Assembly: GCF_000380085.1 (NCBI RefSeq)
Contig: NZ_KB904556.1
Span: 62,001-126,000 of the forward strand
Origin: Streptococcus merionis DSM 19192
Lineage (GTDB): Bacteria; Bacillota; Bacilli; Lactobacillales; Streptococcaceae
Reading direction: 5' to 3'
Length of the DNA: 64,000 nucleotides
Below the pieces are notes generated by a model. The model was given only the letters and a program-made list of their open reading frames with translations. It did no database searches and was not told the DNA's origin. The position numbers were made by a program, and so were the translations under genes. The stretch's first letter is position 1; every line of letters starts with the position of its first letter. This document shows, piece after piece, positions 1-64,000 of this stretch.

Positions 1-201
1 GGCTATGTGGCTGGTGCTGTAGGTCAACAAAATGACGCGACAATGTTTGTTTTAAACTTCATGCGCTTTGGCGCCCCAATCTTGACAGGTCTTATCATGC
101 TCTTCTGTCTTCGTTTCAACCCTGTTGAAAAACATTATGAAGATATTGCTTTGATGAAATCAATGATTCGTGACCATTCGGAAGAAAATAATACAAACTA
201 A
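1..201 (+). CDS. GPH/MFS-type sugar symporter, C-terminal fragment
   Basis: Only the last 66 codons are inside the window; the gene begins upstream. The fragment holds the final hydrophobic segment (roughly residues 15-40 of the fragment, including ILTGLIMLFCLRF), then a charged cytoplasmic tail ending in EENNTN. The pattern of a last helix followed by NPVEKHYEDIAL fits the glycoside-pentoside-hexuronide:cation symporter family, which imports oligosaccharides or glycosides together with a cation. It lies directly before a metallo-hydrolase, an esterase and a GH2 gene, so it is probably the uptake system for this locus. The family call rests on the tail and the context, so it is moderate. Confidence 0.55.
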   Translation, partial: GYVAGAVGQQNDATMFVLNFMRFGAPILTGLIMLFCLRFNPVEKHYEDIALMKSMIRDHSEENNTN

Positions 202-256
202 TTTGAATAAAGGAGAGGGTGGACTGCGATAGTCTGCCTTTTCTATGGAGGACGCT

Positions 257-1117
257 ATGGAAATGAATCTTATTGACGTTTTTGGTGCTTATGTGGCTTG
301 GGAATTTGCGCCTAAGTCATGGGTGATTCAGTTTATGAGTGGCTCGCAGAATATTTACCTGTTAGAGGGAAATGAGAAGGCTTTATTACTGGATACAGGC
401 TATGGAACGGGAACCTTGCGCGTTTTTGTGGAGCGATTGACCGACAAGCCGATTCTTGTAGCTAATACGCATTTTCACCCAGACCACGCTTCTGGCAATG
501 GGGAATGGGCATCTGTCTTGCTGAGTCCTAATTGGCACTTGGATGAGCTGTCTGTCACGAGAGAGGGTGCAGGTCCCTTTGATATTTCTCAGCTTCCTTA
601 TCCAGATTATGAGAAAGTTTTTATTAAGGGTGGAGATGTGCTTGAACTTGGAGGACGATCTGTAGAGGTCATTGATGCGCTACCAGCTCACTCCAACAGC
701 AGTCTTTTCTTTCTCGATTGGAAAAATCGCCTGCTCTTTTGTGGAGATGAGATGGAGTCTGCTCAGGTGCTCTTGTATGAAAATTCGCGAAATCCTGAGA
801 TGGCTGAGCGTTACGATGTGAGAGAACGTCTTTTAAATTTTGCGGCCAATACCCAGTTGCTCAAGGACTTGTCTGAGCATTATGATTATTTGTTACCAAA
901 CCATAATGGCGCGCCAATCGCCAAGTCTTATCTGGACGACTATCTTCTTTTGGTGGATGCTATTTTTGCTGGAACAGCTGTCATTGATGAGAAGCTTAAT
1001 CACAAGTACATTGAGATGGACCCAAGGGCGCAAGGACTTTGCCGAATACGTCATGGGAAAGCCAGCATTTTTCTCATGCGCGAAGAAGTCAACAAGGTAT
1101 ATGGAAAGGAAAGCTAG
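257..1117 (+). CDS. MBL-fold metallo-hydrolase
   Basis: A 286-residue metallo-beta-lactamase-fold hydrolase. The metal-binding signature is complete: HFHPDH (His72, His74, Asp76, His77), a later His in LPAHSNSS, Asp in FCGDEM and His in LPNHNG. I placed the start at the second ATG because GGAGG sits five bases before it; the ATG at 245 lies ahead of that ribosome-binding site. The substrate cannot be read from the sequence. It follows the symporter and is separated from the esterase by three bases, which suggests one transcript for handling imported sugar derivatives. It has no signal peptide, so it is cytoplasmic. Confidence 0.85.
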   Translation: MEMNLIDVFGAYVAWEFAPKSWVIQFMSGSQNIYLLEGNEKALLLDTGYGTGTLRVFVERLTDKPILVANTHFHPDHASGNGEWASVLLSPNWHLDELSVTREGAGPFDISQLPYPDYEKVFIKGGDVLELGGRSVEVIDALPAHSNSSLFFLDWKNRLLFCGDEMESAQVLLYENSRNPEMAERYDVRERLLNFAANTQLLKDLSEHYDYLLPNHNGAPIAKSYLDDYLLLVDAIFAGTAVIDEKLNHKYIEMDPRAQGLCRIRHGKASIFLMREEVNKVYGKES

Positions 1118-1120
1118 AAG

Positions 1121-2122
1121 ATGACAGAGAAACTCTATATTTGGGGTGAGCAAATCCCTGGAAACCACAGTGGTAGTAAGACCGATAGGATGGACATTCA
1201 TGAGGAATACACAGCTCAGGATATGTTTGAAAAATACCCAGGTATCTGGGATAAGTCAACAGATACGATTGGCGACATGTCTGGCAATGCGGCCATGGTC
1301 TATCGACAAGAAATCGAGCATGGTCCAGCAGGTATGACCTATGAAGACAAGCCTTTCCTTGTGCCTTATCTGGTAGAGGGTGCAGAGCGTGCGGTCATCA
1401 TCTGTCCTGGCGGTGCTTACCTGACCAAGTCTATGATTGAAGAGGGGCAACACATTGCGGAGCATTTGAATGATGCAGGGATTTCAGCCTTTGTTCTTTG
1501 GTATCGGACTTATCCTTATCAAGCTCCTATCATGTTTTTGGATGCGCAGCGGGCGATACGCTTTGTGCGCTTTCACGCTAAGGACTATGGGATAAATCCT
1601 GATCACATTAGCATGATTGGTTTTTCAGCTGGAGGCAATCTAGCTGGGGTGACTGGTTTTGTAATGCGCAACCAAGCGATTGCTTATCCAGATTATCAGG
1701 CAGATGCCATTGATCAGGTTTCTGCGGATTTGTCTGCACTAGCCTTGATTTACCCTGCCATTGCACTGGAAGACGATAAAATTTTGGTGGTTCTAGCAGG
1801 AGAAGAAACCTATAATGATAAGGAAAAAGGGCGTGCTTTTGCTCGTCAATACGATATGCGAACCCATTTGCAATCAGGCGATCAGCCGCTCTTTCTCTGT
1901 GCAGCTTTGGATGACGAGGTTGTGCCTGCCCAACATATTTTTGACTTAGCTAAGATAGCTAAAGAAAAAGAGGTAGCAACAGAAGTTCATGTCTTTGCCG
2001 AAGGCGGACACGGTTTTGGAGGGTGTCAAGGTGAGCAGATGCCGCAGTTTTATCATGATCGTACCTTGGTTTCCCAGTGGCTAGATCTCTACATCAACTG
2101 GTTAAATCGGGTGACTCAATGA
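1121..2122 (+). CDS. alpha/beta-hydrolase, acetyl-esterase-like
   Basis: A 333-residue alpha/beta hydrolase. The nucleophile elbow is GFSAGG (Ser169), after an oxyanion-type stretch (CPGGAYL). Asp in ALDDEVVP and His in EGGHGFGG complete a plausible triad. The layout resembles bacterial acetyl-xylan and related sugar esterases, which often sit beside GH43 and GH2 enzymes. An N-terminal extension of about 70 residues precedes the fold. There is no signal peptide. It starts three bases after the metallo-hydrolase, so the two are very likely co-transcribed. Removal of acyl groups from imported oligosaccharides is inferred from context and not shown. Confidence 0.8.
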   Translation: MTEKLYIWGEQIPGNHSGSKTDRMDIHEEYTAQDMFEKYPGIWDKSTDTIGDMSGNAAMVYRQEIEHGPAGMTYEDKPFLVPYLVEGAERAVIICPGGAYLTKSMIEEGQHIAEHLNDAGISAFVLWYRTYPYQAPIMFLDAQRAIRFVRFHAKDYGINPDHISMIGFSAGGNLAGVTGFVMRNQAIAYPDYQADAIDQVSADLSALALIYPAIALEDDKILVVLAGEETYNDKEKGRAFARQYDMRTHLQSGDQPLFLCAALDDEVVPAQHIFDLAKIAKEKEVATEVHVFAEGGHGFGGCQGEQMPQFYHDRTLVSQWLDLYINWLNRVTQ

Positions 2123-2266
2123 CTATAAGCTGGTTCATGGCATAGGATTTTTAAACGAAATGTCTATCTAGTTGACCTTTTAGAATCATGCAACAGAGGT
2201 TCTTGGCTGTTTCCCCTACTATGATAAGAGCTGGGAAATGGACACAGTGAAACTGGCATTTAGCGA

Positions 2267-2295
2267 TAGACACTGACTGTCAAACTTCGTATAAT
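2267..2295 (+). promoter_or_regulatory. candidate promoter of the GH2 gene
   Basis: TAGACA and TATAAT are separated by exactly 17 bases. Transcription would start near 2302, about 200 bases before the GH2 start codon, and would run through a repeat copy and a terminator-like hairpin. Confidence 0.5.
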
Positions 2296-2313
2296 GAAAC
2301 TAGAAATGAAATA

Positions 2314-2326
2314 AGAACCTGTAGTC
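2314..2326 (+). repeat. end motif of a dispersed intergenic repeat (partial copy)
   Basis: AGAACCTGTAGTC matches one end of the roughly 195-bp element at 37357-37551. No convincing second end is visible here, so this is a decayed or partial copy. Confidence 0.35.
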
Positions 2327-2406
2327 CTTGTTTCAGGTGAAGTCTAGTCAATTTTTTGAAAAGTGACTATAGATCTTGACCAATGAAAACAGCATATAGC
2401 GGCAAC

Positions 2407-2445
2407 GACTCGGTTCAACTTTTGGTCTACCGAGTCTTCTTTTTC
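2407..2445 (+). terminator. terminator-like hairpin upstream of GH2
   Basis: GACTCGGT (2407-2414) pairs perfectly with ACCGAGTC (2429-2436) and is followed by TTCTTTTTC. It lies between the candidate promoter at 2267 and the GH2 start at 2499, so it could act as an attenuator or as the end of upstream transcription. The rest of 2123-2498 holds nothing I recognise as a gene. Confidence 0.55.
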
Positions 2446-2498
2446 GGATAAGCCGCATCCGTTTACAATCCTATATTTTTACGAAATGGAGAATACCG

Positions 2499-4916
2499 AT
2501 GAAACACACTTTGTTTAATGCGGACTGGTCTTTTTGGAAAGACGGTGATTCTTTCGCTCTTGTTTGGGATGTCCCAGAGCACGCGCAGGAAGTGACTCTT
2601 CCGCACGACGCTATGCTTGCGCTTGAGCCACATGCGGACAGTGTCAATGGTGGCAATACAGGTTTTCGTGATGGGGCTAACTATGTTTATCGCAAGATGT
2701 TGTACGTTTCTCAAAAAGGGTTAGAGCAGCGGCTCATGCTTAAGTTTGAGGGTTCCTACATGAACACTTTTGTCTATGTCAATGAACAGTTAGCTGGCAA
2801 ACACCATTTTGGCTATACAGGCTTTACAGTGGATCTCAATGATTTCTTACACGAGGGGGACAATGAAATCCGTGTGCAGATCCGTAATGGTGCTATGAGC
2901 AACAGCCGTTGGTACTCAGGCAGCGGTCTCTACCGTGATGTCTACCTTTTGAGCGGCGATTTTTTACACATCGCTGAGCGTGGCAGTCAAATCAAAACAG
3001 TGGAGTTGACGGGATCGGACGCTTACATTGAAGTCACTGTTCCTGTGGAAAATGAAACCGCTAAAGCGCAACATCTGACGCTTGAGACAGTGATTAAGGA
3101 TGAAGATGGTCAAATAGTGCTCGAAGATCGCCGGCCTTACTTTGTCAAGACAGGTGATAGGGCAGACTTTACCCAACGCTATGTACTCTCAGATGTAAAA
3201 GTTTGGTCGGCCGAGACGCCCTACCTCTATACGATTGAAAATCGTCTCTGGATTGATGGAAAATGTGTTGATAGCGAAGAAAATCGCTTTGGCATTCGCA
3301 CCCTTACTGTTGATAGCAAACGAGGCTTGCGTATCAATGGGGAAACTGTGAAGTTGCGTGGAGCCTGTATTCACCATGACAGTGGCTTGCTGGGGGCAGC
3401 GACCTATCTAGATGCTCATCGTCGTCAGGTGGCTATCTTGAAAGAAGCTGGTTTTAATGCCATTCGTATGTCCCACCACCCTGCAGCTCCAGTTCTTCTT
3501 AAAGCCTGCGATGAGCTTGGGCTTTATGTCATGGACGAAACCTTTGACATGTGGACCCGCTTCAAGAGTGATTTTGATTATAGTTTGGTTTTTGAAGAGC
3601 AGTGGCGAGATGATGTGACTGCTATGGTTTTGACTGATTTTAACCATCCAAGTGTGATTCTCTATTCGATTGGCAATGAAATCCCTGAAATCGGTACAGC
3701 GCACGGAAGCCGTCTGGCTAAGGAAATAAACGACCACATCAAAGCCTTGGATAACACGCGTCCAACCTTAGCTGGTATTAACGGTGTTTTTGCTGCTGGC
3801 GATAGCATGGGGCAAATCATGGGAGATGTCATGGCTCAAAAGGCAGCAGAAGGAATTGAAATTGACGGGAATGTCAATGATTTCATGACCATGCTAGATG
3901 CCAATATGGATCACATCGTGGCTCATCCAGCCATCAGTAAACGCTTGGAATATGCGACAGCCTCTACTGATATTGCTGGTTATAACTACATGACAGCGCG
4001 TTATGAGCGTGATGCCAAAGTTTATCCTAATCGTGTCATGGTGGGAAGTGAGACCTATCCGCCTGCCATTGCCCGAAATTGGTCTTTGGTGGAGAAATTG
4101 CCGAGCGTGATTGGTGACTTTACTTGGACAGGTTGGGATTATATCGGAGAAGCAGGTGTCGGTGTGCCGGCCTATGCTTTTGGTGAGGGTGGTTTTGGGG
4201 CGCAATTCCCTTGCCAACTGGCCTATGCGGGAGATATTGACATCACAGGCTTCCGTCGTCCGCAATCTTACTACCGCGAAATTGTCTTTGGTCGTCGTAA
4301 GGAGCCTTATATCGCTGTTCAAAATCCTCATCACTATGGCAAAACCTTGATTAAGACGCCTTGGGTCTTGTCAGATGCGACGCATTCTTGGACTTGGGAT
4401 GGCCTAGAAGGTCAACCAGTTGTGGTTGAAGTCTATGCGCCAGGCGATGAAGTGGCGCTTTACTTGGATAGTGCTTTGCTTGAGCGCAAAGTAGTCGGTG
4501 AAGAACTGGGCTGTATGGTACGCTTTGAGACAACCTACCAGCCGGGAGAATTGAGAGCAGTGGCTTATCAAGATGGCGAAATCCTGTCAGAGTCCACTTT
4601 AACAACAGCTGACACGAGTGCCAAGCTCTTAAATGCCGAATTGTCATATCAAGGAGAAGAGCTTTGCTATATTGATGTCACTCTGACAGATGCTAATGGT
4701 CAAACGATTGGCGACGAGGATATGGAGTTGACCATTGCCGCTGAAGGCGCAGAAATTCTGGGCTTTGGTAGTGGCGATCCGAAGCCGCTCTATCACTACC
4801 AATCTAGCCAGACCAAAACCTTCAACGGCCATGCCCTTGCCATTGTCAAAAAAGTGACAGACCAAGCGACAATCACTATCTCAGGTAATAAATTGACTAG
4901 AGAGATTGCTATCTAA
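2499..4916 (+). CDS. glycoside hydrolase family 2 (beta-galactosidase-like)
   Basis: An 805-residue GH2 enzyme. The order is an N-terminal sugar-binding jelly-roll (residues about 1-170), an immunoglobulin-like domain, the catalytic barrel (about 270-590) and C-terminal beta domains. The acid/base is Glu394 in YSIGNEIPE, and the probable nucleophile is Glu518 in VGSETYPP. These suit beta-galactosidase, beta-glucuronidase or related GH2 activities. SETYP-type nucleophile motifs occur in GH2 members with a DUF4982-like domain. No signal peptide is present, so it acts in the cytoplasm. The start is supported by GGAGAA nine bases upstream. A hairpin ends the transcript at 4970-5016. The exact substrate is undetermined. 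Confidence 0.88.
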   Translation: MKHTLFNADWSFWKDGDSFALVWDVPEHAQEVTLPHDAMLALEPHADSVNGGNTGFRDGANYVYRKMLYVSQKGLEQRLMLKFEGSYMNTFVYVNEQLAGKHHFGYTGFTVDLNDFLHEGDNEIRVQIRNGAMSNSRWYSGSGLYRDVYLLSGDFLHIAERGSQIKTVELTGSDAYIEVTVPVENETAKAQHLTLETVIKDEDGQIVLEDRRPYFVKTGDRADFTQRYVLSDVKVWSAETPYLYTIENRLWIDGKCVDSEENRFGIRTLTVDSKRGLRINGETVKLRGACIHHDSGLLGAATYLDAHRRQVAILKEAGFNAIRMSHHPAAPVLLKACDELGLYVMDETFDMWTRFKSDFDYSLVFEEQWRDDVTAMVLTDFNHPSVILYSIGNEIPEIGTAHGSRLAKEINDHIKALDNTRPTLAGINGVFAAGDSMGQIMGDVMAQKAAEGIEIDGNVNDFMTMLDANMDHIVAHPAISKRLEYATASTDIAGYNYMTARYERDAKVYPNRVMVGSETYPPAIARNWSLVEKLPSVIGDFTWTGWDYIGEAGVGVPAYAFGEGGFGAQFPCQLAYAGDIDITGFRRPQSYYREIVFGRRKEPYIAVQNPHHYGKTLIKTPWVLSDATHSWTWDGLEGQPVVVEVYAPGDEVALYLDSALLERKVVGEELGCMVRFETTYQPGELRAVAYQDGEILSESTLTTADTSAKLLNAELSYQGEELCYIDVTLTDANGQTIGDEDMELTIAAEGAEILGFGSGDPKPLYHYQSSQTKTFNGHALAIVKKVTDQATITISGNKLTREIAI

Positions 4917-4969
4917 CCTTTTATAAAGTAACAGATGAGAACATAGTATCTCATAAATAGATAAAAATG

Positions 4970-5016
4970 AAAAACAAGCATGGAATGATTCTGTCAAAGA
5001 CTTCATGCTTGTTTTT
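4970..5016 (+). terminator. intrinsic terminator after GH2
   Basis: AAAAACAAGCATG pairs with CATGCTTGTTTTT across a loop of about 20 bases. Because an A-run precedes and a T-run follows, it could stop transcription from both sides. Confidence 0.75.
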
Positions 5017-5165
5017 AGTTTGAATTAAAAGTGTGTTAAACAGATAGTGTCTGGGTAAAAGTCAAAACGCTTTTGCTCAGTAAATTATTGATAAAAAGTA
5101 GAGGAATCAATTCTAACCAATTAGAAAGAATTTTTGAGGGAGTGAAACCTAGTAGCACTTGATGC

Positions 5166-6446
5166 TCAGGCTCTTTTGTTGATTACTAAGAGAGCGTCCT
5201 GAATATAGGGATGCATCGGTACTTGGGTGAGCTTGTCAGTCTTCAGCCAGTTTAGTTGAGCAGTCACTTGGTTTTTACTGTTCAAATCCAAATAGTAGGC
5301 TTGGCAGTCAGCTAGGTTTTCACTAATCGTTAGCACGGTATTGTACGGCAGATAGACGAGGAGATAAGCTTCATTTTCTGCAGCGGCAATCTCTGGTGAC
5401 TCTGTGTTAGTGATTTTTTCACGACAGGGTTTTAGGGTATGAAAGTCATGCGCCTCCATAAAGCGTTTTAGAAAAGCGTAGTCATTTGCTCCTTCAAATT
5501 TTAGGGCTTCACGCCAAGGATAGGGGCGATCAAAAATGGGGTAGGCTTTGGTGTCATTGGGTAAGTTCGGCTCATACCAGGACCAGATGCCGTGGGCTCC
5601 GTAAGTCATACCAGCATTGGCGCCTGACAGGACGCTCTGCCATGCTGCTCGTCTGACATCAAAGCGATCGAAACGTCCATAAAACATGGGACCATACCCC
5701 ATCATTTCATAACATGGTTCAGCATTCAGGAGAGGTCTCGTCACTTTTTCCCGAAACCGTGTGGTTAAATGATGAATAATCTGAGGTGAATTAACATCGT
5801 GTCCAGATTGGAAGGTGTAGAAATCCAAATTTGGATTGTTCATGATGCTATCAGGAATATTGGAATCTGGGCCGCAAAGATGCAGCGTGGTCAGGGCATT
5901 TGGTGATAGTTCTTTCAACCGCTTGAGGGCGCGAGTGAAGTATTCCGTCACAGTATCATTAGGGAAATCAGTATCACCAGAGACGATATAAATCGGTGAA
6001 AATGCATCATAGCGACGAACAACTTCCTCGATGTAAGTCTCAACCATATCAAGTGGAAATGTGTTGAGATCAGTTATGCCTTGCGCCCAGGTATCAGGGA
6101 GATAGTTGACCCAGAGCAAAACGAGTCCGATGGTCATCTCCTTGTCTCGTGCTACTTTCATCATGCGATAGACGCGATCAAAATATTCAGGATTAGGCTG
6201 GTTAAAGTTAAAAGCGCCATTCTCACTTTGCGCATAAGGCATGATGTGAAAGGCTGGTGTGCTAGCGTCCCACTGCCAAAGTAGATTGACCTGAATAGTG
6301 TTGAAACCTTGTGCCTTACGAAAGTCTAAATAGTAAGACCAGTCAGCTTCTGAGATATTGGTAAAAGCTGACCAGCAAGTATCTGCCAAGTAAAAATACG
6401 GCTTTCCGTCTTGTTCAAAATAGGTTTTGTTCGGTGAAATTTGCAT
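5166..6446 (-). CDS. DUF4038/apiosidase-like (GH140-type) protein
   Basis: A 426-residue intracellular protein. It opens with YFEQDGKPYFYLADTCWSAF, typical of the apiosidase-like DUF4038 TIM-barrel family, and continues with barrel motifs such as FNTIQVNLLWQWD and YIVSGDTD. GH140 members of this superfamily cleave apiose from plant rhamnogalacturonan II; other members act on different plant sugars. The in-frame ATG at 6461 lies before the ribosome-binding site, whereas AAGGAGA precedes the ATG at 6446 by five bases, so I chose the latter. It is the last gene of the minus-strand glycosidase set, 50 bases after GH43. The substrate is inferred only from family and context. Confidence 0.75.
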   Translation of the reverse strand: MQISPNKTYFEQDGKPYFYLADTCWSAFTNISEADWSYYLDFRKAQGFNTIQVNLLWQWDASTPAFHIMPYAQSENGAFNFNQPNPEYFDRVYRMMKVARDKEMTIGLVLLWVNYLPDTWAQGITDLNTFPLDMVETYIEEVVRRYDAFSPIYIVSGDTDFPNDTVTEYFTRALKRLKELSPNALTTLHLCGPDSNIPDSIMNNPNLDFYTFQSGHDVNSPQIIHHLTTRFREKVTRPLLNAEPCYEMMGYGPMFYGRFDRFDVRRAAWQSVLSGANAGMTYGAHGIWSWYEPNLPNDTKAYPIFDRPYPWREALKFEGANDYAFLKRFMEAHDFHTLKPCREKITNTESPEIAAAENEAYLLVYLPYNTVLTISENLADCQAYYLDLNSKNQVTAQLNWLKTDKLTQVPMHPYIQDALLVINKRA

Positions 6447-6496
6447 GTGTCTCTCCTTCAAGTGAATGACTTGGTGGATGATTTATGTGTTTACGT

Positions 6497-8044
6497 TTAG
6501 ATAGGAGTCCGCCTTGCCTGACTAATCGTCATGACGGCATCATCAAGGACGTAAATGCCGTAGAAGTCGCCGGTGTTGAGAGCTGCTATAGCTTCGTTTG
6601 AAAAATGCATGGCATGGACATCAAAGTCAATATTACTGCCGTCAGCGAAGTTTGCTACGAAGGTTTTGCTTGCCACGGTATTTTCAAGCGAAAAAGAAGT
6701 TGGTAGATCACTACTGTGACCGATAATCGTCTCAATCTCCAAATCCAGAACCCGAACTTGCTTGATGAGGTCATAGCCAGTTTGTGAATTTGCTTTGATA
6801 GTTAAGCTAGCATAGTGGTCTGAGTTGATGATGACAGCAAGCCCAAAGCTACCTGCATTGGTTGCAGAGCTTTCTGTATCAAGCTCAACGGTAAAATGCT
6901 CTTCGTGCTCTGTTTGACGAAGGGCCAAGAAGGACGGATTGGTCAGCTGATCGAGCCTAGCTGTAAAACCTGTGAGGCTGAGTTTGCCGCCTCCAAGCGT
7001 CAAACGATCAGCCAGACTATCACGCAGGCTGACCCACTCAGGGTGCAAAGTATCGGTATCAAAGGTATCGATAAATGGTGCGATGTTTTGCGGTGCGGTC
7101 AGTGTTTTAGCATGCTCTGGAAAGCCTGTCAAATCAACTTCAAGGCTTGGCAGGCCCTTATTGATAATCGGCCAGTCGCCAGACCAATCGACGGGATAGA
7201 GCAGGGTCTCACGGCCGATATTAGTGAAGTTAACAAAGCCAACAGAGGCTGGGCGCGTTCCCAAACAGGTCAACCACCAATTGCCAGCAGTATCTTGGAA
7301 AAGGTCAGCGTGGCCGATATTTTGCAAAGCCTGATTTGCACGGTCGCGATTGGTAAAGAGTGGATTTTCGGGTGCCGCTTCATCATAAGGTCCCCAGAGG
7401 TTCTTGCTTCGGAACATGGTAATCATATGTCCCATGCCAGTCCCACCCTCAGCAGCCAAGAGGTAATAATAGTTATTGCGCTTGAGGATATGTGGGCCTT
7501 CCACATCGCGACCACCTGTTCCAAGCGTCAAAACTTTCGGTCCGCGGAGAATTTTACCAGTTTCCAGATTGATTTCAATCTGCTGGAGAGCTTTTTGACC
7601 ACTTTCCAAATAACCTGTAAACTGCACATAGGTGCGTCCGTCTTCAAAGTAGAGGTCAGGGTCAATTCCTGCAAAGTCAACTTCGACACGGTCTTTTTCC
7701 CAGATGATTTGGTTGCCAGTCTTATCCAGTTTGCCACGGATGATAAAGTTCTTCCATTCGGCAAAGTTAGTCGTGATGACATAGAAATGTTCGTCGTGGT
7801 AGCGAATGCAGACCGCGAAGATCCCTTCGTTGGATTTGGACTGTCTCAGATCAGCTTGACTGTGCTCAACTGCAACGCTGGGCATTTTCTCCCAATTCAG
7901 CAAATCCTTGCTTTTAGAAATCGCAATACCGGGGTAATACTCAAATGTTGAATTGACCAAATAATAGGTGTCCTCGACCCGCACGATGGATGGGTCAGGA
8001 TACATGCCGCGTAAAATCGGATTTTGATAATGTGTCACTGTCAT
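6497..8044 (-). CDS. glycoside hydrolase family 43 (xylosidase/arabinosidase-like)
   Basis: A 515-residue GH43 five-bladed propeller enzyme with a C-terminal beta-sandwich from about residue 320. The three catalytic acids are visible: Asp in YPDPSIVR near the N-terminus, Asp in GIDPDLYF and Glu in GRDVEGPHIL. This architecture is typical of intracellular beta-xylosidases and alpha-arabinofuranosidases that work on imported xylo- or arabino-oligosaccharides. There is no signal peptide. Its ATG overlaps the stop codon of the upstream phosphoglucomutase gene (ATGA), so translation is likely coupled. A long reading frame on the opposite strand at 6896-7951 is a shadow of this gene. Confidence 0.88.
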   Translation of the reverse strand: MTVTHYQNPILRGMYPDPSIVRVEDTYYLVNSTFEYYPGIAISKSKDLLNWEKMPSVAVEHSQADLRQSKSNEGIFAVCIRYHDEHFYVITTNFAEWKNFIIRGKLDKTGNQIIWEKDRVEVDFAGIDPDLYFEDGRTYVQFTGYLESGQKALQQIEINLETGKILRGPKVLTLGTGGRDVEGPHILKRNNYYYLLAAEGGTGMGHMITMFRSKNLWGPYDEAAPENPLFTNRDRANQALQNIGHADLFQDTAGNWWLTCLGTRPASVGFVNFTNIGRETLLYPVDWSGDWPIINKGLPSLEVDLTGFPEHAKTLTAPQNIAPFIDTFDTDTLHPEWVSLRDSLADRLTLGGGKLSLTGFTARLDQLTNPSFLALRQTEHEEHFTVELDTESSATNAGSFGLAVIINSDHYASLTIKANSQTGYDLIKQVRVLDLEIETIIGHSSDLPTSFSLENTVASKTFVANFADGSNIDFDVHAMHFSNEAIAALNTGDFYGIYVLDDAVMTISQARRTPI

Positions 8045-8706
8045 CTGGCTACCTCAAAAGCTTTCTGGATTGTAGCAAGGTTGAGTTCTGCGGTTGATGG
8101 AAAATGGAGTTTAGCGTGAGAGAGATCACTAGCATCGCCAACAGCGACTGAGAAAGCGCCAGAGGCATTGATGGCTGTGACACCAGCAATGGCATCTTCC
8201 ACTCCGATGCAGTCTTGCGGCTCTAGGTTCAGTGCTTGGGCTGCTGCGATAAAGATATCAGGAGCAGGCTTGCCGCTTGTCACTTCGGCAGGGTTAGCGA
8301 CCGCATCAAAGGCATCTGATAATGCTAGTTTTTCGAGGATGTAAGGACCGTTGAGGCTGGCTGAGGCAAGGGCTAGCTTGATGTTTTGAGCTTTTAAGTT
8401 TGCGATAAAATCAGTGATACCTGGCAAGATATTCGCAGGCCTTAAGTCGTCTAATAGTTTGATATAGGCTGTATTTTTCTCATCTGCCAAAGCCTCAAAG
8501 GTGACCTGATCGACAGTCTCACCTAGATAATCCAAGATAACACGCAGCGAATCTCCGCGGCTCACCCCCTTAGTCTTGGCCTCTAAGTCGTCTGGAAGAG
8601 TGGCGTTGAAATGCTTGGCTACCAAGTCTCTCCAAGCCTGAAAATGGTAGACAGATGTATCTGCGATAACCCCGTCAAGGTCAAATAAGGCTCCTTTAAT
8701 CATCAT
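8041..8706 (-). CDS. pgmB: beta-phosphoglucomutase-like HAD phosphatase
   Basis: A 221-residue HAD-superfamily protein. The nucleophile motif is FDLDGVIADT and the cap resembles beta-phosphoglucomutase (GVSRGDSLRVIL). Later come the SGKPAPDIFIAA lysine motif and the IGVEDAIAG metal-binding loop. PgmB interconverts beta-glucose-1-phosphate and glucose-6-phosphate, usually with a disaccharide phosphorylase. No phosphorylase gene is visible in this window, so its substrate source is unclear; a related sugar-phosphate phosphatase is possible. The start has AAGGAG upstream, with two adjacent ATG codons. Its stop overlaps the GH43 start. Confidence 0.8.
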   Translation of the reverse strand: MMIKGALFDLDGVIADTSVYHFQAWRDLVAKHFNATLPDDLEAKTKGVSRGDSLRVILDYLGETVDQVTFEALADEKNTAYIKLLDDLRPANILPGITDFIANLKAQNIKLALASASLNGPYILEKLALSDAFDAVANPAEVTSGKPAPDIFIAAAQALNLEPQDCIGVEDAIAGVTAINASGAFSVAVGDASDLSHAKLHFPSTAELNLATIQKAFEVAR

Positions 8707-8897
8707 CGGAACTCCTTTCTAATTTTAGGAAATGGCCAACCGGCTAAAAAGTAGGCACTGAAAAATAAGATTAGACAGTAGTTTGCGAACAAAAAGCATA
8801 CAAACGAACTTCTTTGATATTCAGATGATCATATCATGTTTAATTTGCTCATTTTCCAGCAAAAAGCGGTTGGTGTATGTAAAGTCTTATTCTGCGG

Positions 8898-11705
8898 CTA
8901 ACGTTGGCTGAGGATAGCTGTCTCTGTCAAGAGCTGTTCAACTTTTGCTAGATTTTCATCTGAAATTTTGATAAATGGCAGAAGCAGATTGAGTTTAGCG
9001 AGAGACATTTTTCCAAGTCCGCTGTGGATAGCACCTGGGTCTTTTCGGAAGAAGTCTAGGACTGGATCAATGGCATCGATCTTGGCCACCAATTCCTCAT
9101 TGGCCATAATCACCTCCGCTGGCGTATCTGCTGTATAGCGCTCGACATAGTCTTGACTTGGAATATAGCTGATGTCATAGACGCCTGCTGTCACCTCAAA
9201 CTGGCCGCCAGTCTGGCTTTGATTGTTGATTAGGACTGCTTGCCCTTCAGAGCGTGGTAAGTTGACAGCAACAGTCATACCAAATGGGACGGTCAAGCGA
9301 AGTTGGATACGATGATTCTCGTCTGCCTCAATCTGGTAGCTGACCTCGACAGGACCGTAGACACTATCAAAGCAGCCTTCGACCGCATTCAAACGGTAGT
9401 CAAATTCTGGTGCAAAGGTCAGTTTTTGATAACCGTTTTCTTGATGGCGAAGCCCGAGAATGTAGCGGTAAGCCCAGTCCATAATGGCACCAATAGAGTA
9501 GTGGTTGAGCGAGTTCATCCCTTCTGGGTTCATGAGGCCGTCAGGCATGACAGAATTCCAGCGCTCCCAGACGGTTGTTGCGTCCATGTTGACAGCGTAA
9601 AGCCAGCTTGGCAGATCCTCTAGAAGGAAGATCTTGGTGGCCAACTTGTGGTAGCCGTGTTGCGAAAGGACTTGATTGATAAATGGTGTGCCAACAAAAC
9701 CAGTTTTGAGGTGGTCATCGTCTTTTTTTAGACGAGCAACTAAGTCAGTTGCTACACGCTCTAATTGGTCATCTGGAACGAGGTTGAATTGCAGAGCTAA
9801 GGCGTAGGCCGTCTGCGTATCAATCGCCATGCGTCCTGTTTTTGTGATAAATTCGGCGCGAATGGCTGCTAAGATCTGATCAGCCAATTGGCGGTAGCCT
9901 TTAGCGTCCGTATCTTTACCGATCAATTCGGCAGCATTTGCAACAATGGTCGCTGAGTAGTAATAATAAACAGAAGCGATAAAGTCTTCGTCAGTCTTAC
10001 CCGTTGGTAGAGCAGGGTTCTCACCATCTAGAGCTAACCAATCCCCAAATTGAAACTGGCCGATCCAGAGGTTTTCCTTGTCGGTGTGGTTGCCAATCCA
10101 GTCCACCCAAGCCTTCATATTGTCAAAATGCTCACGGAGAATACTAGCGTCCCCGTAGGTCTTGTAGAGAGTCCAAGGGACAACGGTTGTCGCATCGCCC
10201 CAAACAGCAGCTCCGCCACCAGTATCGCCAATTGCTGGCGCATAGTGAGGAACGCGACCGTCGTTAGCTTGCTGCTCGATCGCTACGTCCTTGAGCCATT
10301 TGCGAAAGAAAGCATAACTGTTCATATTAAAGACAGCAGTGCTTGAGAAGACATCGGCATCGCCAGTCCAGCCCAAGCGCTCATCACGCTGTGGACAGTC
10401 GGTCGGAACGTCGAAGAAATTGCTTTTTTGTCCCCAGATGATATTGTCAAAAAGACGATTAACCTTAGCATTTTGCGTACGGATATGACCTGTTTCAGCC
10501 ATGTCGGAGTAAATGACAGCTGCCTTGAAGTCCTCTGCTTGAATCGGTTGCTGATTGCCTTCAACTTTGACATAACGGTAGCCGTAGTAGGTGAAGCTTG
10601 GGCGCACCCATTTTTCCTCACCATCTGAGATGTACTCAAAAGCAGCACGGGCATGGCGGAGGTTATCACGGTAAAAATTGCCTTCTTGGAGAATTTCGCC
10701 CATTTGGAAAGTCAGTTTTGTGCCTTTTGGTTCACGGTTGTAAAATTCTAGGATACCAGCTTGGTTTTGTCCGAAGTCAAGAACAGTTTCACCAGCAGGT
10801 GTTTTAATTATTTTCTGAACATCAAGACGTTCCTGAATGCGAAGCGGTGGGCTGAGACGATCCTGAAGCACAGTCTTATCTTCGTCTAGGACAATAACGG
10901 GCCCCCAACCAGAGATGTCAAGAGTGGCATCCAGGTCCTCTCCGTAGTAAATGCTAGAGGCTGTGACTTGACCAACGGTGGTTTCCCAAGACTCGTCTGT
11001 GACAAAGACCTCCCCGCTACCGTCAGCGTAGGTGATGTGATACTCTGCGATCGCTCGATGTTGATCCCCGTAGATATTAGCCTTTCCACCATCTTCAAAG
11101 CCCATTTTGCCCTTGTACCAACCATCGGCTGTAGAGATCAGAAGTTCGTGCTTCCCTAAACTTAGGGAAGCTGTGATATCGTAAGTCTGCACCTGTACCC
11201 ATTTGTCGTAGGCGGTAAAGCCCGGTGCTAAAAATTCATCACCCACCTTTTGTCCGTCAATAGAAGTCTCGTAAACACCGAGCGCAGCCATGTAAAGGCG
11301 AGCCTTGACGACTTCTTTGTCAATGGTAATGGCAGAGCGAAAAAGCGTATTAGCTAGGGACTTATCTTTATTAGCAATCCAGTTGGCGGTGAATGCTTCA
11401 TGGCATTTACCTGTCTCAAAGAAAGTCTGTCCAGAGATGATCGCGCCGTCTCCTGTCTTGAGATTAACGGTGACTTGGTAGCGCGTGCGCGGCAACAAAT
11501 CCAAGTCAAGGTCAAAGGCGTTGGTGTCGTAAGGGATAAAGTCAGATTGGTAAATAGGCTCGCCACTGTCGTTAATTGCGATTACGACCTGTTTTTGCAC
11601 CTCAAGAAAGCTCTCAGCTTCAACTTTAAAACTGATGTGGAGGCTCTGGTATTCAAAGCCGAGAGGTTCGGTGAGGTGGTTAATGCTAATGCTAGAAATA
11701 TTCAT
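8898..11705 (-). CDS. glycoside hydrolase family 78 (alpha-L-rhamnosidase)
   Basis: A 935-residue GH78 enzyme. N-terminal beta-sandwich domains (FQMGEILQEGNFYRDN, YYGYRYVKVEG) precede the alpha/alpha barrel with the family signature VPTDCPQRDERLGWTGDA, which carries catalytic and binding acids. The barrel continues with WERWNS and SLNHYSIGAIMDW; a C-terminal beta-sandwich and an extra helical tail of about 90 residues follow. GH78 enzymes remove terminal L-rhamnose from plant glycosides and pectin fragments. Without a signal peptide it works on imported substrates. The start at 11705 is favoured because AAAGGAG lies just before it; the ATG at 11729 is upstream of that site. Confidence 0.9.
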   Translation of the reverse strand: MNISSISINHLTEPLGFEYQSLHISFKVEAESFLEVQKQVVIAINDSGEPIYQSDFIPYDTNAFDLDLDLLPRTRYQVTVNLKTGDGAIISGQTFFETGKCHEAFTANWIANKDKSLANTLFRSAITIDKEVVKARLYMAALGVYETSIDGQKVGDEFLAPGFTAYDKWVQVQTYDITASLSLGKHELLISTADGWYKGKMGFEDGGKANIYGDQHRAIAEYHITYADGSGEVFVTDESWETTVGQVTASSIYYGEDLDATLDISGWGPVIVLDEDKTVLQDRLSPPLRIQERLDVQKIIKTPAGETVLDFGQNQAGILEFYNREPKGTKLTFQMGEILQEGNFYRDNLRHARAAFEYISDGEEKWVRPSFTYYGYRYVKVEGNQQPIQAEDFKAAVIYSDMAETGHIRTQNAKVNRLFDNIIWGQKSNFFDVPTDCPQRDERLGWTGDADVFSSTAVFNMNSYAFFRKWLKDVAIEQQANDGRVPHYAPAIGDTGGGAAVWGDATTVVPWTLYKTYGDASILREHFDNMKAWVDWIGNHTDKENLWIGQFQFGDWLALDGENPALPTGKTDEDFIASVYYYYSATIVANAAELIGKDTDAKGYRQLADQILAAIRAEFITKTGRMAIDTQTAYALALQFNLVPDDQLERVATDLVARLKKDDDHLKTGFVGTPFINQVLSQHGYHKLATKIFLLEDLPSWLYAVNMDATTVWERWNSVMPDGLMNPEGMNSLNHYSIGAIMDWAYRYILGLRHQENGYQKLTFAPEFDYRLNAVEGCFDSVYGPVEVSYQIEADENHRIQLRLTVPFGMTVAVNLPRSEGQAVLINNQSQTGGQFEVTAGVYDISYIPSQDYVERYTADTPAEVIMANEELVAKIDAIDPVLDFFRKDPGAIHSGLGKMSLAKLNLLLPFIKISDENLAKVEQLLTETAILSQR

Positions 11706-11901
11706 GAAAATCTCCTTTTTGAAAGTCAAATCAAACGATGCGATAGCTGCTTGATTGTCAACTCACTAATAAGCTGAAAATGTGTTTTGACAGTGTCTGG
11801 GTTATAAACGGAGGCTCTGTTTGTTCTAAGTAGGCCAACAGCGCTGAGATAATAAGTTGGTTAATAGCGTCCTATTTTTTACAAATGAGAATCCTATTGA
11901 C

Positions 11902-13605
11902 TTACAACTTAGCCGAGAAATCACCGCAGAAAGGATCAACTGGGCTAATGCCCTTAAACTCAGATTGGCCAGTCAGCTTATCAAGCGTTGCCTTGACAGT
12001 GCTAGGATTGCCCGTATAGCTGTTGACAAAGGTCGAGATGTAAGGCACGTCAAAGAGATGGTAAGGATTAGCAGTAGAAACAAAGACTGTCGGAATATCC
12101 TGCATAAACCACGGCGCGTTAGCAGCCATGAGCTGAATCCAGTTGATGCGCGTGGTTGTTTGGTTGCTGGCTGTTTCCACATTAGCGACATAAAGGGCAA
12201 GGTCAAATTTTTCCTTATGCTCAGCGATGCCCTCTTCAAAAATCTCATGGAAATCAAGCCCTTTTTCACCGTAAAGCGAAACCTCAAATCCTTGCGCTTC
12301 TAAGCCCTCTTTGAAGAGGGCTGTGACTTTGCCCCCTTCTTTAAAGCCGCCGCTGTCAGTATCGCCCAGAACAACTAAGCGAATACGGGGGTATTTCTCA
12401 GGAGTCAGGGGCAGAAGTTGGTCACGGTCTTTCACTAAAGTAACCGCTTGATCAGCAATCTCCGCTGTTAAGGCTAGATGTTCCTCAGGTTTTAGAGTGA
12501 CTTGCTCAGGGAGCGGATAGCTGTAAGCACCCGTCTCGTTAACAAGCCCCTGCGCCAGTTTAGTCGCTAAAATTCGAGTGACGGCTTCATCCAGCCGCTC
12601 AGCTGTAATCTGGCCATTTTCCACCGCTGTGGTCACTGCGGCATAATCCTCATCGATGTTTTTGTTGAACAAAATCATGTCAATCCCAGCGTTGATCGTT
12701 TCAACGAGAAGCTCTGCGCGTGGCAAGATAACATTGTAGCCAATCATAGCTGTTGCATCTGTAATGGCCAAGCCCTCAAAGCCTAAGGTCTGACGCAAAA
12801 GTCCATTGATCAAGAGCGGGGATGCAGAAGCTGGGCGCAAGTCCTTCTCTGCAATGCTAGGTTGAAGCTTGCGCTCCCAAGCTGGCTGGAAGATGTGGCC
12901 AATCATGACACTAGGTATGCCTTGGTCGATCAGCGTTTTGTAAATGTGGCCAAAACTTTCCATCCACTCGTTGGCAGAAAGACTATTGATGGACGATAAC
13001 AAATGCTGGTCGCGCTCATCCACCCCGTCACCAGGAAAATGCTTGATAACTGGGATAATGTGGTTTTCTTCGAAACCTTTTATCTGAGCTTGACTCATGG
13101 CAAGAACACGGTCTTTGTCACTGCCATAGGTCCGTGTATTGGTGATCGGGTTGCGGAAGTTGAGGTCGATATCTACAATTGGCGCAAAGGACATGTTACA
13201 GCCCACTTGGTTGGCTTCATAAGCTGAGATGCGACCGAGTTGGTAAGCAGCGTTTGGATCATCAGTCGCTGCAATCTGGAGCGGGTTTCCAACCCAAGTT
13301 CCCTCAGCGATGATACCGTTGCCGCCAGATTCTAAATTGGCAGCTAAGAAGAGCGGGTACTTGCTGACAGATTGAATTTTCTCAATCTGCTTCCGCAATT
13401 TATCGGCAGGGCCAGGGCGGTACATCATGCCACCTGGCTTGTAGGTCTTAATAAAGTCTGCCAAGTTGACTTGAGGCTCATCCTGCCCGATAACAAAGAA
13501 AAGCTGTCCAACTTTTTCAGCAGTTGTCATGTTTTCAAGAGTGTTTTTTAGAAAATGGATTTGATTGTCTGTTAAGTGATAGGGTTTTTGTCGTAAATTG
13601 ACCAT
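11902..13605 (-). CDS. glycoside hydrolase family 3 (NagZ-like N-acetylhexosaminidase)
   Basis: A 567-residue GH3 protein. The barrel carries VIKHFPGDG and, a few residues on, ERDQHLLSS. A His after an Asp at this loop is the hallmark of the beta-N-acetylhexosaminidase (NagZ-like) branch. The likely nucleophile is Asp in LAITDATAMIGY. A C-terminal alpha/beta domain begins near residue 390. There is no signal peptide. TGGAGG precedes the ATG. It could recycle peptidoglycan sugars or cut plant or host beta-glycosides; its place first in the minus-strand set, facing the AraC regulator, argues for dietary glycosides. That role is inferred. Confidence 0.83.
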   Translation of the reverse strand: MVNLRQKPYHLTDNQIHFLKNTLENMTTAEKVGQLFFVIGQDEPQVNLADFIKTYKPGGMMYRPGPADKLRKQIEKIQSVSKYPLFLAANLESGGNGIIAEGTWVGNPLQIAATDDPNAAYQLGRISAYEANQVGCNMSFAPIVDIDLNFRNPITNTRTYGSDKDRVLAMSQAQIKGFEENHIIPVIKHFPGDGVDERDQHLLSSINSLSANEWMESFGHIYKTLIDQGIPSVMIGHIFQPAWERKLQPSIAEKDLRPASASPLLINGLLRQTLGFEGLAITDATAMIGYNVILPRAELLVETINAGIDMILFNKNIDEDYAAVTTAVENGQITAERLDEAVTRILATKLAQGLVNETGAYSYPLPEQVTLKPEEHLALTAEIADQAVTLVKDRDQLLPLTPEKYPRIRLVVLGDTDSGGFKEGGKVTALFKEGLEAQGFEVSLYGEKGLDFHEIFEEGIAEHKEKFDLALYVANVETASNQTTTRINWIQLMAANAPWFMQDIPTVFVSTANPYHLFDVPYISTFVNSYTGNPSTVKATLDKLTGQSEFKGISPVDPFCGDFSAKL

Positions 13606-13627
13606 AATGACCTCCAGTTTATCGATA

Positions 13628-13655
13628 CTTCTATTTTAAGCCCAAAGAGTGTCAA
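13628..13655 (-). promoter_or_regulatory. candidate promoter of the GH3 gene
   Basis: On the minus strand TTGACA (13650-13655) is followed after 16 bases by TAGAAG (13628-13633), just before the GH3 ribosome-binding site. The gene faces the AraC regulator across about 230 bases, so the regulator probably acts here. Confidence 0.4.
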
Positions 13656-13835
13656 TATCTAGGGCGAAAAAAAAGAGAAGGTGTGTTCATTTCGTAGATG
13701 AAAACTCGCTTTTTACAAAGAATTGCGGTATGATATAAAAGACATGAGAATGATGAGGGTGACAGAACAATAGAAAAGCAGTGGTAGAACACAAGATGGG
13801 AAGAAAATGGCACGATAAGGAGGTTTGGTGACAAA

Positions 13836-14831
13836 ATGACAGAGAATCTAATCGCATTTTTAGAAAAGGATCGTTTGAGTTATGATTGGGAAGAACTCAA
13901 TTCCAAATTTCGAGCGATTCCTGTTCAGTATGTGGGAAAGGAGCCGGTCTACGAGTTTTTTAATACGCTGAGCGATGACCTTTATGTCAATCCCCAGCCC
14001 ATTGCTATTTCGGTCAATCCGATTGACTCTGAGGTTCCTTTTCACATTCACAATTATGTGGAGATGATTGTTGTGCTAAAAGGAACAGCGATGATTGGTA
14101 TGGAGCACGAGCAGTTGGAGCTTTCAGCTGGTGACATCTTGATTGTAGGCACCAATACTATCCACCGCAACCACAAAATCAGCTCAGATGATTTGGTCGT
14201 CAATATTGCCATGAAAAGCACGGCTTTCTCCCTTAATGATCTAGACTTCATGCGTCAGGGATCTGCCACCAACCTCTCTGATATGCTCTTTTTTGCCCCG
14301 TCTGAGGGAGAGACATCTGGAACCTACACTATTTTTAAAACCTCTAATAATGCAAAAATCCAGTCAACAGTGCTAGATATTATCGAGGAGTACTATGACA
14401 GCGATATTCAAAGCAATCAAATTATTCGTCTGGCCTTGCTGACGCTTTTTGCCCGCCTGATTCGCTTGAATAGCTATAGTGGCGGAGAAACTCAAAAGAA
14501 TGCCAAATCGTCAAATACCCTGCTCTCCCTCCTTCTTTATATCGAGAAAAATTACGCCACCGCAACTTTGGAAGAGATGGGACAGGAATTTGGCTTTAAC
14601 CCAAATTATTTATCAACCTATCTCAAAAAGCAAACTGGTCGCTCTTTTATCAAGCTGGTTCACCTTCAGCGCGTCAATGTTGCTGCGGAATTTCTGACTC
14701 TGACCAGTGCTTCAATTGAGAAGATTGCCATTAAAGTCGGCTACGAAAACCCTTCATACTTTTATAAAATCTTCCGTAAAATAGTCGGTATCTCACCAGC
14801 AGATTATCGTAAGAAACATCAAGTGAGGTAA
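13836..14831 (+). CDS. AraC-family regulator with N-terminal cupin
   Basis: A 331-residue regulator. Residues about 60-115 form a cupin (PFHIHNYVEMIVVLKG, LSAGDILIVG) expected to sense a sugar. The C-terminal 100 residues form the double helix-turn-helix of the AraC family, including LEEMGQEFGFNPNYLSTYLK and IAIKVGYENPSYFYKIFRK. It is divergent from the GH3 gene, the usual position for an activator of a glycoside locus. The AAGGAGG sequence lies 11 bases before the ATG, a somewhat long spacing. It is followed after ten bases by the formyl-THF ligase gene, so the two may share a transcript although their functions are unrelated. Confidence 0.9.
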   Translation: MTENLIAFLEKDRLSYDWEELNSKFRAIPVQYVGKEPVYEFFNTLSDDLYVNPQPIAISVNPIDSEVPFHIHNYVEMIVVLKGTAMIGMEHEQLELSAGDILIVGTNTIHRNHKISSDDLVVNIAMKSTAFSLNDLDFMRQGSATNLSDMLFFAPSEGETSGTYTIFKTSNNAKIQSTVLDIIEEYYDSDIQSNQIIRLALLTLFARLIRLNSYSGGETQKNAKSSNTLLSLLLYIEKNYATATLEEMGQEFGFNPNYLSTYLKKQTGRSFIKLVHLQRVNVAAEFLTLTSASIEKIAIKVGYENPSYFYKIFRKIVGISPADYRKKHQVR

Positions 14832-14841
14832 AAGGAGTTTT

Positions 14842-15375
14842 ATGAAAAAAATCTTACGTCAGCAGACCTTGCATCAGCTCAAGGCATTATCACCTGCAGA
14901 AAAACAGCTCAAGGATCATCGCCTGACATCAGCCTTCCTTGCTAGCAAGGTCTATCAGCAGAGCCAAATTTTGGCCCTCTTTTTAGCGATGCCTTTTGAG
15001 TTTGATACATCAGTGATTATCCAGCAGGCTCAGGCAGATGGCAAGCAGGTCTTGGTACCGAAAACTTATGGTCAGGGTCGGATGGATTTTGTCACCTATG
15101 ATCCTGATGCTTTACAAGTATCTAGCTTTGGGGTGCGCGAGCCAATCAGTGACTTGACCGTTGATAAGGAAGTGATTGACTTGATGTTAGTACCAGGTCT
15201 AATCTGGAATAAGGAGGGCTATCGGATTGGTTATGGCGGAGGCTATTATGATCGCTATCTGCTAGATTTCAAGGGGCGGACGATCAGTCTTTGTTATGCA
15301 TTTCAACAGCAAGCATTTGAGGCAGAGCCTCATGATATACCCGTTCAGGAGGTCATCTATGAATCAAACATTTAG
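14842..15375 (+). CDS. 5-formyltetrahydrofolate cyclo-ligase
   Basis: A 177-residue protein of the 5-formyl-THF cyclo-ligase family. It converts 5-formyl-THF to 5,10-methenyl-THF using ATP and so returns folate to the one-carbon pool. The family signature RIGYGGGYYDRYL is present near residue 133, with the basic N-terminal segment KKILRQQTL and the LMLVPGLIWN strand before it. The length is normal for the family. The gene overlaps the following rhomboid gene by 17 bases, an arrangement common in streptococci. Confidence 0.93.
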   Translation: MKKILRQQTLHQLKALSPAEKQLKDHRLTSAFLASKVYQQSQILALFLAMPFEFDTSVIIQQAQADGKQVLVPKTYGQGRMDFVTYDPDALQVSSFGVREPISDLTVDKEVIDLMLVPGLIWNKEGYRIGYGGGYYDRYLLDFKGRTISLCYAFQQQAFEAEPHDIPVQEVIYESNI

Positions 15376-16033
15376 CAGACGCTATCCAGTGACTACAGGA
15401 ATATTGGCCATTACTTGGCTTGTTTTTCTGGCCATGCAGGTCTTACGATTTGGCTGGGCAACCTCTGCCCAAAGTATTTTTGACTTTGGAGGCATGTATG
15501 GCCGTGCCATTGAGCAAGATCCTAGTCAATTGTGGCGCTTGGTCACACCGATCTTTGTTCATATTGGCTGGCAACATATTTTATTGAACAGCCTCTCGAT
15601 CTACTTTTTGGGACAGCAGTTGGAAGGCCTTTTTGGCTCTTTGAAATTTGCTCTCTTTTACCTTTTATCAGGTATCATGGGTAATGCTCTCGGTATGTTT
15701 TTAACGCCTGATACGGTATCAGCAGGAGCCTCAACTTCGATTTTTGGCCTCTTTGCCTCGCTTGCTATGCTCCGCTATATTGCGCGAAGTCCTTATATCA
15801 GAGCACTAGGTCAGAGCTACATGGGCCTTCTGGTCTTTAATTTGATTTTTGGCTTGATTACTCCTGGTATTGGAAATGCAGGGCATATCGGCGGTGCTAT
15901 CGGTGGTGCTCTTGCTGTTGTCTTTATTCCGATTAGGGGTGAAGAAGGGATCTTTTCCTCTGCCAAACGCTATCTGGCTTTGATGGCTTATCTGGTGCTT
16001 CTGATAGGAATGATTTGCTTTCGAATATTTTAA
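15359..16033 (+). CDS. rhomboid-family intramembrane serine protease
   Basis: A 224-residue membrane protein with about seven hydrophobic segments. The rhomboid catalytic pair is visible: Ser125 in AGASTSIFGLF and His176 in GNAGHIGGAIGG. The WRLVTPIFVHIGWQHILLNS segment in the first half is also typical. It cleaves membrane-protein substrates within the bilayer; its targets are unknown. I chose the ATG at 15359 because AGGAGG lies seven bases upstream; the longer frame from 15296 would start inside the previous gene without a ribosome-binding site. Confidence 0.92.
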   Translation: MNQTFSRRYPVTTGILAITWLVFLAMQVLRFGWATSAQSIFDFGGMYGRAIEQDPSQLWRLVTPIFVHIGWQHILLNSLSIYFLGQQLEGLFGSLKFALFYLLSGIMGNALGMFLTPDTVSAGASTSIFGLFASLAMLRYIARSPYIRALGQSYMGLLVFNLIFGLITPGIGNAGHIGGAIGGALAVVFIPIRGEEGIFSSAKRYLALMAYLVLLIGMICFRIF

Positions 16034-16149
16034 TACTTGTATTCACACATCATATTTTCGTTCAGACTTGCTTTTTCTGCTCATCGTTCGCTTTTTCAAA
16101 TAGTATTCTTTCAAAAAATTGCAAAGTATCTATTATTCTTCTTCAAACT

Positions 16150-16191
16150 AAAAAGCCTTAGACCACTAGAAAGGGTGATCTAAGGCTTTTT
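16150..16191. terminator. bidirectional terminator between rhomboid and galU
   Basis: AAAAAGCCTTAGA pairs with TCTAAGGCTTTTT around a 16-base centre. It lies between two convergent genes and has A- and T-runs on both sides. Confidence 0.85.
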
Positions 16192-16199
16192 GAGTAACA

Positions 16200-17123
16200 T
16201 TATTCTGCATCAGATTTAGCTGACTTAGGAGATGCTCCTTCTAATTCTTTTCCGAGTTGGATGATATAACGACGAAGATCACCTGCGACTTGTGGGTGTT
16301 TGAGACCGTATTCAATTGAGGTCTTCATGTAGCCGTACTTATCACCGACATCGTAACGGTTGCCTTCAAATTTGCGGGCAAAGACGCGCTGGGTTTTGTT
16401 GAGAGTATCGATAGCATCTGTTAGCTGAATTTCGTTACCCGCTCCTGGCTTTTGAGTTTCTAAAATATTGAAAATCTCAGGCGTTAGCAGGTAACGACCG
16501 ATGATGGCAAGATCTGAAGGCGCATCTTCAGGATTGGGCTTTTCTACGAAAGTTTCAACAGAGTAAAGACCATGATCCCCTTCACCAATCGGTGCAATCA
16601 CACCGTAGCTTGATACTTCTTCGTGAGGAACTTGCATGACCGCAATCGTTGACGCATGTGTACGGTCAAAATCTTCGATTAATTGTTTCGTCAGCAGATC
16701 GCCCTCACCGTTGATATTCATGAGATCATCGCCCAGCATGACTACGAATGGTTCGTTGCCGACAAAAGCCTTCGCTTGGAGCACCGCGTCTCCTAAGCCA
16801 CGAGGATGACTTTGGCGGATAAAATGAAGGTTGATCGCGGTTGTTTCGTCAACTAATTTTAACAGTTCTGTCTTCTTTTTTTGCTCTAAATTGTATTCTA
16901 ACTCAAAATTGGAGTCGAAGTGATCCTCGATTGAGCGTTTTGATTTACCAGTGACAACTAAGATGTCCTCGATACCAGATTTGAGCGCTTCTTCAACGAT
17001 AAACTGGATTGTCGGTTTATCCACTATCGGAAGCATTTCTTTTGCTAATGCTTTAGTTGCGGGAAGAAAGCGAGTTCCTAGACCCGCAGCAGGGATAACG
17101 GCTTTTCTAACTTTTTTTTGCAT
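16200..17123 (-). CDS. galU: UTP-glucose-1-phosphate uridylyltransferase
   Basis: A 307-residue nucleotidyltransferase that makes UDP-glucose from UTP and glucose-1-phosphate for glycolipid, capsule and teichoic-acid synthesis. The nucleotide-binding signature [20 protein letters not shown] is at residues about 12-31, followed by [12 protein letters not shown] and the LGDDLMN metal-site loop. Length and motifs are standard. It lies 11 bases downstream of gpsA on the same strand, an order common in streptococci, so the two are probably one operon ending at the hairpin at 16150-16191. Confidence 0.96.
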
Positions 17124-17134
17124 AGTATTTTCCT

Positions 17135-18148
17135 CTAAAATTCATCTTCAGTCTTAAGTTGGCCAGTCATAGTGGATAAAATGGCCTCTTTAATGTCCTT
17201 GCCTTCGTAGATGACACTATATATCGCCTGAGTAATTGGCATGTAAACATTGAGTTCTTGGGCTAGTTCGTAAGCGACTTTGGTGGTTGAAATCCCCTCG
17301 ATGACCATGCCCATATTGGCTTCGATATCTTCTAGCTTCTCACCGCGTCCCAGAGCATCACCTGCCCGCCAGTTGCGTGAGTGAATCGAGGTTCCTGTTA
17401 CGATAAGATCACCAACGCCAGACAAGCCGCTGTAAGTCAAGGGATTAGCTCCCATTTTGACACCAAGACGGGTAATCTCAGCTAGACCGCGAGCGATGAT
17501 GGCAGCCTTGGCATTGTCACCATACCCGAGACCGTGAAGAGCACCAGCACCAACAGCGATAATGTTTTTGAGAGCACCAGCTGTTTCGACACCGATGATA
17601 TCTTTATTGGTATAGAGGCGGAAGTAGTGATTGCTAAAGAGGCCTTGGACATACTTAGCAGTCTCTTCGTCTTTTGATGCCGCGGTGATAAGGGTCAAGT
17701 CGCGGACGATCGTTTCTTCCGCATGGCTGGGACCAGACACGACAACGATTTCGCTACGTAAGTCAGCTGGAATTTCTTCTTCGAGGATGGTTGAAAGGCG
17801 TTCATGAGTCTCTGGTTCCAATCCTTTTGACGCATGCATGACGACTACTTTGTGATCTAGAGTTTCAGCCACCTGCTTAGCTACCAGACGAGTCACTTTG
17901 GTTGGGACTACGAAGAGCACCGCATCAACACCGTCTAAGGCTTCTTTGAGATCAGTGGTTGCCTCGATTTTCTCATCTAGTACAATGTCCTTGAAATAGT
18001 GACTATTGGTATGGTTATTGTTAATCTCATCAATCTGAGCCTGCATATGTCCCCAAAGCCGAATCTCATGGCCGTTATCGTTGAGCACCTGTGAGAGAGC
18101 CGTCCCCCACGAACCAGGTCCTAGCACGGCAATTTTTTGTGTTGTCAT
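17135..18148 (-). CDS. gpsA: NAD(P)H-dependent glycerol-3-phosphate dehydrogenase
   Basis: A 337-residue cytosolic enzyme that reduces dihydroxyacetone phosphate to sn-glycerol-3-phosphate for phospholipid synthesis. The N-terminal Rossmann motif [12 protein letters not shown], the substrate-loop [16 protein letters not shown] and the [10 protein letters not shown] segment identify GpsA. I chose the ATG at 18148 because AGGAG lies six bases before it; the ATG at 18154 directly abuts the site. A weak extended -10 (TATGGTAAAAT on the minus strand) lies just upstream. Confidence 0.96.
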
Positions 18149-18522
18149 AGACATCTCCTGTCGTTAGATATTACTCTCATTTTACCATACTTACAGGAAA
18201 TGTGCATTGAAATAAAGCGTTTGCTAGATTAAGTGTATAAAGAAAAGATTTCTGGAGTTGAATATGTTTTCATTAGACTTTTTCCGAAACATCACTATGT
18301 TATACTAGGAATTATAATTATGAAGTGAGTAACTTCTTATCAGCTATCCGTTTTAAACGTCTTGTCAATATTGAATACTTCTTATGAGCAATTGCGATTG
18401 ATTTTGGTGCTCATAAAAGTGATCTCATTTGTTGTCGTCAATGGGTTGAGAATACGCTGATTCCAAATAGATTGACGATTTTTAGAACTGATGTGAAATT
18501 TATATCTTAAACTCAATTTTAC
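18149..18522. other. AT-rich intergenic stretch with no assignable gene
   Basis: This 374-base gap between gpsA and the histidine kinase contains only short broken reading frames. A 14-codon plus-strand frame (18264-18308) has GGAG upstream but no proven function. Another stretch, about 18395-18510, translates without stops as a tail of a protein I do not recognise. It marks the border of the AT-rich insert. Confidence 0.5.
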
Positions 18523-19779
18523 CTATTCTACGATAGGAATCATGATTAGTACGTTAAAAAAATTTGAATCGGTGCTAATATTTAAATAACCGTTTAATTT
18601 AATTATTCTATCATTTACACTCTTTAAACCAATCCCAGTTCTTTTTGGAGATTTTGCCGAAAGCATACTGCCATCATATTTTATGTCTATGTTTGCTTTT
18701 TGAATTGGGTTGCTTACTTTAAATACTAGTTGCTTATTTTTAAAACGAAAAACAATATCAATAGGATACTGTGATTGATTTCGTATAACTTCTTCAATGG
18801 CGTTATCCAAGATATTTCCTAATATAGCACAAACATCTATAGCAATAGACGATAAAGTTAAATCATAAGGAATTTGTAAGTCTAAATGATATTGGATATT
18901 AGCTTGTTTCATTCTAGCTATTTTTTGGTTTAATATAGCATCAACAGGAATACAGCCCGTAATTTTTCGACTAAAAACTTTTTGACCTAATAATTCTCTT
19001 GTTATCCCCTTTATGTTTACATAATCATGATTATCAGCATATAAATCTATGGCTGAAATAATATTTTTCAAGTCGTGCCTAAATATCGATAATTCTTTTT
19101 CTTGCTTTATTATTTCATCAGCAAAATTATTCTCATCTTGAATTATTTGAGCGTTTTTTATTTTATTATTCTTCTCACCTAAATAATTATATAAAACGAT
19201 TATGGTGATATTAATTAGAAGAAGACTGCTATCTAACCAAAATTCTTCTAACAAGGTAAATGAAAAATTGTGCAATAGCAACATAGTTGAAACACATGGG
19301 GTAATGGTCAAAACAGCATACTCTATTGGTGATAAGCCGACCAAATTAGCTATTTTAAAATGTTGCAACCAAAAAACTAAAAGAAGAGATAAGAGTGTTA
19401 ACAAAAATTGAAAAGATAATACTATTATAACAAAATGAGTTTTAAGTGATGATTGGAATGATAATGTTACTATTTTGTCTTGAACTAAGAACAAGAAAAA
19501 TAAAAAAAAATAATGGAATAGTTTTTTGGATAGGCTACCTGAAAGAAAGTAAAATATGACAAGGAAAGTTGTCAGCAAGGAAAGAAGTTTAAAATCAATA
19601 AAGGTTCCCGTATTTATTGTGATACTTGTTCGTGCTATGAAAAAGATAAAAAAGATAAAACAAAAAAATTTAAATTTCGATGTTCTAATGATAAAAAAAT
19701 GCTGCAAATAAGCCCATGTAACAAAACTTTGGAAAATAAATAAAGTAATAATTCCAATTGAAGTTAAAAAAATATTCAA
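18523..19779 (-). CDS. GHKL-type sensor histidine kinase (AgrC/ComD/BlpH-like)
   Basis: A 418-residue kinase. The first 200 residues form about six or seven membrane segments, as in peptide-sensing kinases of the AgrC/ComD class. A coiled linker precedes the phospho-acceptor FRHDLKNII (His near residue 237), the N-box LDNAIEE and the G-box GIGLKSVND. Its ATG overlaps the stop of the response-regulator gene (ATGA). Such kinases usually detect a secreted peptide; no standard GG-leader peptide gene is visible nearby. Base composition is strongly AT-rich compared with gpsA, which suggests acquisition. Confidence 0.9.
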
Positions 19780-20504
19780 ATCCCAAAATTCCTTTCTATA
19801 AACTGATTGTACAATGATTTCACTATCTTTTTTCGACTTCTACTAATAGTAACATAACTACCATTTTTTAATTGTATACTATCAGGAGTAAATAAAACAA
19901 TATAGTGCATGTTAACAATTGTCCCGCTATTGACTTTTACAAAATTTGTCGAAGATAATTGTTTTTCTATACTAGTTATTTTCCCATAAAAAGAGACACT
20001 ATCCCCATTCTGTAACTCAATGTGTATCTTTCTTCCCAATTCTGAAGATAATAGTATAATTTCACTTGTTTGTACTTGAAAATGACTTGAGCCAATTTGA
20101 TAGAATAAATATTCTTGCTTACCAGATAATTCAATAAGAGAGTGTTTTAACACTTTTCGAAGTTCTTTAGCAGAAACTGGTTTTATAAGATACCTAAAAG
20201 GAAATACCTCAAAACTTTCTAAAGCGTATTGTTCATAGCTAGTTACGTATATCAAAAGAAAGTTTTTATCTATCTTTCTTAAAATTTTAGCAGTTTCAAT
20301 ACCATTAAAACCATTCATCTCAATATCTAAAAAAATAAGTTGATAATTGATGCGTTGATTAACAATAGATTTGATTAATTTTTCACCTCTATGATAACCG
20401 TCTATTTCATTTGGAATACCAATTTCCTCAAAATATGATAAAATTTGAGATTCTAAAAATCCAACTTGAGAAATATCATCATCACAAATGGCAATTCTGT
20501 ACAT
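19776..20504 (-). CDS. LytTR-type response regulator (AgrA/ComE/BlpR-like)
   Basis: A 242-residue response regulator. The receiver domain has the acidic pocket CDDD (residues 7-10), phospho-acceptor Asp60 in FLDIEMNG, and the conserved Thr/Lys (YVTS, YLIKP). The C-terminal LytTR DNA-binding domain runs from about residue 140 ([14 protein letters not shown]). It forms a cognate pair with the overlapping histidine kinase. It lies 38 bases downstream of an ABC permease gene, so the order ABC ATPase, permease, regulator, kinase suggests one operon. LytTR regulators bind direct repeats; I could not define such repeats with confidence upstream. Confidence 0.92.
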
Positions 20505-20542
20505 GGTTTACCAACTTTCCATCATTTTTTCAATTATATCAT

Positions 20543-21295
20543 TTAGAATCCCATTCTTTCAAATTTTTTTATAGTAGTATATAACAATAAGATACAAAGT
20601 GATAGATACTCAATAAAATGCAAACAAACTAGCTCTGTTGTAAATTTATAATCAGCTACTATGAAAAAATACCCCGGCACAAAGATTGATATAACTTTAA
20701 TATAAGTAAGCAATTGACATAAAAGATATATTCCAAAAGTGATAAATGCTGAGACTATAGCAGAATAACGTAAAGATAAATAAAATGCAACACTGCTTAA
20801 AACAATAACAAAAATTAAATTTATTAGACTGACTGTTAAAGATTGTATATTAGTTGAATGATGTTCCCAAAAAGGATGGTAGCCGTACTTGCTATTTGAA
20901 ATTAACAGTACGTATGTTATAAACGATGTTAAAAAATTTACAAAATATAAAAATAAAATTGAGCAAACAACCACTATATATTTTGAAATAACAAGTGTTT
21001 TTCTACTATAACCTCTATTAATTTCTAATAAAATTTGTCCCCCTTGAATCTCTCCACCTAAAACAAAAGAGGATGTATAAAGAATTTGTAACAATGGGAT
21101 TGTTAAAATAAGTAAGAAAGTCCACATTGTTGTCATAAATGTGATTAAATCTAGTTTTGCCCCTATTTGGATAAAATCCCAATGTAGTGCAACTCCCAAA
21201 CCATAAACTAAAGGCCAAAGGGATAAAAGCAGTAGAACAATAAAATTTTTTCGTTTTGCAAGTTTATATAGTTCTGCAGTTATAATGGATAACAT
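20543..21295 (-). CDS. ABC transporter permease (ABC-2 type)
   Basis: A 250-residue integral membrane protein with six hydrophobic segments and an N-terminal ITAELYKLAKRKN amphipathic start, typical of ABC-2 permeases in bacteriocin-immunity or peptide-resistance exporters. The ATG at 21295 is preceded by GAGGAGG and begins one base after the stop of the ATPase gene; the longer frame from 21337 would start inside the ATPase. It pairs with the ATPase upstream. The exported substrate is unknown; immunity to an antimicrobial peptide is a guess from the two-component neighbour. Confidence 0.85.
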   Translation of the reverse strand: MLSIITAELYKLAKRKNFIVLLLLSLWPLVYGLGVALHWDFIQIGAKLDLITFMTTMWTFLLILTIPLLQILYTSSFVLGGEIQGGQILLEINRGYSRKTLVISKYIVVVCSILFLYFVNFLTSFITYVLLISNSKYGYHPFWEHHSTNIQSLTVSLINLIFVIVLSSVAFYLSLRYSAIVSAFITFGIYLLCQLLTYIKVISIFVPGYFFIVADYKFTTELVCLHFIEYLSLCILLLYTTIKKFERMGF

Positions 21296-21296
21296 C

Positions 21297-22160
21297 TTAT
21301 TCCTCCTCGAATAAATCTTGAAGTGAATTAATGACATTTAGCTTTCGTATATTACCATTCATCTCGTAAATAATTTTTAAAACAGTATTCAAAAGTGTCA
21401 TATTATTTGGAATTTCTATTTCGGTATTCCTTATATCTACCAGATCAGCAAGTCTATTTCTTAGTTCTTGGCTCATCTTCTCAATTGTTATGACAATCTT
21501 ACTTTTATCAATACTAGAATGCCATTCAATACAGTTGTTATGAATGAGAAAGAAATAGTCACAAATTTCTTCGATTTCATGAAGTTGATGTGAAGATATA
21601 AGGATTGTAACCCCTTTTTCACTGCGAAGTTTTACAATATAATCCAATAATAGTTTTACTCCTATTGGGTCTAACCCCACAAAGGGTTCATCTAGTATAA
21701 GAAAATCAGGATCATTTAATAAGGCGAGTGCTAATCCTAATCTTTGCTTCATACCAAACGAAAATGTTTTGACTTGCTTTTTAGTATTATCTAGGCCAAC
21801 AAATTGAAGCAACTCTGATATATGCTCATCTAAATTTTTTATCTGATGTTTTGAGTATTTAGAAAATAATTTTAAATTATCATATGCAGAAAAATCTTCA
21901 AACAACTTACAATCTAATAAAAAACCTATCTTACTTAAAAATTCCTCCTGCCTATAGTAGCTATTTTCTTTAAAAGAAATGTCACCACTTGATAGTGGAG
22001 TAAATCCTAATATCATCTTCATTAATGTTGTTTTACCACTGCCATTCTTCCCTATTAATCCGACAATATCTCCCTTTTGAATTTCAAAATTTATATTTGA
22101 CAAAATCTTGTACTCGCCAAATGATTTATTTAAATTTTTCACTTTCAACATTTCAGACAT
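21297..22160 (-). CDS. ABC transporter ATP-binding protein
   Basis: A 287-residue ATPase. Walker A is GKNGSGKTTL (about residues 38-47), the signature is FSFGMKQRLGLA, Walker B is FLILDEPFVGLDP and the H-loop is ISSHQLHEIEE. The short C-terminal domain beyond residue 215 is typical of ABC-2 exporters. It is the first full-length gene of the AT-rich operon. A GAGG ribosome-binding site precedes the ATG. A 9-codon frame with a much stronger site lies only 22 bases upstream and may couple to it. Confidence 0.92.
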   Translation of the reverse strand: MSEMLKVKNLNKSFGEYKILSNINFEIQKGDIVGLIGKNGSGKTTLMKMILGFTPLSSGDISFKENSYYRQEEFLSKIGFLLDCKLFEDFSAYDNLKLFSKYSKHQIKNLDEHISELLQFVGLDNTKKQVKTFSFGMKQRLGLALALLNDPDFLILDEPFVGLDPIGVKLLLDYIVKLRSEKGVTILISSHQLHEIEEICDYFFLIHNNCIEWHSSIDKSKIVITIEKMSQELRNRLADLVDIRNTEIEIPNNMTLLNTVLKIIYEMNGNIRKLNVINSLQDLFEEE

Positions 22161-22182
22161 GTTTATACCTCATTAAATTAGC

Positions 22183-22212
22183 CTACATGCAATTTGTAGA
22201 AAATTTTAGCAT
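22183..22212 (-). CDS. possible 9-residue leader/signal peptide ORF
   Basis: ATG to TAG encodes MLKFSTNCM. A full AGGAGG lies eight bases before the ATG, the strongest ribosome-binding site in this operon. The stop is 22 bases ahead of the ABC ATPase start. A TATACT box lies about 30 bases further upstream. It could be an attenuation leader or a very short peptide product. The function is unknown, and the chance that it is only an incidental frame is real. Confidence 0.35.
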   Translation of the reverse strand: MLKFSTNCM

Positions 22213-22352
22213 GGTAGCTTCCTCCTGTTAAGTATTTCAACATCTTTGCTGATAGCTTAAGTATAGTTTAAATAGTTAATGAAATTTTGATATTGTATTA
22301 TTTTGTATATCTTTTTGCAGTAAATGGTAAAAGCTTTAAAATTAACAATCTT

Positions 22353-22366
22353 AGAACCTGTAGTCA
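22353..22366 (+). repeat. end motif of dispersed intergenic repeat (partial copy)
   Basis: AGAACCTGTAGTCA, followed by GGTTTAGGAGACAGTTTTTTGA, parallels the end and inner segment of the element at 37357-37551. The other end is not visible. Confidence 0.4.
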
Positions 22367-22621
22367 TAGGTGAGATTCTTTGGTTTAGGAGACAGTTTTT
22401 TGATGTAATGGAAATCAGGTTGACCGATCAATTGATTTCAAGGTGGTAGTTTCTCTCCAGGCTACCAAACATGACTAGGATCTTTGAGATAATCTGATCA
22501 GAAACGAGAGTGATACTTTTTTATACGTAAGCGTCAACGATGACTTACCTTTATAGGTGAGAGAGAAGCCATCATGGTTACCTGTCTCAGCCTTTGTATT
22601 TTGAAAAAATGGACGAAAAAG

Positions 22622-22655
22622 CCCTGAATCAAAGTGTAGAACTTTGAATACAGGG
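22622..22655 (-). terminator. rgg terminator
   Basis: CCCTG-TCAAAGT pairs with ACTTTGA-CAGGG. On the minus strand a TTTTT run follows, so it ends transcription of the rgg gene. The gap 22213-22697 otherwise contains only the operon promoter region, a repeat end and a degenerate hairpin sharing GCCATCATGGTT with the tsf terminator. Confidence 0.65.
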
Positions 22656-22697
22656 ACTTAAATAATAATTTTATCAGCATGGTCACGAGCGATTTTA

Positions 22698-23543
22698 TCA
22701 AACTGGGAAGTGCTCCGCGGTTAGTTGCCGGTAGTAGTTTGCAGAATGCTGGCAGTTGATGGCGTCTAAGATGGCAATGGCCTCTTCCATCTGCCTAAGT
22801 CCTGCTTCTGGCTGGCCTATTTTGGCGAGCAAAAGTCCACAAGTCCATTGGTAGAGGATGCGGTAGTAGGCATCGCGTTCGCTGTAATAATGTTTCTCTA
22901 TCTGCTTTTGAAAATAGGAAGCTTTGTCTAGATTATCTGTGGTGACACAAACCATAAACCCATTGAGTAAGATGGTGTGGAGCTTGCGTTGGTCAATTTG
23001 ATCCGCAGGAACTCTGGCTAGCATTTTTTGAGTGTAGCTGGTGTAGAGGTCGGTCGTAAGCAGGATAGCGCAGACGGAGAAGAGTTCTAGCTCCTGATTG
23101 CCCCAAACATCCACCATAAAAAGCCAATCGTAGAGAAAGTCACTCTCTGTTTTATCTAGGCTTAGCTGTGGTTGCTTAGCTTTGAGATAGGCTTTAGCGA
23201 TGAGGCTATTAACCATGTGAAAGTCTTGCTTGGTTTTTTGAGCCATTTTTTTCTCATTCAGGTAGAGTTTTTCTAACTGGGATAAGTTGTTTTGGTCACG
23301 GGCGATACGAACTTGTGCGATAAAATCAGCTTGCGAATCGTCTAGCTGTAGCAAACGTTCAAATTCTGCGAGACTGACGTGAATAGTGTCCAAGATGGCA
23401 AACAGTTTATTGGCAGTTAACTCCGTCAGTCCATTTTCAAAGCGAGACAGAAGAGAAGGCGAGCAGACTTGACCAGCAGCTTGTCTGAGAGAAATGTGTT
23501 TGGATTGGCGAATTTTTTGAAAAGTAGATCCGATTTTTGACAT
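22698..23543 (-). CDS. Rgg/GadR/MutR-family transcriptional regulator
   Basis: A 281-residue regulator. Residues about 5-60 form an XRE helix-turn-helix (SLRQAAGQVCSPSLLSRFENG). The remaining helical repeat domain (about 70-280) matches the peptide-binding C-terminal region of Rgg proteins. Rgg regulators usually respond to short hydrophobic peptides or act alone on a neighbour. The start at 23543 is preceded by AAAGGAG; the longer frame adds 17 residues without support. It is divergent from the S41 peptidase gene, its likeliest target. I saw no convincing short hydrophobic peptide gene beside it. Confidence 0.88.
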   Translation of the reverse strand: MSKIGSTFQKIRQSKHISLRQAAGQVCSPSLLSRFENGLTELTANKLFAILDTIHVSLAEFERLLQLDDSQADFIAQVRIARDQNNLSQLEKLYLNEKKMAQKTKQDFHMVNSLIAKAYLKAKQPQLSLDKTESDFLYDWLFMVDVWGNQELELFSVCAILLTTDLYTSYTQKMLARVPADQIDQRKLHTILLNGFMVCVTTDNLDKASYFQKQIEKHYYSERDAYYRILYQWTCGLLLAKIGQPEAGLRQMEEAIAILDAINCQHSANYYRQLTAEHFPV

Positions 23544-23655
23544 ATGTGCTCCTTTTGTTTTGATGATAGCAGATATGTTGAAGATATGCAACAAATAATT
23601 AGCTGAGCTCGTTTATGGTAAACTGGAAAAAATAATAGAAAACAAAGGAGTTATG

Positions 23656-24930
23656 ATGACCAAGCAAGCTATTTTTGATCAAGTTGTGAGCCTATTGCAG
23701 AATGATTCTGCAACTAAAAAGGATTTGACCGGTGCTGATCCAGCACTATTTCGCGAGAAAATCACAGAAGAGATGTCAGATGAAGACTTTCTTTATGTGA
23801 TGCGTTGCTATTTGGCTAGCTTTGGTGTGATTAGTCACGTCAGTTTTCATCCTAAAAAGCCAGAAAAACTTGGGTTTCGTCTGAGAATCTATGATAATCG
23901 TCTCTTTGTTGTCCAGGCTGATGAGCAGACGGGTCTCCGAGAAGGCGATGAAATCGTAACGATTTCTGGCCAAACAGTGAAGGATTTTTACCAGACTCAT
24001 CAAGCTTATTTTGTCAGCCAAACGCCTGAGAGACACTACGCAGACTGGGCGCGCTTGATGAAGCGGTATCCGCAGCTGACGGTAGCGCGTGAAAGTGTGA
24101 TTTTGCAGATTCGTTTGCAGGATCCAAGTGATGCACCTGATAACGGTTTTTCAGGCTATCTTGTCAATGATGAGACTTACTATATGAGATTGATTGATTT
24201 TTCCAATGAGGCTGCGATTACTGAGCTGTATAAGCAGGCCTTTCCAATTTTGAGTGGGGTCAAAAATCTTATCATTGATGTGCGTGTTAACCATGGTGGC
24301 ACGGATTCGCTGTATTTTCCGCTATTTCCTTATACCTTACCTGAGGGTAAGGGATTTAAGGATTTGGAGAAAGTCGATGACGATGGCATGGAGATCCTCT
24401 ACACACCGACCAACGTGCAGCACAGACTGGATCAGTTTGCAGGCTTTTTGGCGAATCCTGATATTTCCAAGGAGAGTAAGCAAATGATTGCAAACTTTAC
24501 CAAGGAGCTTAAGGCTAATGCGGACAAAGGGTTTTTAGTCTATGATGATGCATCTGATGAAGATGATGGGGAGAGTATGCTCTCTGGCTACCGCGGTTTG
24601 GCCGAAAGTCCTGAGCGGATCATCATCTTGTCAGACGTCTACTGTGGCTCGTCTGGGGATAATTTTGTGGAGATGATGCGCAGAATGCCTAAGGTTACCG
24701 TTGTGGGAAGACCGACCTTAGGGATCTTAGATTATTCCAACTGCTGTACCGTCGATTTTGGGGATTTTGAATTGCTCTACCCGACATCACGCTCTCTGGC
24801 CATTGACCACGGGAAAGGAATGACGGACAAAGGTGTGCTTCCAGATGTTTTAGTGCCTTGGACACCAGACCACCTTTTAGAAGATATGGATATGAAGGTA
24901 GCTATGGAAGTGTTAAAGGGCGAGGCCTAG
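23656..24930 (+). CDS. S41-family peptidase-like protein
   Basis: A 424-residue protein with a PDZ-like segment (about 80-115, LREGDEIVTISG) and a C-terminal-processing-peptidase core. The catalytic Ser lies in VYCGSSGDNFVEMM; the lysine side of the dyad is less clear. No signal peptide or membrane segment is visible, so it is probably cytoplasmic, unlike most CtpA proteins. AAAGGAG lies five bases before the second of two adjacent ATGs. It is divergent from an Rgg regulator and stands alone. The substrate is unknown. Confidence 0.78.
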   Translation: MTKQAIFDQVVSLLQNDSATKKDLTGADPALFREKITEEMSDEDFLYVMRCYLASFGVISHVSFHPKKPEKLGFRLRIYDNRLFVVQADEQTGLREGDEIVTISGQTVKDFYQTHQAYFVSQTPERHYADWARLMKRYPQLTVARESVILQIRLQDPSDAPDNGFSGYLVNDETYYMRLIDFSNEAAITELYKQAFPILSGVKNLIIDVRVNHGGTDSLYFPLFPYTLPEGKGFKDLEKVDDDGMEILYTPTNVQHRLDQFAGFLANPDISKESKQMIANFTKELKANADKGFLVYDDASDEDDGESMLSGYRGLAESPERIIILSDVYCGSSGDNFVEMMRRMPKVTVVGRPTLGILDYSNCCTVDFGDFELLYPTSRSLAIDHGKGMTDKGVLPDVLVPWTPDHLLEDMDMKVAMEVLKGEA

Positions 24931-25001
24931 TGTTTCTTTCTATCGAGTATCTTTTTCTTTCCATGTTATGGTATCATGGATAATGAAAGAAGGAGAGACT
25001 C

Positions 25002-26036
25002 ATGAAAATAGTTAACCAGACTGATATTTTGGCCCAACGCTTTTACAATCAGGGTTTCGTTAATCCCTATGAAGATGTGGAAAGTTTGTTAATGGCTGCG
25101 CTGGGGGTTCAGTCGCAGTACATCAACCACGGCCTGTTTAATCTATCCACTCGGCTGTTGTTGCGTAAGAACGACAAGGTCACAAAGAGCATTAAATCAG
25201 CTATTTTAGCTTGGGGACAACGCCAGACCTATCATTTTTACGACAAGGCGACATGGCTGAAAATGGCCAGTTATTTGTCAGAAGAGCGAATCTGGGTGGA
25301 AAAATACTTTGAAGAAGAGGGGCTGAACTTGGACAGTGCTCTAGTAGAGCTTCAAAAGATGTTGGTTCACCCTCAGACACGAAGCCAGTTGGCGCAAGCC
25401 TACGGTGATCGCTGGGCGCAACTCTTTACTTGGAGCGCCCTTTTCTTGCAGGCGTCGCGAACTGGTCAGCTCTACCAACAATTGCTAGCTCATGACCGCT
25501 TAGTGATCTGGGAAAATCAGATCCTGCAAAAACCGGCTGAGGTCTCAAAAGACTTATTAGAAAGTTATTTTGCTTTTTATGGTCCAGCCACCTTGGCTGA
25601 TGCGGCCCATTTTTTTGGCATAAAGCAGGATCAGATTGACAAAGAGGATCTGGCTGGTCTTTATCAACTGACTGATCACAATAAGGTTTACTATGTGACC
25701 GATTGGCACGAAAATATCACTATTCCTGAGGTCTTGGTCTTGGGAAAATTTGATCCTCTACTAGTTGCCTATAGGCACAAATCTGTTTTGATTCCCGCAG
25801 AGGCGCAACCATTGGTCTGGAAAAAGGGTGGCCAGATTTCGGCCTTGGTTTTAATCAAGGGAAAATTACGGGCAACTTGGACCATGGCGCACCAGAATCA
25901 GGGGATTCGCTTTGTCGTGACCTCTCCAAAACCGCTTGCCCTCAAACACCAAGCGACGGTGAGACGGACGTTCAAAGATTACGCCAGATGGCTGGATAAA
26001 GCTGTCAGCCAAGTTCTTTTTGAGGTTGTCAAATGA
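25002..26036 (+). CDS. winged-helix DNA-binding domain protein (AlkX/YcaQ-related)
   Basis: A 344-residue protein of the winged-helix HTH_42 superfamily. The N-terminus reads LAQRFYNQGFVNPYEDVESL and continues with ALGVQSQY, the arrangement in this family (NRQGL/LGIQAQ-like). Some relatives (YcaQ/AlkX) are DNA glycosylases that unhook crosslinks; most streptococcal members are uncharacterised. AAGGAGAG precedes the ATG. It sits alone between the S41 peptidase and dut. DNA repair is possible but not demonstrable here. Confidence 0.75.
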   Translation: MKIVNQTDILAQRFYNQGFVNPYEDVESLLMAALGVQSQYINHGLFNLSTRLLLRKNDKVTKSIKSAILAWGQRQTYHFYDKATWLKMASYLSEERIWVEKYFEEEGLNLDSALVELQKMLVHPQTRSQLAQAYGDRWAQLFTWSALFLQASRTGQLYQQLLAHDRLVIWENQILQKPAEVSKDLLESYFAFYGPATLADAAHFFGIKQDQIDKEDLAGLYQLTDHNKVYYVTDWHENITIPEVLVLGKFDPLLVAYRHKSVLIPAEAQPLVWKKGGQISALVLIKGKLRATWTMAHQNQGIRFVVTSPKPLALKHQATVRRTFKDYARWLDKAVSQVLFEVVK

Positions 26037-26203
26037 TGGACGTCAGCCAGCTTGCTATCAATCTAAGTGTGTAAGAGAATGTTTTTCTAGAACTGTCATG
26101 TTTTTGGTGGTTGGCTTTTACTAATAGGTTTACTCTTATTTTAGGATGTTTAGAGAAAAATTGAGAGCAATCATCGAATATACGTTGGTGTCCAAGGCGT
26201 CTT

Positions 26204-26217
26204 AGAACTTGTAGTCA
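26204..26217 (+). repeat. end motif of dispersed intergenic repeat (partial copy)
   Basis: AGAACTTGTAGTCA, preceded by CTT as in the copy at 22353, differs by one base from other ends of the family. The rest of 26037-26370 holds no gene I recognise. Confidence 0.35.
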
Positions 26218-26371
26218 GAATCCATACTTTCGTTTTAAGACTAATTTTCCATGACTGATCATCGTCTCTTTAAAAAACGGTTTTCTGAATTAAAGTCCTT
26301 CACCTGTGATGACAGCTTCTTATCTTTTTAAATAGCTTTTTCCTGTCTTTGTCGCAGATTTCTGCTCAACC

Positions 26372-26402
26372 TTGGCCATGAATCGCGAATATATAGTATA
26401 AT
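26372..26402 (+). promoter_or_regulatory. promoter of dut operon
   Basis: A consensus TATAAT (26397-26402) is preceded by TTGGCC (26372-26377). The predicted start, near 26409, lies only six bases before the first in-frame ATG at 26415 and so decides the dut start in favour of 26433. Confidence 0.6.
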
Positions 26403-26432
26403 GGGGAGAGAAAAATGATTGGAGATGATGAC

Positions 26433-26882
26433 ATGATGCGTTTACGAGGATTTGAACTGATTAGTCAATTTGCCCATCGGAAGGAGCTGCTTCCTCAGAG
26501 GGAGACAGCTCATGCGGCAGGCTATGATTTGAAGGTGGCAGAGAGCATGACCATCGCTCCAGGTGAGATTTGTCTGGTTCCGACAGGCATCAAGGCCTAT
26601 ATGCAGGAAAATGAAGTGCTCTATCTTTATGACCGTTCGTCTAATCCCCGCAAGAAAGGGTTGGTTTTGATTAACTCTGTCGGGGTTATTGATGGTGATT
26701 ATTATGACAATGAGAGCAACGAAGGCCATATCTTTGCTCAGATGCAAAATATCACCAACGAACCTGTTGTACTTGAAGCTGGTGAGCGTTTGGTACAGGG
26801 GGTATTTGCCCCATTTTTGCTGGCAGATGGTGACGATGCTTCTGGTGAGCGCATTGGTGGCTTCGGGTCAACAGGAAACTAG
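26433..26882 (+). CDS. dut: dUTP diphosphatase
   Basis: A 149-residue trimeric-type dUTPase that hydrolyses dUTP to dUMP, keeping uracil out of DNA and feeding thymidylate synthesis. Family motifs are visible: AAGYDLKVAE, YDRSSNPRKKG, NSVGVIDGDYYDNES, ERLVQGVFAPF and the C-terminal RIGGFGSTGN. I favour the ATG at 26433, eight bases after GGAG, because the upstream ATG at 26415 would be at the very 5' end of the transcript. It begins the dut-phosphatase-radA operon. Confidence 0.93.
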   Translation: MMRLRGFELISQFAHRKELLPQRETAHAAGYDLKVAESMTIAPGEICLVPTGIKAYMQENEVLYLYDRSSNPRKKGLVLINSVGVIDGDYYDNESNEGHIFAQMQNITNEPVVLEAGERLVQGVFAPFLLADGDDASGERIGGFGSTGN

Positions 26883-26891
26883 GAGACTGCG

Positions 26892-27431
26892 ATGAAAGTT
26901 ATTTTTATCCGTCATAGTGAGCCAGATTACAGCATGTTGGATAAGGCTCAGAATCCGCAGGCTTATGTAGAATTTGGGCGGGATTTAGCACCACTAACAG
27001 CGCGTGGGCGTCTTTTGGCTCAAGAGGCTGCGCAGAATCCCTTATTGGATGAAGCGGAGGTCATCATTTCCTCGTCTATCACCCGGGCTTTGGAGACCGC
27101 TTTTTATATGGCCCGCCATCGAGCCATTAACCTCTTGGTAGAGCCATTTTTCCACGAGTGGCGGCCCGATTTGGATGGTCTGAACTACACAGAAGTTGAG
27201 CTGGCGCTAGCTCATCAGACCTATATGGTTAATGACGGCAATTTGCCAAGTGATAGCCCCATTCGCTACGAGACAGGAGCAGAAGTCAAGGCGCGCTTTC
27301 TACTGGCGCTGAAAAAGTATTGCCAGTATGAGACGGTTGCTGTTGTTACTCATGGCATGCTGATGCGTCAGTTTGTTCCACTTGATCACATTGATTACTG
27401 CCAATTTGTGACTTGTGACATAGACCTATGA
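26892..27431 (+). CDS. histidine phosphatase family protein
   Basis: A 179-residue member of the phosphoglycerate-mutase-like superfamily. The catalytic motif is FIRHSEPDY (His8), Arg and His partners follow in [11 protein letters not shown] and VTHGMLMR, and the acid is Glu in FFHEWRP. It removes phosphate from a small substrate, which the sequence does not identify. It lies nine bases after dut and 31 bases before the probable start of radA, so all three are likely co-transcribed. Confidence 0.87.
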
Positions 27432-27462
27432 GCTAAAACGATTAGAAATTGAGGAACACATC

Positions 27463-28824
27463 ATCGCTAAGAAGAAATCAACCTTTATCTGCCAGTCCTG
27501 TGACTACCATTCGCCCAAATATCTGGGCCGTTGTCCTAACTGTGGCTCTTGGTCTTCTTTTGTAGAAGAAGTTCAGGTTGCAGAGGTCAAAAATGCCCGC
27601 GTTAGCGTAACGGGTGAGCAAGCTAAGCCTATCAAACTAAATGAAGTTGAGTCCAGCTCAATCGCCCGTACCCAGACGGAGATGGAAGAGTTTAACCGTG
27701 TGCTGGGTGGTGGTGTTGTCCCAGGTAGTTTGGTGCTTATTGGGGGCGATCCCGGTATCGGAAAATCAACTCTGCTCTTGCAGGTCTCAACCCAACTGGC
27801 CAGTCTTGGGACTGTGCTCTACGTCTCTGGAGAAGAATCAGCCCAGCAAATCAAACTTCGGGCAGAACGTCTGGGTGACATCAACAACGAATTTTACCTC
27901 TTTGCCGAGACGAATATGCAGCGGATTCGGGCGGAAATTGAGAAGATCCAGCCAGATTTTCTGATTGTTGACTCGATCCAAACGGTCATGTCGCCAGACA
28001 TCACTAGTGTCCAAGGCTCAGTCAGTCAGGTTCGTGAGGTGACTGGGGAACTCCTGCAGCTGGCCAAGACCAATAACATGGCGACCTTCATCGTGGGGCA
28101 TGTGACCAAGGAAGGGACATTGGCTGGTCCTCGTATGTTGGAGCACATGGTGGACACCGTGCTTTATTTTGAAGGCGAGCGTCAGCACACCTTTCGCATT
28201 TTACGGGCTGTCAAAAATCGCTTCGGCTCAACAAATGAAATCGGCATCTTTGAGATGCAATCTTCTGGATTGGTCGAAGTGCTCAATCCTAGTCAGGTCT
28301 TCCTAGAAGAGCGGCTGGACGGGGCAACGGGCTCAGCTATCGTGGTGACCATGGAAGGAACACGCCCGATCTTAGCTGAGGTTCAGGCCTTGGTAACGCC
28401 AACCGTCTTTGGAAATGCTAAACGAACGACAACAGGACTTGATTTTAACCGCGCTAGTCTTATTATGGCGGTTCTGGAAAAGCGGGCGGGCCTTCTCCTA
28501 CAAAATCAAGATGCCTACCTTAAGTCCGCTGGTGGTGTCAAACTGGACGAGCCAGCCATTGATTTGGCTGTGGCTGTTGCTATCGCTTCGAGTTACAAGG
28601 ACAAGCCGACCAATCCTCAGGACTGTTTTATCGGAGAGATCGGTTTGACCGGTGAAATTCGTCGTGTTAATCGCATTGAGCAACGCATTAACGAGGCTGC
28701 TAAACTAGGCTTTACTAAGATCTACGCTCCAAAAAATTCTCTCACAGGACTTAAGCTACCTAAAGCTATTGAGGTCATTGGTGTTGTGACCTTGGGGGAA
28801 GTGCTTAAAAAAGTCTTTGGTTAG
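27463..28824 (+). CDS. radA: DNA repair protein RadA, probable ATC start
   Basis: A 453-residue RecA/Lon-like ATPase in recombination and branch migration. The N-terminal zinc finger CQSCDY...CPNCGSW is fully conserved in frame upstream of the first ATG (27682), so the true protein must start earlier. In that frame there is no ATG, GTG or TTG between the stop TAG and the zinc finger. Two ATC codons (27460, 27463) follow GAGGAA at the right distance, and the second gives the usual length and a KKKSTFICQ beginning. Walker A is [10 protein letters not shown], the RadA motif KNRFGST is present, and a Lon-like domain closes the protein. Confidence 0.93.
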
Positions 28825-28863
28825 TTCAGCGTATCGGCTCAGTTAAGCTTATTATAAGAATTC

Positions 28864-28896
28864 TTTCAGGTTGGGTTAAGTTAAGGGGGCTATACT
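28864..28896 (+). promoter_or_regulatory. CiaR-type promoter of csRNA
   Basis: TTTCAG, five bases, GTTAAG, ten bases, TATACT. This matches the known CiaR repeat (NTTAAG-N5-WTTAAG) with its fixed distance to the -10 box, with one or two mismatches. There is no good -35. Confidence 0.6.
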
Positions 28897-28903
28897 ATAA
28901 ACC

Positions 28904-28984
28904 ATCCAGCAAGTAATTGCAGGACCTCCTAAATCTTTTTCATAACCTCCTTGGGAAAGCGTCGTGTGTGCGGCGCTTTTCTTA
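28904..28984 (+). ncRNA. cia-dependent small RNA (csRNA)
   Basis: This is an RNA of about 80 bases. It begins with a hairpin (CCAGCAA/TTGCAGG), continues with an unpaired pyrimidine-rich region that contains CCTCC twice plus a CAT, and ends with a terminator (AAGCGTCG/CGGCGCTT then TTTTCTT). Anti-Shine-Dalgarno and anti-AUG elements between two hairpins are the design of streptococcal csRNAs, which inhibit translation by covering ribosome-binding sites. It is preceded by a CiaR-type promoter and follows radA. Targets are not predictable by eye. Confidence 0.7.
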
Positions 28985-29170
28985 TCCTCCAAATTCGACC
29001 ACTTACCCTGCTCAGCTAACCACTTACTGAAAAAGGCTTGTTTCTTTTCAAAAGTCTGCTACAATAAGATTATCAAAAAAATTGAAGTTGGGCTAAAGGT
29101 GTAACTCCATTGGATATGGAAGCTCATCGGGTTCTCATATTTTCTAATAATCTGTATTTGTCGGTAAGCT

Positions 29171-29194
29171 CCTTTGATTCAGGAGATCGTTTGT
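29171..29194 (+). repeat. inner segment of dispersed intergenic repeat
   Basis: CCTTTGATTCAG followed by GAGATCGTTTG closely matches the interior of the element at 37381-37405. The ends are not visible, so this is a fragment. Confidence 0.35.
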
Positions 29195-29229
29195 TTTAAT
29201 CGTTTTGTAATTTGTGAAAGGAGGTGCCT

Positions 29230-29676
29230 ATGAAAATCAAGATTGAGTTGGATGATCAGCTAGAGGATGTTGAAGTTGTCATTCGAAGCAAGGATTTATC
29301 TGGTCAGGTGGAACAAATCCAGCAGGCTTTGGCTCAGTTGTCAACGTCTGCCCTAGTTTTCTATAAAGGCACCAGCGAGTATTTCCTGAATCTGATGGAT
29401 GTCCTCTTTTTTGAGACAGATGGGGCCAAGATTTTTGCCCACACTAGGGATAATGCTTACGAAGTAAGACTCAAACTCTATGAGCTTGAGGAACATTTGC
29501 CGAGATATTTTTGCCGGGTGGCCAAGTCGACTATTGTCAATACCAAGCCCATTTATTCGTTAGACCGATCTTTTTCTGGTACCAGCACGGTCAGCTTTTA
29601 CAAGACTCACAAGCAGGTTCATGTTTCACGGCATTATTACCAACTACTAAAAGAAAAATTACGAGAAACGAGGTAG
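29230..29676 (+). CDS. LytTR-domain regulator of an LRS pair
   Basis: A 148-residue protein with a C-terminal LytTR DNA-binding domain (about 55-148: YFLNLMDVLFFETDGAKIFAHT, FCRVAKSTIVN) and no receiver domain. Such stand-alone LytTR proteins in streptococci are regulators of LytTR regulatory systems (LRS), held inactive by a co-transcribed membrane protein. AAAGGAGG precedes the ATG at 29230; the GTG at 29224 overlaps that site. The membrane partner begins within five bases of the stop. It resembles the regulator at 47051. Confidence 0.87.
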   Translation: MKIKIELDDQLEDVEVVIRSKDLSGQVEQIQQALAQLSTSALVFYKGTSEYFLNLMDVLFFETDGAKIFAHTRDNAYEVRLKLYELEEHLPRYFCRVAKSTIVNTKPIYSLDRSFSGTSTVSFYKTHKQVHVSRHYYQLLKEKLRETR

Positions 29677-29680
29677 AATG

Positions 29681-30379
29681 ATGAAAAAAAATATCATAGG
29701 CCTAGGCTTGATTGCCTTGGCAGGCCTGATTTTATTAAAGGACTTTCTGGTGATTCCTGATTTTGGAATGCCGCTCTGGCGTCTAATTCTTATCATTGTT
29801 TTTTCAGTCGACGCTCTACAAAATGCTTTCAGGAGAAGTATTAAAGCAAGCATTATTGGAAGCTATATCGTCTTTATTCTGCTGAATGGGCATTTTCAGT
29901 GGATTAGGATTAGTCTGTGGCTACTGATTTTGGCTGGGGTTTTGTTTTATGTTGGTTTAAGTTTTTTGGTCAATCCTCCAAGCTATTATCGCAGCTTAGA
30001 TGGGAAAGCTAAGCTTTTAGGTTGGACGGATAGGGAGGATTTTACAGGAGTTCACTCGTCTGAGACGGACACGGTTTTTGGGACAGCGACCCGTTATGTC
30101 AATGATACCCAATTCACAGATGTCGGAGGCGATGTTGTTTTTTCTAGCGCGTCAATCTATTTTGATCATGCGATGATGTCTGGAAATCAGGCGACCTACT
30201 CAGGAGACACGGTCTTTTCCAGCCTCAGGCTCTTTGTACCAAGTCAGTGGGAGGTTAAAATCACTGGCGATAAGGTCTTTAGCTCTGTTCAAAAGAGTGG
30301 GAAACCAACCTCACCAACGCATCAATTGGAAATCACGGGCTCTCTCGTTTTCAGCAGCTTGGAGATTATCTATCTTTGA
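29681..30379 (+). CDS. LiaF-like membrane protein, partner of LytTR regulator
   Basis: A 232-residue protein. The first 100 residues form four hydrophobic segments similar to the LiaF/DUF5668 N-terminal region. The soluble half carries five spaced copies of a VF(S/G)(S/T) motif (DTVFGTA, DVVFSSA, DTVFSSL, DKVFSSV, SLVFSSL), as in LiaF-like C-terminal beta-repeat domains. LiaF-type proteins restrain envelope-stress signalling. Beside a LytTR regulator it is most simply the membrane inhibitor of an LRS. GAGG suits the second of the two tandem ATGs better. A terminator follows. Confidence 0.82.
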   Translation: MKKNIIGLGLIALAGLILLKDFLVIPDFGMPLWRLILIIVFSVDALQNAFRRSIKASIIGSYIVFILLNGHFQWIRISLWLLILAGVLFYVGLSFLVNPPSYYRSLDGKAKLLGWTDREDFTGVHSSETDTVFGTATRYVNDTQFTDVGGDVVFSSASIYFDHAMMSGNQATYSGDTVFSSLRLFVPSQWEVKITGDKVFSSVQKSGKPTSPTHQLEITGSLVFSSLEIIYL

Positions 30380-30410
30380 AAGCAATTGACAAAATCATTG
30401 ACAATAAAAT

Positions 30411-30436
30411 AAAAGAGCATACTGATGCTCTTTTAT
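30411..30436 (+). terminator. intrinsic terminator after LytTR/LiaF-like pair
   Basis: AAAAGAGCAT pairs perfectly with ATGCTCTTTT around ACTG. It separates the pair from the MFS gene 46 bases on. Confidence 0.8.
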
Positions 30437-30480
30437 GAAATGTAAAATTTACAGAAAATTCAGAAAAAAGAGGTGGCAAA

Positions 30481-31773
30481 ATGAAAAATATTATCAAAAA
30501 CCGTATTTATATGACTTCCCTTTTAGCAGACATGGTATCAAACTTTGGGGATATCCTTTACTATTTGGCGCTGATGACCTACATCTTAGCGCTAAAAGAT
30601 ATGAGACTAGCTCTTTCCATTGTTAACCTGTCTGAGATTCTGCCCATATTTGCCTATGTCGTGACCGGCTATCTATCAGATCGAACCAGAGACAAGCTAA
30701 AAGCTATACGGTTTACCCTGATTTTTCGAGTTGCTCTATACCTGATTTTAGGTTTGATTATGGGCTTTCCACCAGCCCTTTGGATAGTGGTGGTAGCAGC
30801 GGTTATCAACCTTCTATCTGACTTTGCTGGCCAGTATGAAAATGGTCTTTTCACACCACTGATACTTCGGATTATCTCTGAGGAAGAACGTCAGCAGGCC
30901 ATGGCCTTTAGCCAGACAGTCAAACTCAGTGCTAATATCATCTTCAAGGCAGTTTCTGCTGGTCTTGTCAGTTTCATTGCTTACAATCATCTGGCATTTT
31001 TAAATGCAGGAACATTTGCAGTAGCGCTCCTAGCCATGACGCTTATCACGCCTGGAGTAAATCGCTTGCTGGCAGAACGTCCCTTGAAAATAGCAGAGCA
31101 ACCCAAACAGACAGAGAAGGGAATTTTTCTAAAAAGTTTAAAAGATGGTATGGGTGAACTGACCAAAGTTCCAGAATTGCGGCTGTCTTTGGTTATCGTC
31201 CCTGCCCTTAATGCCCTTTTCTCAGTCATCACTACCCTGGTGGTTCTCATGATGAAAGCTGATCAGAACTTTATCTTTATCAGCCCAGCTTCCACTTTAG
31301 CTAGCGTGTCTATTGCCCTTATGTTAGGCAATATCTTAGGAGGCATTATGGTCATGAATGTCATGAAAGACTGGACCATTAATCGTCTCTTAGGACTCTC
31401 AACCGCAGGCCTTATCCTTGTCATGTTGACCTTCATGTTCCATCAACCCTATCTCTTTATGGGAACTATGTTGGTAGCGGGGATATTGATTGGCGCCATC
31501 AATCCTAAATTCAGCACTCTTTTCTTAACAGTTATGCCAGAGGAAAAGCTCGCCACTCTCAATGGAATTGTGGGGACCTACTTCCAACTAGGGACAGCTA
31601 GTATGCAGTTCTTGGTGTCAGGTCTCATTCTGATTTTGTCTGTCGATCAGCTGGCCATTCTCTTTCTTTGTCTAGCTAGCTTCTTGGGAGTTTACACCAG
31701 CAAACAGCTCTTTTTTTCCAAAATGACCGCGACAACAAATTCTTTGCAGACAAGCAAAAAATCTGGCCAATGA
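30481..31773 (+). CDS. MFS transporter (efflux type)
   Basis: A 430-residue major facilitator protein with about 12 membrane segments. The N-terminus (LLADMVSNFGDILYYLALM) and the loop GYLSDRTRDK resemble macrolide-efflux (MefA-like) members. It probably exports a drug or metabolite; the substrate is unknown. AAGAGGTGG precedes the ATG. It follows the LytTR/LiaF-like pair but a terminator intervenes. Its last codons form half of a shared hairpin with the convergent EcsC gene. Confidence 0.87.
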   Translation: MKNIIKNRIYMTSLLADMVSNFGDILYYLALMTYILALKDMRLALSIVNLSEILPIFAYVVTGYLSDRTRDKLKAIRFTLIFRVALYLILGLIMGFPPALWIVVVAAVINLLSDFAGQYENGLFTPLILRIISEEERQQAMAFSQTVKLSANIIFKAVSAGLVSFIAYNHLAFLNAGTFAVALLAMTLITPGVNRLLAERPLKIAEQPKQTEKGIFLKSLKDGMGELTKVPELRLSLVIVPALNALFSVITTLVVLMMKADQNFIFISPASTLASVSIALMLGNILGGIMVMNVMKDWTINRLLGLSTAGLILVMLTFMFHQPYLFMGTMLVAGILIGAINPKFSTLFLTVMPEEKLATLNGIVGTYFQLGTASMQFLVSGLILILSVDQLAILFLCLASFLGVYTSKQLFFSKMTATTNSLQTSKKSGQ

Positions 31774-31783
31774 CCAGATTTTT
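31757..31783. terminator. bidirectional terminator shared by MFS and EcsC genes
   Basis: AAAAATCTGG pairs with CCAGATTTTT. The MFS stop codon lies in the loop and the EcsC stop lies at the edge, so the two convergent genes end within one hairpin. Confidence 0.85.
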
Positions 31784-32642
31784 AATGTTTTTCAGTAAAT
31801 TGGGCTTCTTCAATAAGATCAGTATCTGCCGTTTCAGAGATGATCTGATTCAAGAATTTAGGGTTTAAATCAGCTTCTGTTAACATTTCATCAAACTCTC
31901 CTCGAAGATTTTTGACGAAAACAGTACTCAAGTTCTCGCCTAATGGTTTAAAAGTAAGATAGGTGAGACCACCTGATAGGACACCACCAATGATAGGGAC
32001 GATCTTATTTGCAGCTTTTTGAACAGTTTGTTTAGTGACACGTTGTCCAAGTGATTTTCCAATTTGTTTGATAATGGGATACCAGACTGTTTTGGTAAGT
32101 GGTTTAGCTAGTGCACGTTTACCCATTGCTTGACCAGTGTCCTTAGCAATTTTGGCAATGAGAGGTGTTGCACCAGCGATTCCGAACATACCTCCTAAAT
32201 AAGCAATGATCCTAATCTTGACCTCCTCATCTAGGTCTTTTCCACCATTGTTAAAAAGTTCTTTCTCACCGTAAAGATAGGCGATTTGCTGTGCAAGGTT
32301 GAGGGCAAACCCATAAAACTGTACCACATCAGCAGTCCCTGCAGCAAGAGCAGCAGGTCCACCAGGTAAACCAGCTACAAAGGAGGCCGCAGACGTTTGG
32401 AGCGTCATTTCGGAAATGATCTTTTTTGCTTTTCTTTCAAGTGCTTCGGGTTTATAAACCCTCTGTGGCCCTTTTTCCAAGATAGTTTTCAAATGAGGAT
32501 CGTTTTTGAATTGTTTTCGAAGAAAAGTTTGACGATCAACTTTGACAAAGGGCAATTGACTAGCAGCAACCAAAGTTTGCATAAAGACATCATACATATT
32601 ATCGCCTGTTTGTGGAGAATCCAACTGTTGTTTCTGTGCCAT
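31782..32642 (-). CDS. EcsC-family protein
   Basis: A 286-residue protein of the EcsC family. The central hydrophobic, Gly/Ala-rich segment (AASFVAGLPGGPAALAAGTADVVQFYG) and LAQQIAYLYGE are typical of this group. The biochemical function of the family is not established. It is divergent from a small XRE regulator. Its promoter (minus-strand TATAAT at 32664-32669) is overlapped by a 26-bp palindrome, so it is probably repressed by that regulator. Confidence 0.85.
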   Translation of the reverse strand: MAQKQQLDSPQTGDNMYDVFMQTLVAASQLPFVKVDRQTFLRKQFKNDPHLKTILEKGPQRVYKPEALERKAKKIISEMTLQTSAASFVAGLPGGPAALAAGTADVVQFYGFALNLAQQIAYLYGEKELFNNGGKDLDEEVKIRIIAYLGGMFGIAGATPLIAKIAKDTGQAMGKRALAKPLTKTVWYPIIKQIGKSLGQRVTKQTVQKAANKIVPIIGGVLSGGLTYLTFKPLGENLSTVFVKNLRGEFDEMLTEADLNPKFLNQIISETADTDLIEEAQFTEKH

Positions 32643-32663
32643 AAATACCTCTTTTTATTTTTT

Positions 32664-32697
32664 ATTATATCATAAGATTCTCTATAGAGAATCTTAT
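32664..32697. promoter_or_regulatory. 26-bp palindromic operator at the EcsC promoter
   Basis: Positions 32672-32697 form a perfect inverted repeat with half-site ATAAGATTCTCTA. It covers the spacer and -35 region of the minus-strand EcsC promoter (TATAAT at 32664-32669) and lies 65 bases upstream of the XRE gene. Confidence 0.6.
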
Positions 32698-32761
32698 TCC
32701 TTATAGTGTCATAAAAAATATTTCTTTTTAATGCTATTATTGCTTTATAAGGATAGATAGC

Positions 32762-33088
32762 ATGAAAAAAGAGAATTTAACGACTTTTATTGCCTCAAGA
32801 ATTAGAACATTGCGCAAAGAAAAGAGGTATAGTCAGGAAAAGCTGGCTGTTGATTCTGGCCTTGATCCGCGATACGTTAATAAATTTGAAAATGGGCGGT
32901 ACAATGCTCGATTGGAGACTATTGATAAGCTGTTGGAAACTTTAGAAACCTCTTACAGTGAATTTTTTCAATTTGATTTGCAAATTAATCAACGCGAGTT
33001 AAATCAGTTGTTGCAGATTTTGTCGGAAATGCCAGAAGAGGAACAACACGAGAAGCTCAAAGCAATTTTGACTTTGCTGAAATCATAA
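32762..33088 (+). CDS. XRE-family transcriptional regulator
   Basis: A 108-residue protein. Residues about 10-65 form a standard XRE helix-turn-helix (LRKEKRYSQEKLAVDSGLDPRYVNKFENG). The acidic C-terminal tail (about 80-108) may mediate dimerisation. AAGGATAG precedes the ATG. It is divergent from the EcsC gene, and a 26-bp palindrome between them is its likely operator; it would then control EcsC and possibly itself. Confidence 0.88.
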   Translation: MKKENLTTFIASRIRTLRKEKRYSQEKLAVDSGLDPRYVNKFENGRYNARLETIDKLLETLETSYSEFFQFDLQINQRELNQLLQILSEMPEEEQHEKLKAILTLLKS

Positions 33089-33092
33089 AAAG

Positions 33093-33144
33093 GGGAGCGA
33101 GGTAAAAGTCATCATTTCGAAATGACGATTTTTACCTCGCTCCC
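33093..33144 (+). terminator. long hairpin after the XRE gene
   Basis: GGGAGCGAGGTAAAA pairs with TTTTACCTCGCTCCC, and the loop arms pair as CATTTCGAAATG. Stems of this length with GGGAGCGAGGTAAAA arms look like a streptococcal terminator-type repeat. Confidence 0.7.
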
Positions 33145-33268
33145 GCACAGTTATGGGGCTGTAATAGCTGGTAATCAGCAGATTAGAGCACATCAACCTA
33201 TGTGTCCAGCTTATTCGATTGTATTAATTTTGTGGAGGTCGGGACTTGTGAGTCTAGCCTCTTTTATA

Positions 33269-34093
33269 TTAGTCCACATAGACATCTGATTTTTTATTGA
33301 GCCAAGAGTAGAGAAGTCCGATCAGAAGTCCGCCTCCGACATAATTGCCGAGACCTGAGAAGAGGAAGTTCGATAGAACGCTCCAGATTGTCATACCCTC
33401 CACTGGTCCTCCATTGGCAAAGAAGGCAAGTGAGAAGGAAACGAAGTTAGCGATAACGTGCTCAAAGCCAAGGAAGGCAAAGATGTAGATGATGAAAATC
33501 ATTGCCCAGACTTTGGCAGCATCATCTTTCATACGCAGGGTCACAAAGACGGATGTGTTCACTACGATATTGGCAAAAATCCCTTCAACGAATTGTGTCA
33601 ATGGTGTTTTGGCAAGTTTAGCAGAAACTGCTTCAAAGAGATAGTGATCAGGTGTTAGGTGGCTGTACGGTGTTGTCAAAGACAGTAAGTAAGCGAAAAT
33701 CACCGCACCGATAAAGTTAAAGAAGATACAGGTTGCAAGAATCTTTAAGGCTGTTAAAACACGAAGTTTGCCATTATATACGGCACTGGTCATGTACATC
33801 ATGTTGGATGTTCCCAGCTCAGCATTCATGTAAACAATCATGACCAGCGACCAGCTAAACATGAAAGCGTAGAGCAATTTTCCAGAATGGGGAACAAGGT
33901 TATCAGCATAGCCTGCGATATAAAAAGCAACACCAGTTCCCAAGCTCAAAAAAAGAGTAGCCAGCATAGAACGAACAGCGTACCTTGTAAAACTGTGGCG
34001 CGAGAGATCCTCTTTTTTATCAATCGATTTGGCAAGATTGCTGATCAGTTCAGAGTTGGTAGTGGAATGGGAATGAGCATTTAAAGCTGCCAT
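33269..34093 (-). CDS. formate/nitrite transporter family channel
   Basis: A 274-residue membrane protein with about six segments and FNT family motifs such as NAELGTSNMMYM, FNFIGAVIFAYLLS and FVTLRMKDDAAKVWAMIF. FNT channels move formate, nitrite or related small anions; in fermentative streptococci formate is the usual product of pyruvate-formate lyase. AAGGAG precedes the ATG by six bases. It stands alone. Upstream sequence 34094-34370 contains no gene I can support. Confidence 0.9.
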   Translation of the reverse strand: MAALNAHSHSTTNSELISNLAKSIDKKEDLSRHSFTRYAVRSMLATLFLSLGTGVAFYIAGYADNLVPHSGKLLYAFMFSWSLVMIVYMNAELGTSNMMYMTSAVYNGKLRVLTALKILATCIFFNFIGAVIFAYLLSLTTPYSHLTPDHYLFEAVSAKLAKTPLTQFVEGIFANIVVNTSVFVTLRMKDDAAKVWAMIFIIYIFAFLGFEHVIANFVSFSLAFFANGGPVEGMTIWSVLSNFLFSGLGNYVGGGLLIGLLYSWLNKKSDVYVD

Positions 34094-34371
34094 GATTTAC
34101 TCCTTAAAGTGAGATATGTGACCATTTAGAAACCTGTGCGAAACTAGGAGATTACCCTTGGAGACTAGCAACGAGCTGATAGGTGTTTAAAGGAAAATAC
34201 ACCTGTAAGGAGCTAAAACAAAACTGCTGTGTCTCGTTTTCGCTGAGTTTTTAGGCCGAGTTCAGTTAAATGAGATATGAATTAAGACATGCGACGAGAA
34301 ATCAGTCCTATTGGAGTGACGCATTGTCACGATAAGTTTAGGCTCTAAGATAGGAGACTTTAAACTCACAA

Positions 34372-34393
34372 AAAAAGAAACCTGTTGCAGGTT
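34372..34393 (-). terminator. padR terminator
   Basis: AACCTG-CAA-CAGGTT is followed on the minus strand by TCTTTTTTT. A second inverted repeat (CATGCTCTA/TAGAGCATG, 34398-34429) lies between it and the gene. Confidence 0.7.
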
Positions 34394-34517
34394 CAGCATG
34401 CTCTAGGTAAAATCCCTTTTTAGAGCATGTCACCTTATCTTCTGACGAAGAATACATAGAAGATTATAGCACAATTTGATAAAAATGCTAGAGAAATCTT
34501 AAAGAACACGCTTTCTT

Positions 34518-35057
34518 TTAACAATCAAGATAGGCTAGCGATTGTTCTAACCACTGAATTTGTCCCTGACAGCGAGCAATGGCCCGTGTCAGAATCAAAA
34601 AATGGCCGTAGTTTTCTTGGATTTGTTCGCGTTGGCTGAAAAGTAAATTTTTCCTAGCATAAAAAGTTTCTAGCTGATTCTTCAAAATCTGAATTTGCTC
34701 CTCAATAAGTCTAGGAATCCGAGGGTCTCGGCTGTCCTTAATGAAGAACATTTTAAGAGAAAAGAGGTCTTTTTGTTGTGGGGTACTGTTAGGTTCTAAC
34801 ACCCATTGATCTAATTGCGCTTGTCCGGTAGCGGTAATTTTGTAATAACGCTCTTTAGCATTGCTAGGGCGCTCATGGACGGAAACCCATTTTTCTTTGA
34901 CCATGCGCTTGAGTTCAGGATAGACTTGGCTATGGGTGGCTTTCCAGAAATTACCAATTTCTGTTTCAAACAATTCGCTAATCTGACGACCGGTGAGATC
35001 AGCTTCATTAGCCAACATTCCTAAAATAATATAAGGTAAAACGCGTTGTTGCGACAT
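34518..35057 (-). CDS. PadR-family transcriptional regulator
   Basis: A 179-residue regulator. The N-terminal 90 residues form the PadR winged helix (LPYIILGMLANEADLTGRQI, ATHSQVYPELKRMVKEKWV, YYKITATGQ). The C-terminal half is a helical dimerisation domain. PadR proteins often repress adjacent transporter or stress genes, but here both neighbours have their own signals and the target is not evident. AAGGAGG precedes the ATG, and an extended -10 (TGATATAAT on the minus strand) lies just upstream. Confidence 0.9.
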   Translation of the reverse strand: MSQQRVLPYIILGMLANEADLTGRQISELFETEIGNFWKATHSQVYPELKRMVKEKWVSVHERPSNAKERYYKITATGQAQLDQWVLEPNSTPQQKDLFSLKMFFIKDSRDPRIPRLIEEQIQILKNQLETFYARKNLLFSQREQIQENYGHFLILTRAIARCQGQIQWLEQSLAYLDC

Positions 35058-35164
35058 ACGAATGCCTCCTTATTGGCCATTATATCATATCGTTATAGGG
35101 GATGCAAAACCTTTCCAGATTGGGAATCCCTTATTTTGAACGACATGTTCATCGCACGTAAAAA

Positions 35165-35195
35165 GGAGTGAGACAGACGTATCGCTCTCACTTCC
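35165..35195 (-). terminator. terminator-like hairpin between padR and dus
   Basis: GGAGTGAGA pairs with TCTCACTTCC; the minus strand carries TTTTT after it. The gap 35058-35431 otherwise holds only this and the next hairpin. Confidence 0.5.
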
Positions 35196-35308
35196 CTAAA
35201 AAGCACCTAATCGGTGAAGATGATGTATAAGAAGTCGTGATTTCATTGAAATCGACCACCTCTATAAATTAGATAACTACTGCGTCAAACTGTTTAAACT
35301 ATAAAATA

Positions 35309-35340
35309 AACGAGACTGAATCTTTTGACTCAATCTCGTT
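35309..35340 (-). terminator. terminator after dus
   Basis: AACGAGA-TTGA-GT arms pair with their complements (TCTCGTT) around an A-rich loop, followed by TATTTT on the minus strand. It lies 90 bases after the dus stop. Confidence 0.6.
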
Positions 35341-35431
35341 CTGTTAGGGAGAATATGAAAAATTTTAGGATAAATAAAGTATATCCTGACTTGCTTAAAG
35401 TTTCCTTAAAGAGATTTAAGAAAAAGAAAAT

Positions 35432-36427
35432 TTATCTCAACTCAATTGTCTGTGAGGGATATCCTAAGATATCATTAACTTCTGCCAAGGTTTCTGCGCG
35501 AGCGATTTTGCCACGGAGCTTGGCAGCACCAGACGTTCCGCGTAGGTAATGTGGCGCGAGACCACGAAATTCACGTACAGCGACCCGTTCGCCTTTTAGA
35601 GCAATAAGACGGGTCAAGTGCTCGTAGGCAATTTTCATCTTGTCTTCAAAGCTAAGGTCAGGCAAATCTTCGCCCGTCTCCAAGTAGTGATTAATCTGAG
35701 TGAAGATATAAGGATTGGCCATAGCAGCGCGCCCAATCATAACTGCATCTGTCCCCAACTCTTCTATCATGAAGCGAGCATCCTGCGCGGTTTTGATGTC
35801 TCCGTTACCGATGAAAGGAATCTTCGTGATAGCTTTGGCCACATTTGCGATGGTTTCATGGTCGCAATGGCCTGTGTACATTTGTTCGCGAGTGCGGCCG
35901 TGCATGGCAAGGGCTGCTACTCCTGCTGATTCAGCGGCTAGAGCATTTTCAACAGCCAGACTGGCATCTCCCCAACCCGTTCGCATCTTGACCGTCAATG
36001 GGATGTCCAGATGTGAGGTGACAGTTTTGACGATATGGTAAATCTTTTCGGGATCACGAAGCCATTTGGCACCTGCTTCATTTTTGACGACCTTATTGAC
36101 CGGGCAGCCCATGTTGATATCAAGGATATTAGCTTTTGTATTTTCCTGAATAAAGACTGCGGCCCGAGCCAGAGAATCCGCATCGCCACCAAAAAGTTGG
36201 ATGGACATGGGGGCTTCGTTTTCATCGATATGGAGCATGTGGAGCGTCTTTTCGTTATTGTAGAGGATTCCTTTTTCTGAAATCATCTCCATCACGACAA
36301 GGCCCGCTCCCATTTCTTTGGCAATGGTACGGAAGGCCGAGTTGGTCACACCAGCCATAGGAGCTAGCACAGTACGATTGGGAATTTCCACATTTCCGAT
36401 CATAAAAGGCGTGTTAAGGTTTTTCAC
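35432..36427 (-). CDS. dusB: tRNA-dihydrouridine synthase, GTG start
   Basis: A 331-residue flavoenzyme that reduces uridines in tRNA D-loops. Motifs are [25 protein letters not shown] (catalytic Cys), [21 protein letters not shown] and IGNGDI. The start is GTG at 36427: GGAGG lies nine bases before it and the gene overlaps the end of hslO by 14 bases, so translation is probably coupled. The longer frame from 36514 lies inside hslO. The B subtype is the usual Firmicute assignment and is not proven here. Confidence 0.92.
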
Positions 36428-37286
36428 GAATGAGCTCCTCCAAATCTTCTGGGGTAAAAGTGTAAGCGGTCTGGCAGAATTGGCAGACAATCTCCGCTCC
36501 CTTATCTTCGTCACGCATGGCTTCTAAATCTGCCTTTGGTAGGCTAGCTAGAGCAGTGAAAAAGCGGTCGTAACTACAATCACAATTGAAGCTGAGCGGG
36601 CTTTCGGAGAGTCGCTTGTAATCCTCCTCGCCATAGATAGCAGCAAGCAGAGCATCAATATGGTCTTCAGAGGCTAATAATTCTGAAATAGCTGGCATTT
36701 CTTGCAGGCGTTTCTCGAATCGAGCAATATCTGCTTCTTTGGCATCAGGCAGAACCTGAACGAGAAACCCACCAGCTACCTCAACTTGATCCTTTTCATC
36801 TAAAAGAACATTGAGCCCGACAGCAGAAGGGGTCTGTTGGCTATCTGTCAGGAAATAAGCGAGGTCTTCTCCGATTTCACCAGTAACCAAAGGAGTCATA
36901 GAAGTGTAGGGATGGCCTGTACCGTAGTCCACGATGACCAAAAATTGCCCTTGGCCAACAAAAGGCCCAACCACAACTTCTCCAGTAGCGGTTTTTTTAA
37001 TATCAACACCTGTGTTTTGCACATAGCCTTTGACATGACCGTCAGTGTCAGCGACGGAGATGATGGCACCGAGCGAACTGTTGCCTAGCACCTTGACGGT
37101 AACCTTGGTTTGCCCTTTTTCATTAGCGGCTAAAATTTGGTTGGCAATCAGGGTACGACCGAGTGCCACAGTGGATGAACTTTGGGTTTTATGAAGGGTT
37201 TGCGCCTGTCTGACAGTCTCTGTGCTATCTAGCACGAAAGCTCTAAAAGCGCCATTACTTGAGATGGTTTTAATGATTTTGTCCAT
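36414..37286 (-). CDS. hslO: redox-regulated chaperone Hsp33
   Basis: A 290-residue holdase chaperone activated by oxidation. The C-terminal zinc site is intact: FNCDCS and VCQFCQTAY (CxC and CxxC). The N-terminal [15 protein letters not shown] and [10 protein letters not shown] segments are typical. The start at 37286 gives the family beginning [15 protein letters not shown]. No ribosome-binding site is visible, and a TACAAT box lies seven bases before the ATG, so the mRNA may be leaderless. The following dus gene overlaps it. Confidence 0.95.
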
Positions 37287-37356
37287 AATGATTATTGTAA
37301 CACAAGATAAAAAACAGACCAAGCAAAAGTGATTGCTGGATCTGTTTGGAGATATT

Positions 37357-37551
37357 AGCACCTGTACTCACAACTAAGATCCTTTGATTCAGAGATTGTT
37401 TTTTGAGAATCAAGGGAGTTTTTAAAGAAATGCTGACGTATCGTCAGGCAGATGTTGTCAATTTGTTGTGCTAAATTTTTATGGCAACAGTTAAAAGATA
37501 AATAGTGAAAAAGAGCTTGTGTGAGAATGTTGAGCTGTGACTACAGGTTCT
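37357..37551. repeat. MITE-like element with imperfect terminal inverted repeats
   Basis: The left end AGCACCTGTACTCACAACT and the right end (reverse complement AGAACCTGTAGTCACAGCT) agree at 16 of 19 bases. The 195-bp interior has no coding potential. Related end or inner motifs occur at 2314, 22353, 26204, 29171, 44554 and 61276. It fills most of the gap between hslO and pgpA. Confidence 0.5.
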
Positions 37552-37564
37552 TAGCGTGAATGGC

Positions 37565-38074
37565 TTAATTTTTATTGGCGATAGCGCTCTTACTTGGGTC
37601 AGAATGGGCCAACCGACTAGCAGCAGCTGCAGCTAGAGCACCGACGATGTCATCTAAGAAAGTATGGCACTGGCCGCCAACCTTAGAATCTAATTTCTGA
37701 ATGATGCCAGGCTTGACCTTGTCAATATAACCATAGTTAGTAAACCCGATTGAGCCATAGACATTGACGATAGATAGAGCCAAGATTTCATCAATCCCAT
37801 AAAGGCCTTCGTCAGCCATCAGAATATCATTGAGGGGTTGAGACAATTTGCCCTTCTCGGCTAATTTGTCAATTTCAATTCCTGTGATAATGGTGTTGTA
37901 GACTTCCCGTTTTTCAAGGACAGCTGAAATGTGCTCCATGCACTGTTGTTTGGTCAAGTCTGGAATGTACTTGTTTTGCAGGTACATGACCAAGTCTGAT
38001 AGGTCGTCCATGGTGACGCCGCGCTCTTCTAGAAGTTCAAGGGCTTTAGCTTTTAAGTCAGTTCTTTCTTTCAT
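37565..38074 (-). CDS. pgpA: phosphatidylglycerophosphatase A family protein
   Basis: A 169-residue protein of the PgpA/YutG family. The family removes phosphate from phosphatidylglycerol phosphate to give phosphatidylglycerol. The C-terminal motif GGQCHTFLDDIVGALAAA is typical. The N-terminal half is charged and helical with no obvious membrane segments, as in the soluble Firmicute members. AAAGGA precedes the ATG. It starts 15 bases after the ferredoxin-NADP reductase gene on the same strand, so they are probably co-transcribed. Confidence 0.85.
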   Translation of the reverse strand: MKERTDLKAKALELLEERGVTMDDLSDLVMYLQNKYIPDLTKQQCMEHISAVLEKREVYNTIITGIEIDKLAEKGKLSQPLNDILMADEGLYGIDEILALSIVNVYGSIGFTNYGYIDKVKPGIIQKLDSKVGGQCHTFLDDIVGALAAAAASRLAHSDPSKSAIANKN

Positions 38075-38089
38075 GGAAATCCTTTCTTT

Positions 38090-39061
38090 TTAAAGGCTGG
38101 TGGAGTGTTTGGGTTGTACTTTTTCGGTTGGATTGATGTAGTTAATGGCGTTGTTGATGGCAGTTGGAGCTTCGCCAAATCCGGTCGCAATCAGATCAAC
38201 CTTTCCCTCATAGAAACAGCAATCGCCTGCAGCGAAAATCCCTGGTACAGAGGTGGCTTGCTTGGAATCAACGACAATCTTGTGGCGGTTGAGTTCAAGT
38301 CCCCACTGTTTGAGATTGCCAACTGAGGACTTAAAGCCATAGTTAACAAAAAGGTGGTCAACAGGCAGAAGCACGATTTCATCCGACTTAACTTTTGTAA
38401 TTTCAAGCTGAGTAACTTTGTCACTCTCAGTAACCAGACCGCTAGGGAGAAATGGCGTTTTGATGGTCACATTTGACGCTTTTAATTCCTCGACACTGTG
38501 CTCTAAGGCTCGGAAATTATCTCGGCGATGCACAATCGTTGTTTGACTACCAACCTGATCAAAAGCCAAAGACCAGTCAACAGCTGAATCTCCCCCGCCG
38601 AGAACGACGATTTGTTGATTGGCATACTGTTTGATATCAGCTACGTGGTAGTGGATATTGTCAAAATCATCTGCACCTTCTAACTCAAGCGCCCTTGGCT
38701 TGAAGGCGCCACCACCCATGGCGATCAGGACTGTCTTTGTTAAGTGCTCTGTTTTGTTGGTACGAAGGGTGAAGAGATTTTCACTTTTTTCAATGTCCAG
38801 CACCGTTTCATTGAGATGAATGGTTGTTTCAAACGTTGCCAATTGCTTGAGGAGACTTTCGGTCAATTCTTTTCCTGTAATGTTGGAAAAACCTGGCACA
38901 TCTAGAATCGTTTTTTCAGGGTAGAGAATCTCTGGTTGACCACCAAGTTGTGGTAGGGAATCAATAACTTTGACCTTGGCTTGGCGCAGATGAGCATAAA
39001 AGGCAGCAAAGAGTCCAACAGGGCCGCCTCCGATAATTGTAATATCAAAAATATCTGACAT
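38090..39061 (-). CDS. ferredoxin/flavodoxin-NADP+ reductase (thioredoxin-reductase-like)
   Basis: A 323-residue FAD enzyme. The FAD-binding motif is IIGGGPVGLFAAFYA, the NADPH-binding motif is VVLGGGDSAVDWSL, and the C-terminal FAD motif is GIFAAGDCC. It lacks a CxxC redox pair between the domains, which distinguishes the ferredoxin-NADP reductase group from true thioredoxin reductases. It passes electrons from NADPH to ferredoxin or flavodoxin. AGAGAGAT precedes the ATG. Confidence 0.9.
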   Translation of the reverse strand: MSDIFDITIIGGGPVGLFAAFYAHLRQAKVKVIDSLPQLGGQPEILYPEKTILDVPGFSNITGKELTESLLKQLATFETTIHLNETVLDIEKSENLFTLRTNKTEHLTKTVLIAMGGGAFKPRALELEGADDFDNIHYHVADIKQYANQQIVVLGGGDSAVDWSLAFDQVGSQTTIVHRRDNFRALEHSVEELKASNVTIKTPFLPSGLVTESDKVTQLEITKVKSDEIVLLPVDHLFVNYGFKSSVGNLKQWGLELNRHKIVVDSKQATSVPGIFAAGDCCFYEGKVDLIATGFGEAPTAINNAINYINPTEKVQPKHSTSL

Positions 39062-39149
39062 GACTATCTCTCTTTCACAAATAAACTTTCCTCTATTCTA
39101 TCATAAAATTTGGGTAAAAATTGTTTGTAACTCTTGCTAGACGGCCAAA

Positions 39150-39180
39150 TTGAGACGAAAAAGGCCAGATATAGTATAAT
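39150..39180 (+). promoter_or_regulatory. promoter of pbp2A
   Basis: A consensus TATAAT (39175-39180) follows TTGAGA (39150-39155) at 19 bases. It is followed by AAAGGAG and the pbp2A start. Confidence 0.55.
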
Positions 39181-39209
39181 AGAGACAGTTTTCAAGAAAG
39201 GAGAACGAG

Positions 39210-41489
39210 ATGAACCCTAAGCAATTTTTTGAAAACTTTATGCGCAAGTATTTCTTGCCAGATGAGACAGAACGAGAAGGTGAAGATGTAGAGGCTGTCG
39301 CTGAAGACTTAACATTTGATCAAGGACCAGTCAGTGATGCTCCAGAATCCTACCAGACTGAAGCGACTAGTAAATCTAGCCGAAGACGGCGTTTTGGTAA
39401 AGCAAAAGAGCCGAAAAAAGGCCAGTCAGCTTTTCGTCGCTTTTGGCGCCGTTACCACTTGACCAAGATTTTGCTGATTCTGATGGCTACCGCAGCTGTG
39501 GTTACGGGTGGTTGGCTCTTTTTCTTGGCAAAGACTGCCAATGTCAAAGACCTGCAGGCGGCGCTTCAGGCAGAAACGATTATTTATGACAAAGATGCCG
39601 TAGAGGCAGGGAGTCTGTCGGGGCAAAAAGGTACCTATGTTCAGCTGGATGCTATTTCAGACTATATGGAGCAGGCGGTTATTGCTACAGAAGATCGAAC
39701 CTTCTATGAAAATTCTGGGATTAATTTCGGTCGCTTTGCTCTGGCTATTCTGACTCTTGGGCGGGCTGGTGGTGGCTCTACCATTACCCAGCAATTGGCT
39801 AAAAATGCTTATTTGACTCAGGAGCAGACCGTGACGCGAAAAGCCAAGGAGTTTTTCTTGGCGTTGGAGTTAACCAAGGCCTATGAGAAAGACGAAATCT
39901 TGGCCATGTACCTCAATAATGCCTATTTTGGCAATGGGGTTTGGGGTGTTGAGGACGCGAGTCTTAAGTATTTTGGGATCTCAGCCAGTCAGTTGACGCT
40001 TTCGCAGGCTGCAACGCTAGCAGGCATGCTCAAAGGTCCAGAGGTTTACAATCCCTATTATTCACTGGAAAATGCGACCAATCGTCGCAATACGGTCATC
40101 CAAGTCATGGTGGATGCAGGTTATATTGATCAGGCGACAGCAGACGAATCTGCGGACGTAGATATGAATGGGCAACTCAACGATGCCTATGCTGGTCGCA
40201 GTAGCAAATATGCCTACCCGTCCTATTTTGATGCTGTTATTGAAGAAGCCACGACCAAGTACGGACTTAAAGAGAGCGACATTGTGAACAATGGTTTGCG
40301 AATCTATACAGAACTTGACCAGACTTACCAAGCTAATATCCAAGCTGTCTACAATGAAGATAGTCTCTTTCCTGTCGCTTACAGTGATGGTGAGTTGGCT
40401 CAGTCTGCTTCGGTGGCTCTGGATCCGTCAACAGGCGGCGTTCGTGCTCTAGTTGGTCGTGTTAATTCGAGTGAAAACTACACCTATCGCAGTTTTAACT
40501 ATGCTACACAGTCTGAGCGTAGTCCGGGGTCAACGATTAAACCCCTAGTTGTCTATACACCTGCCATCGCCGCTGGTTGGGCAACCGACCGTGAACTAGA
40601 TAACACAACGACCACCTACGGTGCTTACACGCTGGATAATTACATGAGCTCTCGGACAGAAACAGGAACGGTTCCCATGTACCAAGCCTTAGCGCAATCA
40701 CTCAATATCCCTGCGGTTGCAACGGTCAACGAGTTGGGAATCGATACAGCCTTTAGTTATGGAAAAAAATTTGGCCTTAATATGAGTAAAGTACCTCAGG
40801 AGCTGGGTGTTGCGCTTGGCGGAGGTGTTGTGACCAATCCTCTCCAGATGGCTCAGGCCTATTCTGCCTTTGCCAATAATGGTGTCAGGGCTGATGCACA
40901 CCTCATTACTCGCATCGAGACAGCTAATGGTAAGGTTCTCAAAACGCACAAATCGAAAAAAACACGGGTCATGGATAGCGCAGTGGCCAACAAAATGACC
41001 AGTATGATGTTGGGGACTTTTTCTAATGGTACAGGCGTTTATGCAGCCCCTTATGGCTATACTATGGCAGGTAAGACTGGGACGACAGAAACGAACTTTG
41101 ATCCTAATGTAGCTAGTGATCAATGGGTCATCGGTTACACACCAGATGTGGTCATCACCCACTGGCTAGGCTTCTCTAAGACGGACGAAAACCATTATCT
41201 TGAAGGCTCCTCTTCTAACCAAGCCTCAACCATTTTCAAAACAGTAGCTAACAGTATCCTCCCTTATACAGCTGGAACTGAGTTTACTCAGGAAAATACC
41301 TACGCCGAAAACGGTATCGCACCTGTCAATGAGGCGGGTCAAACGACTGATACTGCTTCTGAAATCCTAGAAACCGTGAAAGAGCAGGCAGAGCAAATTA
41401 TGGACCAAACCAAGAAGGCCATCGAAGAAGCTAATATTCCTGAAAAAGTACTAGATCTCTGGGAAACTATTAAGAGTTTGTTTCAATAG
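39210..41489 (+). CDS. pbp2A: class A penicillin-binding protein 2a
   Basis: A 759-residue bifunctional peptidoglycan synthase. An acidic then basic cytoplasmic tail (1-85) precedes one membrane helix (about 88-108). The GT51 glycosyltransferase domain has catalytic Glu161 in ATEDRTFYEN and GGGSTITQQLAKN. The transpeptidase has Ser441 in SPGSTIKPL (SxxK), SLN, and Lys622 in KTGTTE. The C-terminal helical tail after residue 690 is rich in Glu and Lys. The order before rpmG, secE and nusG is the usual streptococcal one. Confidence 0.95.
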   Translation: MNPKQFFENFMRKYFLPDETEREGEDVEAVAEDLTFDQGPVSDAPESYQTEATSKSSRRRRFGKAKEPKKGQSAFRRFWRRYHLTKILLILMATAAVVTGGWLFFLAKTANVKDLQAALQAETIIYDKDAVEAGSLSGQKGTYVQLDAISDYMEQAVIATEDRTFYENSGINFGRFALAILTLGRAGGGSTITQQLAKNAYLTQEQTVTRKAKEFFLALELTKAYEKDEILAMYLNNAYFGNGVWGVEDASLKYFGISASQLTLSQAATLAGMLKGPEVYNPYYSLENATNRRNTVIQVMVDAGYIDQATADESADVDMNGQLNDAYAGRSSKYAYPSYFDAVIEEATTKYGLKESDIVNNGLRIYTELDQTYQANIQAVYNEDSLFPVAYSDGELAQSASVALDPSTGGVRALVGRVNSSENYTYRSFNYATQSERSPGSTIKPLVVYTPAIAAGWATDRELDNTTTTYGAYTLDNYMSSRTETGTVPMYQALAQSLNIPAVATVNELGIDTAFSYGKKFGLNMSKVPQELGVALGGGVVTNPLQMAQAYSAFANNGVRADAHLITRIETANGKVLKTHKSKKTRVMDSAVANKMTSMMLGTFSNGTGVYAAPYGYTMAGKTGTTETNFDPNVASDQWVIGYTPDVVITHWLGFSKTDENHYLEGSSSNQASTIFKTVANSILPYTAGTEFTQENTYAENGIAPVNEAGQTTDTASEILETVKEQAEQIMDQTKKAIEEANIPEKVLDLWETIKSLFQ

Positions 41490-41545
41490 CTTGTCAAGAC
41501 CCAGATAAAATGCTAAAATAGTTAGGACATGTATGGAGGCTTGAA

Positions 41546-41698
41546 ATGGCATTGAAAAAAGGAAGTCTAGCCTGTACGGTGTGTGGCTCGCGGAATTACT
41601 CCATTCAGCTGAGCAGTAACCAAAAACCGACACGACTAGAGGTGAATAAATTTTGCAAACACTGTGGGGGTTATACCTTACACAAAGAAACCAGATAA
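41546..41698 (+). CDS. rpmG: ribosomal protein L33
   Basis: A 50-residue protein with two zinc-binding pairs, CTVCGSRNY and FCKHCGG, so it is the zinc-containing form of L33. TGGAGG precedes the ATG. It lies between pbp2A and secE, its typical position in Gram-positive bacteria. Confidence 0.93.
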
Positions 41699-41721
41699 AG
41701 CATTGATAAAAAGGAGATAAG

Positions 41722-41898
41722 ATGAAATTCATTAGTGACACCATCCAAATTTTAGCCGATACGACTTGGCCAGACAGTAAACAGCGCTGGGCCGATTTTC
41801 TCTCAGTTATTGAGTATACAGCCTTCTTTGTGGCTGTTATTTACCTCTTTGACTTAGCCATTTCACGTGGCGTCCTCAGCTTGATTAACTTCTTCTAA
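41722..41898 (+). CDS. secE: preprotein translocase subunit SecE
   Basis: A 58-residue protein with a short amphipathic N-terminal part (DTTWPDSKQRWADF) and one membrane helix (about 32-50), the Gram-positive form of SecE that clamps SecY. AAGGAG lies six bases before the ATG. It lies between rpmG and nusG in the normal order. Confidence 0.92.
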   Translation: MKFISDTIQILADTTWPDSKQRWADFLSVIEYTAFFVAVIYLFDLAISRGVLSLINFF

Positions 41899-41902
41899 AT
41901 AG

Positions 41903-41931
41903 TTGTCAAGCAAAGGCATTTAAGGTATAAT
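41903..41931 (+). promoter_or_regulatory. promoter of nusG
   Basis: TTGTCA and TATAAT are separated by exactly 17 bases. Transcription should begin near 41938, giving nusG its own transcript. Confidence 0.8.
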
Positions 41932-41943
41932 AAAATCAAATAG

Positions 41944-41964
41944 AGAGCCGTTAGGCTCTTTTTT
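41944..41964 (+). terminator. terminator/attenuator in the nusG leader
   Basis: AGAGCC pairs with GGCTCT around GTTA and is followed by T6. It stands about six bases after the predicted nusG start and immediately before the GAAAGGA ribosome-binding site, so it can end either secE readthrough or nusG transcription itself. Confidence 0.75.
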
Positions 41965-41978
41965 GAAAGGAAAATCTT

Positions 41979-42515
41979 ATGGACAGTTTTGATAAAGGTT
42001 GGTTTGTGCTACAAACCTACTCAGGCTATGAAAATAAAGTAAAAGAAAACCTCTTGCAACGTGCGCAAACATACAATATGTTGGAAAACATCTTGCGCGT
42101 GGAAATCCCGACTCAGACCGTTCAGGTGGAGAAAAAAGGCGAGATGAAAGAGGTTGAGGAAAATCGCTTCCCAGGCTATGTTCTAGTTGAGATGGTTATG
42201 ACTGACGAAGCTTGGTTTGTCGTGCGTAACACGCCAAATGTTACAGGATTCGTAGGCTCTCACGGGAATCGTTCGAAGCCAACACCACTCTTAGAAGAAG
42301 AAATCCGCGCAATCTTGGCATCAATGGGTCAAAGCGTGCAAGAATTTTCTATTGATGTGCGCGTGGGCGATACGGTTCGTATCATTGACGGAGCCTTCTC
42401 AGGCTATGAGGGGAAAGTTTCTGAGATTGACAACAACAAGGTTAAGATGATAATCTCCATGTTCGGTAATGACACCGTAGCAGAAGTCAACTTGAGCCAA
42501 ATCGCAGAATTATAA
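41979..42515 (+). CDS. nusG: transcription termination/antitermination factor NusG
   Basis: A 178-residue NusG. The N-terminal NGN domain opens with WFVLQTYSGYENKVKENL and continues to FPGYVLVEM; the C-terminal KOW domain is VGDTVRIIDGAFSGYEGKV. It binds RNA polymerase and modulates pausing and termination. It has a strong promoter of its own and a terminator hairpin in its short leader, which suggests autoregulation. A strong terminator ends the transcript. Confidence 0.96.
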   Translation: MDSFDKGWFVLQTYSGYENKVKENLLQRAQTYNMLENILRVEIPTQTVQVEKKGEMKEVEENRFPGYVLVEMVMTDEAWFVVRNTPNVTGFVGSHGNRSKPTPLLEEEIRAILASMGQSVQEFSIDVRVGDTVRIIDGAFSGYEGKVSEIDNNKVKMIISMFGNDTVAEVNLSQIAEL

Positions 42516-42555
42516 GTTGGTACTGGATAGAAGCCTGACTAGAACACCAAAAAAC

Positions 42556-42604
42556 GAACAAGGATTGGATTACTATTTCTGTTAATCAATCCTTGTTCTT
42601 TTTT
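42556..42604 (+). terminator. nusG terminator
   Basis: GAACAAGGATTGATT-type arms (42556-42571 and 42584-42598) pair around a short loop and are followed by six T. The stretch 42605-42993 after it shows nothing I can assign. Confidence 0.85.
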
Positions 42605-42993
42605 ATTCATTTGTTTTATCAGTGGTGGCGAGAGTTTGCTAAAAAATAAATGATTTTTAGGATTTCCTTCTGGAGCGAAACTACTTTATTCATAACTCAA
42701 TAGCGTCTATAATCTCTTTGTAACCAATGATTATCGTGTGTTACGGATTAGTTTTTATGCGAAAAAATGGATATGAGAGAGACAGCATCCTACTATGTTA
42801 CTGAGTGTCTTTATCCGTGGATACGTAGCGACCTAAAAAAATCAAAGCCTCCTTGTTTGGTCTTACCGACCTTGCTTTTTGTTCTCACCATTTTGACTTT
42901 ATGATAATCCTAGCCTTACAAAACTGTAAGAAAATACCTGATTTTGATGTGATAGAATGATAACGGAATTATTTGAGAAATGGGGTATACAAT

Positions 42994-43734
42994 ATGAAAC
43001 GATTTGATGCTTTTCAATTAAAGTTGGGTATGGCTTTTCTAATGGTCTTAGATCATCTTCATTTGATTCCAGGTCTACTTAGTCCAACAACAGAGGGTGT
43101 TTTTCACGCGCTAACCCGTTGTGTAGGTGTCTTTTTTGCTTTTATGGCAGTAGAAGGATTTACCCACACCCGTAGCCGTTGGCGTTATATTGGGCGGTTA
43201 TTTACTGCCTCTGTTGTGATGTTACTTGGTAATAGCTTATTGAACCTATTGTTAGCTAGCAAGGAAATATATATTGACAATAATATTTTCATGACCCTAG
43301 CAGGAGGTGTATTAGTATTGCAATTAGCTTGGGGTGATGGAAAAAGCTTGATTCCTCAAAAGGGTCTAAGAATCTTGCTTGCAGCGTTAGTCGGTGTTCT
43401 TGCGGCTGTCCTTACAGAAGGCGGTATTCTGATGATTCCGTTCATCGTTTTGACCTATGCTTTTCGTGAAAAGAAAGGACTACGAACGCTTTCCTATCTT
43501 ATCTTGAGTTTGTTCTTGCTAATTCTCAGTTTTCAAGTCTATCCAAGCTGGCAAGAGACACTTAGCATGTTGTTGTATAATTCGGACTGGCTCTTTATTA
43601 CAGTCTTGCCTTTCATGTATTTATACAATGGTGAGCGGGGATTACAGACGGTGTACAGCAAATACTTTTTCTATTTCTTTTATCCGTTTCACCTCTGGTT
43701 GATTGGCTTGATAGCTTATTTTGTATCCATTTGA
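42994..43734 (+). CDS. TraX-family membrane protein
   Basis: A 246-residue protein with about seven membrane segments. The N-terminus FDAFQLKLGMAFLMVLDHLHLIP and the C-terminal KYFFYFFYPFHLWLIGLI are typical of TraX proteins, which are related to acyltransferases; the E. coli member acetylates pilin. Chromosomal streptococcal members are uncharacterised. I chose the ATG at 42994; a start at 42973 adds seven residues without a ribosome-binding site. It is a single gene with a hairpin downstream at 43779. Confidence 0.85.
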   Translation: MKRFDAFQLKLGMAFLMVLDHLHLIPGLLSPTTEGVFHALTRCVGVFFAFMAVEGFTHTRSRWRYIGRLFTASVVMLLGNSLLNLLLASKEIYIDNNIFMTLAGGVLVLQLAWGDGKSLIPQKGLRILLAALVGVLAAVLTEGGILMIPFIVLTYAFREKKGLRTLSYLILSLFLLILSFQVYPSWQETLSMLLYNSDWLFITVLPFMYLYNGERGLQTVYSKYFFYFFYPFHLWLIGLIAYFVSI

Positions 43735-43778
43735 AATACATCTGAACAGGCCCTAAAAAGCTCAAAAATTAACAGAAA

Positions 43779-43827
43779 ACGAATGATCTTCTCTCTTTGA
43801 ATGGTAAAGGAAAGCTCATTCGTTTTT
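43779..43827 (+). terminator. terminator after TraX gene
   Basis: ACGAATGA pairs with TCATTCGT across a 29-base loop and is followed by TTTTTG. Confidence 0.6.
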
Positions 43828-43936
43828 GTTCTGATTTCTTGACAAATAGTGTTCTATTTCATTCGCTCTCTTTATGACCTGCGGTTTAGAGGCGATAAAG
43901 AGGATTCAGCAAGGTTCTTGCCCTTGCTAAACAAAT

Positions 43937-44491
43937 TTAGACCACAACTTTTAAAAAATAGTCTACTAAATCAGTAATCTCAGGAGGCGTCTTTTCTCGC
44001 AAAAACCACTCCAAACTACTAATAAAACTTGAACAAACAAAATGTTTTAAAAAGGCTTCGGGGATGTCCTTTTGGTCTAAGCTATAATAAGAAACTAGAA
44101 GAGGGTAGACATCGTGCTCGATTTCGATAGTGAGCTGCCTGATAAAATAGTCGTTTTGCGCCAATAAAAGGCTGGCAATCTTGTGTTGATTTTCCTGAAA
44201 ATGCCTAAAAACATGACGCAAAAATTCCTCAGGTCCAATCTGGCTATCATGCCTAAAGATATGATGAAAAAGCTCCTGACATAGTTGCTCCAGCAGCAAA
44301 TCCTTACTGGCGTAATGATTATAAAAAGTAGCCCTGCCAATATCTGCTCTGTCAATAATCTCCTGAACAGTAATGTCGTTGTAGTTTTTTTCTGCCAAAA
44401 GATCTATAAAGGCTTGATAAATAGTACTTTGTGTCCGTCTAGCCTGACGATTGGGATGTTTTATCATAGACATTTGAGAATTTTTGTTCAA
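43937..44491 (-). CDS. TetR/AcrR-family regulator, possible TTG start
   Basis: A 184-residue regulator. The helix-turn-helix is TVQEIIDRADIGRATFYNHYASKDLL (about 40-70 from this start). The C-terminal ligand domain is helical. The best ribosome-binding site is AAGGAG at 44502-44507, ten bases before an in-frame TTG (44491); the first good ATG (44473) lacks a site. A perfect 16-bp palindrome lies between the site and the coding region and is a probable operator. It is divergent from a cation-efflux gene. Confidence 0.87.
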   Translation of the reverse strand: MNKNSQMSMIKHPNRQARRTQSTIYQAFIDLLAEKNYNDITVQEIIDRADIGRATFYNHYASKDLLLEQLCQELFHHIFRHDSQIGPEEFLRHVFRHFQENQHKIASLLLAQNDYFIRQLTIEIEHDVYPLLVSYYSLDQKDIPEAFLKHFVCSSFISSLEWFLREKTPPEITDLVDYFLKVVV

Positions 44492-44500
44492 CTTTGAACA
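44485..44500. promoter_or_regulatory. palindromic operator at the tetR start
   Basis: TGTTCAA-CT-TTGAACA is a perfect inverted repeat at the 5' end of the TetR-family gene, the length and symmetry expected for a TetR dimer. Confidence 0.6.
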
Positions 44501-44553
44501 GCTCCTTCTTTTTAACTCTAGCATTGCGATAGATTTCATGGGAAGATGAATGT

Positions 44554-44567
44554 AGAACCTGTATTCA
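44554..44567 (+). repeat. end motif of dispersed intergenic repeat
   Basis: AGAACCTGTATTCA matches the family end. A degenerate opposite end (ACTTGTGAGGAAAGGTTTT, 44839-44857) agrees at 14 of 19 bases with the left end of the 37357 copy in reverse, so the whole gap 44554-44857 may be an old copy. No gene is visible in it. Confidence 0.35.
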
Positions 44568-44893
44568 CCGTCCAACACTTGCATTCAAGACTGTTTTGGG
44601 AATAGGATAAAAGTCGTCTCGCCCTGCAAATCAAGACTTGTAAAATGTTGAACGACCAACGCTTGACCTACGGGTATCTTGTCTAGTTAGCGGAACAATC
44701 TGGATAAATGAGGTACTTTTGGTGCAGACTAGCTGAGCTTGAAAGCAATAAAGGGAGAAACTTCTTTCTTAGCCAGCCTTGATTCCCAAAAAGCGGTCTT
44801 GACTATCGAAAAACAATTTCTTGAACCTAGAAACCTTACTTGTGAGGAAAGGTTTTTAGAAACACACGATTATGATACTAAAAGGAGCTTCTC

Positions 44894-45727
44894 ATGACAT
44901 CTAAAGCCCGTGTTCTCGTTGCCTTTATTCTCAACATCAGCTTTTCTCTGATCGAACTCGTCTGTGGTCTTTTATTTCGCTCCTCAGCTCTGATTTCTGA
45001 TGCAGTTCATGATGCTGGTGACGCGGTCTCCATTGGTTTTGCAGCCTTGATGGAAAATCTGGCTGATAAACCTGCTAATAAGCGCTTTACCATGGGTTAT
45101 CAACGCTTTAGTCTGCTTGGTGCCCTCGCTACTGGTGTGATCCTCGTCTTTGGCTCCATATCAGTCCTTGTGTTTAGTATCCCGAAGCTCTTCAATCCTC
45201 AGCCAGTCAATTATAGCGGCATGCTTATCTTGGGGTTATTTGCTGTTGCTACTAATGTCTTGGCAACACTTGTTCTCAAGAAAGGGCATTCTCACAATGA
45301 GAAAATACTGAGCCTTCACTTTTTAGAAGATACTCTGGGTTGGCTTGCTCTTATCTTAGTTTCTATTATACTCCATTTTAAGGATTGGTATGTCTTAGAT
45401 CCCTTACTTTCCGTTCTCATTTCAGGTTTTATGCTGACAAAGTCTTTACCAGAGCTGTGGAAATGCTTACTGCTCTTTCTTCAAGCTTGTCCTCAGGACT
45501 TGGATACAGAACAATTGCAGAAAGAGCTTTTATCTATTGTGCAAATTAAAAGTCTTAGCGCCCTACAGATCTGGTCCATGGATGGCAGTCATCATAAGGC
45601 TCTCGTTCGATTAACGCTTAAAGAGAATACTGTGACAAATCAAGAACTAACTAAGGAAAAAATTCGTCAATGCCTGCTAGAGCACGGGATTAGCGAGGTC
45701 ACTATTGATATTGAGGGCAAGGTTTGA
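44894..45727 (+). CDS. cation diffusion facilitator transporter
   Basis: A 277-residue CDF protein with six membrane segments. The metal-site motifs are LISDAVHDAGDAVSIG (HxxxD) in the second helix and LHFLEDTLGWLAL (HxxxD-type) in the fifth. A cytoplasmic ferredoxin-like domain follows. CDF proteins export zinc, manganese or similar ions in exchange for protons; the metal is not readable here. AAGGAG precedes the ATG. It is divergent from the TetR-family gene, which probably regulates it. Confidence 0.9.
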   Translation: MTSKARVLVAFILNISFSLIELVCGLLFRSSALISDAVHDAGDAVSIGFAALMENLADKPANKRFTMGYQRFSLLGALATGVILVFGSISVLVFSIPKLFNPQPVNYSGMLILGLFAVATNVLATLVLKKGHSHNEKILSLHFLEDTLGWLALILVSIILHFKDWYVLDPLLSVLISGFMLTKSLPELWKCLLLFLQACPQDLDTEQLQKELLSIVQIKSLSALQIWSMDGSHHKALVRLTLKENTVTNQELTKEKIRQCLLEHGISEVTIDIEGKV

Positions 45728-45755
45728 TGAGCTTTTTGTCTAGTAAGTAATCCCC

Positions 45756-46709
45756 TTATTCTTTGACTGTTATTTTTAGCTGATTGGTGTCTAGATATGC
45801 CTGAGCACCGATGGTTATGGTAAAGAGAGGTTGCGTATGGGCAAAGTCCAGATCGTAAAGGACAGGGATTCTTTTTAAAATAGGGTGCTTGTCTAAGATA
45901 AAGCGCAACATTTCCTCAGTCATCTGGCATTCTTTTGGAAAACGACCGATAACAAGTGCTTTGGGATCAGGATAGACCTGCAAGAGAGATGCCAAATGCC
46001 GCATGAACTCCGTGTAATCATCAACTTCGGATTCTTCGACAAAAAGGATATAGTCCTTGACTTTGGGCGCGTAAGGTGTGCCTTGAAGAAGAATAAAGGT
46101 CGAAAGGTTCCCACCAATGATGATACCAGAGGCCTGACCGGCTGAGTAAGTCTTCCATTCAGTCGGAAAGAACTTTCGTGGCTGACTAGGGTCGTACCAA
46201 GGGTCACTAGACCATTCGTCACTAGGAACAAGGTCATAGTAATTTTGTGTCATCGCCTGCAACCACATATCAGATTGATATTGTTGCCCCTCAACCATCT
46301 TAAAACTGGAATAGGATGGTCCCATATAGGTTTTCATACCTGTCTTTGCGAAAATCGCATTGAGAAAGGCTGTGGAATCTGAGTAACCACAAATGATTTT
46401 AGGATTTCGCACGATAAGATCATAGTTCAAGTAGGGAAGGAGTTCGTTAGAGTTGAAGCCACCGATAGTGGCTAGAATACCATCGACGCTTGGATCAGCA
46501 AAAGCCTCGTGCAAATCTTCCACACGACTAGCGATCGAAGCAGATTGGACAAGATCTGATTCTTCGTAGTGTTTTGAGAAAGAAATCTGAAACCCTAAGG
46601 CTTCTAGCTTGGCTTTGGCAGAGAGGTTCGCCTTGATACCACCTAGGCGTGAAATGGACGAGGACGGGCTAAGAACCCGAATATGACTATGATGGTGCAA
46701 TTTTTTCAT
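45756..46709 (-). CDS. S66-family carboxypeptidase-like protein (MccF/LD-carboxypeptidase)
   Basis: A 317-residue serine peptidase. The nucleophile is Ser in ICGYSDSTAFL, the acid is Glu in LFVEESEVDDY, and the His is in LDFAHTQPLFTI. This is the S66 layout. LD-carboxypeptidases trim peptidoglycan tetrapeptides; MccF-type members inactivate microcin C by cutting its amide bond. The long insertion around residues 150-195 resembles the MccF-like branch. No signal peptide is present. AAGGAG precedes the ATG. Confidence 0.87.
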   Translation of the reverse strand: MKKLHHHSHIRVLSPSSSISRLGGIKANLSAKAKLEALGFQISFSKHYEESDLVQSASIASRVEDLHEAFADPSVDGILATIGGFNSNELLPYLNYDLIVRNPKIICGYSDSTAFLNAIFAKTGMKTYMGPSYSSFKMVEGQQYQSDMWLQAMTQNYYDLVPSDEWSSDPWYDPSQPRKFFPTEWKTYSAGQASGIIIGGNLSTFILLQGTPYAPKVKDYILFVEESEVDDYTEFMRHLASLLQVYPDPKALVIGRFPKECQMTEEMLRFILDKHPILKRIPVLYDLDFAHTQPLFTITIGAQAYLDTNQLKITVKE

Positions 46710-46788
46710 GGCAATACTCCTTGTAAATTTTCATCAGTATAACAGAAAAAAGAAGTCGTTGCAAATAGACCTTTAAGACACAGAAAAA

Positions 46789-46812
46789 GCCTGCTCTCCT
46801 AAAAGAACAGGC
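46789..46812 (-). terminator. terminator after tRNA-Cys
   Basis: GCCTG-TTCT arms pair with AGAG-CAGGC and TTTTT follows on the minus strand. Confidence 0.7.
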
Positions 46813-46834
46813 CTCTTCTGTAAGGCTATAAAAA

Positions 46835-46905
46835 AGGCGGTAGACGGATTTGAACCGACGATCAAGCTTTTGCAGAGCCGTGCCTTACCACTTGGCTATA
46901 CCGCC
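46835..46905 (-). tRNA. tRNA-Cys (GCA)
   Basis: The 71-base cloverleaf starts GGCGGTATAGCC and ends CTACCGCC plus discriminator T. The acceptor stem pairs GGCGGTA with TACCGCC; the anticodon loop is CTGCAAA (anticodon GCA); the T-loop is GGTTCAAATCC. CCA is not encoded. Confidence 0.96.
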
Positions 46906-46957
46906 ATACGCCATAACAGATAATATTGTATCGGAAAAAGGTGGATTAGTCAAGTTT

Positions 46958-46989
46958 TTTTGCATCTTAAGTCCTGATTTTGCATCTTA
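46958..46989 (+). promoter_or_regulatory. tandem direct repeat, probable LytTR-binding site
   Basis: TTTTGCATCTTA occurs at 46958-46969 and at 46978-46989, a 20-bp period, with further agreement downstream of each copy. Its downstream edge lies about 35 bp before the -10 box at 47024, where an activator of the following LRS operon should bind. Confidence 0.6.
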
Positions 46990-47023
46990 CAGCCTGCGCG
47001 CATATAAAAATTGAATTTTCTGC

Positions 47024-47029
47024 TATAAT
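47024..47029 (+). promoter_or_regulatory. -10 box of the LytTR-DUF3021-ABC operon
   Basis: TATAAT preceded by TGC (extended -10). The -35 position reads CATATA, far from consensus, as expected for an activator-dependent promoter. Confidence 0.6.
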
Positions 47030-47050
47030 AATCCCAAAGGAGAGGTGTCA

Positions 47051-47506
47051 GTGAAACTAAGACTGGAAAAAATAGATGCCAAGCAAGAAGAAGGGGTGCT
47101 GATTCGCTATCGAGAAATGACGCCGACCCTTCAAACGATCTGCACCTTGGTGGAGAAGGGTCATCAGAAGATTTTAGGGATGAGTGAACAGGGGAACGTC
47201 TTTTTGCAAGTAGATGATATTCTCTATTTTGAGAGCGTTGATGGCAAGACTTTTGCCTATACAGACCACATGGTTTATCAAATTCCTCAGACCTTAAAAG
47301 ATTTATCGGCTACTTATGGTAGTAATGGTTTCTTTCGTTGTGCCAAGGGGATGCTGGTCAATATTTATCGGATTTCTGCCTTTAAAAGTCAATCATTCGG
47401 ACGGATTGAAGCCACTCTGGAAAATGGTGAAGTAGTGATTATTTCGCGAAAGTTTGCAGGGGAATTAAGGCAAGTCTTACAGGAGGGAGTTCAAGATGAA
47501 AACTAA
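47051..47506 (+). CDS. LytTR-domain regulator (LRS)
   Basis: A 151-residue protein with a C-terminal LytTR domain (about 55-150: VFLQVDDILYFESVDGKTFAYT, FFRCAKGMLVNIYRI) and no receiver domain. It matches regulators of LytTR regulatory systems, in which a co-transcribed membrane protein keeps the regulator inactive. GGAGAGG suits the GTG at 47051; the GTG at 47045 overlaps it. The DUF3021 gene overlaps its end by 11 bases. A tandem repeat upstream is its probable binding site, implying autoregulation. Confidence 0.89.
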   Translation: MKLRLEKIDAKQEEGVLIRYREMTPTLQTICTLVEKGHQKILGMSEQGNVFLQVDDILYFESVDGKTFAYTDHMVYQIPQTLKDLSATYGSNGFFRCAKGMLVNIYRISAFKSQSFGRIEATLENGEVVIISRKFAGELRQVLQEGVQDEN

Positions 47507-47942
47507 GTGGCAGAACTTTTTAAGCCAAGAAATTGCGATTGAATATAAGACGGCAACCTACTGTTTTGTCCTCTATTTTTTTGCCATCTGCTACCAACTC
47601 TGGCAGGGGCGCTCGACTGTATCCATTTTAACTCTGATTGAGATGGTTCTGGTGGTCTATGTGGTAACTCAGATTCAGTATTGGATTTTTGGAAATTTTG
47701 ATGAGGCAGACCACCTGCGAGGACGCAGATTATTGGGGCTCTTTGTTTGCCCCTTGCTCTACGGTGTGGCGGGTTCTGTTTTTTGTTGGTTTGATGGCAG
47801 TGGGCTGGCGCAGTTGGCGCTGGTGGTCTATGTTCTTTTGAAGGATTTGAGCTTCTTTTACTTTAACCGTCTCAAACGTCGAATTGACAGCAAGCACCTC
47901 AATCAACTGCTGAAAGATTACAAGGAAAGGGGAAAGGAATGA
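47496..47942 (+). CDS. DUF3021-family membrane protein
   Basis: A 148-residue protein with four membrane segments (about 22-40, 45-63, 83-103, 107-125) and a basic C-terminal tail. The pattern VYVVTQIQYWIFGN is typical of DUF3021 proteins that accompany stand-alone LytTR regulators. It is probably the membrane inhibitor of the regulator encoded just before it. Its stop overlaps the ABC ATPase start (ATGA), so the four genes are one unit. Confidence 0.87.
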   Translation: MKTKWQNFLSQEIAIEYKTATYCFVLYFFAICYQLWQGRSTVSILTLIEMVLVVYVVTQIQYWIFGNFDEADHLRGRRLLGLFVCPLLYGVAGSVFCWFDGSGLAQLALVVYVLLKDLSFFYFNRLKRRIDSKHLNQLLKDYKERGKE

Positions 47943-48784
47943 CCAATGTTATTGAAATACGTCATCTCCAAAAATACTATGGCAAGCACATGGGAGTCAG
48001 AGACGTGTCCTTGAGTGTGGAAGAAGGGGAGATTTTTGGTTTTCTAGGTTCAAATGGTGCCGGCAAGTCAACAACGATTCGCTGTTTATTGGGTCTGATT
48101 CACAAGACCTCTGGCGAAATGACCCTGTTTGGCAACCAGTATGGTAGTCTAGCAGACGCCCTTCACCATATCGGTTATATGCCTTCAGAGGCCATGTTTT
48201 ATCCTAAAATGAAAGTTAAGGAAGTGATTGACTTTGCAGCAAAGGCGAGGGGAATGGATTGCTCGCAGGAAGCTGAACGCCTTTGCCAGATTTTGGATGT
48301 TCCAGTGAATAAGAAGATTGAGGATTTGTCACTTGGAAATCGCAAGAAGGTCAGCATTGTCTGTGCACTACAACACAAGCCAGACTTACTTATTTTAGAC
48401 GAGCCAACTTCAGGGCTAGATCCCCTCATGCAGGAGCGCTTTTTCGGTCTGGTCAAGGAGGCTTGTGCCAAGGGAGCGACGTGTTTCCTATCTTCTCATG
48501 TTCTTTCAGAAATCAAGAATTACTGCAATCGTGTTGCTATTATCAAAGATGGGGAACTTTTGACGGTTGATAGTGTGGAAAATCTTACCCACACGCAGGC
48601 AAAACAAGTAAGGGTTTGGAAAAATGGTCAAGAGGAAACCTTTGTACATACAGGCTCTAGTCAGGAATTGCTAGTAAGATTAGCGAACCTAGCTCCAGAT
48701 GATTTTCTAGTAGAAGAGCCATCGCTAGAAGAACTCTTTATGCAGTATTATGAGGAGGGTGCCCATGATTCTACTCAAGCATGA
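47939..48784 (+). CDS. ABC transporter ATP-binding protein
   Basis: A 281-residue ATPase. Walker A is GSNGAGKSTT, the signature is LSLGNRKKVSIV, Walker B is LLILDEPTSGLDP and the H-loop is LSSHVLSEI. The C-terminal 70 residues are a small domain typical of multidrug or bacteriocin ABC-2 exporters. It overlaps both neighbours and is the third gene of the LytTR operon. The substrate is unknown; envelope stress or peptide export is a context guess. Confidence 0.92.
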   Translation: MTNVIEIRHLQKYYGKHMGVRDVSLSVEEGEIFGFLGSNGAGKSTTIRCLLGLIHKTSGEMTLFGNQYGSLADALHHIGYMPSEAMFYPKMKVKEVIDFAAKARGMDCSQEAERLCQILDVPVNKKIEDLSLGNRKKVSIVCALQHKPDLLILDEPTSGLDPLMQERFFGLVKEACAKGATCFLSSHVLSEIKNYCNRVAIIKDGELLTVDSVENLTHTQAKQVRVWKNGQEETFVHTGSSQELLVRLANLAPDDFLVEEPSLEELFMQYYEEGAHDSTQA

Positions 48785-49553
48785 ATTAAAACAAGGGTTG
48801 AAGAGTCTGGCGATTTGGTCAGTTACAGTTGCCTTTATTTGTGCAGGCTGTATCTGGCTCTATAAAAGTGTGGAGGGACAGTTGGCTGAAACAGCTAAAC
48901 TCTATGCGAATATGGGAGATATGGCCAAGGCTCTCGGCTTGGATAAGGTGAGTTTAGCAACGCTGGGGGGCTATTTTGCGACAGAAATCGCCCTCATGTT
49001 TGGCCTTGGTGCTGGTATGTTTGCTGCCATGTTAGGAGCGACTGCCTTATCCAAGGAAGAAGAAGGGCATACCAGTGAATTTCTTTATACGTTGCCTTTT
49101 AGCCGCATGCAGATTGTCCTTTGGAAGTATGCTGCCATATTCGTCAGTCTCCTCCTCTTCAATGCTCTGATTATAGGCATTGAAGCTATCGTCATCTGGC
49201 AACTCAATCTAGACTTTGCCTGGGAAAAATTCCTGACCTATCATGGCTTGGCTCTTTTCTTACAAATTGAGCTCGCAACGATCTGTTTCCTCGTTTCAGC
49301 TCTGAGTCGCAAAAAGCAAATCGGGGGAGCACTGGGTCTGACTCTTCTTTTCTATGTTATGGATATGATGAGTCGGGTTGTACCAGATATTGATATTCTT
49401 AAAAACTGGACACCCTACAACTTTGCCAGTGGAGTAGACATTTGGAGCGACAGCGCCATCAATTGGACAGGTCTTGCGATAGCTTTTGGCTTGAGTATTC
49501 TGGCCTTTGTAGGCAGTCTTGCCATCTATCAAAGAAAAGATTTGAATGGTTGA
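48765..49553 (+). CDS. ABC transporter permease (ABC-2 type)
   Basis: A 262-residue membrane protein with six hydrophobic segments and the ABC-2 loop LSKEEEGHTSEFLYTLPFSR. It is the partner of the ATPase upstream, whose reading frame it overlaps by 20 bases. AGGAGGG precedes the ATG at 48765; the frame from 48750 starts ahead of that site. It is the last gene of the LytTR operon, closed by the hairpin at 49561. Confidence 0.9.
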   Translation: MILLKHELKQGLKSLAIWSVTVAFICAGCIWLYKSVEGQLAETAKLYANMGDMAKALGLDKVSLATLGGYFATEIALMFGLGAGMFAAMLGATALSKEEEGHTSEFLYTLPFSRMQIVLWKYAAIFVSLLLFNALIIGIEAIVIWQLNLDFAWEKFLTYHGLALFLQIELATICFLVSALSRKKQIGGALGLTLLFYVMDMMSRVVPDIDILKNWTPYNFASGVDIWSDSAINWTGLAIAFGLSILAFVGSLAIYQRKDLNG

Positions 49554-49560
49554 ACATTCA

Positions 49561-49582
49561 AGGAGCCTCAGGGCTCCTTTTT
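49561..49582 (+). terminator. terminator of the LytTR-ABC operon
   Basis: AGGAGCC pairs with GGGCTCCT around TCA, followed by T5. Confidence 0.85.
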
Positions 49583-49646
49583 GTGAAGAACATTAAGAAA
49601 TTTTTACCAACCTTGGAATGTCCCGTGTCTGAATCCACTTGGTTTC

Positions 49647-49686
49647 TGAAAACGCTTTGACACATCATGTAGAGAAATGCTATCAT
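49647..49686 (+). promoter_or_regulatory. promoter with cre-like site before the CPBP gene
   Basis: TTGACA (49657-49662) and TATCAT (49681-49686) are 18 bases apart. TGAAAACGCTTTGA (49647-49660) matches the CcpA cre consensus at 13 of 14 core bases and overlaps the -35, consistent with catabolite repression. Confidence 0.45.
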
Positions 49687-49722
49687 TTTGTTACAGGGTG
49701 TTTTTTGTAAGGGGTATCATAC

Positions 49723-50364
49723 ATGAGGATACGTTATATTATGCTAATGCTGGCGACAGTCGTTCTTTCTAGTCTGTGGGGACTGGTTTTGCGCTGTAGA
49801 GGTATTTTGATTAGAGTGTTGTCGCCAGAGTATATTGGATATTATCAACCGCTTTTAACACTTTTATTGTGGTTAGTCACTTTGATGGCTCTCTTTTCAG
49901 TAGCTGTTTTATGTTATCGAAGTGGATTTTTTGTAGATTGGAAGGCAACTTTTGCTTGGAAAAGACTTTTTTTCTTGGTCGTGTTAGCCTTGTTGCTGCT
50001 TAATTTTAATTATTTGGTAGGAAAATTGCTGACTGCTAGCCAAATCACTAATACAAATCAACAAATGATGATGCAAGCCTACCATCTATTACCGAGAGGT
50101 GTTTTCTTGATAAATGGAACGATAGGAGCTGCACTTTTTGAGGAGACTATCTATCGAGCCTGTATTTTTAAAATACTGAAAAACAAAAAATTAGCATTCA
50201 TGATTTCGATAATAGTATTTCCTTTGGTTCATACGCAAAACCTCAGTGCCTTGGCTTACGTACCTACAGCTCTTGTCTTAACAGGGCTTTATTATAAAAG
50301 GGAGTCGCTATCTGATTGCATCCTAGTTCATGCACTGCATAATGCTCTTTCTTTTATGATTTGA
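49723..50364 (+). CDS. CPBP-family intramembrane protease
   Basis: A 213-residue protein with six or more membrane segments. The three CPBP motifs are visible: ALFEETIYRACIF (EExxxR), PLVHTQ (FxxxH-type) and LVHALHNALSF (HxxxN). The family includes glutamic endopeptidases that process prenylated or bacteriocin-related proteins; some act in bacteriocin self-immunity. It stands alone after the LytTR-ABC operon and has its own promoter. Its role here is unknown. Confidence 0.87.
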   Translation: MRIRYIMLMLATVVLSSLWGLVLRCRGILIRVLSPEYIGYYQPLLTLLLWLVTLMALFSVAVLCYRSGFFVDWKATFAWKRLFFLVVLALLLLNFNYLVGKLLTASQITNTNQQMMMQAYHLLPRGVFLINGTIGAALFEETIYRACIFKILKNKKLAFMISIIVFPLVHTQNLSALAYVPTALVLTGLYYKRESLSDCILVHALHNALSFMI

Positions 50365-50648
50365 CAGAAGAGGTATGATTTGATGAGGAAAGTAGAACTA
50401 AAAATACTGTCGGAAACAGAACTACCTCGCATTTTAGCAGCATCCTGCGGGGATAATAGTCGTCAGTGTCGAAAAGAGTTGCACATGACGCAGGAGAATA
50501 AAGTAAAAAGCATTTCGACAAAGGTTGGGATGCTTTTGTTATTTAAAAGGTTAACAGTAAAATGTGATAAAATGTTCAATTTCTCAGTTTAAGTATTTCA
50601 CTTTCTCATCAGATGTTTCAAAAAGTTCCACATTAATACGGAACTTTT
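50365..50648. other. intergenic stretch without assignable gene
   Basis: A 70-codon frame (50380-50592) has no recognisable family, no good ribosome-binding site and a changing composition, so I do not call it. A weak hairpin (AAAAGCAT/ATGCTTTT, about 50506-50537) may end upstream transcription. Confidence 0.4.
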
Positions 50649-50681
50649 TTGACTTTTTTTCTTTTTAGGATAGTATATAAT
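50649..50681 (+). promoter_or_regulatory. promoter region of the PTS operon
   Basis: TTGACT (50649-50654) lies upstream of TAGTAT (16-base spacing) and of TATAAT at 50676-50681 (21-base spacing). Either -10 gives a start shortly before the cre site. Confidence 0.45.
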
Positions 50682-50688
50682 AAAGCTG

Positions 50689-50702
50689 TGGAAGCGATTA
50701 CA
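50689..50702 (+). promoter_or_regulatory. cre site for CcpA
   Basis: TGGAAGCGATTACA fits the core cre consensus TGNNARCGNWWWCA at every position. It lies between the -10 box and the ribosome-binding site, a roadblock position for carbon catabolite repression of the whole PTS operon. Confidence 0.65.
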
Positions 50703-50714
50703 GGAGGTGCTTCT

Positions 50715-52655
50715 TTGAATACTCGACAATTATCTATTTTAAAAACTTTAATATCTCAATCTGGTTATTACAGCGCAGGAAAACTAGCAAGAGAGAATGC
50801 CGTTTCTGTTAAGACGATTTATAAAGACATAGCAGTAATCGCGGATTTATTCCTGTCGTTAGGGGTTGAAATCAAAAGAAAACCTAGACTTGGATATCAA
50901 ATTATAATGAATGCAGACCAAAAAAATGAACTACATCAAATTTTGATTCGGGATTCAAATGACTCTTCTACAGTTGTTTCTAGAGAGCAGGAGCTATTTC
51001 GTAAAATTTTTATCGATTGTGAGTCAATTGATATGATTGAGTATTCATTGGACAATTATATTAGTGAGTCTTCTGTAAAAAGAAGTTTAGAGAAGATTGA
51101 ATCTTATGCTAATGATTTTAACATTGTCTTTTCTAAGCCAAGAGGAATCGTCCATATAAGCGGTTCGGAAGCGGATATTCGAAATTTTATTCATTATTAC
51201 ATTTTAACGGTAATCAAGATCGAAGATAATGCTCTGGATAAAAGCACCCTTAGCTTGGTATTTGATGATAGTATCATTGAGGATGTTCTTCGACACATTT
51301 ATTATCTAGAAGAAGTATATGGATTATTTGTTAGCGAAGAGTACAAGTACTACACAGCCTTAAATGTCTTGATTTCTTTGTTCAGATACCGAAATGCGCA
51401 TATAGCAGATTCAGTAGATCTACTGAATGGTGTGCAAATCGAGGAGTTGGAACTCTACTTGTTTGCTATTGATTTGCTATCTCGGACTTACCAAACGGAA
51501 TTTGAGCAGATCCCACACTCAGAAATTCAATACATTATTTCAAGTTTAATTGCGGTTGGTTATCGGGTTGAAGCAACGCTCTATACAGAAGAGTACGCTG
51601 GGGTTGTGGAGCGGTTTATTAAGGAGATGGGGTCTTTATTGGATATAGATTTTAGTGATGATTCTCATTTAAAAATGATGCTAATCAATCATATTCAACC
51701 AATGATTTTTCGATCAAGAAATCAAATCATTATTTCCAATCAAACGACTGAGGCCATTAAGACACAGTATTCAGTCTTGTACAATTTTATTTGGCTTTCT
51801 TCAAAGATTTTAGAGGAGCACTTTTCAATCGCTTTGACGGATTCAGAGATTGCTTTTTTAACAATACACTTTGAAATTGCAATTGAGAAAAAGGCAAAGC
51901 CCATTCGGATTTATGTTGTTTGCCCATATCATCTTGCTATTTCTGAGTTGATTGTTTCACAATTGCGCAAGTTTGTGTCAAATTTCGATACCATTAGGGC
52001 GATTGGATTAGAAGAATTACCTCAACTAGTTATTGCCGAATCGGATTTAGTTATCAGTACTATCGATATTTCTGATAAGGGGATTCCTTTTATCTTGGTC
52101 AATAGTGTCATCACAAAGGAACAGATAGAGAGCATTCAACATCACTATTATCAATATACAAATGGAAACCGGCAGATGTTGACTCAGTTGAACAGTGATC
52201 ATAATCACGTTAAACCATTGGTGAAATACTTATTAAAAAATCGTATTTTCTTGCGGCACCATTTACGTTCCAAAGAAGATTCTATAGAAGAGATTATCCA
52301 TTATGCCAGTCCGTCAAATACTGATTTTCTGCCATTTGCAAATTCGATTTATGAAAGAGAAAAATTAGGTCATACCAGTACCTATACTGGTATCGCAATG
52401 CCCCATGCTCATCCGGGATATGTGAAGAGGTCGGAGATGATTCTGTTCACACTAGACAAACCAATTCGATGGGGGATGCATATGGTAAAGGTAATTTTAT
52501 TTATTGCTATATCAGAAAGAGAGTTTCCGATTTACAAAAATGCTTTAATTCAGCTGTATTCTAAAATAGACAGTGTGAAATACATAGAAAGTTTATGGCA
52601 ATCTACTAACCAAGAACAATTTATGGAGAACCTTTTTAAAGAAGTCTACTATTAG
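50715..52655 (+). CDS. PRD-containing PTS-controlled regulator (LicR/MtlR-like), TTG start
   Basis: A 646-residue activator. An N-terminal helix-turn-helix (RQLSILKTLI, LARENAVSVKTIYKDI) is followed by two PRD domains (about 170-390), an EIIB-like domain (from about 395, VVCPYHLAIS with the usual Cys) and a C-terminal EIIA domain whose His lies in GIAMPHAHPG. Such proteins are switched by phosphorylation from the PTS. AGGAGG lies seven bases before the TTG at 50715; no ATG fits. It is the first gene of the operon it probably controls. Confidence 0.9.
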   Translation: MNTRQLSILKTLISQSGYYSAGKLARENAVSVKTIYKDIAVIADLFLSLGVEIKRKPRLGYQIIMNADQKNELHQILIRDSNDSSTVVSREQELFRKIFIDCESIDMIEYSLDNYISESSVKRSLEKIESYANDFNIVFSKPRGIVHISGSEADIRNFIHYYILTVIKIEDNALDKSTLSLVFDDSIIEDVLRHIYYLEEVYGLFVSEEYKYYTALNVLISLFRYRNAHIADSVDLLNGVQIEELELYLFAIDLLSRTYQTEFEQIPHSEIQYIISSLIAVGYRVEATLYTEEYAGVVERFIKEMGSLLDIDFSDDSHLKMMLINHIQPMIFRSRNQIIISNQTTEAIKTQYSVLYNFIWLSSKILEEHFSIALTDSEIAFLTIHFEIAIEKKAKPIRIYVVCPYHLAISELIVSQLRKFVSNFDTIRAIGLEELPQLVIAESDLVISTIDISDKGIPFILVNSVITKEQIESIQHHYYQYTNGNRQMLTQLNSDHNHVKPLVKYLLKNRIFLRHHLRSKEDSIEEIIHYASPSNTDFLPFANSIYEREKLGHTSTYTGIAMPHAHPGYVKRSEMILFTLDKPIRWGMHMVKVILFIAISEREFPIYKNALIQLYSKIDSVKYIESLWQSTNQEQFMENLFKEVYY

Positions 52656-52675
52656 AATGAGGAAGGAGAAAACAA

Positions 52676-53140
52676 ATGAGCGTAGTCCCGGAATTGGTGA
52701 AAGATGAATTGATTCAGTTAAGTTGTACAGCTTCAAATAAATTAGCCTTACTAGAGACGCTATCTGATGACTTAATTCAAAAAGATTATGTGCGTGAAAC
52801 GTTTAAAAATGCCATTATAGAAAGAGAGGAGGAATTTCCAACTGGTTTGCAACTTGAGGGAACAGCCGTTGCAATTCCACATACCTATGCCGAACATGTC
52901 AAAAAACCATTTATCTACATAGCGCGCATGGTTTCGCCTGTCACATTTGTTCAAATGGGGACAGATGATGTTGAGGTATTGGCTTCATACGTTATTGTGC
53001 TAGGGATTTCAGACCCCCAAAAACAAATAGGCTTGCTTGTTGAGTTGATGGAGTTGTTTGGAAATCTATCGTTTCTTATGGAATTGGGCAATGCCGATTC
53101 TATTGAAGAAATAAAAAAATTATTTACAACCATCCAATAA
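52676..53140 (+). CDS. PTS EIIA component (galactitol/fructose type)
   Basis: A 154-residue phosphocarrier. The phosphorylatable His is in VAIPHTYAEHV (about residue 64), in the PTS_EIIA type-2 fold. It passes phosphate from HPr to the EIIB encoded next. AAGGAG precedes the ATG. It lies 20 bases after the regulator and 16 before EIIB. Confidence 0.9.
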   Translation: MSVVPELVKDELIQLSCTASNKLALLETLSDDLIQKDYVRETFKNAIIEREEEFPTGLQLEGTAVAIPHTYAEHVKKPFIYIARMVSPVTFVQMGTDDVEVLASYVIVLGISDPQKQIGLLVELMELFGNLSFLMELGNADSIEEIKKLFTTIQ

Positions 53141-53156
53141 AAAAGGAGGATTTATT

Positions 53157-53435
53157 ATGAAAAAACTCATTGTAGCTTGTGGTTCGGGTGTTGCAACTTC
53201 TCAAACGGTTGCTTCAAAAGTTGAGCGATTGTTGAAAGAAGCAGGGTGCTCTTTTGAAATCGAAGCGGTAGACATGAAATCTTTGGAGCAACATATCAAA
53301 TCAGCAGATGCCTATATTTCGATCGTAAAAGCTAAAAAAGATTATGGAGTGCCTGTTTTTAATGGCGTTGCCTTCCTAACAGGGATGGGCCAAAAACAAG
53401 AATTGGAAAAAATCATCGCATTTCTTAATGACTAG
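53157..53435 (+). CDS. PTS EIIB component, galactitol family
   Basis: A 92-residue protein. The phosphocysteine loop VACGSGVATSQTVASKV is at residues 6-22, typical of the galactitol EIIB group. It phosphorylates the sugar carried by EIIC. AAAGGAGG precedes the ATG. Confidence 0.92.
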   Translation: MKKLIVACGSGVATSQTVASKVERLLKEAGCSFEIEAVDMKSLEQHIKSADAYISIVKAKKDYGVPVFNGVAFLTGMGQKQELEKIIAFLND

Positions 53436-53446
53436 GAGGTTGTCAT

Positions 53447-54787
53447 ATGGAGACGTTACAAACGATTATCCAATATATATTGGATTTAGGGGCAGCAGTC
53501 TTTGTGCCCTTCTTGATGTTGATTGTCGGTTTATGCATGAAAATGAAATTGCGAGATGCGTTCTCGTCTGCGCTGACGTTAGGGATTGCCTTTACAGGTA
53601 TGGGGATATTGGTTAATTTTATCATGACCAGCATGGGTTCTGCGGCTAATGACTTAGCAACCAACACAGGTCTGTCATTGCCAGCTGTTGATATTGGTTG
53701 GCCTGGAGCAGCTTCCATCAGTTGGGCTTGGCCATACGCTTTCTTGCTATTTCCGATCCAATTAGGGATTAATTTCTTGATGTTGATCACCAATCAAACT
53801 AAGACCTTGAATGTTGATTTATGGAATGTCTGGAACAAGATTTTTACAGCTGTTCTGGTGACTTACTTTACAGACAATGTTGTCTTTGGTTTGATTGCTG
53901 GTGGGATTATTGTATTCCTTGAGTTGAAATTGGGAGATGCTTTTGCTCCAGAGGTGGAACGACTAACAGGTGTACCTGGAGTGACTGTTCCTCACTTCAT
54001 TTGTTTGATTGCAGTTTTATTGCATCCAGTTGATGAATTGTTGAAGAAGATTCCTGCTTTGAACAAACAATTTGATGCAGACACTTTGAAAGAAAAAATT
54101 GGTATTTTTGGTGAAAACTCTGTGATGGGAGCGATTATTGGTCTGGCCCTAGGCCTTGCTTCTGGTAATGGAATTCAATATGCTTTGACACTAGCTGTTC
54201 AGGCGGCCACAGCTTTGACCTTATTCCCCATGGTTTCCAAATTGTTCTCTCAAGCCTTGTCTCCAATTTCTGAAGCTGTTTCTGACTTCATGCGTGAAAG
54301 ATTCGAAGACAGAGAAGTTTATATAGGACTAGACTGGCCGATTCTTGGTGGACGAAATGAATTGTGGGTAGCTGTTATCTTTACAATCCCGTTCCTCTTG
54401 GTTGGATCTATTCTTCTGCCTGGGAACATCGTTTTACCATTTGCCGGTATTATTAATTTATCCTTTGTCGTAGGAGCTTTACTCTTAACAAACGGTAACG
54501 TATTGCGTATGATTATTCACGGTCTCATTTCAACTCCCATTTTCTTGTACGGCGCTACTTACTTTACTCCTTACATGACAAGATTGGCACAGGAGACTGG
54601 AACTCTTGAGACTAGTGGGATGATTTCTTGGGCGACAATTGAGGATCCAGGCCTTCGTTATCTGTTGGCTACTATATTCCAAGGAAATATTGTGTCGATT
54701 GCCTTAATGGTTGCCTGGCTTGGCCTCTATGTATGGCTATTGAAGGACCGTGAAAAATACAACCGCACATTGGAAACAGATCTCTAG
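53447..54787 (+). CDS. PTS EIIC component, galactitol family
   Basis: A 446-residue permease with about ten membrane segments and GatC-type motifs (FVPFLMLIVGLCMKMKLRDAF, ITNQTKTLNVDLWNVW, IGLALGLASGNG). It carries the sugar or polyol while it is phosphorylated. The family takes galactitol, but members beside other aldolases take different substrates. Here a rhamnulose-phosphate-type aldolase is downstream, so the substrate may be a deoxy-ketose or related compound. That is inference. Confidence 0.92.
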   Translation: METLQTIIQYILDLGAAVFVPFLMLIVGLCMKMKLRDAFSSALTLGIAFTGMGILVNFIMTSMGSAANDLATNTGLSLPAVDIGWPGAASISWAWPYAFLLFPIQLGINFLMLITNQTKTLNVDLWNVWNKIFTAVLVTYFTDNVVFGLIAGGIIVFLELKLGDAFAPEVERLTGVPGVTVPHFICLIAVLLHPVDELLKKIPALNKQFDADTLKEKIGIFGENSVMGAIIGLALGLASGNGIQYALTLAVQAATALTLFPMVSKLFSQALSPISEAVSDFMRERFEDREVYIGLDWPILGGRNELWVAVIFTIPFLLVGSILLPGNIVLPFAGIINLSFVVGALLLTNGNVLRMIIHGLISTPIFLYGATYFTPYMTRLAQETGTLETSGMISWATIEDPGLRYLLATIFQGNIVSIALMVAWLGLYVWLLKDREKYNRTLETDL

Positions 54788-54816
54788 TCCATAAGTGAAG
54801 TAATAGAGGGAGAGAG

Positions 54817-55017
54817 ATGGCAAAAAAAGTATTAATCCTTCTTGCGACAGCTGCCTTAATTTATTCAGTTTTAACAAGGCAAATCACGATTACATTTCTA
54901 GCTCTGGGTTTAGGTATTTATTTAGAGAAACAGGAGTTGTTTAAGGACTGGGATGCCCAACGGAAACAACGAATGCAGGAAAGGATTGTTTCCACTCAAA
55001 AAAGGAGAGAAGAATGA
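54817..55017 (+). CDS. small single-pass membrane protein in PTS operon
   Basis: A 66-residue protein of no family I recognise. One or two hydrophobic segments (about 4-18 and 24-38) are followed by a highly charged tail (WDAQRKQRMQERIVS). GAGAGAG precedes the ATG. Its end overlaps the aldolase start by four bases (ATGA), so it is translated as part of the operon. It may assist the permease, but no function is shown. Confidence 0.7.
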   Translation: MAKKVLILLATAALIYSVLTRQITITFLALGLGIYLEKQELFKDWDAQRKQRMQERIVSTQKRREE

Positions 55018-55847
55018 CCTATCCAAAATATATTAATGAAATCATCGAACTCACCCACGACATGTGGCAAAAAGGTTGGGATGAATACAATGGAGGAAAT
55101 GTTAGTTACCTCTTGAGTAATGCGGAAGTTGAGACGCTGTTGGCAGATTTAGAAGAAACAGATTTTGAAATATATGGTGATGAAAAGAAAGAAGTTAAAG
55201 TGCTACCTGTTCCTGAAAACATGCAGAATAGGCATATCTTGATTACGGCTTCCTGGAGCCATTTTAGGAATCTAAAGAATCAGCCAGCAGTTGACTTAGG
55301 AATCATTCAAACGACTGCTGAAGGATATCAGATTGTTGCTGGGTTAAATTCTGGGAAAAGACCAACCAGTGAAATCTTTATGCACATCTTAGCTCATGCT
55401 GCACGTTTGGAACAAAATCCTGACCACAAGGTTGTTGTGCATAACCATGCGACCAATATTGTCATTTATTCTTTATTAAATGAGGTGACAAGCAAGAGCA
55501 TGACACTTGATTTATGGTCTGTGTTGACAGAGTCAATCGTTGTATTTCCAGATGGGATTGCTGTGCTTCCTTGGGAAGTTCCAGGAACTCATCAAATAGG
55601 ATTGGATACAGCTGAAGAATTGAAGAACCATAGAATGGTTGTTTGGGCAAAACATGGTGTCTTATCAACGGGAACAAGCTACCAAGATTGTTTCGGACTT
55701 ATTGAAACAGCTGATAAGGCAGCGCATATTGCCTTAGAACTTCAAAAAATCAGTGGGAAAAGCATCTATGATAACAATACATTGTCAACAGACAATTTGA
55801 AGGAGGTTTGTCGCGCTCTTAAGGTAGATAGCAAGTACCTAGATTAA
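55014..55847 (+). CDS. rhaD: rhamnulose-1-phosphate aldolase-like class II aldolase
   Basis: A 277-residue zinc aldolase. The base is Glu in RPTSEIFMH, zinc ligands are in VHNHATN, and a further His lies in AKHGVLSTG, which match E. coli RhaD in order and length (274 residues). RhaD splits L-rhamnulose-1-phosphate into dihydroxyacetone phosphate and L-lactaldehyde. No rhamnose isomerase or rhamnulokinase lies in this operon, so a phosphorylated sugar delivered by the PTS is the more likely substrate. Confidence 0.83.
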   Translation: MTYPKYINEIIELTHDMWQKGWDEYNGGNVSYLLSNAEVETLLADLEETDFEIYGDEKKEVKVLPVPENMQNRHILITASWSHFRNLKNQPAVDLGIIQTTAEGYQIVAGLNSGKRPTSEIFMHILAHAARLEQNPDHKVVVHNHATNIVIYSLLNEVTSKSMTLDLWSVLTESIVVFPDGIAVLPWEVPGTHQIGLDTAEELKNHRMVVWAKHGVLSTGTSYQDCFGLIETADKAAHIALELQKISGKSIYDNNTLSTDNLKEVCRALKVDSKYLD

Positions 55848-55858
55848 GTTAAAAGATA

Positions 55859-55887
55859 AACAGAGAGATTTGATGTCTCTGTTTTTT
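55859..55887 (+). terminator. terminator of the PTS operon
   Basis: AACAGAGA pairs with TCTCTGTT, followed by T4 or more. Confidence 0.85.
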
Positions 55888-55934
55888 GATGGCGTGAGGA
55901 CCTATCATTTTATAAAATAACCTAGTGATTTTAT

Positions 55935-55963
55935 TTGCCAAATAGCTAAAAATCTGCTATACT
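55935..55963 (+). promoter_or_regulatory. promoter of rpsB-tsf
   Basis: TTGCCA and TATACT at exactly 17 bases. The start lies near 55970. Confidence 0.8.
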
Positions 55964-55969
55964 AGTTGA

Positions 55970-56082
55970 GTTGTCTAACAACAAATACTCATCTGGGATG
56001 AATCGTGTGGCTGTTGCCCTTGGGGTGGTCATGCGAGTTGAAATCTCAGAGAGGTAGAAAAAACAAAAAAGGAGAAATACTC
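55970..56082 (+). promoter_or_regulatory. rpsB 5' leader, possible autoregulatory structure
   Basis: The leader is about 113 bases and includes a G-rich segment around 55993-56030 (CTGGGATG, TTGCCCTTGGGG) that can form hairpins. Leaders of ribosomal protein S2 genes often bind S2 for feedback; whether this one does is inferred. Confidence 0.4.
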
Positions 56083-56865
56083 ATGGCAGTAATTTCAATG
56101 AAACAACTTCTTGAGGCTGGTGTTCACTTTGGTCACCAAACTCGTCGCTGGAACCCTAAGATGGCAAAATACATCTTCACTGAGCGTAACGGTATCCACG
56201 TTATCGACTTGCAACAAACGGTAAAATTGGCTGATCAAGCTTACGACTTCGTTCGTGATGCAGCAGCTAATGATGCTATCGTATTGTTCGTAGGAACTAA
56301 AAAGCAAGCTTCTGAAGCAATCAAAGAAGAAGCTGAGCGCGCTGGTCAATACTACATCAACCACCGTTGGTTGGGTGGAACCCTCACTAACTGGGACACT
56401 ATTCAAAAACGTATCCGTCGCTTCAAAGAAATCAAAGAGATGGAAGCAAATGGTACTTTTGAAGTATTACCTAAGAAGGAAGTTGCTTTGCTTAACAAGC
56501 AAATGGCTCGTCTTGAGAAGTTTTTAGGTGGTATTGAGGACATGCCGCGCATTCCAGATGTGATGTATGTTGTTGACCCACATAAAGAGCAAATCGCTGT
56601 TAAAGAAGCTAAAAAATTAGGTATTCCAGTTGTAGCCATGGTTGACACAAATACTGATCCAGATGATATTGATGTGATCATCCCGTCAAACGACGATGCT
56701 ATCCGTGCGGTTAAATTGATTACAGCTAAAATGGCTGATGCCATCATCGAAGGCCGTCAAGGTGAAGACAGTGTTGCTGCTGTTGAAACTGAATTGGCTG
56801 AATCAGCTGGTGAAGTAGAATCAATCGAAGAAATCGTTGAAGTTGTCGAAGGCAGCAATAATTAA
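56083..56865 (+). CDS. rpsB: ribosomal protein S2
   Basis: A 260-residue S2 with [20 protein letters not shown], the family beginning, and [14 protein letters not shown]. The acidic tail is normal for streptococci. AAAGGAG lies before the ATG; the longer frame from 56005 runs through the leader and is not real. It pairs with tsf. Confidence 0.98.
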
Positions 56866-56876
56866 TTGAAACAACC

Positions 56877-56911
56877 TAAGGGGGCAGGGCGAAGCCCAGT
56901 CCCTTATTTTT
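56877..56911 (+). terminator. rpsB-tsf intergenic hairpin
   Basis: TAAGGG-GGC-type arms pair with CCCTTA and are followed by TTTTT. It probably lets only part of rpsB transcription continue into tsf. Confidence 0.7.
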
Positions 56912-56929
56912 AAAAAGGAGAAAAAGACA

Positions 56930-57970
56930 ATGGCAGAAATTACAGCTAAGCTTGTAAAAGAATTGCGTGAAAAATCTGGTGCTGGTGTCATGGACGCTAA
57001 AAAAGCATTGGTTGAAACAGATGGAGACATTGACAAAGCGGTTGAATTGCTCCGTGAAAAAGGGATGGCAAAGGCAGCTAAAAAAGCCGACCGCGTCGCT
57101 GCTGAAGGTTTGACAGGCGTTTTCGTTGAAGGTAACACTGCTGCAGTTGTTGAAGTTAACTCTGAGACGGACTTTGTTGCTAAAAACGACCAATTCGTGG
57201 CCTTGGTTAAAGAAGCTGCTGAAGTAATCGCTAAAGGTAAACCAGCTAGCAACGAAGAGGCTCTTGCTTTGACAGTTGCTTCTGGTGAAACATTGGAAGC
57301 AGCCTTTGTGACTGCGACAGCTACTATTGGTGAGAAAATCTCGTTCCGTCGCTTTGCCCTTATCGAAAAAACTGATGACCAAGTCTTTGGTGCTTATCAG
57401 CACAATGGCGGTCGTATCGGCGTTATCTCAGTGATTGAAGGTGGCGATGAAGCCCTTGCTAAGCAAGTATCAATGCACATTGCTGCGATGAAACCAACTG
57501 TGCTTTCTTACACTGAATTGGATGAGCAATTTGTGAAAGACGAGTTGGCACAGCTTAATCACAAGATTGAGCAAGATAACGAAAGCCGTGCTATGGTTGA
57601 CAAACCAGCCTTACCACTTTTGAAATATGGCTCAAAAGCGCAGTTAACTGAAGATGTTTTGGCTCAAGCAGAGGCAGACATCAAGGCTGAATTGGCTGCT
57701 GAAGGCAAACCAGAAAAAATCTGGGATAAAATCATCCCAGGTAAGATGGATCGCTTCATGCTTGATAACACGCAAGTTGATCAAGCTTACACGCTCTTGT
57801 CACAAGTCTACATCATGGACGATAGCAAGACAGTTGAAGCTTACCTTGACTCAGTAAATGCTAAAGTCGTTGACTTCAAACGCTTTGAAGTTGGTGATGG
57901 TATCGAAAAAGCTTCAAACGATTTTGAAGCAGAAGTAGCTGCAACAATGGCTGCGGCACTTGGTCAATAA
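56930..57970 (+). CDS. tsf: translation elongation factor Ts
   Basis: A 346-residue guanine-nucleotide exchange factor for EF-Tu. It opens with [20 protein letters not shown], and the [10 protein letters not shown] motif contacts EF-Tu. The length is the longer streptococcal form. AAAGGAG precedes the ATG. It is co-transcribed in part with rpsB. Confidence 0.97.
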
Positions 57971-57983
57971 GAATCAGTAAAGA

Positions 57984-58030
57984 GAGTGGGCCAGACTGCC
58001 ATCATGGTTGTCTGTCTCACTCCCTTTTTT
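57984..58030 (+). terminator. tsf terminator
   Basis: GAGTG-CAGAC arms pair with GTCTG-CACTC and six T follow. A degraded relative containing GCCATCATGGTT occurs at about 22571. Confidence 0.85.
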
Positions 58031-58192
58031 CTGTTTTTGGGCGGTTACAAAATGACCCCAAAACAGGGAATAGCATCAAAAATTGGATACCATGAAATCT
58101 ATGTTAATTTTAATTCAGGAGAGTGTTTTTTGTTAATTGAGGTAATTTCTTGAAAGAATACAGCTACTCATAAGCTTGATAGCAGCTTTCCC

Positions 58193-58241
58193 TTTCCAAA
58201 TCCTCCTTTTTTCGGTATAATAATAGTCAAAGATAGTCAGA
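58193..58241 (+). promoter_or_regulatory. ctsR-clpC promoter with CtsR box
   Basis: TTTCCA (58193-58198) and TATAAT (58216-58221) are 17 bases apart. AGTCAAA-GAT-AGTCAGA (58225-58241) fits the CtsR operator (RGTCAAANANRGTCAAA) with one mismatch and covers the start of transcription, so CtsR represses its own operon. Confidence 0.8.
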
Positions 58242-58253
58242 GGAGGTGGTTTT

Positions 58254-58709
58254 GTGGAACCTAAAAACACATCTGATAGTATTGAAGCTTATATCAAAAA
58301 AATGTTGGCTCAGGCAGGCTATGTAGAACTGAAACGTAGCGAAGTAGCAGCTTCTTTTCAGGTTGTGCCTAGCCAGATTAATTATGTGATTAAGACCCGC
58401 TTTACTGAGAGCAAGGGATATGTCGTGGAAAGTAAGCGCGGTGGCGGTGGTTATATCCGTATTGATAGGATTGATTTCTCTGACCAGCATCACCGCTTGG
58501 AAGGTTTGCGCCTTAGCCTTGGCAATCAAATTAGTCAGGCTGTTTTCAACGACATCATCCAGATGCTTTTTGAGCAAAATTTGATGACAGAGCGTGAAGG
58601 GAACGTGATTTTAGCTATGAGCACCGATGAGGTCCTAGGAGAGCACGCTAGCACTATTCGCGCTAGATCCTTGAGACGAATTATCCAGCAGTTAGATAGA
58701 AAAGAGTAA
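58254..58709 (+). CDS. ctsR: class III heat-shock repressor CtsR, GTG start
   Basis: A 151-residue repressor of clp genes. The N-terminal winged helix runs from TSDSIEAYIKKML to VVESKRGGGGYIRI, the glycine-rich wing that senses temperature. GAGGAGG precedes the GTG. A CtsR box in its promoter shows autoregulation. It lies nine bases before clpC; no mcsAB genes are present, as expected in streptococci. Confidence 0.96.
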   Translation: MEPKNTSDSIEAYIKKMLAQAGYVELKRSEVAASFQVVPSQINYVIKTRFTESKGYVVESKRGGGGYIRIDRIDFSDQHHRLEGLRLSLGNQISQAVFNDIIQMLFEQNLMTEREGNVILAMSTDEVLGEHASTIRARSLRRIIQQLDRKE

Positions 58710-58718
58710 GAAGTCAGT

Positions 58719-61148
58719 ATGAAATTATCACACGGTATGAGAACAGTCTGGGAAGATGGACAGATTTTAGCCCAGCGCTACGGCTGCCAGTCGGTTGAAA
58801 CTTGGCATATTTTGCTGAGTTTTGTTGGCAATTTAGAGTCTATCGCTGGTGCAACTTTGCATGATTTTGATTTTGACTATAGTGATTATGAACAAGCAAT
58901 TTATGCAGTGACTGAAAAGGAAATGTTGGAGGAAGTCGGGGATTTTGATGTGCTTCCTCATTCCAAACGCCTCCATAACATCACTGAGTTTGCCAAATCC
59001 ATTGCCCAAACCTTGAAAGCTAAGGAACTTGGAACAGAACATCTCCTGTTAGCTATTATTTTGGATCACTCTTCCTTGGCCAGTCGTGTGCTGGAAGAGG
59101 TCGGTTTTGCTAGTGAGCAGGGTGATCACGACGTCACGATGATCGATTTGCGTAAGAATCTAGAGCATAAAGCAGGGATTACTAAGACGGATATCAAAGC
59201 CATTCGCTCCATGCTCAAGGGCAATTCCGGCAGTCCCAAGGGGAATATGGCAAACATGATGGGAATGCCTAGCACACCAAGTGGAGGTCTGGAGGACTAT
59301 ACCAGAGATTTAACGGAGGCGGCTAGGCAGGGTGAGATGGAGCCTGTTATTGGACGTGACGCAGAAATTTCCCGTATGATTCAGGTTTTGAGTCGCAAAA
59401 CCAAGAACAATCCTGTCCTAGTTGGAGAGGCTGGTGTTGGAAAAACAGCTCTAGCTTTAGGACTGGCTCAGCGGATCGCTGAAGGTAAGGTGCCAGCCAA
59501 GTTGGCCAAGATGCGAGTATTAGAATTGGAGCTCATGTCTGTTATTGCTGGAACTCGTTTTCGTGGAGACTTTGAAGAGCGCATGAACAATATCATTGAG
59601 GATATTGAAGCTGATGGGCAGGTTATTCTCTTTGTTGATGAGCTTCATACTATTATGGGCAGCGGTAGTGGGATTGATAGCACGATGGATGCGGCCAATA
59701 TTCTCAAACCTGCCTTATCGCGTGGAACTCTCCACATGGTTGGAGCGACAACTCAAAATGAGTTTCAAAAGCATATTGAAAAAGATGCTGCGCTATCACG
59801 TCGCTTCGCTAAGATTACAGTAGATTCGCCATCTGAGGCTGATGCTGTTAGCATCTTGCAGGGGCTGAAGGCTACCTATGAAAACCATCATCAGGTCTCT
59901 ATTTCAGATGAGGCGGTAGAAACGGCAGTTAGGTATGCTAAGCGCTATCTGACCAGTAAGAATTTGCCAGATTCAGCTATTGACCTTTTGGACGAGACAG
60001 CAGCAACGATGCAAAACAGGGCAAGTCATGCTGGTGTGCAACCTGAATTGACCGACCTTGATCGCGCTCTTATGGCTGGTCAACTGAAAAAGGTCTCGCA
60101 CCTCCTTAATATCGGAGAAGATTTCTCGGTAAATGAAGTGACGGAAGCAGATATCCTAGATACCCTAAGCCGTCTGTCAGGTATTCCGGTCAGTAAGTTG
60201 ACCAAGACTGAGGCCAAGAAATACCTTAACTTGGAATTGGAATTACATAAGCGGGTTATCGGTCAAGACGCTGCTATATCAGCAGTTGCTCGTGCCATTC
60301 GCCGCAATCAATCAGGTATTCGTCAGACCAAGCGCCCAATAGGCTCCTTCATGTTTTTGGGACCAACAGGTGTCGGCAAGACCGAGCTAGCCAAGGCTTT
60401 GGCTGAAGTTCTTTTTGACGATGAATCTGCCCTGCTTCGTTTTGACATGTCTGAGTATATGGAAAAATTTGCAGCGAGTCGTCTCAACGGTGCTCCTCCT
60501 GGTTATGTCGGTTATGAAGAAGGTGGCGAGTTAACTGAAAAGGTCCGCAACAAGCCGTATTCTGTCCTCCTTTTTGATGAAGTTGAAAAAGCCCACCCTG
60601 ACACCTTTAATATTTTGTTACAGGTTTTGGATGATGGCCAATTAACGGATAGTCGTGGTCGCAAAGTTGATTTTTCCAATACTTTGATCATCATGACCTC
60701 AAACCTTGGAGCAACAGCTTTACGGGATGACAAGACGGTCGGTTTTGCTAGCAAGGACCTTCGCTTTGATCATGCCAATATGGAAAAACGAATTTTTGAA
60801 GAGCTCAAGCGCCATTATCGCCCAGAATTTCTTAACCGCATTGATGAAAAAATCGTCTTCCATAGCTTGACAGCTGAAAACATGCAAGAAGTCGTTAAGA
60901 TTATGGTTCAACCAGTGGTGATGAGTCTTGAGGAGAAAGGCATTAGGGTCAAGTTGCAACCATCTGCTCTTAAACGTTTGGCAGAACTTGGCTACAATCC
61001 TGAAATGGGGGCAAGGCCGCTACGTCGTGCTATTCAGACAGAGATTGAAGACCCGTTAGCTGAAAAGCTCCTCTCAGGCGATTTAACGACTGGCCATCTT
61101 CTCAAAATAGGCATTAAAAACAATGCTTTCAAGTTTGACATTGCGTAG
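58719..61148 (+). CDS. clpC: ATP-dependent Clp protease ATPase ClpC
   Basis: An 809-residue HSP100 unfoldase. An N-terminal Clp_N domain (1-150) precedes D1 with Walker A Lys242 (GEAGVGKT) and D2 with Walker A Lys554 (GPTGVGKT). Walker B motifs are ILFVDELH and VLLFDEVEKAH. The C-terminal small domain ends normally. It delivers proteins to ClpP for degradation and is under CtsR control. Confidence 0.96.
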   Translation: MKLSHGMRTVWEDGQILAQRYGCQSVETWHILLSFVGNLESIAGATLHDFDFDYSDYEQAIYAVTEKEMLEEVGDFDVLPHSKRLHNITEFAKSIAQTLKAKELGTEHLLLAIILDHSSLASRVLEEVGFASEQGDHDVTMIDLRKNLEHKAGITKTDIKAIRSMLKGNSGSPKGNMANMMGMPSTPSGGLEDYTRDLTEAARQGEMEPVIGRDAEISRMIQVLSRKTKNNPVLVGEAGVGKTALALGLAQRIAEGKVPAKLAKMRVLELELMSVIAGTRFRGDFEERMNNIIEDIEADGQVILFVDELHTIMGSGSGIDSTMDAANILKPALSRGTLHMVGATTQNEFQKHIEKDAALSRRFAKITVDSPSEADAVSILQGLKATYENHHQVSISDEAVETAVRYAKRYLTSKNLPDSAIDLLDETAATMQNRASHAGVQPELTDLDRALMAGQLKKVSHLLNIGEDFSVNEVTEADILDTLSRLSGIPVSKLTKTEAKKYLNLELELHKRVIGQDAAISAVARAIRRNQSGIRQTKRPIGSFMFLGPTGVGKTELAKALAEVLFDDESALLRFDMSEYMEKFAASRLNGAPPGYVGYEEGGELTEKVRNKPYSVLLFDEVEKAHPDTFNILLQVLDDGQLTDSRGRKVDFSNTLIIMTSNLGATALRDDKTVGFASKDLRFDHANMEKRIFEELKRHYRPEFLNRIDEKIVFHSLTAENMQEVVKIMVQPVVMSLEEKGIRVKLQPSALKRLAELGYNPEMGARPLRRAIQTEIEDPLAEKLLSGDLTTGHLLKIGIKNNAFKFDIA

Positions 61149-61199
61149 TTGAGCTACGAAAAGAGCTAAGTAAAAATTTAGCTTGTTAGACGAAATACA

Positions 61200-61250
61200 A
61201 AAAACTGCATGACGCTAACGTTTACTGAACGAGAGTGTCATGCAGTTTTT
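61200..61250. terminator. terminator after clpC
   Basis: AAAAACTGCATGAC pairs perfectly with GTCATGCAGTTTTT around a 23-base loop, with A and T runs that would work from both sides. Confidence 0.85.
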
Positions 61251-61275
61251 ATTCTTTATGGAAGATGTTGAACAC

Positions 61276-61378
61276 AGGAGATTGTTTTTTGAAGGAATGT
61301 TACCGTGCCGAAACTAACTATAAGTTAAGTTGTAGAAAAATTAGACTTGACTGACAGTGTTGAGCTATGTATCCAGAT
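61276..61378 (+). repeat. fragment of dispersed intergenic repeat
   Basis: AGGAGATTGTTTTTTGA (61276-61292) matches the interior of the 37357 element, and GTTGAGCTATGTATCCAG (61359-61376) matches its right end with a few changes. The two parts are about 100 bases closer together than the full element. The rest of 61251-61509 has no gene. Confidence 0.4.
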
Positions 61379-61509
61379 GAAAGCTTTTCTAAAACCCGTA
61401 TTGATCCGTAATGGCTTTTGTAAGCTTTCTACATCCGCCTAAGGAAATCCAAGGCGATACGTTTGTGGTAAAAAATCAAGGTTTTAACACACTAAAACAG
61501 AATTTAGAG

Positions 61510-62769
61510 TTAGTCAAATTTTAGGACAAAGTATTTTTTCTTACCACGGCGGACAACGGTGAGTTCACCATCGATCTTATCGCTGTCAGATAGACTGTAA
61601 TCCAAATCTTGGATACGCTCACCGTTGATATAAATAGCACCGTTTTGGATATCTTCACGGGCTTGGCGTTTTGAAGTAACAATGCCAGAAGTCACCAAGA
61701 GCTCAACGATGTTGAGGTCGTCTTCGGTTTGGACCGTGTAGTTAGGCACATTACTCAACCCCTGCTTGAGTTCGCTAGCAGAAAGTCCTTTGATATTGCC
61801 GGTAAAGAGCTGCTCAGTGATATTAAGAGCTTGCTGGTAGGCTTCTTCACCGTGAACCAAGGTTACGACTTCACGAGCCAAGACCTTTTGAGCTAGGCGC
61901 TCATGGCGAGCTGTGTTAAATTCTTTTTCAATCTCAGCGATCTCATCAAGCGTTAGGAAAGTGAAAATTTTCAAGAAGCGTACAGCATCTTCGTCCATGA
62001 CGTTGAGCCAGAACTGGTACATTTCATAAGGACTGGTCTTGGTGGCATCAAGCCAGATAGCATTTCCTTCAGACTTTCCAAATTTTTTACCGGTTGAGTC
62101 CGTGATGAGCGGTACAGTGATGACGTGGCCGGTTTTATCAGCTTTGCGGCGAAGAAGTTCAGTGCCAGCAGTCATGTTGCCCCACTGATCAGAGCCACCG
62201 ATTTGAAGGGTCACATTGTGGGTGCGATTGAGTTCGTAGAAATCATAACCTTGCATGATCTGGTAGGCAAACTCGGTGTAGGAAATCCCTGTTTCAATCC
62301 GTTTTTTGACAGATTCCTTGCTCATCATGTAATTGACAGTAAAGTATTTGCCGACATCACGCAAGAAGTCAATGAAGCTGATAGAGGCAAACCAGTTGTA
62401 GTTGTTGGTCATTTCAGCCTTGTTATCACCATTTTCAAAATCAAGGAAACGAGAGAGCTGGCTTTGGATTTTTTTCACCCAGCCATCAACGGTTTCTTTG
62501 GTTTGAAGGCTGCGCTCTGTATCTTTAAAAGAGGGATCACCGATGAGCCCTGTCGCCCCACCAACAAGAGGAAAGGGTTTATGGCCGGCCAATTGCAAGT
62601 GTCGGCAGACAAGGATGGGAACGAGATGTCCGAGATGAAGGCTATCAGCGGTTGGATCGTAGCCAGAATAAAAAGACACGCTCCCTTCTGTCAAGGCTTT
62701 TTCGAGAGCTTCTTCGTCAGTCGTTTGAAAGACCAGACCGCGAGCTTTGAGTTCTTCAAAGATGTTCAT
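61510..62769 (-). CDS. tyrS: tyrosine-tRNA ligase
   Basis: A 419-residue class I synthetase. The ATP-binding HIGH motif appears as HLGHLVPI and the KMSKS motif as KFGKS. Tyrosine-binding residues lie in [12 protein letters not shown] and [12 protein letters not shown]-type segments, and a C-terminal S4-like RNA domain covers about 350-419. AAAGGAG precedes the ATG. It is divergent from the pbp1B-type gene. I saw no T-box element upstream. Confidence 0.97.
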
Positions 62770-63076
62770 TGGCTATTCTCCTTTATGTGTTAAGATATAA
62801 GATCATTAAAAAACGTGAAAAACAGGTGATAAGTTCTAAAACGCTGAAATTGGTTGAGATGGATCGTTTAGAAAAAACAGATTAACTTGCTATCTTTGGT
62901 CACTTTTTAGGCGCTAAAGATGGCCTGGCCTAATCAACTGTGCGAGGTGGGAAAACGAACTCTTTTTTGATTGCTTAAGTTCTTTCCCACTTCCAAGGCG
63001 ACGCTGACGACGTTTGAATTTGATTTTTGAAGAGTATTACTCTTAATTCAGTAATGTTTCCATTATATCACAAATT
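62770..63076 (-). other. tyrS upstream region
   Basis: This stretch contains a hairpin at 62947-62990 (GTGGGAAA/TTTCCCAC with a further GAACT/AGTTC stem) but no tRNA-specifier or GTGGNACCGCG T-box sequence. I see no small gene in it. Confidence 0.4.
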
Positions 63077-63106
63077 ATTTGCGATTGGTGAAGAATTACA
63101 AAAATA

Positions 63107-63115
63107 TGGTATAAT
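63107..63115 (+). promoter_or_regulatory. extended -10 of the pbp1B-type gene
   Basis: TGGTATAAT is an extended -10 element 22 bases before the start codon. No good -35 is visible. Confidence 0.55.
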
Positions 63116-63136
63116 AAGGCAGATAAGGAGTTTTTA

Positions 63137-64000
63137 ATGGCAAAATTTGATTTTGAGAAATTGAAAAACATACAGAATAATGAAAAAGTAAAATCCTTCA
63201 CATCAGGAGTGACCTCCTTCTGGAAAAAGTCAGGCCTTGCTAAAGTATCGCCAGTATTAGTCAAAATTTTAGGTGGTATTAAGGTTGCCTTTAATAGTGT
63301 TTTTGTTATTGGACTTTTGCTGGTTTCTTTGGGAGCTGGTGCGGCGCTTGGTTATATTGGCAGTCTTTTTGAAGAAGTTGAAAAGATGAACCAAGCTACT
63401 CTTGTAAAGCGGGTGAGTGAGGTGACTGGAGTTTCCAAGTTGACTTATGCTGATGGCAGTTTGATATCAGAAGTCAAGTCAGATCTTTTGCGTCAGGAAG
63501 TTCCTAGTGAGCAGATTTCATCCTATCTAAAGCAAGCGGTGATTGCTACTGAAGATGAAAATTTTGAATCGCATCAGGGTGTTGTTCCTAAAGCTATCTT
63601 TCGGGCAGCGCTTGGTTCTTTAGGATTAGGCTCTTCAAGTGGCGGATCTACTTTGACCCAGCAGTTAATCAAGCAGCAGGTTGTCGGAAATGAATTGACC
63701 TATTCCCGTAAGGCAACAGAGATTATTCACGCTTTGGAGCTGGAAAGAAATCTGACTAAAGACGAGATCTTGACACTTTACCTTAACGTATCCTCTTTTG
63801 GGCGCAATCATCATGGGCAAAATATCGCGGGTGTTGAAGAAGCTGCTCAAGGGATTTTTGGGGTGTCTGCAGCAGAACTCTCCATTCCCCAAGCAGCCTT
63901 TATCGCAGGTTTGCCACAGAGCCCCATTGTCTATTCGCCTTATGCGTCTGATGGTACTCTAAAGTCGGCAGAAGGCCTTGTCTATGGATTGGGACGAGCT
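63137..64000 (+). CDS. pbp1B: class A penicillin-binding protein 1b-like, N-terminal part
   Basis: The first 288 codons are in the window; the gene runs off the right end. A basic cytoplasmic region is followed by one membrane helix (about 52-76) and a GT51 glycosyltransferase domain with Glu in IATEDENFESH and GGSTLTQQLIKQQ. It polymerises lipid II and, in full, should add a transpeptidase. AAGGAG precedes the ATG. Its position divergent from tyrS matches streptococcal pbp1B. Confidence 0.92.
   Translation, partial: MAKFDFEKLKNIQNNEKVKSFTSGVTSFWKKSGLAKVSPVLVKILGGIKVAFNSVFVIGLLLVSLGAGAALGYIGSLFEEVEKMNQATLVKRVSEVTGVSKLTYADGSLISEVKSDLLRQEVPSEQISSYLKQAVIATEDENFESHQGVVPKAIFRAALGSLGLGSSSGGSTLTQQLIKQQVVGNELTYSRKATEIIHALELERNLTKDEILTLYLNVSSFGRNHHGQNIAGVEEAAQGIFGVSAAELSIPQAAFIAGLPQSPIVYSPYASDGTLKSAEGLVYGLGRA

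Follow-up and report, generated by a model that had tools for sequence, protein, structure and literature searches.

A LytTR Regulatory System (LRS), as described by Zou et al. 2018 (PMC6193735), combines a regulator of LytTR type with a membrane protein that inhibits it and with direct repeats located immediately ahead of the promoter. In Streptococcus mutans, the SMU_1070c/1069c LRS is accompanied by the ABC genes SMU_1068c/1067c, and its promoter is given in Table 2 of that paper as GCAACTTAG-11-GCAACTTGA-11-TTGTCA-13-TGATATACT. Deletion of SMU_1069c is reported there to induce its own operon, by under 20-fold, and the remaining four LRS operons of S. mutans are affected by SMU_1070c/1069c as well. 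Binding to the repeats was shown by gel shift for HdrR, a sister regulator of SMU_1070c (PMC6193735).

The DNA analyzed here (the window) is a stretch of 64,000 nucleotides of Streptococcus merionis DSM 19192, which carries a four-gene operon with the gene order of SMU_1070c to SMU_1067c, including a related membrane protein, an ATPase, and a permease. The window promoter has GCA-type half-sites, an 11-bp spacer, a period of 20 bp, and every spacing through to the extended -10 in common with the promoter listed in Table 2. It differs from the latter in having no TTGTCA -35, and the operon differs from the SMU_1070c/1069c LRS in being divergent to a tRNA-Cys gene. Other described systems are less similar. 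HdrRM and BrsRM of S. mutans also combine a LytTR regulator and a membrane inhibitor with repeats upstream of the promoter and self-activation, but they are described with ACC-type half-sites, a 12-bp spacer, and two-gene operons without ABC genes (PMC6193735). The SMU_433/434 LRS of S. mutans has ABC genes as well, but its repeats are ACATCTTAT-12-ACCTCTTAT with period 21 (PMC6193735). The putative LRS lmo0984-lmo0987 of Listeria monocytogenes shares with the window the presence of repeats (GCATCTTAG-12-GCATGTTAC) and of an ABC transporter within the operon, but the period is 21, and its membrane protein is described as being without obvious homology to those of S. mutans (PMC6193735). Order relatives L019 and L021 carry the exact half-sites of lmo0984-lmo0987, and L020 differs from them by one base.

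Of the 284 genus genomes, one contains the exact published SMU_1070c promoter, and in it the four orthologous genes follow directly. This genome, which we infer to be that of S. mutans, encodes LytTR, membrane, ATPase, and permease proteins 53, 40, 71, and 41% identical, respectively, to those of the window, and its membrane protein matches the family profile A2 at E=4.3e-51. Judged by sequence, the window regulator and membrane protein are orthologous to SMU_1070c/1069c, and the operon is an LRS of this type, an ordinary member of an already described kind that leaves the existing picture of the LRS class unchanged.

Genes of the operon

The first gene (47051-47506, + strand) codes for a LytTR-domain regulator of 151 aa without a receiver domain. 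PF04397 (E=7.6e-22, residues 50-143) is the sole Pfam family recognized in it at E<=0.001, and its GTG start is consistent with the orthologs. The gene for a small membrane protein of 148 aa, the SMU_1069c counterpart and predicted inhibitor of the regulator, is directly downstream (47496-47942, +), with an overlap of 11 bases. It is followed by the genes of an ABC transporter ATPase of 281 aa (47939-48784, +; PF00005, E=5.6e-28) and an ABC-2 family permease of 262 aa (48765-49553, +; PF12679, E=1.1e-27). The coordinates thus bear out the four overlapping genes described in the earlier note, and the regulator, ATPase, and permease pass Pfam. A probable intrinsic terminator of the operon, with an 8-bp stem, a 4-nt loop, and a T run (fold z = -2.53), is located at about 49560-49582 (+); the pattern scan did not list it. 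A two-component system would have a histidine kinase and a receiver domain; this reading was rejected, as no receiver domain was found in the regulator and none of the four operon genes codes for a kinase.

A membrane protein of DUF3021 or DUF2154 type is one of the marks of an LRS. The membrane protein of the window had been called a DUF3021 protein, and this name suits its relatives better than the protein itself. Against PF11457 (DUF3021), the window protein reaches E=0.63 and 10.7 bits only, with a cut-off of 24.7. Among its relatives, six of the seven members of alignment A2 match DUF3021 at E<=1 (the weak match of the window protein included; best 3.3e-6), and in alignment A3, 7 of the 10 members do so at E<=0.01; the window protein is not one of the seven. 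As a label for the family, DUF3021 is therefore acceptable, but it is weak for the window member, which may be regarded at best as a divergent protein of DUF3021 type. Hydropathy peaks are present in the protein, and the AlphaFold2 model computed from ten family members has four long helices with a mean pLDDT of 84. When this model was searched against PDB folds, 59 matches were obtained at E<=10, none of them at E<=0.001 (best E 1.1).

Direct repeats and promoter

The 12-mer TTTTGCATCTTA occurs twice upstream of the operon, at 46958-46969 and 46978-46989, with period 20, and the second copy is separated from the extended -10 by 31 bp; the repeat is thus placed as the earlier note had it. The predicted LytTR binding site (46958-46990, +) consists of GCATCTTAA (46962-46970) and GCATCTTAC (46982-46990), 11 bp apart. 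These half-sites end 11 bp ahead of the -35 position, so the complete layout is GCATCTTAA-11-GCATCTTAC, 11 bp, and ATATAA-13-TGCTATAAT. The extended -10 TGCTATAAT is at 47021-47029 (+), and no recognizable -35 accompanies it. The statement that a -35 is lacking is a fair one, as the position (47002-47007) reads ATATAA and the pattern scan listed no promoter-like site in this region.

When the 145-bp intergenic region was shuffled 5000 times with its dinucleotides preserved, 3 shuffles reached an exact direct repeat of 12 bp; among 1278 overlapping segments of this length from the window, 5 did. The repeat pair is more than chance. In the 2.36-Mb genome, TTTTGCATCTTA is present three times, as the operator pair and one unpaired copy. 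A genome search for the pair, a check suggested in the earlier note, used a pattern of 16 fixed letters for the pair and the reversed pattern as control. The pair is unique at 0-1 mismatches, and one more place appears at 2. At <=3 mismatches there are 23 places versus 16 for the control. A wider regulon of the operator was rejected on these counts, with the third 12-mer unpaired; at that stringency it is unsupported because a second good operator copy was not found in the genome.

Conservation of the repeats

The membrane-protein profile matched in 18 of 284 genomes of the genus, with a LytTR gene adjacent in 17; the eighteenth match (G022) is weak and without a LytTR gene. Locus L157, which duplicates L150 exactly within the same genome, was excluded, and L156 and L158 had no LytTR match. 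The ATPase and permease are directly downstream in 15 of the 17 genus loci. In L143 (the same locus as L041, from the ZJ373 genome), the match to the ATPase is short and split, and the permease was not found; in L150 the permease lies beyond the stretch examined. Both of these loci have an alpha/beta-hydrolase-like frame between the membrane protein and the ATPase (L041:6887-8124, L150:1943-2772).

Repeats at period 20 are present in 16 of the 17 orthologous loci, and the -10 lies 42 bp after the start of the second repeat in 14 of the 16. The best pair in the first scan had period 20 in 15/17; L139 gave period 30 in that scan and period 20 when the search was limited to periods 18-24, and L144 (S. 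varani), the one ortholog of 17 without recognizable repeats, gave none. A pair score of at least 12 of 14 was obtained in 14/17 loci versus 0.4% of shuffles, the shuffles being mononucleotide ones (200 per sequence) and the consensus being derived from the family itself. When the loci were aligned on the -10, TGCA..TTA appeared twice in register 20 bp apart, with variable sequence between. The anchor required TGnTAnnnT, and conservation of those letters in the -10 is by construction.

In a wider survey of periods 18-24, 115 of 123 loci were kept; the others lacked a match, had a protein longer than 200 aa, or offered too little DNA upstream. The loci kept represent 105 distinct LytTR proteins. 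Counting distinct proteins with a pair score of at least 12, period 20 was found for 14/14 of the streptococcal clade versus 0/21 of the others, which have period 21 or 22. The footprint is claimed for the streptococcal clade only, because just 21 of the 88 proteins outside it reach 12 of 14. Loci L050-L054 and L064, from outside the genus and with all four genes kept, have no pair scoring at least 12 with this consensus (8 to 11). When LytTR residues separating GCA-type from ACC-type half-sites were looked for, no alignment column satisfied the criterion, and the two sets are confounded by kinship. We suggest the 20-bp repeat period as a mark of the SMU_1070c-type clade. The 16/17 streptococcal loci add a clear operator footprint for a class of regulatory systems that has received little study.

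Proposed mechanism and rival explanations

Very probably (about 90%), the operon is a self-activating LRS of the SMU_1070c/1069c type, in which the membrane protein would restrain the regulator and the regulator, acting at the repeats, would amplify the operon. In the resting state, the small membrane protein would keep the LytTR regulator inactive, and the promoter without a -35 would be weak. Upon relief of the membrane protein, the LytTR protein would bind the two half-sites spaced by 20 bp next to the missing -35 and help the polymerase onto the extended -10, making up for the missing element. The whole operon, ABC transporter included, would then be amplified. That the repeat is the autoactivation site, as proposed in the earlier note, is supported by orthology, namely by an S. 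mutans relative with the same promoter geometry and by repeats kept in most of the orthologous loci. The predicted role of the membrane protein as inhibitor of the regulator is likewise supported by the S. mutans relative, where loss of SMU_1069c induces the operon (PMC6193735). The ABC transporter, which had been named as the output, is a plausible one with its genes in the operon, but it need not be the sole output because SMU_1070c/1069c is reported to affect the four further LRS operons in S. mutans.

As for the relieving signal, we infer from S. mutans data, by way of a guess, that it may be cell-envelope or division trouble. On gpsB repression, the SMU_1067c, 1068c, and 1070c proteins are reported to go up together (PMC12625713). 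In a treR mutant, SMU.1069 and SMU.1070 were more abundant, as were DivIC and MurD (PMC9040809), and an RNA-seq study of Cnm tabulates SMU_1067c and SMU_1068c with fold-changes of 3.3 and 2.3, respectively (PMC9513430).

The repeats could also be bound by a different LytTR regulator, either that of the second LRS in the window (29224-30379) or a two-component LytTR protein, which would make the operon a cross-regulated target. The genome has seven LytTR domain matches from which such a regulator might come, and the LRS of S. mutans are reported to affect one another's operons (PMC6193735), but the other LRS of the window has repeats of its own from another class, ACCACTTAC-12-ACCACTTAC with a 21-bp period, and a GCA half-site at period 20 accompanies regulators of the SMU_1070c type (14/14 in the clade against 0/21 elsewhere). 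Cross-regulation of this kind is considered very unlikely. The chance is next to negligible that the repeats are the remnant of the T-run of an upstream terminator or a functionless chance duplication. By eye, the first repeat does stand directly after a terminator-like T-run in several relatives, e.g., L140, L141, L147, and L149; against this reading stand the two conserved TGCA..TTA blocks, which keep their register across a variable spacer, and the 3 in 5000 shuffles.

Divergent tRNA-Cys and neighboring genes

The repeats stand between the self-activating operon proposed above and the divergent tRNA-Cys gene (46835-46905, - strand). Nothing else in the genome matches this gene closely, the two other matches being 74% identical. 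Its promoter-like TTGACT-17-TACAAT spans 46953-46925 (-), with the start of the -35-like TTGACT 8 bp away from the first of the 9-bp repeats. In a scan of about 1 kb upstream, 1 of the 17 loci had a tRNA-Cys beside the operon, and its adjacency to the repeats is for this reason probably incidental. Since the repeats are only 8 bp from its -35-like box, it is barely conceivable that LytTR protein bound there might also increase or decrease the transcription of tRNA-Cys, in S. merionis alone; if true, this would tie cysteine decoding to the LRS signal.

A CPBP-type intramembrane protease is encoded at 49723-50364, behind the terminator-like hairpin and a promoter-like TTGACA-18-TATCAT. For this protease, the PRD regulator, the S66 peptidase, and the cation-efflux proteins, no tblastn match at E<=1e-3 was obtained in the loci searched, which were 19 of the 80 loci of relatives with flanks up to 6 kb. 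These neighbors and tRNA-Cys were rejected as parts of the system, as they are not kept beside the operon in the loci checked. Because the tested neighbors were not found beside the operon in the 19 loci, the operon genes and promoter seem to move as one cassette.

The second LRS in the window occupies 28998-30379. Its repeats ACCACTTAC-12-ACCACTTAC are at 28998-29027 and the -10 TGCTACAAT at 29057-29065. The LytTR gene (29224-29676) is followed by a gene (29678-30379) whose membrane-protein product matches LiaF-TM, and about 160 bases separate the -10 from the LytTR gene.
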